In this document: one piece after another, positions 1-39,406 of the stretch | How positions within the stretch are numbered: position 1 is the first letter of the stretch | Layout: each line of letters starts with the position of its first letter | Assembly (NCBI GenBank): GCA_013306675.1 | Contig: JABLUY010000291.1 | Location: forward strand, 2,414 to 41,819 | Direction: 5' to 3' | Length of the DNA stretch: 39,406 bases | From: Thraustochytrium sp. TN22 | Taxonomy: Eukaryota > Sar > Bigyra > Thraustochytrida > Thraustochytriidae | The notes under the pieces: model-generated | Seen by the model: the letters and a program-made list of their open reading frames with translations, nothing else | Told to the model about the DNA's origin: nothing | The model's database searches: none | Translations under genes and position numbers: made by a program

Positions 1-895
1 TCTACGTCTCACAAGCTCATTTCGCCTGTTGTGCCTTGACCCTGGCAATTCTCCTCTTTTGTCCCCTCGCTCGATGCGCTTTGACAGCCTCGCAACATTG
101 ATTGGCCTCGCGGTGCCTCTAGGCCTAGCTAGCTGGCTAGCTGTGTTGCCATACTCCTCTAGCCAGCGATGGTGCTCATCTTGCGGACAATGCATCGCGC
201 TGTGGCGGTCGCCATCGGCCTCTCTTGGTATTCAGGCCTCGGCCTCACATATTGTCGGGGCGTTGCCGCGTCGGCATCTCTACGTCTCACAAGCTCATTT
301 CGCCTGTTGTGCCTTGACCCTGGCAATTCTCCTCTTTTGTCCCCTCGCTCGATGCGCGTTGACAGCATCGCAACATTGTTTGGCCTCGCGGTGCCTCTAG
401 CTAGCTAGCAAAAGGGTGTCGCCACGCTCCTCTACCAGCTAGCGATGGTGCTCATCCTGCGAACAATGCATCGCTCTGTGGCGCTCGCCATCGGCCTCTC
501 TTGGTATTCAGGCCTCGGCCTCAGTCGGGGAGTTGCCGCGTCGGCATCTCTACGTCTCACAAGCTCATTTCGCCTGTTGTGCCTTGACCCTGGCAATTCT
601 CCTCTTTCGTCCCCTCGCTCGATGCGCGTTGACAGCATCGCAACATTGTTTGGCCTCGCGGTGCCTCTAGCTAGCTAGCAAAAGGGTGTCGCCACGCTCC
701 TCTACCAGCTAGCGATGGTGCTCATCCTGCGAACAATGCATCGCTCTGTGGCGCTCGCCATCGGCCTCTCTTGGTATTCAGGCCTCGGCCTCAGTCGGGG
801 CGTTGCCGCGTCGGCATCTCTACGTCTCACAAGCTCATTTCGCCTGTTGTGCCCTGACCATGGCAATTCTCCTCTTTCGTGCCCTCGCTCCGCGC
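1..895. repeat. ~270-bp tandem repeat array, cut by the window's left edge
   Basis: The same block starts at 1, 279, 549 and 819, so the spacings are 278, 270 and 270 bp. Copies two and three are nearly identical. The first differs by small changes and extra CTAG motifs, and the last breaks off near 895. The period is a multiple of three, so short frames recur on both strands, but each is closed by a stop in every unit and none resembles a known protein. I read it as non-coding satellite-like DNA running out of the window to the left and ending about 140 bp before the PRIM2 start. Confidence 0.9.
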
Positions 896-1033
896 GTCTT
901 TCTTTGTCTCTCACATTCGACAACTTGAACCTAACGACCACCGTTAGGCTGAGCCTGAGCAGCAGAGCAACCGTGGCGGCAGCCCGAGGCAGACAAGACC
1001 GGCAGACGATCAAAACGTGGCGCGAAACGGAGG

Positions 1034-2599
1034 ATGGACTTCGGGCGCGCGGCGCCGGCGGTGGGCGGGTGGAAGCGCACGAAGCGCGCGGGCGCAGAGG
1101 CGGGCGATGCGGGCGGCGCGAGCGCGGGTAGCGGGCTGACGCTGTACCGCGACCCGCCGCAGCATGCGGTGTCGCTGGACGACTTTGAGGGCCTGGCGGT
1201 GGAGCGGCTGCGCGCGCTGAGCAAGGTAGAGGACGCACAGGCGCGCGGCGGCGTCAAGGACGCGAGCGAGGCGGTGCGCGAGGCGATCCGCGGCACGCAC
1301 CTGGAGGCGCGCACGCAGGAAGAGGCAGACCAGGACAACACATCGCACTGGGTGCTGCGGCTGGCCTTTAGCGCGACCGAGGAGCTGCGGCGGCGCTTCC
1401 TGAACTTTGAGCTGGCGCTCTTTAAGCACCGCTTCGCGCAGCGCCGCAGCCTCAAGGAGGTGCAGGACTTCATGGACGCCAATGGCCTGGGGTTTGCCGG
1501 CCTGCCGGCCGCGGAGCGCGAGCAGCACCGCGACGCGCTGGAGCGCGTCTACATGGCCTCGCAGGGCTGGCGCGGGGCACAGCTCAAGCCTTTCGACCGC
1601 GTCCAGTACTTCAAGGTGCCCTTTACCGAGGTGCTCGACCTGGTCGGCCGCCGCGCCGTGTTTTTGCATCGTGGCTCCGCTCTGGTGCCGGAAACCGACC
1701 TCGTCTCCATCCTCGCCTCGCGCTTCCGCGCCGCCATGTCGCACAAGCTCGCCGTCGCTTACAAGTCGCTCCCCTATGTCTGCCAGGAGGACCGCATCCG
1801 CCCGGTGCTCAAGAAGCTTGAAAACGCCTACCTCGGCCCAAGCTTCGGCGTCGGCGCCGCCCAGCACGAGGGCCAGGCCGCCGTCACCCTTGACACCATT
1901 GACCAGGTCGCGCCGCGGTCCTTCCCGCTCTGCATGCGCGCCTGCCACGCGCACATGAAACGCGAGCACCACCTCAAGTACTTTGGCCGCTATCAGTTCC
2001 AGCTCTTCCTCAAGGGCGTCGGCCTCACCATGCAGGACTGCCTCAAATTCTTCGCGCGCGAGTTCACCAAGAAGCCCATGTCTCACGAGGAGTTCAACAA
2101 GCGCTACTCCTACAACATCCGCCACGCCTACGGCCAGGAGGGCAAGCGCGCCGACTACACCCCCAAGAACTGCATCCAGATCATCCAGGGCCAACAGCCC
2201 TCCGGTCCTGGCGAGGTCCACGGCTGCCCCTTCAAGTCCGCCTCAGAGCCCGCCCTGCGCGCCCAGCTTGTGCGCCAGCTCGGCACCCAGGCCTCGCACC
2301 AGATCGATCAGATCATGGACAGGGTCCGCGACAAGCAGCCTCAGCTTGCCTGCCGCCTTCACTTTGAGCTCGCGCACCCTGGCGCTGTCGCCAGCGAGGC
2401 CGGCAACCACCCCAATGCTTGGGCCCAAGAGAGCATGCACTGGTTCGCAGAGCACGCCGACACCGCCGCCGCAACCACCACCAACAGCAACATCAACAAC
2501 ACTAGCAGCAACCTTGCAACCGCGCCCGCCGCCAGCTCACAACCGCCAGCCGTCACAGCCGCTGCCACTGCCGCTGCCACCGCCACCAGCGAGGCTTGA
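1034..2599 (+). CDS. PRIM2: DNA primase large subunit (PRIM2/Pri2)
   Basis: Non-catalytic subunit of the primase heterodimer, which with DNA polymerase alpha makes RNA-DNA primers in the nucleus. The 521-residue frame matches the family from the N-terminal 'YRDPPQHAVSLDDFE' segment to the end of the iron-sulfur domain. The four cysteines expected to ligand the 4Fe-4S cluster are visible at C300 (FPLCMRACH), C380 (NCIQIIQ), C398 (GCPFKS) and C440 (ACRLHFEL), together with the family's YSYNIRHAYGQEGKRADYTP block. Human PRIM2 is about 509 residues, so the length fits. The last ~60 residues are Thr/Asn/Ala-rich low complexity without family counterpart. No intron is needed. The start sits just after a GC-rich 5' region that follows the tandem repeat, and a possible poly(A) signal lies at 2741. 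Confidence 0.96.
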   Translation: MDFGRAAPAVGGWKRTKRAGAEAGDAGGASAGSGLTLYRDPPQHAVSLDDFEGLAVERLRALSKVEDAQARGGVKDASEAVREAIRGTHLEARTQEEADQDNTSHWVLRLAFSATEELRRRFLNFELALFKHRFAQRRSLKEVQDFMDANGLGFAGLPAAEREQHRDALERVYMASQGWRGAQLKPFDRVQYFKVPFTEVLDLVGRRAVFLHRGSALVPETDLVSILASRFRAAMSHKLAVAYKSLPYVCQEDRIRPVLKKLENAYLGPSFGVGAAQHEGQAAVTLDTIDQVAPRSFPLCMRACHAHMKREHHLKYFGRYQFQLFLKGVGLTMQDCLKFFAREFTKKPMSHEEFNKRYSYNIRHAYGQEGKRADYTPKNCIQIIQGQQPSGPGEVHGCPFKSASEPALRAQLVRQLGTQASHQIDQIMDRVRDKQPQLACRLHFELAHPGAVASEAGNHPNAWAQESMHWFAEHADTAAATTTNSNINNTSSNLATAPAASSQPPAVTAAATAAATATSEA

Positions 2600-2919
2600 C
2601 CTCGCAAACGCAGCAGGACAAGAGTAGACAAACACAACAACAAGCACATGTGAAATCGAGATGTCTTCGTCTTGTTCTCCTCGTTTTTTTTTTTTAAATG
2701 TTACGCGGAGCGCTCCTGGTCCGCCGATGCCGTGAGTGTAAATAAATGGGAGATTTCCATGGTCGAACTTCAAGGCAAGGACGACAGCAACCTTCTCCAT
2801 GATGAGAACGACCGCAAGCTTCACTGCAAGCTTCACCAACCAGACGCCAACGCGGTTTTATATGCTTCACCGTGACAAGCTTGCTCAACAACCAGCAATG
2901 GCTCAAAAGCCCATTGCGT
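2600..2919. other. PRIM2 3' flank and tRNA 5' flank
   Basis: Holds the PRIM2 3' UTR and, at its right end, the 5' flank of the first tRNA-Gly. From about 2886 that flank matches the one before the gene at 4246. The flank contains a hairpin at 2895-2917 (GCAATGG/CCATTGC with a bulge and a CAAA loop), ending two bases before the tRNA. I see no protein gene. Confidence 0.6.
2741..2746 (+). promoter_or_regulatory. Candidate poly(A) signal of PRIM2
   Basis: AATAAA about 140 bp past the PRIM2 stop, in otherwise GC-rich DNA. Placement is plausible but unproven. Confidence 0.35.
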
Positions 2920-2990
2920 GCGCGAATGGTTGAAGGGTACAATAGCTGTTTGCCATGCGGCTGGTCCGGGTTCGAGTCCCGGTTCGCGCT
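2920..2990 (+). tRNA. tRNA-Gly(GCC): tRNA-Gly (anticodon GCC), copy 1
   Basis: Folds as a complete cloverleaf. The acceptor stem is GCGCGAA/TTCGCGC (7 bp, perfect), the D stem GTTG/CAAT with loop AAGGGTA, the anticodon stem GCTGT/GCGGC with loop TTGCCAT, a 4-nt variable loop, and the T stem CCGGG/CCCGG with loop TTCGAGT. Loop positions 34-36 read GCC, so it decodes GGC and GGU glycine codons. Internal A- and B-box promoter sequences are present. The encoded discriminator base is T, CCA is not encoded, and six T residues follow at 2993. The same 71 bp occur unchanged three more times nearby. Confidence 0.96.
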
Positions 2991-2992
2991 TC

Positions 2993-2998
2993 TTTTTT
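2993..2998 (+). terminator. Pol III T-run terminator, tRNA-Gly copy 1
   Basis: Six T residues three bases past the tRNA end, the usual RNA polymerase III stop. Confidence 0.8.
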
Positions 2999-3150
2999 GC
3001 CGACCAAACTGGCGATAGGCCTCTTTTTAGGCTGCTTGAGCTGCTCTGAGCTCTGCTCTGAGCTCAGTTCTTGAGCATCGCGCGTATCGATCATCGCGCA
3101 ACCCCGGCCCTCAGGCAAGCAACCTGGGAGCTCTGGGCGAAAAAATGATT

Positions 3151-3234
3151 GCTCGGCAAGACTTGCTCGGCAAGACTTGCTCGGCAAGACTTGCTCGGCA
3201 AGACTTGCTCGGCAAGACTTGCTCGGCAAGACTC
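3151..3234. repeat. 14-bp palindromic tandem array (6 copies)
   Basis: Six head-to-tail copies of GCTCGGCAAGACTT, the last ending in C. Across each unit boundary CTTGC-TCG-GCAAG can form a 5-bp stem, so the array is a row of potential small hairpins. It lies between tRNA copies 1 and 2. No coding potential. Confidence 0.88.
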
Positions 3235-3495
3235 TCAGAAAGCCCTTGACGCCGTCATGTCGTTGCAAGCATCGATCCGCTCTTTTGCTCTGTGATCATC
3301 ACAGCCGATACACGAGGCTGGGCACGGACTCCCCTTCCACTTAACCTCCCTGCGACGCTGTAGGCTTAGCCACAGAGGCCTTCTTTCGCTGGCTTGCACG
3401 GGTAGGTCATGAAGCTCCACTCCAATCCTCGAGACCATCCCGTGCAAAGCGGTGCGAAAAGGGTCAATACCTAACGCTGCTTTCCGACAACTTGG

Positions 3496-3566
3496 GCGCG
3501 AATGGTTGAAGGGTACAATAGCTGTTTGCCATGCGGCTGGTCCGGGTTCGAGTCCCGGTTCGCGCT
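3496..3566 (+). tRNA. tRNA-Gly(GCC): tRNA-Gly (GCC), copy 2
   Basis: Identical in all 71 positions to the gene at 2920, with the same cloverleaf, GCC anticodon and T discriminator. Its 5' flank differs: the hairpin-bearing leader of the other three copies is missing here. A five-T run follows at 3568. Probably functional, because body and internal promoter are intact. Confidence 0.95.
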
Positions 3567-3567
3567 C

Positions 3568-3572
3568 TTTTT
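3568..3572 (+). terminator. Pol III T-run terminator, tRNA-Gly copy 2
   Basis: Five T residues two bases past the tRNA. Confidence 0.75.
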
Positions 3573-3781
3573 GCTACCGCGAGGGCGCTTCTTTTGCTAT
3601 TACAGGGAGTGTATGTCGACTAGCCTTTTCGTTTTTTGGGGCTGCAGTCGGAGAGGAGATGACTCATCACAAAACCAAGATTGCAAAGCCGAATGCAAAA
3701 CCAATGGACCTCCATCTTCATTCATACCATGCACACCAACTTGTAAATGGCCAAAAAGGGGCTATCTCTGTGTGACGATTT

Positions 3782-3790
3782 AAAAAAAAA
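3782..3790 (-). terminator. Pol III T-run terminator, tRNA-Gly copy 3
   Basis: Nine A residues on the plus strand, read as nine T just past the minus-strand tRNA. Confidence 0.8.
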
Positions 3791-3792
3791 GA

Positions 3793-3863
3793 AGCGCGAA
3801 CCGGGACTCGAACCCGGACCAGCCGCATGGCAAACAGCTATTGTACCCTTCAACCATTCGCGC
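3793..3863 (-). tRNA. tRNA-Gly(GCC): tRNA-Gly (GCC), copy 3, inverted
   Basis: Reverse-complement copy, identical in all 71 positions to the gene at 2920. Its leader (CAACAACCAGCAATGGC...TTGCGT) matches the leaders of copies 1 and 4 with a few changes, so an extended block rather than the tRNA alone was copied and inverted. The hairpin in this leader is weaker than in the other two. Confidence 0.95.
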
Positions 3864-4245
3864 ACGCAATTGCTTTAAGGCCATTGCTGGTTGTTGAGAT
3901 GTCCGTTGGTCCAGACACTTATTTAACGTAGTGTTGGTAGAGAAGGAACTCCGAGGCACTCATTGTTAGAGCTAAGATTGGGACATCCCCTGGTGCATGA
4001 GCACTGTCTCAGCATGTTGGCATTCACTTTTGCAGATGACGCCAGATTTGGTAGAGCTCCTTTACCAGGAATGTGTGTGGTAACGTTAAGGATGATGGTG
4101 TAGGTTCCACTGGCAGTCAACTCGTTTCTGCAAGGAGCGAGCACCGTGTCACAAGAGCAAGCCATCAGTACACGTGCAAAAGTATATCAATAGCAATAGG
4201 GTAGGTCGATTCAACAACCAGCAATGGCTCAAAAGCCCATTGCGT
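3864..4245. other. Spacer between tRNA copies 3 and 4
   Basis: Contains the leader of inverted copy 3 at the left and the leader of copy 4 at the right (from about 4212). The middle is lower in GC than the genes. No coding frame resembles a protein I know. Confidence 0.55.
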
Positions 4246-4316
4246 GCGCGAATGGTTGAAGGGTACAATAGCTGTTTGCCATGCGGCTGGTCCGGGTTCG
4301 AGTCCCGGTTCGCGCT
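4246..4316 (+). tRNA. tRNA-Gly(GCC): tRNA-Gly (GCC), copy 4
   Basis: Fourth identical copy of the 71-bp gene. About 35 bp before and 35 bp after it match copy 1 closely, which points to a segmental duplication of roughly 140 bp. T discriminator, no encoded CCA, and a ten-T run at 4320. Confidence 0.96.
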
Positions 4317-4319
4317 TCC

Positions 4320-4329
4320 TTTTTTTTTT
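4320..4329 (+). terminator. Pol III T-run terminator, tRNA-Gly copy 4
   Basis: Ten T residues just past the tRNA. Confidence 0.8.
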
Positions 4330-4604
4330 GCCGACCAACCTAAGGATAGGCCTGTTTTCTTTGGTTGGACTTGTTTCTCTTTTTTTTTTTTCAAGTTCAA
4401 GTTCTGTGGTAACTTGCAGAAGTAGCGCTCGCGCGGAGCTCGTAGCGCCTACGATAAATCGTGATTCCTTCTATTGCGTGTAGCTTCGCGTCATGCGCAG
4501 CGCGTGTACCATTTAAAAACGGACGGAGTAGACGTCCCTCGCAACAACATCCAAGTTGCAAGCTCTCCTTCGCGTCGCAAGAGGTCGTCAGGCTAGCTAG
4601 CTTC

Positions 4605-4676
4605 ATCGGACTGGCCAGTGCAATCGAACTGGCCAGTACAATCGAACTGGCTAGTACAATCGAACTGGCCGATACA
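4605..4676. repeat. 18-bp tandem repeat (4 copies)
   Basis: Four consecutive units of the type ATCGAACTGGCCAGTACA with one to four changes each. The unit is a multiple of three, so frames through it look like short repeat proteins, but neither end is anchored to anything recognisable. Confidence 0.85.
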
Positions 4677-4909
4677 CAATGTGTACGAGATGGATTGAGA
4701 GTTTCATCGCGCGGGAATGTTTCATCGAGTAGGCCTAGAGCTACTACTTGCATGTTGGAGGAGCCCACGGACAGCACAGCACAGTACATCTCTTGAATGT
4801 GAGGGTCAGCGTAGCTCTTCAATGTCTCTAAGGCTTTCGTTGAAAGCGGGGACACTCGCCGTTGGGTGCCGGCAGGCTACGCGGACTCTGGCACTGAAGT
4901 TGCTGGGAT

Positions 4910-5057
4910 GTGACACTAGCGTCGCGATGGCAGGTGACACTAGCGTTGCGATGGCAGGTGACACTAGCGTTGCGATGGCAGGTGACACTAGCGTTGCGAT
5001 GGTAGGTGACACTAGCTAGCGTTGCAATGGTATGTGACGCGAGAGTTGCGATGGAAG
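4910..5057. repeat. 24-bp tandem repeat (6 copies)
   Basis: Units GTGACACTAGCGTTGCGATGGCAG start at 4910, 4934, 4958, 4982, 5006 and 5034. The fifth is 28 bp because CTAG is duplicated inside it. The last copy is the most diverged. Confidence 0.88.
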
Positions 5058-5339
5058 ATTTGACGATGCTGTAGTCGACGCTGCGGGCTCAAACCAGCGA
5101 GTGCATCTTGTGAGGTCGACAGCTTCGTTCGTCAAAGCGTCTCTGTTTTGGCCTTGACATCGCTCTTCCTCAATGGCGTTGACGTTCTTCGTCGACGATC
5201 TTTGTCACGACAGCGTAATCACGAAAGCCTGAGCGTGTGTGTTCGTTCACCGGTCGACTCACTGTCAACCGATGTGATGGCAATCGATCGACAACAGAGC
5301 TCGCTTCGCGGTCCTTGGGCCGGGCACCAGCCATGGTGA

Positions 5340-6989
5340 TCATTGCGTGGCGAGGAAGCGGGCGTCGGTGGGCGCGGCCTGGCTGAGAGGCAAACTTGAG
5401 GAGCGCACGTCAATGCGGATGCCAGGACGGTCCGCCGCTGCAGCCTGCATGAGCTGCACGGCCTCTGGGCCGAGGAAGTTGTCGGAGAGGCCGAGATAAG
5501 AGAGAGAGATGCAGCCGAGGAGATCATGAAAGGCGGTGGCGGCGTCGGCGTCGAGGCGGTTGAAGGCGAGGTTGAGACGGGTAAGGGAGGAGGTCATGGG
5601 AATCGCGGGCGCGAGCGCAAGCGCACCCGCAGTTCCGAGGCGGTTGCAGCGCAGCTCGAGGTCGCGGAGATACGGCAAATGGGGCAATGCGGCGGCCAAG
5701 GCGCGGGCGGCCTCCGGGCCAATGCGGTTCTCGGCCAGGTCGAGCGTGCGAAGCGGGACAGGGGTAAGTGGATCTGTCAGATTTTCGAGGCGGCAGAGCT
5801 CCTGGACGCCGCGGCTGCCGAGCGAATTACTGGATAGACGCAGGGTATGAAGGTGCGGGAGCAGCGTGGCGAGGGGGCGCGCCGCATCTGCGTCGAGCAG
5901 GCCGCAGCTGGAGAGATCCAGGTGCTGTACGCCGGCGGCCAGCGCAGCGGCGACGAAGTGCGCGAGGTCATGCTCGTGCGTATAGGTGGCGCCCTGCACG
6001 TTGAGGGCGTGGAGCGGCTCGAAGTCTGGGCCGGGCGGACGCTCAGGGACGATGGAGCCGTCGAGCGTGCCGACGCGGTTAAAGGCGAGCGAGAGGTCGC
6101 GCAACGGTGAAACCGAAGCGGCGAGCGCGACAGCGCGCGCACCAAGCGCGCCGAGGTGGTTGTGGCCGAGGTCTAGGACCTGGAGCGAAGCGAGGGACTC
6201 CAGACCCTCGAGGGCGTCACCGGGCAGGGCGTTGCGCTGCAGCCAGAGCTTGCGCAGCGTCCAGTGGCGCGAGGCGGCAACGAAGGCGAGTGCGCCGGCG
6301 CGACCGAGCGAGTTGCCGCTGAGGTCGAGGTCCTGCAAGCCGGGCGCGGCGAAGAGGGCTGCGGCGCCCTCCGGGCCTATTTGTGCGCGCGCCAGGTGCA
6401 GCGAGCGGAGCGCGCCGCGGCGCACAAGGTCGGCGAGGGCGAGAGCACCTTGGTCGCGTACGTGGTTGCCGGTGAGCTTAAGGACGCGCAGGCGCGGGGC
6501 GCCGCGCATGGCGATGAGCGAGCGCACGTTGGCGAGCGCGTTTTCGCTGACGTCAAGCTCGCGCAGCGAGGGCGACAGGTGGTCGACGGCGAAGCCGCGC
6601 ACGTGCGCATAGCGCAGCGCGAGGCGGCGCAGACGCACGGCGTCGCATAGCAGCGCCTTCTCGCGCGCCTCGTTCAGGCGCAGGTTTTCGATCTCCACGT
6701 CGCGCAGCGAGCTGGTGGCCTCGGTGACAGCGGCGCAGAGCGCGTCAAGGCGGCCTGCGCCCTGCCGACCTTCGAGCGCGACCTTGACTAGCACGCCCAG
6801 CACGCCGGTGTCGGCCGCCACGCAGACGTCAGCCTCGCGTCGCAGGCGCGCCACGCCCACGCCGAGCAGGGCGTGCAGCGCCACGGCCTCATCGACGCCG
6901 TCCACCTCGACGCAGCCTACGAACGAGACGATCTGCTCCTGCACCCCAGTGGGCAGGCCGCCCAGTACGCCTTCCTCGCGCGGCGCCAT
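5340..6989 (-). CDS. Leucine-rich repeat protein (ribonuclease-inhibitor type), possible degenerate F-box
   Basis: A 549-residue protein made mostly of about a dozen ribonuclease-inhibitor-type leucine-rich repeats (from about residue 95 to 545), with recurring LxxLxLxxNxLGxxGAxALA signatures such as LQDLDLSGNSLGRAGALAF and LRTLDLAENRIGPEAA. Such repeats form a curved scaffold for binding other proteins. Residues ~10-55 (GLPTGVQEQIVSFVG...) weakly recall an F-box, which would make it a ubiquitin-ligase substrate adaptor, but that is tentative. I chose the Met at 6989 because the frame upstream to 7130 is Pro/Arg-rich and unlike the rest. No signal peptide or membrane segment is visible, so a soluble cytosolic or nuclear protein is likely. 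The partner cannot be told from sequence. Confidence 0.85.
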   Translation of the reverse strand: MAPREEGVLGGLPTGVQEQIVSFVGCVEVDGVDEAVALHALLGVGVARLRREADVCVAADTGVLGVLVKVALEGRQGAGRLDALCAAVTEATSSLRDVEIENLRLNEAREKALLCDAVRLRRLALRYAHVRGFAVDHLSPSLRELDVSENALANVRSLIAMRGAPRLRVLKLTGNHVRDQGALALADLVRRGALRSLHLARAQIGPEGAAALFAAPGLQDLDLSGNSLGRAGALAFVAASRHWTLRKLWLQRNALPGDALEGLESLASLQVLDLGHNHLGALGARAVALAASVSPLRDLSLAFNRVGTLDGSIVPERPPGPDFEPLHALNVQGATYTHEHDLAHFVAAALAAGVQHLDLSSCGLLDADAARPLATLLPHLHTLRLSSNSLGSRGVQELCRLENLTDPLTPVPLRTLDLAENRIGPEAARALAAALPHLPYLRDLELRCNRLGTAGALALAPAIPMTSSLTRLNLAFNRLDADAATAFHDLLGCISLSYLGLSDNFLGPEAVQLMQAAAADRPGIRIDVRSSSLPLSQAAPTDARFLATQ

Positions 6990-7148
6990 GCTGCTCGTTT
7001 CCCGTCCGCGGCGCGTGCCCGTGCGCGTCGCGCTTTGAGGTTTGCGCAAGGGTCGTGGCCGGTCGGAGTTCTTTGCTGCTGGCCTCCGAGGTGGCCCGGT
7101 CCACTCCTGGAGGACCGTGACGCACGGCACGAAGACGCACGAAGACTA

Positions 7149-7343
7149 CGAGAGGGAGGAGGTGGAAGAGCTGACTGTGAGGAGGAAGAGCTGACTGTGA
7201 GGAGGACGAGCTGAGCTGAGGAGGACATGTCCGAGGACAACAACAAGCTCGAGGATGGCAACAAGCTTGTCCAACGACGACAACAAGTCCGTCCGAGGAC
7301 GACAACAAGTCCGTCCGAGGACGACAACAAGGCCGAGGATGAA
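7149..7343. repeat. Purine-rich degenerate minisatellites
   Basis: Two adjoining arrays lie just upstream of the LRR gene. A ~20-bp unit (GAAGAGCTGACTGTGAGGAG type) occurs about three times to ~7217. Then ~18-23-bp units of the AGGACGACAACAAGTCCGTCCG type run from about 7233 to 7343. Translations of either strand are simple repeats. Confidence 0.75.
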
Positions 7344-7458
7344 CATGACAAGAACAGAGACGGCAACAACGACGACGGCATGAAACGAAGCCAACCAAGA
7401 ACGTGAAGGATGATTGATAAATAGTGGTAACCTGGTGGTACGGCCACGGGTACGTCAG

Positions 7459-7533
7459 TGGCGGGCAGTCAGCAGTGAGGCGGGCAGTCAGCAATGAGGC
7501 GGGCAGTCAGTAGTGAGGCGGGCAGTCAGTCTG
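7459..7533. repeat. 19-bp tandem repeat (4 copies)
   Basis: Four units of the type TGAGGCGGGCAGTCAGCAG, the first starting TGGCGGG. They lie in the 3' flank of the epimerase/reductase gene. Confidence 0.85.
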
Positions 7534-7571
7534 CAACAACGGGATGGCACAAGAGCTGTCGAACGGCGCTT

Positions 7572-8603
7572 TCACACGCAGGACGCAGCGGCGGCGCGTA
7601 GAAAGAGATCCTGAACAGCGGCGTGAATATCTGGAATGCAAACATCGGGCAGCGCTGCCTGTAGCTTGGCGGTGTCGAGCTCGTTGTTGGAGCGTGGTGC
7701 CTTGAGGATGCGCGCCTGGTCCGCCTCGGAGAAGTTGCGCCAGGAAAAGGCCGGGTCAATGTGGCGCTTGTAGAGCTGAAGCACCTGGTTGTGCGAGATG
7801 ACGCCCGGGTTGGTGAAGTTGAAAGTGCCGACCAGGCGTCGCGCCGCCATGAGCACGGCGACCGGCAGCATGTGCGGCAGGCTGGTCATGGAGTTGGGGA
7901 TGTCCACGACGCGCTCGTAGCGAGCAATTTTGTAGATGAAGTTGCGCGGCGCCTGCATGTCGTCACTGAGCGGCATGCGCACGCGCAATAGGAGCGTGTT
8001 GTGCATGAAAGGCCGCATGAGCTCCTCAGCGATGCACTTGGTGTGCGAATAGTAGGAGCCGCCAAAGTTGGGCGGGTCGGCCTCGGTGAAGCCGCGGCCG
8101 CTGCCGAGCGGGTGCTGATCGTCATAGGCGTAGATGCAGCCGGTGCCGAAGACCGTGAGGTGCACCCTGGCCTCGTCGCAGAGGTCGCAGAGCGTGAGCA
8201 CGCCGAGCACGTTGGCGCGCACGGTCTCCTTGCGATGGTCCTCGCACCAGTCAACGTTGGGCCGGCCTGTGACGCCGGCGGCGCAGAGAACGTGCGTGGG
8301 GCGCAGGCGGTCAAGCTCAGCCTTGACGGCGGCGCGGTCCTCCATGCGGCTCTCGGCCGCCACGACGGCGCAGCGCGGCGCGTCGCGCGTGATGAGCTGC
8401 ATCAGCTCGCTGCCCAGCCAGCCGGTCTTGCCGCCAAAGACCAGGATACGCAGGCCCTCGCAGCCCTCGAGGCCCAGACATTCCGCGGCGGGCCTCGCGC
8501 CGCCCTCGTTGCTGGAGCGCGGGGAGGACCCCGCCGCCTCGCTCCAGCCGCCCGACGCCTCGGAGGCCTCCGACCACGACCCGGGGCTCCCGCCGAGCTC
8601 CAT
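7572..8603 (-). CDS. UER1: UDP-4-keto-6-deoxyglucose 3,5-epimerase/4-reductase (NRS/ER, UER1-like)
   Basis: A 343-residue short-chain dehydrogenase-fold enzyme. Its family performs the last two steps of UDP-L-rhamnose (or dTDP-L-rhamnose) synthesis in the cytosol. From residue 51 it tracks the stand-alone plant NRS/ER enzyme and the C-terminal half of plant RHM proteins closely. The nucleotide-binding loop GGKTGWLG is at 57-64, followed by AAGVTGRPNVDWCE (108-121), the catalytic Tyr-Lys pair Y185/K189 in YYSHTK, and the family blocks RVRMP, PRNFI, NSMT and FNFTNPGV. The N-terminal ~48 residues are Ser/Gly/Glu-rich and have no counterpart. The 4,6-dehydratase that would supply the substrate is not in this window. 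It suggests rhamnose in surface polysaccharides or glycans. Nucleotide-sugar preference (UDP or dTDP) cannot be read from sequence. Confidence 0.93.
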   Translation of the reverse strand: MELGGSPGSWSEASEASGGWSEAAGSSPRSSNEGGARPAAECLGLEGCEGLRILVFGGKTGWLGSELMQLITRDAPRCAVVAAESRMEDRAAVKAELDRLRPTHVLCAAGVTGRPNVDWCEDHRKETVRANVLGVLTLCDLCDEARVHLTVFGTGCIYAYDDQHPLGSGRGFTEADPPNFGGSYYSHTKCIAEELMRPFMHNTLLLRVRMPLSDDMQAPRNFIYKIARYERVVDIPNSMTSLPHMLPVAVLMAARRLVGTFNFTNPGVISHNQVLQLYKRHIDPAFSWRNFSEADQARILKAPRSNNELDTAKLQAALPDVCIPDIHAAVQDLFLRAAAASCV

Positions 8604-9055
8604 GCTTCAAGTTCTTGCGGTGCGGGTTGCGCGTTGCGTAGCAGACGACCTCTTTCTGCTGCGCGTCCAATAGAGCCAACGGCGCGTCCCGGAGAGCTGC
8701 TGCTCCCTCTTCCCGTCGCTCGTCCCGTCGTTCGGGGTCGCGTCGCGTCCCAGCGCGCCTCTGGCCCGCGCGCCGCAGCCTCGGCACGAGCACCAGGGCA
8801 AGCGGGCAGGCAGGCGGTCGGGCGGGGTCTGCGCGCCCGCGTGTCGCCTCGCCTCGCCTCGCCTCGCGGCGGATCCTCGCAGCCGCGCCGGCGGGATGGA
8901 TGCGGTCTGCGCCGGCGGCCAACGGCAGCCGCGCCGCCGCCGCGCGCCTTGTGCTGTCGCGCCGGCATACGCGGGCGCCTGCCTGGCGCGGCAGACGACC
9001 AGACTCGTCACTGTCGGTCCGAGGCAGGCCTCGGCCTCGGCCTTGGCGCTCGCGC

Positions 9056-9088
<33 letters not shown>

Positions 9089-9187
9089 TGCGCGCGGGCT
9101 CCGCTTGGGCGGCCGAGCGAGCGAGCGAGCGAGCGAGCGAGCCGCGGGCGGCCAGTCGTCGCGCGCGGCGTCGCGAACCGGGCCGCC
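8604..9187. promoter_or_regulatory. Divergent GC-rich promoter region
   Basis: A 584-bp interval between head-to-head genes (epimerase/reductase - and small membrane protein +). It contains a CGCCT pentamer array at ~8845-8866, a GGC triplet run at 9058-9087 and a GAGC tetramer run at ~9115-9142. Long frames run through it on both strands but have Arg/Ala-rich compositions typical of GC-rich non-coding DNA. I see no TATA box. Confidence 0.5.
9058..9142. repeat. GGC triplet and GAGC tetramer microsatellites
   Basis: An uninterrupted run of about ten GGC units (9058-9087), then a run of about seven GAGC units (~9115-9142), just before the start of the small membrane protein. Confidence 0.85.
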
Positions 9188-9583
9188 ATGCACCCGGTCT
9201 GGGCCGCCGTGCTCGTCGCGGCCGTGCTGGGCCTCGTGCTGCACGTGTGCCTGGGCGGCAGGGCGACGGGCGCGGCGCGCGGCGGCAGTGGGAGCAGCAG
9301 CAGCGGCGGCGCGCGCGCAGCAGCGACCAGGACGCAAGCCGCGCACAGGGCGAGCAGACAGGATGCGGGCGCCGCTGCCGCCTCGGCGCCGGCCAAGGAG
9401 CCCACCAGCGCGCAGGGGAAGCTAAAGACGCAGCGCATGCAGCAACTGCGTGAGCAGGCGCGTGCCAGGTATCGCAAGCTGCATCCCGACTTTGAGCCAC
9501 CAGGCGCTGGGCCTGCGCTAGATTCCCAACAGGATCAGCACGCCCAACAGCAGCAGCAGCAGCAGCATGCCAAGGAGGACTGA
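9188..9583 (+). CDS. Small single-pass membrane protein, unknown function
   Basis: A 131-residue protein starting at a good context (GCCGCCATGC). Residues ~4-24 form one hydrophobic helix (VWAAVLVAAVLGLVLHVCL), either a signal anchor or an uncleaved signal sequence. A Gly/Ser/Ala-rich linker follows. Residues ~76-98 form a basic helical stretch (KLKTQRMQQLREQARARYRK), and the tail contains a run of seven Gln encoded mostly by CAG. I do not recognise the family. The frame extends upstream to 8900 without a stop, but that extension crosses the GGC and GAGC microsatellites and is Arg/Ala-rich, so I prefer the Met at 9188. Confidence 0.6.
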   Translation: MHPVWAAVLVAAVLGLVLHVCLGGRATGAARGGSGSSSSGGARAAATRTQAAHRASRQDAGAAAASAPAKEPTSAQGKLKTQRMQQLREQARARYRKLHPDFEPPGAGPALDSQQDQHAQQQQQQQHAKED

Positions 9584-10482
9584 CACTAGCCTAGCTAGCG
9601 AGCTAGGCTAGGCTAGGCTAGGCTACCAAGCATGTATGAGCATTGGCATGAGGACCGTCATCAAGGGCTGGCATCAGCACGCCGAGGGAAACCGGACGGT
9701 CATGCTGCCGAGTTGAGAATGGCTGTAGAATTCAGCCTCGCCTCCGTGAGAATGCAAGCGGGCTGGGAGTCTGAGACTGCTTGGATGATTGCCAGGTCGC
9801 CAAATGCGGCTTGAAACAAGAGATCGACGCCCTGCGTGGCGGACGTCGGGTTCAGGGTGCTATGGCCGATGGTCCTGCGAATGGATCTCGCAAGATTTCA
9901 GTCGCCGGCCGCATGCCTGATTGTCCTGCTAGCTATCTGACCGTGACAAAGAAGACGAACCGCCGTTGTATGAATCCTTCGCAGTAATGCACATGACGGG
10001 CATGAATGCGCGCGCGAGAGAGAGGAAGAGGAAAGAGAGCACTGCTGCACATGCTTGGAACCACAATCCTACAACGTTACTATACGACGCGCCCCAAGAA
10101 GCCTCATACGACGCACTCCTAGAAACCTCATACGACGCACCCCAAGAAGCCTCATACGACGCCCCTCAAGAAGCCTCATGACGAGCTTGAATGCGTGCGG
10201 GCGCGCGCGCGCGCGAGAGAGAATCGGTGCTCTTCAGCAAGCGCATCGCAAGCTCTTCTTTTCTTGCTTGGGACCAGGGCGATAGGGCACCAACCACAAT
10301 CCTACGTTGACTACACGTTGACTCTACCACTCCACGACGCGCCCTGTGATCGCTTGGAGGCCGCAAAGTCCCAGCCTGCCTGGTTGGAGGCCCGAACTCG
10401 GCGCCGCCTGCGTCGGCCTCGATCAAGCGATGCCTGACGAAGAGCTTAAAACGGTTGGCCCCGCACCCTACAGAGCAATAGC
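9584..10482. other. Gene-free stretch before tRNA-Gly(CCC)
   Basis: Starts with a GCTAG/CTAGG pentamer cluster at ~9588-9625, contains the 24-bp array listed below and a GC dinucleotide run near 10199-10213, and is otherwise unremarkable. Frames present are short with no recognisable similarity. Confidence 0.55.
10083..10178. repeat. 24-bp tandem repeat (4 copies)
   Basis: Four exact-length units TACGACGCGCCCCAAGAAGC+CTCA at 10083, 10107, 10131 and 10155, with a few substitutions in the second and fourth. Confidence 0.9.
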
Positions 10483-10553
10483 GCGTCACTAGTTTAGGGG
10501 CAAAATTCGGATTTCCCATGTCCGTGCGCCGGGTTCGAGTCCCGGGTGACGCT
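10483..10553 (+). tRNA. tRNA-Gly(CCC): tRNA-Gly (anticodon CCC)
   Basis: Complete 71-nt cloverleaf. The acceptor stem is GCGTCAC/GTGACGC, the D stem GTTT/AAAT with loop AGGGGCA, the anticodon stem CGGAT/GTCCG with loop TTCCCAT (anticodon CCC, decoding GGG), a 4-nt variable loop, and the T stem CCGGG/CCCGG with loop TTCGAGT. As in the GCC genes, the discriminator position is T and no CCA is encoded. A six-T run follows at 10557. The T arm is identical to that of the GCC genes while the rest differs, as expected for an isoacceptor. Confidence 0.94.
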
Positions 10554-11928
10554 CACTTTTTTGCTCCTCTTTTTGGTCCATATCGGCGCTGCAGCAGGCA
10601 GTGCTCAGCACCACGACCTGGCGAATGACTCAAGACCTCGCAGCTCGCGGCTGCCAGCTGGGTAGCAGCTGCTGCAGCATCCAGCGCAGCACGTCGGGCC
10701 CGAGCGCTTCCGGCAGCCAGAGGCGGCTTCCAGCAAGCTGCGCCGGCGCAGGTTGGTCGCGGCTGGCTGGTCCGCGACTCCGGGCTGCCACTGGCACTGG
10801 CCATGATACCTAGTATAGCAGGCAGTGTGATGACGCTCCGAGGTGCGCGGGCGGCGGAAGCTGCAGAGCCGCGAACTTTTGCGGCGCGGGTGAGGCGAGG
10901 CGAGGCGCGGCGAGGCGAGGCGCGGCGAGGCGAGGCGAGGCAAGCCCTGGCGAGGTCGAGCGAGGTCGCGAGGCAAGCTTGCAGCCATCCGATTCATGGC
11001 ATAGTTACGAGCAACGCAGTGCATGGCCTCATGACCTAGGCTAGGCCGAGCCTCTGGATTTGCCATCGCCGCGTCGCGGATGAGGCCAAGCAGGCCGCTC
11101 GCGCCGCACGCGCCTGCTCGGCGCGCTCAGCGACAGCTAGCTCCAAGTTGCCTCCAAGTTGCCTCCAAGAGTCCAAGCTTGCTCGCAACGCTGACAGAGA
11201 TCTTGCTGACCTGTGCCAGTGGCTGGCGGCGGTGCGTGTGCGCACCTCAGGCTCGGCGCTGCGGCGCTGCGCTGCGCTGCGCTGGCGCCAGTGGTGCCGG
11301 TGGCAGCCGGTCACGTGGTGGCTGGCTGGCCGCCAGCGCCTGCCTGCTGGCCGGCCGTGGCGCTCGTTGGTGCTCGCCTGCAGCTCGCTGCTCGCCTGCC
11401 ATCGTGCGTGCGCCTCGTGATCGCTCGCGGCCACCTCTGAGCTGAGCTGAGCGTCTCTAGCTAGCTAGATAACCTCTGCGGTGCGGCGGGAAATGACGGC
11501 GAAGCGAGCCGCGCTGCGCTGCGCTCAGAGCTGCGCTGCGCTGCGCTGCGCTGCGCTCCGAGCTGCGCTGCGCTCATGAGAGCTGCGCTGTTGCGCAGGT
11601 GCTTGGCTTCAATGGCTTGGCTTGAGCGCGGCGCGGCGCGGCGCAAGCCAGGTCAGTGTCAGTGATGGTCGCCGCGGCGCGGGATCCACTGGCACGCAGC
11701 ACTGGCAGTGCAGCGCCGCACTGACTCGACCCGACTCGACCCGACTCGACGACTCGGACTCGCATACAAATCGTGGGTTCGCTGGCGGCGGCGGCAGAGG
11801 GCGATCGCGGGCGCGCGCGAGTCGGCATCGCGGCGGAGGCGGCGGCGACGCGACGCGGCGCGGCGCGGCGCAGCGCGGGCGGGCAGGCGGGCGAGCGGCG
11901 GGCGGAAAGAGAGAGGAGACAGGACAAG
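10554..11928. other. Gene-free stretch rich in pentanucleotide repeats; IDH promoter at right
   Basis: Holds pentamer-based arrays: GGCGA/GGCGC at ~10889-10943, GCGCT at ~11264-11283 and again at ~11511-11574, GCGCG at ~11625-11644, a ten-base CCGACTCGAC array at ~11723-11755, and GCGGC-type runs at ~11851-11871. A CTAGCTAGCTAG cluster sits at ~11456-11468. The right end must contain the IDH promoter and 5' UTR. No protein gene supported. Confidence 0.6.
10557..10562 (+). terminator. Pol III T-run terminator, tRNA-Gly(CCC)
   Basis: Six T residues four bases past the tRNA. Confidence 0.8.
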
Positions 11929-13470
11929 ATGATGCGCGCGGTGGCGACGGCGCGGACGGCGCGGCGGCAGCTGTCGTCGGCCGCGACGTCGAGCGGCAAG
12001 AAGGTGGAGCTGCCGCCGATGGTGTTCATCAAGGGCGAGGAGATGACGCGGTACTGCATGCAGCTGATCCTGGACAAGTGGATCGAGCCGCACTTCGACA
12101 CCAAGAACTGGGAGTACTACGACCTGAGCTGCAAGGCGCGTGACGACACCGAGGACAAGGTGCTGCGCGACGCCGTGGCGGCCGGCGCTCGCATCAAGGC
12201 CATCTTCAAGGAGCCCACCGTGACGCCCACCGAGGTGCAGAAGAAGAAGATGGGCCTGCGCAAGACGTGGGGCAGCCCGAACGGCGCCATGCGCCGCGGC
12301 TGGAACGGCATTACCATCAGCCGCGACACCATCATGATCGAGGGCATGGAGCTGGGCTACAAGAACCCGGTGCTCTTCGAGCGCCACGCCGTGGGCGGCG
12401 AGTACAGCGCCGGCTACGCCACCGTGGGCAAGGGCGAGCTGCGCACGCTCTATTACCCGGACGGCGTCGACCCGGAGAAGGACCCCAAGGCGGGCCGCCT
12501 CGTGGACGCGCGCCACCTCAAGGACAACGAGTCCGCCGTCGTCACCTACGACAACCCGCTCGACAACGTCACCGACCTGGCGCACCACTTCTTCACGCGC
12601 TGCCTCGCCGCGCGCGTCACCCCGTACGTCGTCACCAAGAAGACCGTCTTCAAGTGGCAGGAGGGCTTCTGGACCCGCCACAAGGAGGTCTTTGACGAGC
12701 ACTACCGCGAGCGCTTCCGGGAGGCCGGCCTCCTCAAGAACACCGGCGGCGAGCTCCGCCACCTCATCAGTGACGCCGCCACCATGCAGCTCATCCGCTG
12801 GACCGATGGCGGCTTCGGCTGCAGCTCCCACAACTACGACGGCGACATGCTCACCGACGAGCTCGCCCAGATCCACCGCTCCCCGGGCTTTATCACCAGC
12901 AACCTCATCGGCAAGGCCGAGGACGGCACCATGATCAAGGAGTTCGAGGCGTCCCACGGCACCGTCGCCGACATGTGGGAGGACCACCTCGACGGCGAGG
13001 AGACCAGCCTCAACCCGCTCGGCCTCGTTGAGGCCCTCATCGGCGCCATGCAGCACTCCGCGGCCCTCTCCAACTCCTCCGAGGAGGCCTTCATCGTCGA
13101 CTTCACCGACAAGATGCGCTCCACCATCCACAAGGCCTTCGTCGCCGGCAAGGGTACCCGCGACATCTCTGGCGAGGCTGGCCTCACCACCGAGGCCTTT
13201 GTCGATCTCGTTGCCGATGTCCTCAACGGCAACGACAAGGCCATCGAGGACCTCACCGAGGCCAGCGCCGCCGAGGCCGAGGCTGGCAAGGTCAAGCCCA
13301 AGACCAACCCCAGCTTCCGCCTCGTTGACAAGGAGCAGATGCAGGCCTTCTTTGCCGCCCTCGATGCCGACAAGAACGGCGTCATCGACTTTGACGAGTT
13401 CGAGTCCGGCATGATCCGCCTCGGTGTCTTCCCCAAGAAGTACTTTCCCGACGGCGCCCCCAAGTTCTAA
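11929..13470 (+). CDS. Type II (homodimeric) isocitrate dehydrogenase, probably NAD+-dependent, mitochondrial, with C-terminal EF-hand
   Basis: Oxidatively decarboxylates isocitrate to 2-oxoglutarate. The 513-residue protein aligns with eukaryotic NADP-IDH through SPNG, the CKNYDGD-equivalent metal site (HNYDGDMLTDELAQ) and ASHGT. Two things differ. First, the residues that grip the 2'-phosphate of NADP in this family (Arg-His in GTVTRHYR) are Asp348-Met349 here (GTVADMW), which points to NAD+. I recall the same Asp-Met pair from the NAD-linked homodimeric IDH of the alga Ostreococcus. Second, residues 479-490 (DADKNGVIDFDE) are a textbook EF-hand calcium loop after the catalytic domain. The N-terminus (MMRAVATARTARRQLSS) looks like a mitochondrial presequence, which is why I chose the Met at 11929; the frame is open upstream to 11773. 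A poly(A) signal lies at 13561. Confidence 0.93.
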   Translation: MMRAVATARTARRQLSSAATSSGKKVELPPMVFIKGEEMTRYCMQLILDKWIEPHFDTKNWEYYDLSCKARDDTEDKVLRDAVAAGARIKAIFKEPTVTPTEVQKKKMGLRKTWGSPNGAMRRGWNGITISRDTIMIEGMELGYKNPVLFERHAVGGEYSAGYATVGKGELRTLYYPDGVDPEKDPKAGRLVDARHLKDNESAVVTYDNPLDNVTDLAHHFFTRCLAARVTPYVVTKKTVFKWQEGFWTRHKEVFDEHYRERFREAGLLKNTGGELRHLISDAATMQLIRWTDGGFGCSSHNYDGDMLTDELAQIHRSPGFITSNLIGKAEDGTMIKEFEASHGTVADMWEDHLDGEETSLNPLGLVEALIGAMQHSAALSNSSEEAFIVDFTDKMRSTIHKAFVAGKGTRDISGEAGLTTEAFVDLVADVLNGNDKAIEDLTEASAAEAEAGKVKPKTNPSFRLVDKEQMQAFFAALDADKNGVIDFDEFESGMIRLGVFPKKYFPDGAPKF

Positions 13471-14157
13471 ATCGGTACTCCTTTTGAACACACACTTTAC
13501 CACCACCAAGCGCAAACAACCAACCCAACCCACAAGCGCTTCACAGACCAACAGACAGACAATAAATTGATACTTTGGATAAATTACCACTGTGCATCAT
13601 GTGCGCACCAATCGCTCATTTCATCACATTGCTCGTTTTGCTTGCTACTAGCGTGCATCATCATCGTCCTCGAGTGACAATGCTACTTCCTTCCTACTGC
13701 CACCACGCCACCACGAAGTGAGCTCGCTCGGTGCGCGCAATCGCCCATCTCTCCCAGAACGCGAGACTCCTTGTCGAGCCTTCGCGGAGCATCATCTTCG
13801 GACGACAATTCGAGACTTTGCGCGAAACGCATCGTCTTGGTTCAAAGCTGGCTCTGCCGAGTCTGCTGCCACCAGTGCTCCCTCTGTTGTGTTTTTTTCA
13901 TCTGTCTCTGCGCCAGCATCACCGGGACGGACGAAATATGCAACAGCAGTCCAGCCAAAACATGCGCGAGACTCCTTGTCGCCTCTTCAGGTAACATCAT
14001 CCTCGGATGATAATTCGAGACTTGCGCGAAACGCATCCTCACGGCTCAAACCCTCTGTTGTGTCCTTTCCATCTGTCTCTGCGCCAGCATCACCACGACG
14101 GACGAAATATGCAACAGCAGTCCAGCCAAAACATGCGCGAGACTCCTTGTCGCCTCT
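13471..14157. other. Convergent 3' region of IDH and SLX1
   Basis: Contains the IDH 3' UTR and, from 13761, two extra copies of the SLX1 3' end (see the repeat entry). The plus-strand frame over 13718-14359 is the antisense of those copies. Confidence 0.6.
13561..13566 (+). promoter_or_regulatory. Candidate poly(A) signal of the IDH gene
   Basis: AATAAA 90 bp past the IDH stop, inside an A/C-rich 3' UTR. Confidence 0.55.
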
Positions 14158-14300
14158 TCAGGTAACATCATCCTCGGATGATAATTCGAGACTTGCGCGA
14201 AACGCATCCTCACGGCTCAAACCCTCTGTTGTGTCCTTTCCATCTGTCTTTGAGCCAGCGTCGCCCCGACGAACCGGATCTGCAGCGGCAGTCCAGTCAA
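13761..14300. repeat. Tandem copies of the SLX1 3' end (205- and 171-bp units)
   Basis: Blocks beginning GCGAGACTCCTTGTCG start at 13761, 13966 and 14137. The third contains the last ~36 codons and stop of SLX1 on the minus strand. The second, read on the minus strand, gives nearly the same peptide end (SREDAFRASLELSSEDDVT then stop). The first is more diverged and has an insertion of about 35 bp. The two outer copies lie beyond the SLX1 stop and look like duplicated gene ends. Confidence 0.87.
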
Positions 14301-15519
14301 AAGGCTCGGTGTTGTCTTGGTCCAAAATGACGACCTCCTTGCCGGTGATATCCTGCTGAGCCGCGCCACCCCCTCCGTCATGGTCATGGTGGTCATCCTC
14401 GCCGGCCTCTTCTTCATCTTCATCTTCATTTTCTTGCTCCTCTTGATCTTCTTCTTCTTCTCCACTCGAGCCATCATTGTCATCGTCCCCATCGTCATCA
14501 TCTCCAGAGTCAAGAAGCAGGTTCAAAGAACGGCGTCGATTCTGTGCGCTGCCCTCTGGGGCGGCCGTGACTTCCTCCGCATCGGCACCTGCACTTGCGT
14601 TTGCATGCAAAATCACGTTTGCCTCCGAAGTCACCTCCGCACCCGCATCGGCTTTTGCACCTGCATCCACAGTGGCGTTGTCGCCAGCGTCTTCACCAGC
14701 GCTCAGCACAAGCTTGGTGCGCACGAGCTCGGCCCAGTTGAGCTCCTGATCACAGAGCGGACAGGGCCCGCCGTCAGGCCGAATGGCGTCGGCGGCGGGC
14801 AAGAAGCGCCGGGCCAGGCAAACGGGATGCGAGAGCAGGCCACAGGTCTCGTGGGCGAGCGCCGCCCGGCCGAGCTCAACGGGCGCAGCGCATAAACTAC
14901 ACGAGGCCTCAGGGGCCGCGAGGCGACTTGCCTGCACGGATGCGACGTCCTCTCGAAAAGCCTCTACAATGTCGCGCGCCTCTACAATCATGTGTCGAGC
15001 CAGCGGCACGGTCTGCTGCATCTGCTCGAAAAACACCCAGTCTTCCTGGCGGTTGAAGCAGACGCGCAGGCTCATGTCCGCGAATGGCTTACACGAAGAC
15101 AGCATCACCTTGAGCTCGAGTAGCTTGCGACGCACGCCGTGCTTGCGGCCCATGCCGCGCACCTTGGTGTGTGGCTCCATTTGCTCGCGCGTGAGTCGCC
15201 CTTTGTGTGGGTTTTGCCACGCCCACTCGAAGCTCAGTCCAGAGAACCGCGAGGGGAGGCCCATCACGACACACACGAAGCGCCACGGCCTGTGGAAGCG
15301 AGTCCGCTTCGCGCCCATGGTCAGCTCGCCGTTGTGCTGCCGTAGTCGCCGCCCTGGGTCCACCGTGTACCCGACATACGTGCGAGACCCATCTCCGTGC
15401 ACAGGTGTCAGCAGGTAGCAGCAGTGCATTCCTCGCAGGGTCACGCTTGTCGATAGAAGGAGAGCTCGACGCCGCCCTCGAGACCGGAGGCAAGAGCAGC
15501 ACGAAGGAGAGTCGTGCAC
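14158..15519 (-). CDS. SLX1: Structure-specific endonuclease subunit SLX1 (GIY-YIG nuclease)
   Basis: Catalytic subunit of the SLX1-SLX4 nuclease, which cuts branched DNA such as Holliday junctions, flaps and replication forks in the nucleus. The GIY-YIG domain is clear: CYLLT (34-38), TYVGYT with YVG at 48-50, the Arg-rich helix RRLRQHNGEL (57-66) and the metal-binding Glu98 in FEWAWQNP. The RING-like zinc domain follows with C207, C210, C226, H231, C234, C253 and C256. The last ~200 residues are acidic low complexity and include VVIL-D (396-400), a good SUMO-interacting motif. The Met at 15429 (residue 31) would give a start more typical of the family; I report the longer frame. SLX4 is not in this window. 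The 3' end is tandemly duplicated downstream. Confidence 0.93.
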   Translation of the reverse strand: MHDSPSCCSCLRSRGRRRALLLSTSVTLRGMHCCYLLTPVHGDGSRTYVGYTVDPGRRLRQHNGELTMGAKRTRFHRPWRFVCVVMGLPSRFSGLSFEWAWQNPHKGRLTREQMEPHTKVRGMGRKHGVRRKLLELKVMLSSCKPFADMSLRVCFNRQEDWVFFEQMQQTVPLARHMIVEARDIVEAFREDVASVQASRLAAPEASCSLCAAPVELGRAALAHETCGLLSHPVCLARRFLPAADAIRPDGGPCPLCDQELNWAELVRTKLVLSAGEDAGDNATVDAGAKADAGAEVTSEANVILHANASAGADAEEVTAAPEGSAQNRRRSLNLLLDSGDDDDGDDDNDGSSGEEEEDQEEQENEDEDEEEAGEDDHHDHDGGGGAAQQDITGKEVVILDQDNTEPFDWTAAADPVRRGDAGSKTDGKDTTEGLSREDAFRASLELSSEDDVT

Positions 15520-16087
15520 GTCACGCTCCCCAGCTGTTTTGATCTATCTTCGAGCGCGGCGCAGTCTCGCGGCTGGCCGGCGAGCGAGCGAGCTGCGCCA
15601 ACTAGCTACTAGCTAGCCTAGTAGCTGGAGCTACTAGCTCGCTTGCTGGCTTTGGGCGCAGCCGCTGCCGGCGGCTCGCCGGTGCTCGCTCGCCTAGCTC
15701 GCTCGCTCGCTCCCTCGCTCGCCGTCGGCGAGGCTGCGCTTCGTGTTCAAGTTCTCGGGCACTTCTGGTCTGGTCTGGATGGGTTTGATCGTCGGCCACG
15801 GATCATCACGAGCCCGCCGCTTGCTGCTCGCTTTGGTGGTTTGGATGCAGGATGCAACGGCGGCGGAGAGTAGGGCGAGGAAAGCAAACAACGGCGCGCG
15901 CGAGAGGGAGCGTGAACAGACTGCCAAAGGCGAGGTCGCGGCGACGCGCGGCGCAGCGACGCGGCGGCGCGGCGGCGGCCTTGACCTCGGCGTGGGAGGC
16001 GCGGAGCGCGGAGCGCGGATCCCACTCGCCCAGCAGCTAGCTGGCTGCGCGGAGGCGGCGGCGGCGGCGGCGGCGGCGGCGGCAACC
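15520..16087. promoter_or_regulatory. Divergent promoter of SLX1 and CSE1
   Basis: A 568-bp interval between head-to-head genes, containing a CTAG-rich cluster (~15599-15640) and CTCG repeats (~15681-15722). A GGC run (~16052-16082) leads into the CSE1 start codon. Frames through it are GC-driven. Confidence 0.5.
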
Positions 16088-19015
16088 ATGTCGGGCGATG
16101 TGGCGACGCTGCTGAGCAACACGCTGAGCCCGGTGGCGGAGACGCGGCGCAGCGCGGAGAAGGCCCTGGACCAATTGACGGCGCAGCAAGGCTTCGCGCT
16201 GGGGCTGTTGGGGCTGCTGGAGAAGGCGGACACGGCGCCGGGCGTGCAGCAGGCCGGGTCGGTGTACTTCAAGAACCTAGTCAAGAAGCACTGGGAGAAT
16301 GACATCGAGAACAAGGTGCTGAGCGCGACGGATCGCGAGCAGATCAAGGCGAACCTGCTGACGCTCATGTGCCAGGTGAACCGGCAGGTGCAGGTGCAGC
16401 TGAGCGAGGCGATCCGCATCATCGGCAAGAGCGACTTCCCGGAGAAGTGGCAGGGCCTGCTGCCGGACCTGACGCAGAAGCTGAACTCGACGCAGGACTT
16501 CACCGTGATTCTGGGCCTGCTCGAGACGGCCAACACGCTCTTCAAGATGTTCCGCAACGAGGCGGCCTCGGACGAGCTGCACATCAAGCTCAAGTACTGC
16601 CTGGAGCAGTTCCAGGAGCCGCTGCTGCTCTTTTTCAAGCAGTGCATGTCGATGCTGGATCCCAACGCGGGCAACAAGGACACGCTCGAGAAGGTCTTCA
16701 CGGCGCTGCGCCTGCTGGTGCGCATCTGGTTCTCGCTCAACTGGCAGGATCTGCCCGAGTTCTTTGAGGACCACATGGCCGAGTGGATGACCGAGTTCCA
16801 CAAGCTCCTCACCTACGAGAACAAGCTGCTTGAGAGCGACGATGACGAGCAGCCCGGCAAGGTCGAGCTTGTGCAGCAGGCCATCGTGGAGAACCTCAAC
16901 CTCTACCTGACCAAGTACGAGGAGGACTTCAGCCAGCACGTCAAGACCTTTGCTATCACCGTCTGGAATCTGCTCAACAAGACGCCCACCTCAGCCAGCT
17001 ACGATGGTCTTGTTACCATGAGCATCCGCTTCCTGGCGCAGCTCATCGGCAACGTGCGCCAGAAGGACCTCTTCGCGCAGGAGTCCACGCTGCAGGAGAT
17101 CATCGAGAAGATCGTCCTGCCCAACCTGCGCCTGCGCGAGACAGACGTGGAGAACTTTGAGGACAACCCCATGGAGTACATCCGCCGCGACATTGAGGGC
17201 TCCGACTCGGACACGCGCCGCCGCACGGCCTGCGACCTCGTGCGCGCCATGTGCCGCCACTTTGACGAGCGCACCACCAAGCTTTGCGAGACCGTCGTCA
17301 CGGCGCTCGTCAACGAGTACCGCGGCAACCAGGCGCAGAACTGGCACCAGATGGACACGGCTGTCACGCTCATGCTGGCCGTCGCCGTGCGCCGCCACTC
17401 GCTCGTGGGCGGCGTCACCGAGGTCAACCCCAACATCAACGTCAACGAGTTCTTCTCGCAGCTCATCCTGCCCGAGCTCATGGCCGCCAACGTCGACTCG
17501 CAGCCCGTCGTCAAGGCCGACGTCATCAAGTTCTTCACCACTTTCCGCAACCAGATGCCGCGCGACATCGTGCTTCAGGTCCTCCCGCAGCTCGCCAACC
17601 TGCTCAAGGCGAGCTCCTTCGTCGTCCACACCTACGCTGCGCAGTCCATCGACCGCATCCTTACCATCCGCGACCAGACCAAGCCCGACCCCAAGCCGCT
17701 CGTCTACGGGCCCGACGACCTCAACACGGTTCTCGGCCCGGCCATGACCAACCTCTTCGCCATCCTCGAGTCCTATGAGGGCGGCGTTGAGAATGAGTAC
17801 GTCGCCAAGGCCGTCATGCGCATCATCACGCGCGCGCACCCGCAGACCATCGCCCAGGCCGTCGAAGGCGTCCTCGACAAGCTCAATACCGTCCTGGCCC
17901 GCGTCTGCGCCAACCCGCAAAACCCCAGGTTCATCCACTTCCTCTTCGAGTCCATCGCCGCCCTCATCCGCGCCGCCTGCTCCGTCAACCCGCAGGCCGC
18001 CGAGGACTTCGAGAAGCGCCTCATGCCGGCCTTCCAGGCCGTCCTTCAGCAGGAGATCGCCGAGCTCACCCCGTACGTCTTCCAGATCCTCGCCCAGCTT
18101 CTTGAGCTGCGCCCCTCCGCCATCTCCCAGGGCTACCTCTCGCTCTTCCAGCCCCTGCTCCACCCGGACAACTGGCGCAACACGGGCAACCACCCGGCGC
18201 TCGTGCGCCTGCTCGAGGCCTACATGCGCAAGGCCGCCCGCGAGACCGTCGGCTCCAACCCCAAGCAGCTCGAGGGCATGCTCGGCATCTTTCACCTCCT
18301 CCTCACGCAAAAGTCCACCGCCGAGATGTCCTTCCGCCTCATCATCGGCATCGTCGAGTTCCTCCCGCCAGAGGCTTACCGAAACTACCTGCCCCAGATC
18401 TTCAACCTCGCCGTCACCACCCTCGGCCGCATCCGCACCAAGGCCTTCGCGCTGTCCATGACCAACTTTGTCTCCGTCATCGTCGGCAAGCACGGCGTCC
18501 AGGACGTCCAGGCCGCCATGCAGAACATTCAGGGCCTCGGCTTCACCGAGTTCCTGCGCGACGTTTGGATCCCCTCTTCCTCCGCCATCAAGAGTGCCCA
18601 GGACCGCAAGGCCTGCGCCATCGCGCTCACCCGCGTCCTCTGCGAGGCGCCCGACCTCCGTGTCCCGCCTCTTGCCGAGTCCGTCTGGGCCAACACCTTC
18701 GTCGCGGTCCTCAACATTTTCGAGACCCCGGCCCCGGCCGCCGACCTCGATTCTCACGAGGAGCTTCTCGAGCAGATTACCGAGACCGGCTACGCCTCCT
18801 CCTTCTCCAAGCTCGTTTACGGCCAGACCGAGCTCCGCGACTCCTTCAAGGAGATCGATGACCCGCGTGCCTTCTTCGTGCAGAGCATCGTCAAGGCCTC
18901 CCAGACCACGCCGGGCACCTTCCAGCCCCTCATTGCCAATGCGCTTCAGGGCAAGCCCAACTTCACCTCCTTTTTCGCCAACCTCCTTCAGACCGCCGGC
19001 CTCTCTCTCAGCTAA
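16088..19015 (+). CDS. CSE1L: Exportin-2 (CSE1/CAS), importin-alpha re-exporter
   Basis: Carries importin-alpha back from nucleus to cytoplasm as a complex with Ran-GTP. The 975-residue protein matches the family length (human 971) and reads as HEAT-repeat alpha-solenoid throughout. The importin-beta N-terminal domain covers roughly residues 20-95 (AEKALDQLTAQQGFALGLL...LLTLMC). The conserved central Cse1 block NPMEYIRRDIEGSDSDTRRR is at ~360-380, and the C-terminal CAS/CSE domain continues to the end. The start at 16088 (GCAACCATGT) matches the usual N-terminus. The frame is open upstream to 15743, but that part is unrelated and crosses the promoter and the GGC run. It is a single exon, unusual for this gene in most eukaryotes. 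Confidence 0.96.
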   Translation: MSGDVATLLSNTLSPVAETRRSAEKALDQLTAQQGFALGLLGLLEKADTAPGVQQAGSVYFKNLVKKHWENDIENKVLSATDREQIKANLLTLMCQVNRQVQVQLSEAIRIIGKSDFPEKWQGLLPDLTQKLNSTQDFTVILGLLETANTLFKMFRNEAASDELHIKLKYCLEQFQEPLLLFFKQCMSMLDPNAGNKDTLEKVFTALRLLVRIWFSLNWQDLPEFFEDHMAEWMTEFHKLLTYENKLLESDDDEQPGKVELVQQAIVENLNLYLTKYEEDFSQHVKTFAITVWNLLNKTPTSASYDGLVTMSIRFLAQLIGNVRQKDLFAQESTLQEIIEKIVLPNLRLRETDVENFEDNPMEYIRRDIEGSDSDTRRRTACDLVRAMCRHFDERTTKLCETVVTALVNEYRGNQAQNWHQMDTAVTLMLAVAVRRHSLVGGVTEVNPNINVNEFFSQLILPELMAANVDSQPVVKADVIKFFTTFRNQMPRDIVLQVLPQLANLLKASSFVVHTYAAQSIDRILTIRDQTKPDPKPLVYGPDDLNTVLGPAMTNLFAILESYEGGVENEYVAKAVMRIITRAHPQTIAQAVEGVLDKLNTVLARVCANPQNPRFIHFLFESIAALIRAACSVNPQAAEDFEKRLMPAFQAVLQQEIAELTPYVFQILAQLLELRPSAISQGYLSLFQPLLHPDNWRNTGNHPALVRLLEAYMRKAARETVGSNPKQLEGMLGIFHLLLTQKSTAEMSFRLIIGIVEFLPPEAYRNYLPQIFNLAVTTLGRIRTKAFALSMTNFVSVIVGKHGVQDVQAAMQNIQGLGFTEFLRDVWIPSSSAIKSAQDRKACAIALTRVLCEAPDLRVPPLAESVWANTFVAVLNIFETPAPAADLDSHEELLEQITETGYASSFSKLVYGQTELRDSFKEIDDPRAFFVQSIVKASQTTPGTFQPLIANALQGKPNFTSFFANLLQTAGLSLS

Positions 19016-20699
19016 GACCAACTGCTGGTTGCCGCGGTGCACAAGCGTGCGCTGCGAAGCACAGCACAGCCATCGCACTCATTCTCCTTTGCTGCTGCTC
19101 TGCCGCCTGCGCCTTTCCTCCGCGGCTTGCAAGCGCGGAGGACCACGGGTGCTCGGTCAGTGACTTTCCAAAAGAGATCATGCTGACGGTGGTACGTGAC
19201 TACCTCTGACGAAGCCTCCTTCTCCTGATGCTACCGTGGCCGCTGCTGCTGCCACCTTCTGCTGCCAAACCAAAGTGAATTTGTCTTGTGCCGCAACTCA
19301 GAGTCAGACTTGGCTCGAGGACATGTATGTGCTCTGCACTGCAGCCTCTTGCAGGTTTCGCAAACACGCGGCACCTGTCTTTGGTGAGAAAACCCCCCAA
19401 GCAACGGTGAAGTTTCTTCGTGAATTTGTCTTGGCATCGCGACTCGGACTTGGCTCAAGCTAAAGGCGACCTCCGAGTCCTCCATGTCCTGTTGGCTGCC
19501 ACACCTCAGTTTTCTGCCGCCGTCGCGATCAACTGTTGGTCAATTTGACTTGGCTCGCATTCCACGTCCAAATAAAAAGGCACGATGCTCGAAAACGCCC
19601 GCCTCTTCCCGATGCTGGCTGGCATCTCATTTTTTTCCCCATCCAAAGTGTAACAGTTATGAGAGTTATGGGTAGGAGATGTTTGGTGACTCTCTAGCAA
19701 ACGAAAGAAAGCCCCGCCCCTCGTCCACCGAGGTGGAACGAGAGGACGGGGCGAGAATAGGTTGTAGGTGAGCGAACGCGGCTGTTCGTCGCTCTACTGC
19801 TTCTCGCTTGCTAAGATCCTCGCTCTCCGGCGATTCAGATCTATCGCGGTCTGGCATTGCTCGCTCGGCGAGCTGGATAGAAAAGAGACACGCATCAGGC
19901 TGCGGCGTCCTGGACTCCGCGCCATGCGTTGACCTAGACTTTTGTCCTATGTCCATGCTAACAAGCGTTTGATCGTTGACTACCAGGCTCCCGCACTGCA
20001 GCTGTCGTTCTCGCTCCGCCCGCGCCGGTCGAGGTCGTCAAGGAACTTACCAACATGTGTGCAACCTCAGCGCGAGCGTGCTTACAACAAACTGCCGGCG
20101 GGTCTCATCCCGACCGTGGGCTCTTGGCCCTTGCCGATGTGATTGACCAGCCGCCGTCCGTCCAACAGACAGAGAGGTTGCATTTTGTGAACTTGTCTTG
20201 CAATGTGCCAGTGCTGCCGCGATTTGGACTTGGCCCAAAATGGACTACGGAGACTGTCTCCTCAGGCTTCTCCTCCTACCGTTGCAGTGTGCTGCAGCCC
20301 CAACTCCAAGTGGAAAATCCCTGGTGCTAACGTTACCATTGCTGCGATTCGGGTTGGCTCAAAAATGACCACGGACACACGGTCTCTTCAAGTGTCCTCC
20401 CACCATTGTGCTGCAGCCACCTCCTTCTGCTGTCTGCCAGCCCAAAGTGGACATTGTCGCATGCTGCCACTGTCTGACGCGAAGCAAATTGGCTCGCCTT
20501 TTTTACAACGGCGGGCGGGCCAGTGGACTGCCAGTGTAACTGGTCAGACCAGGGGGGGAAAAGTGGCCCGGATCCGGATCTGCATCACTCATGGGCCAGA
20601 TACGACCGAGGCAAGCGGCTTCTCTGACGTGATGACAGACAGGACAGACCACGACTGACAAAGAGTCAGACCCTATCAGCTCGCGCGGGCCGCGCGAGC
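19016..20699. other. 1.7-kb gene-free region with a degenerate repeat family
   Basis: Holds CSE1 3' sequence, six degenerate copies of a TTTGTCTTG...CGGACTTGGCTC motif (separate entry), and between ~19690 and ~20000 a different block with an imperfect hairpin at 19714-19752. A minus-strand frame of 96 codons at 19666-19956 has no recognisable similarity. The right end should contain the promoter of the next gene. Confidence 0.55.
19274..20495. repeat. Degenerate dispersed/tandem repeat, about six copies
   Basis: A pattern of GAATTTGTCTTG, then 10-30 bp, then CGGACTTGGCTCAA recurs near 19274-19320, 19421-19459, 19526-19558, 20187-20240, 20338-20365 and 20450-20495. Several copies are preceded by a CTGCTGCC-type stretch. 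Copies are too diverged to fix a unit length by eye. Confidence 0.55.
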
Positions 20700-23198
20700 A
20701 TGAGACAGACGCGCGCCAGAGCCATGCGGACGCAGGCCTCCCCGCTGCCGCTGCTGCTGATTCTCGTAGGGGCCTTGCTCCTCAAGCCGGCATGCGCGAA
20801 GCTCCTCAGCGTCCTCGTCAACGAGACCTCCGGCAGCTTCGCGCTGCGCGTGCAAGGACCCGACAGTCTGCCCGTCTTCGCGAGCCTGCCGGTGCGCACG
20901 ACCGTGCAAGGCCGTTCGCTAGAGGCTGGCGCTGGCCTGCAACTCGCAACCACCAAGCGCAGCGCCGGGTCCGACAACCTCGGCAGCTACCAGGAGACCC
21001 GCTTCGTGTGGACCTTTGCCGAAAACACCTCATGGACCTTTGAGACGGCGCTCCTCGAGTACGACGATTCGGACACCGTCGCCTTCGTGCAGCGCTGGCC
21101 GCAGGGCGCGGAAGGCACCTCCGTGAACCGCAGCAACCATGCCTCCAGCCACTGGCCAGCCCTTGCCATCGCGCCCCAGTACTACGCCAAGGTGCGTGCG
21201 GACCGCCCGCTCGAGTACGATGACTACCTGACGCAGCTCAGCATCGGCGTGCTCTCTTTCAACGACCGCTTCATGCAGCGCAGCGCCGCGCGCGCGCTCG
21301 GCTACGCCACCTACGAGTTCGGCGGCGAGCGCGCTGGCCCCATGATCTTCTTCGACCGCGACCTGCACTGGAATCTAGCGATTGCTCCGCTCGATGGAGC
21401 CATGGCCTCCAACGTCGAGGCGCTCAACGTGCGCGACGGCAGCATCTTCGCCATGGGCCTCCTCGGCACCATCGACCACGTCCCACCCGACTTCCAGCTG
21501 AGCTACCTCTTCTCACTCTCGCCAAACAGCACCACGCTTGCCTGCAAACATCTCGGCGAGGCGTTGCTGCAGTACCACGGCACGCGCCAGGCGCGCGCCG
21601 AGGCGCGCCGCGCCGACCTTTCGCTCGATTTCCTCGGCTACATCACAGACAATGGCGCTTACTACTACTACAAGACCGAGAACGCGCAGACCTATGAGCA
21701 GACCATGCTCGAGGTATACGCCGACGCCCAGCGCAATGGTCTTCCCTACCGCTACGTGCAGCTCGACTCGTGGTGGTATAAGCGCGGCAAAGGCGGCGGC
21801 GTGCAGCGCTACCACGCCCGCGACGACGTCTTCCCGCACGGCCTAGCCAACTTCTCCGCGCGCACCCGCTGGCCGCTTTTTCTGCACAACCGGTACTGGT
21901 CACCGGACAACGTGTACGACCGCCGCAACGGCGGCGCCTACGACTTTCGCACCGAGGGCCCGTACTCGGTGCCCACGGAACAGCGCTTTTGGGACGACCT
22001 GATGACCAACATGACCGCGCAAGGCATGTTTCTCTACGAGCAGGACTGGCTCTACAATCTCTTTGAGGGTATGCCCTCGCACCTCATGCGTGAACCCACG
22101 CTCGGCACAGACTGGCTCACGCAAATGGGCAAGGCCGCTAGCGACCACGCCGTCGTCATTCAGTACTGCATGCCGCTGCCGCGCATGGTCATGCAGAGCG
22201 TCAAGATCCCCGCCGTCACCCAGGTCCGCGCTGGTGACGACTACCACCCTGGCAACACGCAAAACTGCCGCTTCCCTTACTGCCTCTACTACATTCAGAC
22301 CACCTCGCTGCTGCTCTGGTCACTCGACCTCGCGCCGGCCAAGGACGTCTTCTGGACTTCCCAAGTCCAGCCCGGAAATCCGTACGGCGACGCGGCCCAG
22401 GAGCCCCACGCCGAAATGATCGCCGCCGTCGCCGTCTACAGCGCTGGCCCTGTCCATGTCGGCGACAAGGTCGGCCACACCGACAAGCGCATCATCGACC
22501 TCATGTGCACGCCCGATGGCCGCCTGCTCCAGCCCTCGCGCCCGGCCACCTCCATTGATCAGTGCTTCATCGACGCGGCCTTTGGCGGCGCCGCGCCCAA
22601 CATGAACATTGGCGCCTCGCTATCCACCAAGGGCGCCGAGATCTGCGCCATCTCATCCACACACACGCTGTTGCGCGGCCACCACTGGCTCCACGTCCTC
22701 GCCATCCTCTCGCAGATGCCCGTCACCCTCACGCCCGCCATGCTCCCCGTCGACGTCCTCCCCACGTATGACTACCTTGCATACACCGGCTACGGCGCAC
22801 CCGCCAACTTCACGCTGCTCGGCGCATTCGACGCGAATCACCCACTCGTCGTGCCGCAGGCCGGCGCCTCCACCTTTGCCATCCTCCATGCCGCGCCCTG
22901 GCTCGGCTCGCCCAACGGGACCCAGGTCGCCATCCTCGGCGAGGCCGCCAAGTTCGTCCCGGTCTCCGAGCACCGATTTGCCGCGCTCTCCGTCACGCTG
23001 CACGGCCTCCGCCTCCGCTTGCGCGGCGTCCCCGGCGAACGCGTGGTTCTCTCCATCGCGCGCCGCGACCCTGCGCACGACAATGACGCTATCCGCGTGC
23101 AGCATCTTGACCTGCTCATCCGCAAGAACACGCTTTCCGTCTGGATCCCGTACTCCGCGCCGGCCGCGGCCGCAGCCCCAATCGCAGATGATAAATGA
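20700..23198 (+). CDS. Secreted or lysosomal TIM-barrel glycosidase-like protein (clan GH-D-like)
   Basis: An 832-residue protein with a signal peptide (hydrophobic core PLPLLLILVGALLL, likely cut after Ala33). A beta-rich N-terminal part is followed by a barrel-like core from about residue 300. Barrel strand ends carry acidic residues in positions expected of clan GH-D (GH27/GH36) enzymes: YVQLDSWWY, MFLYEQDWLY with D449 as candidate nucleophile, and VRAGDDYHPG with D513/D514 as candidate acid/base. The sequence is not a clear alpha-galactosidase and the substrate cannot be assigned. Several N-glycosylation sequons fit secretion (for example NETS, NRSN, NSTT). A second Met at 20724 would also leave the signal peptide intact. 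It converges with the carrier-like gene, with 138 bp between the two stops. Confidence 0.72.
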   Translation: MRQTRARAMRTQASPLPLLLILVGALLLKPACAKLLSVLVNETSGSFALRVQGPDSLPVFASLPVRTTVQGRSLEAGAGLQLATTKRSAGSDNLGSYQETRFVWTFAENTSWTFETALLEYDDSDTVAFVQRWPQGAEGTSVNRSNHASSHWPALAIAPQYYAKVRADRPLEYDDYLTQLSIGVLSFNDRFMQRSAARALGYATYEFGGERAGPMIFFDRDLHWNLAIAPLDGAMASNVEALNVRDGSIFAMGLLGTIDHVPPDFQLSYLFSLSPNSTTLACKHLGEALLQYHGTRQARAEARRADLSLDFLGYITDNGAYYYYKTENAQTYEQTMLEVYADAQRNGLPYRYVQLDSWWYKRGKGGGVQRYHARDDVFPHGLANFSARTRWPLFLHNRYWSPDNVYDRRNGGAYDFRTEGPYSVPTEQRFWDDLMTNMTAQGMFLYEQDWLYNLFEGMPSHLMREPTLGTDWLTQMGKAASDHAVVIQYCMPLPRMVMQSVKIPAVTQVRAGDDYHPGNTQNCRFPYCLYYIQTTSLLLWSLDLAPAKDVFWTSQVQPGNPYGDAAQEPHAEMIAAVAVYSAGPVHVGDKVGHTDKRIIDLMCTPDGRLLQPSRPATSIDQCFIDAAFGGAAPNMNIGASLSTKGAEICAISSTHTLLRGHHWLHVLAILSQMPVTLTPAMLPVDVLPTYDYLAYTGYGAPANFTLLGAFDANHPLVVPQAGASTFAILHAAPWLGSPNGTQVAILGEAAKFVPVSEHRFAALSVTLHGLRLRLRGVPGERVVLSIARRDPAHDNDAIRVQHLDLLIRKNTLSVWIPYSAPAAAAAPIADDK

Positions 23199-23336
23199 GT
23201 CCTATCCTTCACTGCTGACTGCGAGCACGTGAGCATCCTGTTGTGTGTGTGTGTGTTTTTGCTGATGAGGGTGCCAGTAGCGTCTCCTCCCCCCCCTGGT
23301 GGTTCTCCTCGGATCTCGTGGCCTGGCCACGGGCGG

Positions 23337-23816
23337 TCATACGTCATCCTCTGCCGCGCTGCGCAGAATGTGGTCGTACACGATCAGCAGCGCCGCCGAC
23401 AAAGGGATGCGTGCAGCGGTCGCCGCCAGCGCCAGCCCGCGGTCCCCGCCCGCGATGGCCACCTTGGCCTGGTCAAACGGGAACTCCGCCGCGGCAGCTG
23501 CCGCCGCCGCCGCAAGTGCCACGCCCACCTTGCGCTCAAAGGGCACCGGCTGCGACGGCGGCGCCTGGCTGAAAAAGATGCCCAGATAAACGCCCATGAA
23601 CGGCACCGTGCTCACCGCGAAGCTCGACCTGCCCTTGTGCACCGCGCTCTGCCGCAGCACGTCGAACGGGTACAGCACGGCCGCCGCACCGAGGCCCGCC
23701 GCGGCGCCCGTGAGCGCCTGCCAGCCCAGGCCGTCGCCGCGGCCCAGCGACCTGTTCATCTGGTAGTGCAGCGCGAACGCGAACGCGTAGTCCAGGCAGA
23801 ACATGGCGACCTCCAC
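23337..23816 (-). CDS. Very short mitochondrial-carrier-like membrane protein
   Basis: A 159-residue, Ala-rich protein with about four hydrophobic segments. Two sites fit the Pro-x-Asp-x-x-Arg/Lys signature that ends odd helices of mitochondrial carriers: YPFDVLR (P50, D52, R55) and FPFDQAK (P113, D115, K118), about 63 residues apart. Typical carriers are ~300 residues with three such repeats ~100 residues apart, so this is either a reduced relative or a protein that merely resembles them. No presequence is seen, as usual for carriers. It is head-to-head with the giant membrane-protein gene and tail-to-tail with the glycosidase-like gene. Function and substrate unknown. Confidence 0.6.
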   Translation of the reverse strand: MEVAMFCLDYAFAFALHYQMNRSLGRGDGLGWQALTGAAAGLGAAAVLYPFDVLRQSAVHKGRSSFAVSTVPFMGVYLGIFFSQAPPSQPVPFERKVGVALAAAAAAAAAEFPFDQAKVAIAGGDRGLALAATAARIPLSAALLIVYDHILRSAAEDDV

Positions 23817-24152
23817 CGCGACCTCAGCCTCGCTGCGCGAGCGCGCTCTCCTCTCGGGCTCTGCCGCCCGAGCGCGCGCGCGCGCAGCAGCAGCGTGCAG
23901 TGCAGTGCAGTGGAGACGCTCAAAATCTCCTCGCCGAGCTTGCTCTGGCCGATGATCTCTGGCTAGCTAGCTAGCGCCTCTCTCCTCTCACCGACTGCGA
24001 CTCGCAGGCAAGCGTGCTTGCGAGCCGAGGCCCGGCCTGCGGGCAAGCCACGCCGCGCCGCGCCGCGCCGCGCCGCGCCGGGCTCGGCGCCGCGCGGCGC
24101 CGCGCGGCCGGCGGCGTCCCGTCCCGCTCTGGGCTCCGCGTCCTCATCCTCG
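23817..24152. promoter_or_regulatory. Divergent promoter with CGCCG pentamer array
   Basis: 336 bp between head-to-head genes. Contains GTGCA pentamers (~23894-23912), a CTAGCTAGCTAG cluster (~23962-23974) and a CGCCG pentamer run (~24051-24079). Confidence 0.5.
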
Positions 24153-27100
24153 ATGAACGAGGCGGCGGCGGCGGAAGAGCAAAAGCTTTTCGAACGGCGC
24201 GGAGGCGGGCGGAGCGCGCGCGGCGGCATGGCGGCGGCGGGCGCGGGCGGCGGCGGCAGCGCGGCGCGCGGCGCGGCGCGCGGCGGCGCGAGCGGCGGCA
24301 TGAACGGGACGCGGCGCGTCGGGACGGACGCGGCGGCGGCTCCAGCAACAGCGGACGAAGCTGACGCCGCCTCGACCCCGCGCGCGGACGCGGACGACGG
24401 AGGGTACAACCCATTCGCGGACTCCGACGAGGAGGACGAGGGCCACATGAGCTCGCTCGAGGTGCTCGAGGTCCCGCTGCTAGCCGGTGAGGACCACGAT
24501 GACCTCGATTCGCTCGAGGGCGCCTCGACGCGGCTCAGGGCGCGCAAGCCCTGCTGTACGCGCCGCAGGTGCTGCTGCTGCGCGCTGCTCTGCGGGCTGC
24601 CACTCCTCGTGCTCGTTGTCTTTGGCATCTTCTTTGTCGCGAAGCTCTTCCAGGTTTACCACGCCTGCGAGTCGGACGAGGGCTGCGGATCCTTGGATTA
24701 TGTGCAGCTCGCCGACCTGTGCGGGCAGCCGTCCGATACGGGGCGAGACATGTCTTTCGACCTCGACGTGCGAGCGCTGCTCGATCTACCCGCTGCGAGC
24801 TGGCTTGCCATCTACATGGACGACGTCAGCCTCGAGGTACACTACAACGGATCGCAGATCATGCGTACCTCGCCAATGACGCCTGTCTTCACGCAGGGCG
24901 ACGACGAGCCTAGCGTCGCCATCCTTCCCCTCGGCAAGTCCGTTCTGAGCCTGCGCAATGCAGAGGTCCTTGTCCCCAACGCCGCCGCCGGTCGCTGGCT
25001 CGGTGATGATGACGATGACGACCTCGACGACCACGACGACGACAAGGGCGACGATGATGATGACCGCCAGGCCTCCGATGCCATCCATCGCCTCGCCAAC
25101 CTCACCTGGCTTGTGCTCAACAACATGGACTTTGACGTTGACGTGCGTGTGCGCGCCGAGGTCGGCGTTGACCTCACATTCTTGCAGCTGCCCATCCGCA
25201 CCAGCATCGACCGTTGGACGCACGCGCGCTACTCCGCTGCCGACCACGCCTTCGTGATGGTGGGCCGAGCGAGTGGGCCGGGCCGCCGCCTCCTGGCGCC
25301 TGCGCTTCCTCAGCGCATCCTCAGCGACGACGCAAAACCCGGCGCGTCCACCTTTTCCATCAACATGTCCAGCGTTCACTTCAATGAGGTCGGCGACATG
25401 CGCAAGGCCCTCAACGTGTCGGCCTCGGCCGCGGTGCAGCTCGCCGCGGATGCGCCGGCACTCCGCACGCACGTGCCAGCCATTGATGGCATCCAGATCT
25501 TCGCCTCCAACGTCTCGGTGGCGCCTGATCTCGACACCGTGACCAAGGACCCGCGTGTACACCTCATCGCTACGGCGGCGCTTGGCGCCACCTCCACGGA
25601 CCGTGTCTTCGACCTTGTCTCTACGGTCAACACCACCACCGAGACTGCCAGCCTGGACGCCATGCAAATGGTCGCCAAGGCTTACGTCACTTCGCAGGGC
25701 AACGCATCCTCCTTCTTCTACGTCAAGGTTCTGCCCAACAGCGACAACTGCTTCCTTCACGGCCTGCTCTCCGCACTGCCGCCCATTCGATATGAGCTCC
25801 AACCCATGGACCGCGCTGAGGTTAACCTTACACAGACGCCGAAATTGGTTCCGCGCCGGCGCAACGCCGGCAATCCGCTTGTCCGAGCCCTGCAGGTCGA
25901 CAGCATCGCCTCGGATGAGGCGTCGCAGGGTGTATTGAGCCTGAGCCTTTTCACCAAGCCCAACGTAACCGGCCAGCTGCCCGAGGTCAAGCTCGCCGTC
26001 GCCTCACGCGGTCGGCGCACCGTGGAGGTCAAGGTGCCGACCACGGACATTGCGCTTCCCGGCCCCAGTTTGGACGTGGGCGTCCGCCTGCCGAACCCGG
26101 CTCTGCTCTGGAGCCAGCTGGTCGACGTCGGCTACGCACCAGACGCGCTCGACCTCGTTGTCCAGGGCTCCGATGAGGATAACCTCAGCCTGCTCTCGGC
26201 TATTCTCAGCAAGGTGACCTATGCCCTCGGCGGCGCCCGCGCCAGCGCCAGCGCGGGCCGCGCCGAGGCGAGTGTCCGGGGCGCTCCCAAGAACGACGAT
26301 CCCCCGAAAAACTCGGTGGAAACCTACCTTCGCTCAGATGCATCCACGGTGGACGCCGGTCTGGACATCAAGACAGCCGGTCTGAGCGAGTCGCTCGCCA
26401 TCGGCTTCCGCTGGGCCCCCGCGTGCGTCGCCGCCGGCCCTGTTGAAGTGTGGAATGCCAAGCACCGCGTGCGCATGGACCTCAGTGTACCGGCCATGGA
26501 GATGGGGCCTGGCACGCGCAACCGCGCCACCTTTAGCTTCCAATGGGAGGACCACACGGCGGGCCGCGGCTTCGGCGCCTTGGTTGACGACGTGCGCCGC
26601 CACGCCGATACTTCGCTGCTCCTTCGCCAGGGCGCCTGCGTGAACGTGACGCTCGTCGCGCTGCACAGGCTCGTGGCGACGCTCCCCGCAGCCGTCTTTC
26701 CAGGCCAGGCTCTCGCGTCGAGCGCCGGCGCCTCTTCCCAATGGCAGGTGGAGGCTGTGTTTGACGTCCTGCACTCGACGGGCTACGAAGGCGCGGCCAT
26801 TGACGTCGGCTGCGTCTCGGCCGGCACGCCTTGTGACGAAGAGGGCGCCGGCCTCCTCGTGCGCATCAAACCCCTGAGCCTGAGTGGCGCACTGCGTAAC
26901 ACCATCCTGCGGGTGCTCGAACTACCCAGCGTGCGCTTACTTCCGGTGCCGGGCGCCTCCGTAGAGCTGCACTCGCCGCGTATCTCTGCCTATGAGGCCA
27001 CCGGCGTTTCGCTTGCCACAACGCTCACCTTCGAGACGTCCACAAGCGAGGCGCTGCGTCGCATCGCCCAGGTGGAGGATCTGGGCGCCGACCTGCGCGG

Positions 27101-30100
27101 CGACAGCAGTCTCAATCTTCTCAGCGCCGCCGTTGGCTACCTGGTGGCGGCCGTACTCAGGGCCAACGACGCTGGCGGCGCGGCCATCCCTCGGGTCGAG
27201 CCGCGAGCTTCAATCGAGGCCGTGTCCGAGGAGATCGCGCTCGACGTCTTCTCTGGGCCCGACCACGTTCGTGTGCACATGGACTGCGCGCCGGCGCCGG
27301 AGCCGCCCCAGGCAACGCAGTTGCAGGTGCCGGCGCTGGACCTCACCATGGGGTCGCTTGGCGTTCTGTCCATGAGCGCGTGGAACATGTCGAGCGTCGG
27401 CCTTGCCACGCCGCTCACGGTCGACTACGAGGTGGACGCGTCCTTGGCACCAGCCGTGGCGGACCTCATCGGCGCGCTCGTGGACAAGCGGAGCTCCACT
27501 ATGCGCGTTCAGGCTGGCGCGCGCGTCGTGGACCTCACGCTCAACCTGACGGCCGTGTCGACGCGGGACCGCGCGCCGGCCGAGTACGCCCTGGAGATCA
27601 AGGGCGGCCGCACGAAGGACGGCGCGCGCGTGTCCGAGGTGAACTTGCCGTGTGTCCTGCCCAACCTCTGTCCCAAGGTGCCGCAAAACCTCAATGGCAA
27701 GGAGTACACGCTCATCTACGACCTTTTGGTCTCCTTGCGCGTGAGCGCGCGCGCATTTCGTCGTTTGCACCTGCGCGCGCCGCCGCTCGACATGGCGCTC
27801 AACGCGGACCGCCACAACCGCTTGCTCGACTTCTCGCTGCCGGCCGTCGACCTCAAGGTTGACACGCGCGAGTCCAATAAGATGGCGCTCGACCTGCGCC
27901 TGTCCATCGCAGATGTGCAGCTGCTGCGCGACGCGCTGCAGTCTCTCATGGACTCCGTCGCGCCCATCTCCTTCCGCGTCTTCGTGCCGCAGCAGCGCGA
28001 GCAGGCACTCCTGCGCACGCTCCTCAAAAGGGTCGACCTGACCTGGGCCTTCGCTGCGCAGTCTCCGGACGGCCGCCCCGTGCCGACGCCCAAGGAGCAA
28101 CAGTGGTGGTTTCCGCTTGCCAGCACGGGCGCATGGAATTTGGTGTACACGACCCCGCATGTCGCCTGCTTCGAGGTGGATATGCTCCTGCACAACCCAT
28201 CGCCGGTCACGGCGCTACTGCCGGACATGCACTGTAACGTGGCCTACCTGGTGGGCGGGCCGGAGGTCGACCCGCCACGCAAGCCTCTTGAGTTCGGCTA
28301 CGGCTACATTAACGACGGCGACCTGGTACTGCCAGGCAACGCCAGCACGCGAGTGCTTTCCACGCTCATCGCCGAGCAGCGCGATGTGCAGCCGCACGAG
28401 TGCAGCCCGGCGTCCATCTCGGATCCCGCGACGCGCCACAACTGCGTCATCTCGACGCTGCTGGAGAAGATGGTGGGCAAGACCGAGACGCACATCCTCG
28501 TCACAGCCAGCTTTCTGAACCCAGATGGCGAGCGGCTCACGGCCAACTTTGAGGCAGTCTTCCTCGAGGGCGAAACCGGCGCCGCTGTGCGCCCGTACAC
28601 GCCACCGCCGCGCTTCGCCAAGGACCTGCCCACCGGCGCCAACTCCTCCGCCTTGGACGAGTTCGTCGGCATCTTCCAGACGGTTAACGTGGACGGCTGG
28701 AGCACGGCGTGGCGCTCGCTCGTGGAGCAGGGCGTCGTGCTTCGCGTGCAAGTCGTGCTCAACAACCCGTTTGCCTTTCCAATCCGCGTCGACAGCTACA
28801 AGCTTGACCTCACCTTTGACGACTTCACGGGCGAGTACATTTGGGAGCTGCCCAGCTACTACCCGCCCCAGCTGCAGATCCCGCTCGTCACCAACCTGTC
28901 GGCGCCAGACCTCGACATGGTCATTCCGGGCAACTCAAGCATGGCGACGCCCGAGGCGTCCGTACGCCTGCAAGACCACCGCGTCGAGCTCGCCTGCCGC
29001 CTTTACAATGCCGCCGAGGCCATCAAGGAGCTCTGCGTGTCTGTACCGGGCGGTCTTTTCCAGGTCGGCGTCGGCACCTTCCGCTGGACGCAGCACTTTA
29101 ACATTTACAACGTCACGGCTGTCGGCCACAACGCCTGCCTGGCAGCGCCCGCCTGTACGCCCAAGCTGCTGGACCCGATCCCGGCGCCCGCCTGGGTCGC
29201 GGTCGGCTCGGCGTCCACGACGCCGGGGCCGAACCCTGCGCTCTTGCTGACCACGGGTGCCGGCGATGAGACCGGCGCCGTCTGGGCCGCGGACCGCCTC
29301 CCAGTGAGCGACGGCTTCGACCTGAGCTTCAAGGTGGAGTTCTTTGACAACGGAACCCTGGGCGGGGGCGACGGCGTCGCCATGGTGGTGCGGCGCGACG
29401 GCGACCAGCACGCACTCGGCTCGCGCTGCACCAACACTCCGTGCAATGGGTACGCGGACCTACCCGGCCCGAGCTTTGGCATCATCCTGTACCGGTCCAC
29501 CACGCACCACGTCGAGCTGCACGTGCTGATCGACGGTGAGTCCAAGCAAGACGTCGGCTTCGCGTCCTCGCCGGTGCTGCAGAACGCAATCGACGGCAAC
29601 CCGCACACGCTGCGCGTGTACTACTCCCGTGCGGATCGCAAGGTTTACGTCTTCTTCGACGGCGCTTGGATGCTCTCGGCCAACGTCTGGGAGCCCGCGC
29701 TGGTGGATTTGGGCGAGTGCTCCGCCGGCGGCAAGAAGGCGGACAAGTCTCAGTGCATCGACCTGGACGCCATCGCCGCGGAAGACGACGGCCACGCCTG
29801 GGTTGGCTTCACCGCTACCACGGGCTACACGATGCGCTCCCTGCAGCGCGTGTCGGACGTGAGCTTCCGTAACATTCTCGCGTCGCTGGAAAAGTCCATC
29901 TTGCTGGAAGACGGCCTGGTCATTGGCGAGCCTCAGCGAACGCACAAGGTCACGGTGGATCTGCGCGACACCTGCGGCGCCCCACTGCGGCGCGCGCTGA
30001 CCAAGACGCCCGACATCATGCTCGAGGATCCGCACGGTGCCACCTTCAGCCCGTGGAAGGTGACTGCCGACCCTCATGGCCTCATCGAGGTCGAGCTGGT

Positions 30101-30206
30101 GGCGCCAAAGGCAGGCACATACCATGTGCTGGCGCGCTACGCCGATGAACCTTCTGCAACTTTTGCTCGGCTCGGTGCTTTTCGCATCGTTGATGAGACG
30201 GGCTGA
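24153..30206 (+). CDS. Giant type II membrane protein with LEA2-like domains and a lectin-like C-terminal domain
   Basis: A 2017-residue protein in one exon. The N-terminal ~140 residues are Gly/Ala-rich, then acidic, and include YNPFADSDEED (NPF at 86-88, a motif known to bind EH domains of endocytic proteins). A Cys/Arg cluster (CCTRRRCCCC, likely palmitoylated) leads into one transmembrane helix at ~142-168, so the remaining ~1850 residues should be lumenal or extracellular. There I see an Asp-rich loop (~280-306) and several LEA2/WHy-like segments, for example NNMDFDVDVRVRAEVGVDLT (~325), HNPSPVTALLPDMHCNVAY (~1350) and NNPFAFPIRVDSYKLDLTF (~1535). A concanavalin/L-type-lectin-like domain follows (~1680-1910; GGGDGVAMVV), then an Ig- or filamin-like end (~1930-2015). 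Fungal vacuolar LEA2-type proteins share the TM-plus-repeats plan. The Met at 24018 is an alternative start but its extra codons are pentamer-repeat sequence. Confidence 0.75.
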   Translation: MNEAAAAEEQKLFERRGGGRSARGGMAAAGAGGGGSAARGAARGGASGGMNGTRRVGTDAAAAPATADEADAASTPRADADDGGYNPFADSDEEDEGHMSSLEVLEVPLLAGEDHDDLDSLEGASTRLRARKPCCTRRRCCCCALLCGLPLLVLVVFGIFFVAKLFQVYHACESDEGCGSLDYVQLADLCGQPSDTGRDMSFDLDVRALLDLPAASWLAIYMDDVSLEVHYNGSQIMRTSPMTPVFTQGDDEPSVAILPLGKSVLSLRNAEVLVPNAAAGRWLGDDDDDDLDDHDDDKGDDDDDRQASDAIHRLANLTWLVLNNMDFDVDVRVRAEVGVDLTFLQLPIRTSIDRWTHARYSAADHAFVMVGRASGPGRRLLAPALPQRILSDDAKPGASTFSINMSSVHFNEVGDMRKALNVSASAAVQLAADAPALRTHVPAIDGIQIFASNVSVAPDLDTVTKDPRVHLIATAALGATSTDRVFDLVSTVNTTTETASLDAMQMVAKAYVTSQGNASSFFYVKVLPNSDNCFLHGLLSALPPIRYELQPMDRAEVNLTQTPKLVPRRRNAGNPLVRALQVDSIASDEASQGVLSLSLFTKPNVTGQLPEVKLAVASRGRRTVEVKVPTTDIALPGPSLDVGVRLPNPALLWSQLVDVGYAPDALDLVVQGSDEDNLSLLSAILSKVTYALGGARASASAGRAEASVRGAPKNDDPPKNSVETYLRSDASTVDAGLDIKTAGLSESLAIGFRWAPACVAAGPVEVWNAKHRVRMDLSVPAMEMGPGTRNRATFSFQWEDHTAGRGFGALVDDVRRHADTSLLLRQGACVNVTLVALHRLVATLPAAVFPGQALASSAGASSQWQVEAVFDVLHSTGYEGAAIDVGCVSAGTPCDEEGAGLLVRIKPLSLSGALRNTILRVLELPSVRLLPVPGASVELHSPRISAYEATGVSLATTLTFETSTSEALRRIAQVEDLGADLRGDSSLNLLSAAVGYLVAAVLRANDAGGAAIPRVEPRASIEAVSEEIALDVFSGPDHVRVHMDCAPAPEPPQATQLQVPALDLTMGSLGVLSMSAWNMSSVGLATPLTVDYEVDASLAPAVADLIGALVDKRSSTMRVQAGARVVDLTLNLTAVSTRDRAPAEYALEIKGGRTKDGARVSEVNLPCVLPNLCPKVPQNLNGKEYTLIYDLLVSLRVSARAFRRLHLRAPPLDMALNADRHNRLLDFSLPAVDLKVDTRESNKMALDLRLSIADVQLLRDALQSLMDSVAPISFRVFVPQQREQALLRTLLKRVDLTWAFAAQSPDGRPVPTPKEQQWWFPLASTGAWNLVYTTPHVACFEVDMLLHNPSPVTALLPDMHCNVAYLVGGPEVDPPRKPLEFGYGYINDGDLVLPGNASTRVLSTLIAEQRDVQPHECSPASISDPATRHNCVISTLLEKMVGKTETHILVTASFLNPDGERLTANFEAVFLEGETGAAVRPYTPPPRFAKDLPTGANSSALDEFVGIFQTVNVDGWSTAWRSLVEQGVVLRVQVVLNNPFAFPIRVDSYKLDLTFDDFTGEYIWELPSYYPPQLQIPLVTNLSAPDLDMVIPGNSSMATPEASVRLQDHRVELACRLYNAAEAIKELCVSVPGGLFQVGVGTFRWTQHFNIYNVTAVGHNACLAAPACTPKLLDPIPAPAWVAVGSASTTPGPNPALLLTTGAGDETGAVWAADRLPVSDGFDLSFKVEFFDNGTLGGGDGVAMVVRRDGDQHALGSRCTNTPCNGYADLPGPSFGIILYRSTTHHVELHVLIDGESKQDVGFASSPVLQNAIDGNPHTLRVYYSRADRKVYVFFDGAWMLSANVWEPALVDLGECSAGGKKADKSQCIDLDAIAAEDDGHAWVGFTATTGYTMRSLQRVSDVSFRNILASLEKSILLEDGLVIGEPQRTHKVTVDLRDTCGAPLRRALTKTPDIMLEDPHGATFSPWKVTADPHGLIEVELVAPKAGTYHVLARYADEPSATFARLGAFRIVDETG

Positions 30207-30655
30207 GTGTACAATCTCAAACAGATGACATGACCGCTTACAACAAAAAACAAAAAAAGGCGACGACCGCGAACAAACAACGATGATGAAGACGACCACC
30301 ATAAAAATGTATGCTTTTTGCTCCGTGCGCTTGTGCAGGTCGGGCAGGATGCATGCGCGCTCCAACATGAAGTTACTGGAAACAGGCGCAACGCACGCGC
30401 GCGGGGTCCACATGAATTTACGGTTGACATGCACAGCGACCACGGCGGTACTGCCGCAAAGGAAAAGAACAAAACAAACAATGTATGCATTTTCTTTTGG
30501 TGCAGACAAGGTAAGCTGAATGTGCATGTCACGAGAAGGGCCGTGGGCGCGCGCAGCAGCAGTGCGTGTTAGGAGTTCAACGGAGATGCTCCCTTGGCTC
30601 TTCTCTGCGTTGCCGCCGCGACGCCGCTCGAGCTCTCCACCTTTTCCGGACTGAG
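30207..30655. other. Convergent 3' intergenic region
   Basis: 450 bp between the stops of the giant membrane-protein gene and the VPS26-like gene. Relatively A-rich with oligo-A stretches near 30244-30257, consistent with 3' UTRs. No gene seen. Confidence 0.6.
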
Positions 30656-32244
30656 TTACGCAGACTCGCCTTCGACCGAAGGCTGGTAGAGGATGAGCTC
30701 GTGGGTGTTCCAAAAGTTGTTGGCGCGCGTGTCGACAGCAACGAGGCGCACATAGTAGCGCACCGTGAGCAGCGGCGTGTTGATCGTGGGCCCCAGCTCG
30801 CCGGTCTTCTCTGTGACGACCAGCGGAATATCCACTGGGATCTTGACCGGCTCAGGGGGCGTGTAGGGCTCGGACGAGGTTGAGGAGGCCTCAGGCGCCG
30901 GGGCGGTCGCGGCGCTGCTGTCCTCGTTGCCCTCTACTGCTGCCGGCGCGGGCGTCTCGTCCGGCTGCTTGGGCAGATCAACGTTATGCACGAGCACAAT
31001 AACCTCGTTAGAGTCGCCCTCGCCAGACTCGATCTTGTAGATGACAACCTGCATGGAGCGCAGGTTATGCACCGGGCGCGCCGGCAGGCGCGCCGCCAGC
31101 TCGGGCGGGTTGCCGCCGCCAAAAGTGATTTCGCCACGGAACGAGTCGCCCAGGTTGAGCATGGACGACTCGTAGACCATGTTGAGCCCCTGGTAGACGT
31201 CGACGACGCGCAGCCGGTTCACCGTGGCCTCGGCGCCCGCTGACGGCGCCACGGCGTTGGGGCCGGCGGGCGACTCGGGCCCAGAGCCGGCGCTCGAGGG
31301 CGAGGTTGGCGCGAGCGCCAGCGTGAGGTCATCGTCCACCAGGCGCGTCTGCTGTGCCGGCGCCGAGCTCAGGCTCGTGATGACGACCACCTCGCTGTGC
31401 ACGACTGCAAAGGTCCACCACGGCCGCTCGACATTGAGCACGACGGCGTGGCGCACCGAGAAGAGCTCGCCGTCGTACGAGTCGAGCGCGTCCGCGGGAA
31501 GCGCGGAGAGGTCAAAGTCGAATTCCAAGGTGGTCTCCTCGGTCATGTAGCCGGGGCCGCTAAGCTCCAGCTGCAAGAGCTCCATTTCCTGCGTCGACAG
31601 GCTCTCAAAGAAGGAGAGCGTGCACTCAAGCGCCAGCGTGATGTTGCCGTGCCAGACCGACCTGTTTGGCGGCGGCTTGATGGTGACGGTGCCTGTCAGC
31701 GACTCGGCCGTCGTCACGTGCTGCTCGGCCGGGGAGGTAGCCAAAAGTTAGTCTCGTCCGGGCGTTGGGAGGCGGGAACTGCTGCTGCTGCTGCGATGTT
31801 GCTACTATGCTGCTACTGCTACTGCGCACGTACCGGGCAGGTCTCCTTGAAGAGCAGACTGTGGCACTTCTTGGTGCGGTCGCTCCGCACCTTGATCTCC
31901 ACCTCGAAGACATCGTTGAACCATCCCGGCCCGCCTGCGCTCGCGCGTGATCGACATCGTGGTCGTCGCCGTCGTCATCGTCGTCGTCGTCGCCGCCGCC
32001 GCCGCCGTCAGTCCTCGCTCCTCGGCGCGCCAGCAAGTCCTGACCGCCCGCCGCGCGGCGCGGCCGCGCGGGCAGGAAGCAAGCAACGGAGCGGCGGAGC
32101 CAAGTTGACGTGGTCAACGCGAGCTTCGCCTGCGTCCGCCGTTCGCGCCGTGCCGCGCCGGCCGCGCCGCGCCGCGCCGCGCCGCGCCGCGCCGCGCCGC
32201 GCCAGCCCGCCGGGGCGCCACCTACCGAAGTTGAAGAGGCTCAT
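30656..32244 (-). CDS. VPS26: VPS26-like retromer subunit (arrestin fold), three exons
   Basis: VPS26 is the arrestin-fold subunit of retromer, which returns cargo from endosomes to Golgi or plasma membrane. Coding exons: 32226-32244, 31834-31934 and 30656-31723, giving 395 residues. Exon 1 encodes MSLFNFG, the family's usual opening. Exon 2 encodes GPGWFNDVFEVEIKVRSDRT... and continues through KETCP. Exon 3 holds the rest, with ELSGPGYMTEETTLEFDFDL, SYDGELFSVRHAVVL and TVRYYVRLVAVDTRANNFW matching the two beta-sandwich domains. Introns begin GTAGGT and GTACGT and end CAG and GAG, and the frame is kept across both junctions. The last acceptor could also lie three bases downstream, dropping one Gln. 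A Pro/Ala/Ser-rich insert lies at ~270-325. The protein is diverged, so a VPS26C-like paralogue is possible. Confidence 0.83.
31724..31833 (-). other. Intron 2 of the VPS26-like gene
   Basis: A 110-nt GT-AG intron in phase 0. Donor GTACGTGCG, branch-like GACTAAC with its adenosine at 31748 (24 nt before the last intron base), acceptor GGCCGAG. Removing it joins KETCP to QHVTTAES. Confidence 0.82.
31935..32225 (-). other. Intron 1 of the VPS26-like gene
   Basis: A 291-nt GT-AG intron in phase 1, donor GTAGGT and acceptor GAGCGCAG. It contains a GCCGC pentamer array (~32161-32203) and a GAC-triplet run. A CTGAC near 32009 could be a branch site but is far from the acceptor. Confidence 0.75.
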
Positions 32245-32764
32245 CCTCGCCGCGCGCGGGCCTCGCCGCTCGCGCAGGCGCCGCCGCGCGCGCGCCGACC
32301 GCACCGACCGCCGCGCCGCGGGGGCAGGCGGCAGACAGGCAGACAGACGTTGGCGGTCTGGGACCAGGCGGCGCGGCGTCCGAAACGACGCGGACCGTCG
32401 CGCGGTTTCCGGACGCCGTCCCGGACGCGCGGCCAGCTGAGCGCAGCTGAGCGGCAAGGGCCTGCCTTGCCGGCGCGGATAGCGCACTTGCGCGGCGCGG
32501 GCGCCACTTGCGCGGGCGCCTTACGCCGCGCCTTAGCCCAGTGGCGCGGCGCTGGCGCGGCGCTGCGGCGCGCGCGCGCGTAAGGCGGCCGGCGCGGCGC
32601 TGCGGCGCTGCCAAGCGCGCGGAGACGACGATCGAGGAGGCCGACTGCGCGAGGTAGGTGGACTGCGCGCGCCGCGCCGCGCCGCGCCGCGCGGCGCGGC
32701 GGCGCGCCGCGCGCCCCGCCGCTACGCCGCCCCTGCGCCAGCCGGCCGGCCGGCGCGGCGCGGG
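32245..32764. promoter_or_regulatory. Divergent promoter of VPS26-like and complex-I-like genes
   Basis: Extremely GC-rich (GCGCC-type words throughout) with a pentamer run at ~32669-32690. Long frames on both strands are Arg/Ala/Pro-rich and not credible genes. Confidence 0.5.
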
Positions 32765-32855
32765 ATGATGGCTGGCGCGTTTGAAATGGCAGACAGCGTC
32801 GCGCGGGGCGTCGTGGAGGACGCGCGCGAGGTGGAGCAGGAGCAGGCGCAGGAGA

Positions 32856-32891
<36 letters not shown>

Positions 32892-32950
32892 AGACTGACG
32901 GACGCACTGGCGCAGAGCGAGCAGCGGACAGGGAGCGCAGCAGCGAGACG

Positions 32951-33307
32951 ATGGCGGCGCGCTTCATTCGCCATGGCCTGGACCAGGAGCCCATGGCCGT
33001 GGTGAGCATCGGCATTGGCCTCTTCAGCCTCGGCATTGCGGCCGTCGTGCCCCGCGTGCGCCTGGCCATGGGGCTCCCAACAGACCAGTACTTTGGCATG
33101 GAGGACCCGTACGTTGATGTCTTGTTCAGGTTGATGTCTTGTTCAGGTTTCGTAGTGCGGGGAGAAGGTTGGAGGACTGACTTTGGACGCGTGACGCGAC
33201 GCAGGTCTACTGGCACGTACCGCGATGAGGGCCCGCGCCATCGCCAGTACAAGTTCGCGCGCGATGCTGTTGGTGTCAAGCCCAACGTCGTGGAGGACGA
33301 GGAGTAA
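32951..33307 (+). CDS. Small membrane protein resembling complex I subunit NDUFA3 (B9), two exons
   Basis: Exons 32951-33108 and 33205-33307 give an 86-residue protein with one membrane helix (~14-34). The segment DQEPMAVVSIGIGLFSLGIAAVVP parallels NDUFA3's [20 protein letters not shown], and a later YRDEG resembles its VRDDG. NDUFA3 is ~84 residues, so the length also fits. If right, it is an accessory subunit in the inner-membrane arm of mitochondrial complex I. The start at 32951 has A at -3 and G at +4. An upstream in-frame Met at 32765 would add 62 residues dominated by a Gln/Glu repeat, and I take that part as 5' UTR. The intron is a multiple of three with no stop, so retention would still be translatable. 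Identity is tentative. Confidence 0.6.
   Translation: MAARFIRHGLDQEPMAVVSIGIGLFSLGIAAVVPRVRLAMGLPTDQYFGMEDPYVDVLFRLMSCSGFVVRGEGWRTDFGRVTRRRSTGTYRDEGPRHRQYKFARDAVGVKPNVVEDEE
33109..33204 (+). other. Intron of the NDUFA3-like gene
   Basis: A 96-nt GT-AG intron. Donor GTACGT, branch-like CTGAC with its adenosine at 33180 (24 nt before the last intron base), acceptor GACGCAG. It contains a perfect 17-bp direct repeat (33113-33129 and 33130-33146), each copy ending in TTCAG. Confidence 0.75.
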
Positions 33308-33706
33308 ACGAGTGCTTCCCGGCTGCGTAGGTAATAGATGCCTTGTAAACGAGAAGATGAGAGCCTTGCTTGATGAGAGCCCTTTTTTTTCTGGAGGGTT
33401 GGAAATGTCAGTGCACGACTTGCTTGATGAGAGCCCTTGATTTTTGTGGGGTTGGAATTGTCAGTGCACGACCTCAGAGCGGGTGCGTGCATAGCGTTTC
33501 CGTTTTTGAGACGGAAGAAACGCAGGAGCCACGGTGCGCAGTGCTCCGCGCGTTGTGGCGAAATGCGCAGGGCTGCACGCAAGTCTCTGCAAGTCCGACG
33601 ATGAGAAGTGCTGCGCGCATTGCTGTAAAAAACCCACAACACGCAGGGCTGCGCGCAAGTCTGTACAAGACCACGACATTTCTTATCCAAGCAAAGCCAA
33701 GCAAAA
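33308..33706. other. Convergent 3' region with a 54-bp duplication
   Basis: Between the NDUFA3-like and kelch genes. Two tandem ~54-bp units (TGCTTGATGAGAGCCC...TCAGTGCACGAC) start at 33367 and 33421, and a looser duplication (CGCAGGGCTGCACGCAAGTCT) occurs near 33567 and 33642. No gene. Confidence 0.65.
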
Positions 33707-34811
33707 CTAGTCGGAGTCCTCCTCGTCGTCAGAACCCTCGTCGTCGGACTTGCCGCGGCGCTTGGCCGCGGCAGCCTCAGCGGCGCGCTTCTCGCCCTTG
33801 GCCACCTTGGCCATGTGCGCGCGGCGCTTCTTGGCCTTGGCGCGCAGCTTGTCCTTGAGGCGATCCTTCTCCTGCGCCTGCATCTCCTCGGCAATGCGCT
33901 GGTCCTCCTCGAGCTCGTCGAGCTCTTGCAGCACGGGGAGCAGCTCGGTGAAGCGCTGGTCTGCCTTGACAAAGGCAAGGCGGCGCAGCTCCTTGCCAGT
34001 GAGGCGGTCCTGGCTCTCCTCGAGCACCTCGCGGATCCAGACGTCGCGTGTGCGCCGGAAGAACTCGCGCAGCGGCTCCTTGACGGCCGGCGTGCGAGAG
34101 TCGTCGCCGAGTTGCAGGTTCTTGCGGAGGTCGTTCAGGCGCTTGGCGCGCTGCGCCGGCGTCAGCCCACCCAGCAGCGTCTCCTTTGCGTCCTTGTTGC
34201 TCTCGGCATCATCATCCTCGTCGTCGTCATCCTCGTCGTCGTCGTCATCGTCGTCGTCGTCATCGTCCTCATCGTCCTCGTCATCCTCGTCGTCGTCCTC
34301 GCCGTCGTCCTTCTCCTCGTACCACGAGATCTCCCGCCAGGTGCCCGGGTTGAGCTCGTGCCACTGGTCCATCTGGTTCAGGTCGACGTACCAGAGGTCG
34401 TCAAAGGTGATCTGGCGCGAGCCAACCTCGGTGCCGCCGCCGAACACGTAGAGCTTGCTGCCGGAGCTGACGAGGCTCGCGCCGATGCGGCCCTTGGGCG
34501 CGGGCATTTCCGGCTCGGACTCGGCCACGGTCTCCTCGGTCTCAGCTTCGTGCGCTACAGGCGGCGTCGCCATGTCTGCGGCAGGCTTGGCGTCGTCAGC
34601 GGGCACCGGCGCCGGAAGCTCGGTTTCCTCCGCCACGGGCGCCGGGGTCTCGCCCTCCAGGGCAGGCGCCGGCGCGTCATCGCTGGCCTTGGTCTGAGCT
34701 TGATCCTGGTCCTCGTCGTCCTCGTCGTCGATGTCAATCTTGGTGATCTTGCCGTCGATGATGACGTAAAAGGCGTTGTCATCGAGGCCGGCGTTGTCAT
34801 CACCGTAGTCG

Positions 34812-34842
<31 letters not shown>

Positions 34843-36049
34843 TGTCCACCTCGTTCTGATACGAGGTGTCGGTGGTAGCAATGGTGACACCGGAGCGGTC
34901 CTTCTTGCGACGGCGGTCCTTGGCGCTGGGGCCCTTGGTCTTGGGGCGGACCTGAAGCTCAAACCACTTGCGGCGGTCCATGTCAAAGGCGTGGAGGGTG
35001 TTGAAGAACTCGCCGACGAGGTCGTAGGAGGTTTCAGTATCGACGACGCCGCCAAAGAGAATCATGCGGTTCTTGTGTACACAGCTGGCGGCGCCACTCT
35101 TGCGCGGCGGCACGGAGCCTTTGTTGGGCACAGACTCCCAGCGGAAGCCGGGGCACTGGCCCGGCTTGGCCGGCGGCGTGAGGTGGAGCGCCCACATGTC
35201 GTCGAAGTTGCGCGCCTTCTCGGACGTGGCGGAGACTGCGACACGATTGCCGCCATACAGGTAGACGGTGTTCTGCGCAGTGTGGCAGACCATCTGAAAA
35301 CCGCCGCGCGCCGAGGGCCGGATGGAGGTCTTGGGCGGGATGGCCAGATGCCATTTCTCCTCGCGCATGTCGAAGAAGTAGAGGTCGTCGTAGTAGTTGC
35401 AACCGCGACTGGTCTCGTAGAAGCCGCCAAAGAGCACAATGAAGTTCTTCCAGGCCACCATGCGGTGGCCTGAGCGCGGCGACGGGCCGGTCTTGAGCTC
35501 GAGCTCGGTCCAGGCATTCTTGGCGAGGTCGAACTTCCACGTGTCGCGGTAGTGGTGGAACTGGTAGCCCTTGGAGAACTCGCCGCCGAAAATATAGGCC
35601 GTGTCGCGCCAGACGACCGTCTGGTGCGCGTTCCGCGGATCGGGCGTGTTGGGCGAAGAGATCTTCTTCCACTCGAGCTTGTCCAGGTTGAGCCGGTAGA
35701 CGTCGTTGAAGCACTCGCTCGTGTTGCCGTCGAAGAGCTCGCCGCCGAAGAGCAGCAGCTCGCCGCCGTACTGGCCCTCGAGCGGCGTCAAGGAGCAGTA
35801 CGCGCGCGGCGTCGGCGGCGGCGTCACCTCGACCGTGACGGCCTTGCGGTCGGCATCCTTGGACCGGAACTCCGCCAGGATGGCGTCCAGGTCCTCCTCG
35901 TCCTCGTCCAGGCCCTTCTTCTTGGCCTGCTTGCCGGCCTTCTTTTGCGCCTTGGCCTCCTGCTTGCGCTTCTTCTCCTCCTTCTTGGCTGCCTTGGCGT
36001 TCGCCGCCGCCGCGCCGCCGCCGCCGCCGCCGCCCTTCTTCTTGCCCAT
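33707..36049 (-). CDS. KLHDC4: Kelch-domain protein, KLHDC4/Kel3 type, with DUF4110
   Basis: A 780-residue soluble protein. Residues 1-60 are Lys-rich with the N-terminal block expected of this family (MGKKKGG... then DEDEEDLDAILAEFRSKD). About six kelch repeats follow (~80-400), visible as FGGE, FGGEFSKGYQFHHYRDTW, FGGFYETSRGCNYYDDLYFFD, YGGN and FGGVVDTETSYD, plus a last FGGG...DDLWYVDL blade near residue 540. Two Asp/Glu-rich runs (~397-418 and ~580-616) are longer than usual. The C-terminal DUF4110 region (LTPAQRAKRLNDLRKNLQL to ELDELEEDQRIAEE, ~620-715) and a Lys/Arg-rich tail complete the family plan. Kelch blades form a beta-propeller for protein binding. The cellular role of this family is poorly defined; a nuclear or nucleolar place is only a guess from the basic ends. 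Confidence 0.93.
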
Positions 36050-37082
36050 GTCGCCCGCCGCGCCGCGCCGCGCCGCCGCCGCCGCCCTCGCGCGCGCGCA
36101 GAGATCCCAGACTGGCCAAGGGCCGGGGCGGCCGAGCCTGGCGCGCCACTCGCGCGTGTGTGGACAGCCATGACCAGTCGAATTTTTCCCTGAGCGCGCT
36201 CCCCGGCTTCCCTATCGTGAGAACATGGCGAGTCGAGTCGAGTCGAGTTCGAGTCGAGGTCGAGTCGAGTCGAGTCGAGTCGAGTCGAGTCGAGTCGAGT
36301 CGCCACGAAATGGAGGATTGTTCGGGGTCCAAGCAACTACTGCAGTACGAGTGACTGTGCAACGCGAACAATCAAATTAGCGCGGACGTGCATCGCGAAC
36401 GTTGTGCCAACGTCAACGCTTGATGCAAGTGTGTCCCGAAGCACCGTGACTTGGTGACGGAAGCAACTCGGTGCGAACGCGAAGATTCCCTGTCGTGAGG
36501 GCATGGCGAGCCGAGTCGAGTCGCCACGGGGTGGAGGAGTGTTCGGGGTCCAAGCAACTACTGCAGTACGAGTGACTGTGCATCGCGAACAAATAAGTTC
36601 GCGCGGACGTGCATCGCGAACGTTGTGCTAACGTCAACGCTTGATGCGAGTGTGTCCCGAAGCACCGTTACTTGGTGGCGGAAGCAACTCGGTGCGAACG
36701 CGAAGATCTTTGCGCGAATGCAACTTCGCGCGGAAGCGAAGGCACCTTGGCGCGCGATCACGCGCCGAAAGCAAAAGCAACTTCACGCGGGGACGGAAGC
36801 AACTTCGTGCGGAAAGTCAAGGTCAAGGTCAAGGTCTGGTGTTGAACACAGGTGAAGAATTGTTTTGCTTTTCAAAGCAGGTCTGGACAGGGCAGCGCGA
36901 CGTGGCGGGCTGAGACAGAGAGGCCAAGACAAGACGAAGTGTTGCCAGGCAGAACGGAGCACGAAATCCAACTCGCGTGCGCGTTGTCTCGCTTTTGGTC
37001 GGGAATGGTCACACAGGGACACACGTGCGAGCACGGGAGCGCTAGGTCTCTGGTCGGACTCGGTGCTCCCTCCGAGTCATCA
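36050..37082. other. 1-kb gene-free region with two long repeat units
   Basis: Left end is the kelch-gene promoter and 5' UTR (CGCCG runs near 36058-36074). The middle is the two-copy repeat listed next. To the right, GCAACTTCGCGCGGAAGC-like words recur between ~36707 and 36810, followed by a short AAGGTC tandem (~36817-36834). Frames through it are repeat-driven; no gene supported. Confidence 0.6.
36210..36707. repeat. Two-copy long direct repeat with an internal GAGTC expansion
   Basis: Copies start at 36210 (CCCTATCGTGAG) and 36488 (CCCTGTCGTGAG) and match closely for ~220 bp, through GTCCAAGCAACTACTGCAGT and GCATCGCGAACGTTGTGC. The first copy is ~58 bp longer, mainly because its GAGTC pentamer run spans ~36229-36300 while the second has only two or three units. 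Confidence 0.88.
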
Positions 37083-39176
37083 TCATGCAAAAAGCTGGTC
37101 CTCGTTGCAAAGCTTCCAGTCGGGCTCCAGAAGGTCATCTGGGAGGTAGTCCCACTCCCGGAAGAGGCGCTGCTGCGAGCGGCCGACATGGACGTACTCG
37201 TCCTGCATCTCGTTCTCGCCGCCAAAGAGCTCGAGCACATTGTCCTGGGAGAATTGGTTCATGGCCTCGGCGAGGCCTTCGAACTGGGGCTTCTCCTTGC
37301 GCGGGCGGCGCGGGACTTGGGGCTGATATACGGGCGTGAGTTCACGGCGCGCGAGGCGCTCAAAGTCGAGGGGCGCAAAGAATGGGTGCTCCCGAAGCGC
37401 CTCCGGGTTGGTGCCGAGACGCGTCTCCGGGTCGCGGTCGAGAAAGCAAGTGACGATGTCCACGAGCGTTGGGTCGGCCTCGGACGAGAGCGACATCTCC
37501 TGTTGCAGGCGGCGCTCCTGATCCTTGGGGTTGCCCGGCCCGCCGAGCATGCTCTTGCGGTTCAGACGCTTGACAAAGGGCAGCCTGCCGGCGTAGAGAT
37601 AGTAGATGGTGACACCGAGCGACCACCAGTCAACGGCCGGACCGTAGCCTAGCTTGGACTCGGTCGCGTTGAGGAGCTCGGGCGCACGGAAGCCGTATGT
37701 GCCGACGCACTTGAGCTCCTCGGGCTTGAGGATAGTCATGGACTTGCGGCGAAGCAGCCTGTTGCCGTTCTGCGAGAGAGCACCCTCCTCCTTGGGGAAG
37801 CGGCTCGGCTGGATCTTGGCGCAGAGGCCCATGTCGGTGAGCACGGCGTGTCCCTGGGCGTCGAGCATGACGTTGACGGGTTTGAGGTCGCGATACAGAA
37901 TACCGTGCTTGTGCATGTGCTCGAGGCCGAGCGCGATCTCCGCCACGATGAAGCGCGTCTGGTCGAGCGAGAGCACGCCGTTGTTGACGCGCATGGCGTC
38001 GAGCAGCGTGCCGCCCTCGAGCAGCTCAAGCGCCAGAAAGAGCGCGCGAGACGTCTGGAAGGAAAATTCGGGCCGAACAATTGAAGGGCAGTCGCAAGTG
38101 ACCAGCACGTTGCGCTCGATGGTGACCTGGTCCGCGCTCTCAGCACCGTGCAAGATCTTCTTCTTGCTCATGACCTTGAGCGCGAACTGCGCGCCGGTGG
38201 TCTTCTTGCGCACACGCAGCACGCGGCCGAAGGAGCCCTTGCCCAGCGTCGACATGAAGTCAAAGTCGCGGTGTGAGATGGAGTTGTACACGCGCGCAAA
38301 CTTCATCTTGTACCGCTTGTACTCGGAGTGCTCGCGGAACTTGCTGTAGTAGCCCTTGTCCATGATGGCCGTGAAGATGATGTTTTGCGGCGTGCTTAGG
38401 GCGGCCCGCACGCCCGCCACGCTGCCAGCGTCCGCGGCCTCGACCACGGCGTCCGCGGTGCTCGCGCAGAGCTCGTTCGAGAGCACCTCGCCCAGGTACT
38501 GCTCACCGTCCGGTTCCAGGTGGCGGCCGACAATCTCGCGCGCCGCCTCGAGGATCTCCTCCTCGGTCGGCATCTCGCGGTCGTGGTACAGGTCGCGCGG
38601 CGGCGGCGGCCCGGCCGAGTCGTCGGCCGCGGTCGAGTCGTCCTCCGCATCGCCGGCATCGGCCGTCACATCCAGCGAGCGAGAGGTCCGCTTGACGAGG
38701 CGGGACGAGCCGCCCATGACGGACTTGACCGTCGAGCGCGCGCCAGCCTGGCGCTCCGCCGCCTCCTTGGCCTCGTCCTCCTCCTTGGCCTGCTCCAGCA
38801 CCTCGCGCAGGGAGACATCCTTGGGCGCCGACAAGAGGTGCACGGCCACCCAGGCCGAGACCAGGTCGCGCAGCTCCGGCAGGTTCTTCTCCTGCGCGAA
38901 CTCGAGCAGGTAGAACCTGCCCACGGGCTCGTCCATGAGGTTCCTCAAGTGCAGCGTGCGATTATCCCGGTTGTAGTCGAGATCCCCGTTGGGCTGGAAC
39001 TTGCGCAGCTTCTTGCGATACACCGTGCGCCTGCTCGCCAGGACCTCGAGCGCCACCATGGCGTGCCGGTCCTTGGGGATGTCATCGTAGTTGACCTGCT
39101 TCACCGTGCGCCCCACGCCGCCCACCAGGTCCTCCTCCGCCGCGCGGTCCACCTCCGCCGAGCACGTGCACCCCAT
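37083..39176 (-). CDS. AGC-family Ser/Thr kinase of GRK-like architecture (RGS-like + kinase), lipid-anchored
   Basis: A 697-residue kinase. It begins MGCTCSAE, a strong site for N-myristoylation at Gly2 with palmitoylation at Cys3/Cys5, so it should sit on the inner plasma membrane. Residues ~79-115 and ~205-285 look like the two parts of an RGS homology domain separated by a ~90-residue Ala/Asp-rich insert; this order is that of G-protein-coupled receptor kinases. The kinase domain starts at ~305: GKGSFG 312-317, K334 in FALKV, E354, YRDLKPVN with D430, DMG 448-450 in place of DFG (GRKs use DLG), APE 498-500. An AGC-type C-terminal extension follows to the end, including FFAPLDFERL and PQFEGL. 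All catalytic residues are present. Targets are unknown; phosphorylation of membrane receptors would fit. The start is at 39176 and the upstream DNA to the window edge is GC-rich promoter-like sequence. Confidence 0.92.
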   Translation of the reverse strand: MGCTCSAEVDRAAEEDLVGGVGRTVKQVNYDDIPKDRHAMVALEVLASRRTVYRKKLRKFQPNGDLDYNRDNRTLHLRNLMDEPVGRFYLLEFAQEKNLPELRDLVSAWVAVHLLSAPKDVSLREVLEQAKEEDEAKEAAERQAGARSTVKSVMGGSSRLVKRTSRSLDVTADAGDAEDDSTAADDSAGPPPPRDLYHDREMPTEEEILEAAREIVGRHLEPDGEQYLGEVLSNELCASTADAVVEAADAGSVAGVRAALSTPQNIIFTAIMDKGYYSKFREHSEYKRYKMKFARVYNSISHRDFDFMSTLGKGSFGRVLRVRKKTTGAQFALKVMSKKKILHGAESADQVTIERNVLVTCDCPSIVRPEFSFQTSRALFLALELLEGGTLLDAMRVNNGVLSLDQTRFIVAEIALGLEHMHKHGILYRDLKPVNVMLDAQGHAVLTDMGLCAKIQPSRFPKEEGALSQNGNRLLRRKSMTILKPEELKCVGTYGFRAPELLNATESKLGYGPAVDWWSLGVTIYYLYAGRLPFVKRLNRKSMLGGPGNPKDQERRLQQEMSLSSEADPTLVDIVTCFLDRDPETRLGTNPEALREHPFFAPLDFERLARRELTPVYQPQVPRRPRKEKPQFEGLAEAMNQFSQDNVLELFGGENEMQDEYVHVGRSQQRLFREWDYLPDDLLEPDWKLCNEDQLFA

Positions 39177-39406
39177 CGCGCGCTGCCGCCGCGAGCCCTC
39201 GACGCCTCCCTCCCGCGCGAGGCCGCCGCGCGAGCGCGACCGACTGCCTGCCTGCCTGCCTTGCCTCTCTGCTCTGCGCGCCCGAGCGCGCCCTCCACTA
39301 GCGCGCGCCTCCCCTGCCGCCGCCGCCGCGCCGGGACGCCCCGGCCGCGCCGCGCCGCGCCGCCGCGCGCAGGCCCGCCGTCTGCCTCCGCCCGCGCGCC
39401 GGGCCG
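39177..39406. promoter_or_regulatory. Upstream region of the GRK-like kinase, cut by the window edge
   Basis: GC-rich, with a short CTGCCTGC tandem near 39245-39258 and CGCCG pentamers near 39349-39362. No gene seen. Confidence 0.45.

Follow-up and report, generated by a model that had tools for sequence, protein, structure and literature searches.

The window, a stretch of 39,406 nucleotides from a contig of Thraustochytrium sp. TN22, carries an isocitrate dehydrogenase (IDH) gene that consists of a single intronless ORF (Table 1). The first-pass annotation had confined it to 12901-13470, a span that takes in just the final 189 codons plus the stop, while the gene really extends over 11929-13470. 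Two features reported there were recovered from the translation of the 513-aa ORF, namely Asp348-Met349 in place of the Arg-His of NADP-dependent enzymes and an EF-hand loop at residues 479-490 following the catalytic domain. Residues are numbered from the Met at 11929; if the second Met at 11932 is the start, all numbers shift by one.

Table 1 Features of the EF-hand isocitrate dehydrogenase gene (positions in the window; Met at 11929 is residue 1).
Feature	Position	Strand	Basis and remarks
EF-hand NAD-type isocitrate dehydrogenase, whole gene	11929..13470	+	one exon, 513 aa; best PDB matches 6lkz and 6ixl
Probable mitochondrial presequence, residues 1-24	11929..12000	+	5 basic, 0 acidic residues
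Catalytic type II IDH domain, residues 25-432	12001..13224	+	Pfam Iso_dh; top fold-search matches of the AF2 model are 6lkz and 6ixl
Asp348-Met349, position of Arg-His in NADP enzymes	12970..12975	+	sequence, alignment
Linker, residues 433-470	13225..13338	+	between both Pfam matches; partly low model confidence
EF-hand helix-loop-helix and C-terminal tail, residues 471-513	13339..13467	+	Pfam EF-hand_1
Canonical 12-residue calcium loop DADKNGVIDFDE, residues 479-490	13363..13398	+	sequence; aligned with PtIDH1 loop

Elsewhere in the window, a tandem array at 13880-14302 (171-bp unit or 57 codons, 2.5 copies, 92% matches) overlaps the 3' end of an SLX1-like gene on the minus strand (14158-15429). 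Four tRNA-Gly(GCC) genes, three on the plus and one on the minus strand, lie within 1.4 kb at 2920-4316, and a tRNA-Gly(CCC) gene is found beyond this cluster at 10483-10554. A 2017-aa frame at 24153-30206 has a weak match to a Pfam lectin domain (E 3.8e-5; 24.1 bits, cut-off 78.3), with no further Pfam family at E <= 0.01.

Profile searches with the 512-aa version of the protein placed Pfam Iso_dh at residues 35-427 (E 6.5e-23) and EF-hand_1 at residues 471-496 (E 9.7e-6), the latter with 25.2 bits and therefore 0.2 bits short of the curated cut-off of 25.4; the remaining Pfam EF-hand models were further below their own cut-offs. A PROSITE-style EF-hand pattern matched once in the whole protein; when the 82-residue tail was shuffled 100,000 times, 33 of the shuffled versions matched it. 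Taken with the alignment to the diatom enzyme PtIDH1, these results bear out the earlier assignment of a real EF-hand, and its position downstream of the catalytic domain in one chain is the arrangement of the PtIDH1-like subtype. Third codon positions have a GC content of 0.96 for the catalytic part and 0.88 for the EF-hand part, the frame is unbroken between them, and nothing in the gene structure points to a transcript lacking the EF-hand. In the fold search, the AF2 model of the protein ranked 6lkz and 6ixl first. Residues 481-513 of the full model stayed under pLDDT 50, leaving the EF-hand unresolved, and a stand-alone model, weak as well (mean pLDDT 55.1), placed helices at 468-478 and 488-498. 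The EF-hand is poorly modelled both in the full-length protein and alone, and our claims on it do not rest on the model.

A mitochondrial localisation, as proposed in the first-pass annotation, is probable in view of a basic presequence devoid of acidic residues, which is missing from the aligned bacterial relatives. An amphipathic presequence was considered and rejected, since the hydrophobic moment of the N-terminal 24 residues is not exceptional (<=0.46 in the first eight windows, a value that several windows in other parts of the protein exceed).

The best match in the PDB was PtIDH1 of Phaeodactylum tricornutum (6lkz), aligned over residues 23-501 with the EF-hand included (E 3.5e-185, 61% identity), followed by the NAD-IDH of Ostreococcus tauri, OtIDH (6ixl and others), over residues 21-431 (E 2e-176, 66% identity); the best NADP enzyme came only after both, at E 1.7e-47. 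The Arg-His position has a role in cofactor discrimination (PMC7460673, PMC4360740), and, according to PMC7460673, the pair is Asp-Leu in PtIDH1 and Asp-Met in OtIDH, both of which are reported to be NAD-linked. The cofactor residues and the identity to these two enzymes support the earlier proposal of a single-subunit NAD-IDH in so far as it concerns a type II enzyme of the NAD type. The EF segment itself is identical to that of PtIDH1 at only 11 of 36 positions, yet the loop ligand positions, which correspond to the calcium ligands Asp459-Glu470 of PtIDH1 (PMC7460673), are canonical all the same, as would be expected if selection keeps metal binding.

In the bacterial and archaeal collection, one scan yielded 12 loci, one with a distant match (28% identity) and 11 with close relatives (55-63%), the latter all on metagenome-assembled genomes (MAGs) whose titles read Rickettsiales, Alphaproteobacteria or, in one case, Proteobacteria (L024-L034). 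None of the ten full-length close relatives extends into the EF-hand part. Nine of them carry Asp and one Asn at position 348, and position 349 is equally divided between Met and Gln (5/10 each). As to the earlier question whether Asp-Met and the EF-hand always go together, they do not: five of these ten bacterial proteins and the Ostreococcus chain combine Asp-Met with the lack of an EF-hand, and PtIDH1 has an EF-hand with Asp-Leu. Eukaryotic contamination of the bacterial MAGs was considered and rejected after checking two flanking genes at each of two of the 11 loci (L025, L028), all four of which match families common in, although not exclusive to, bacteria. Among 385 genomes from the class of one bacterial relative, 271 had matches, of which that of the centre genome alone fell in the NAD-like group (687 bits, next best 218 bits); this alphaproteobacterial form is therefore rare. 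Its presence in six out of six searched genomes reflects their choice, as their loci hold that gene, and two of these six MAGs (G005 and G006, the genomes of L030 and L033) additionally carry an ordinary type II IDH with the AHGTVTR motif. Viral contigs gave 112 pattern matches and no relative.

In a midpoint-rooted tree of 25 rows, the thraustochytrid and Phaeodactylum proteins are sisters (support 96/91), and Ostreococcus joins them at 90/87, short of the 95/80 mark. The tree was built on 421 of 547 columns, with columns filled in less than 30% of rows dropped and the EF-hand columns thus absent. The three eukaryotes and the 11 bacterial NAD-like rows form an unresolved fork that is split from the 11 AHGTVTR-motif rows with 100/100 support across a very long deep branch; overall, 7 of 22 inner branches were starred. 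The thraustochytrid enzyme consequently belongs with OtIDH and PtIDH1, apart from the ordinary type II NADP-IDHs. The simplest reading of these sequences, three of them eukaryotic, would be a shared alphaproteobacterial-type enzyme that gained its EF-hand within the stramenopiles; transfer may have gone in either direction, and Ostreococcus may have lost an EF-hand.

The host assembly (37.9 Mb in 453 contigs, completeness not given) contains six stretches matching Pfam Iso_dh, which we read as three genes: the EF-hand IDH and one gene each on contigs C185 and C442. The gene on C185 encodes 3-isopropylmalate dehydrogenase (LeuB; TIGR00169, 370 bits against a cut-off of 353), and that on C442 (G000:C442:311926-313473) an E. 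coli-type NADP-IDH interrupted by an intron. With TIGR00183, the first exon of the latter gene scored 415 bits (model positions 8-304 of 417), below the whole-protein cut-off of 567, as may happen with an incomplete piece. The last exon matched bacterial IDH chains best, NADP enzymes included (E 2.5e-29), IDH3 alpha chains only weakly (E ~3e-4), and retains APKYAGLDKV and VTYDF, which we take to contain NADP-contact residues. A heteromeric IDH3 was rejected for this host, because in the draft genome TIGR00175 found only pieces of the genes for LeuB and the E. coli-type enzyme (at best 132.9 bits, with a cut-off of 432.4), and the EF-hand IDH gene was absent from its four matches in the genome at E <= 0.1. 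In the draft genome, TIGR00127 found the EF-hand IDH gene alone, thus no second, NADP-type type II IDH, and a monomeric IDH (PF03971) had no match, while citrate synthase, the positive control, was found. Judged from the draft genome, the citric acid cycle of the host thus probably has the EF-hand IDH as its sole NAD-IDH. P. tricornutum is reported to have two putative IDHs, PtIDH1 and the NADP-specific type III PtIDH2 (PMC8287583), so that the NADP enzyme accompanying the same NAD enzyme seems to differ between the two organisms, E. coli-type in the thraustochytrid and type III in the diatom.

Furthermore, the mitochondrial calcium uniporter (MCU) profile matched at three places in the genome, two in frames of more than 500 residues and a third, weaker one with one internal stop, which makes calcium uptake into the matrix plausible in this host. 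Such uptake would suit an enzyme that has to tolerate calcium no less than one that senses it. One of the frames (503 aa; L008 on G000:C138, MCU match at 16589-16978) has an EF-hand-like stretch N-terminal to the MCU domain (PF00036, E 9e-5, 22.2 bits, 3.2 under the cut-off of 25.4), a fusion not mentioned in the accessible portion of an MCU evolution paper (PMC7423614).

Together, these data lead us to propose, with a probability of about 0.75, that the gene encodes the thraustochytrid counterpart of PtIDH1, a mitochondrial homodimeric type II NAD-IDH with an EF-hand for dimer integrity and calcium tolerance. The homodimer would oxidise isocitrate with NAD+, because Asp348 occupies the spot where NADP enzymes hold the 2'-phosphate. 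The C-terminal EF-hand would most likely pack on the dimer and keep the active enzyme together, and the calcium loop would keep it working as matrix calcium rises rather than act as an on-switch. Fold, cofactor residues, loop and the finding of no other NAD-IDH gene in the assembly come from the sequence of the thraustochytrid itself. NAD specificity, dimer role and calcium tolerance come from PtIDH1 only, and we infer that they carry over. For the diatom enzyme, PMC7460673 describes NAD+ dependence with undetectable NADP+ activity, and its authors assign to the EF-hand a role in dimer integrity and calcium tolerance. For the nearest relative, this answers the earlier question whether a calcium role has been described: one is published for PtIDH1, although not as activation. 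Counting against our proposal, an EF-hand is missing from the OtIDH chain and from the bacterial relatives, so that the fold does not generally require one; the EF-hand scores under the Pfam cut-offs and is poorly modelled, and the best NCBIfam matches, though well below cut-off, are NADP-IDH models.

Two alternatives concern the role of calcium. Activation of the enzyme by matrix calcium bound to the EF-hand, as a substitute for the way calcium activates animal IDH3, would be in line with the canonical loop, with the MCU matches including the frame with its own EF-hand-like stretch, and with the probable status of sole NAD-IDH. The data on PtIDH1 speak against such a switch: activity was 3.9% with calcium alone and 4.8% with no metal, 107% with Mn plus calcium and 58% with Mg plus 2 mM calcium, and a loop mutant with four residues changed to alanine was near-normal without added calcium (78 vs 87 U/mg; PMC7460673). 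Since calcium does not activate this closest relative, direct calcium activation finds no support in it, and the vertebrate-IDH3-like sensing put forward in the first-pass annotation looks unlikely to us. The Mg value weighs on our own proposal as well, given that tolerance in PtIDH1 was seen with Mn. We similarly give little credence to a purely structural dimer clamp in which calcium has no role, even though deletion of the EF-hand turned PtIDH1 into an inactive aggregate with loss of the dimer, and the EF-hand contributes at least 1700 A2 to the dimer interface (PMC7460673). A mere clamp would not readily account for ligand positions that stay canonical in so divergent an EF segment, nor for the behaviour of the PtIDH1 loop mutant, which in the presence of Mn lost activity upon addition of calcium, significantly at 0.1 mM, while the wild type retained it under 2 mM calcium (PMC7460673).

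Use of NADP+ or of both cofactors is very improbable, considering the Asp-Met pair shared with OtIDH (Asp-Leu in PtIDH1) and a separate E. coli-type NADP-IDH in the genome; nothing direct speaks for it, although cofactor use is only deduced and the best NCBIfam matches, all below cut-off (194.8 vs 335 bits; TIGR00127 for eukaryotic NADP-IDH 176.9 vs 397), are NADP-IDH models.

For lipid accumulation, the set of IDH genes bears on a commonly cited model repeated in a thraustochytrid study, according to which the IDH of the cycle is AMP-dependent and is shut off as AMP falls, so that citrate accumulates (PMC6923395). With 1 mM AMP, PtIDH1 and OtIDH kept 97.9% and 89.6% activity, and 0.01 mM AMP gave at most 102% and 104%, respectively (PMC7460673, Table 3), so that AMP does not really activate either enzyme; the text of that paper describes excess AMP as strongly inhibitory, at odds with its own table. 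A literature search for AMP-dependent IDH together with Schizochytrium returned no match. If the EF-hand IDH is the only NAD-IDH, as deduced from one draft assembly, the AMP model would need another target in this host. As no IDH3, type II NADP-IDH or monomeric IDH was found in the draft, the falling-AMP trigger becomes questionable and testable. A doubtful extension would be that isocitrate oxidation in an oleaginous protist devoid of IDH3 responds to calcium rather than to AMP, with citrate export for lipid synthesis set by matrix calcium and NADH in place of the commonly assumed AMP-deaminase route.

The host genome also encodes subunit A of an omega-3 PUFA synthase (2539.7 bits, 3044-residue frame), near which a 2083-residue frame lies on the opposite strand; this gene presumably fits a thraustochytrid, a heterotrophic stramenopile. 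A profile search for light-harvesting proteins gave no match in the draft genome, and the EF-hand fusion would therefore not be tied to photosynthesis. In the BLAST survey of PMC7460673, EF-hand IDHs were restricted to a small number of marine algae, each of them a stramenopile that has a secondary plastid, and among the literature matches listed, which mostly leave subscription journals uncovered, none described such an enzyme from a thraustochytrid or labyrinthulomycete.

Compared with known systems, the EF-hand IDH shares with mammalian IDH3 the reaction and the presumed place in the citric acid cycle. The mammalian enzyme is a calcium-responsive heteromeric NAD-IDH of the type I branch, a hetero-oligomer without an EF-hand. 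The type II NAD-like IDHs of the bacterial MAGs are 55-63% identical, mostly share the Asp at position 348 and have no EF-hand. OtIDH (PDB 6ixl, 6ixn, 6ixt, 7e2w) is an NAD enzyme with the same Asp-Met pair, and its 418-aa PDB chain stops at the catalytic domain without an EF-hand. Closest is PtIDH1 (6lkz; PMC7460673), which has the presequence, the type II NAD-type catalytic domain and the single C-terminal EF-hand in common with the thraustochytrid protein, with Asp at the cofactor position in both, followed by Leu in PtIDH1 and Met in the thraustochytrid. Its host is a photosynthetic diatom, whereas the thraustochytrid appears to be non-photosynthetic. The EF-hand NAD-IDH as a class has been described and crystallised from the diatom before, and because the class is known, the value of the present finding lies in its setting, an apparently oil-making, non-photosynthetic relative.
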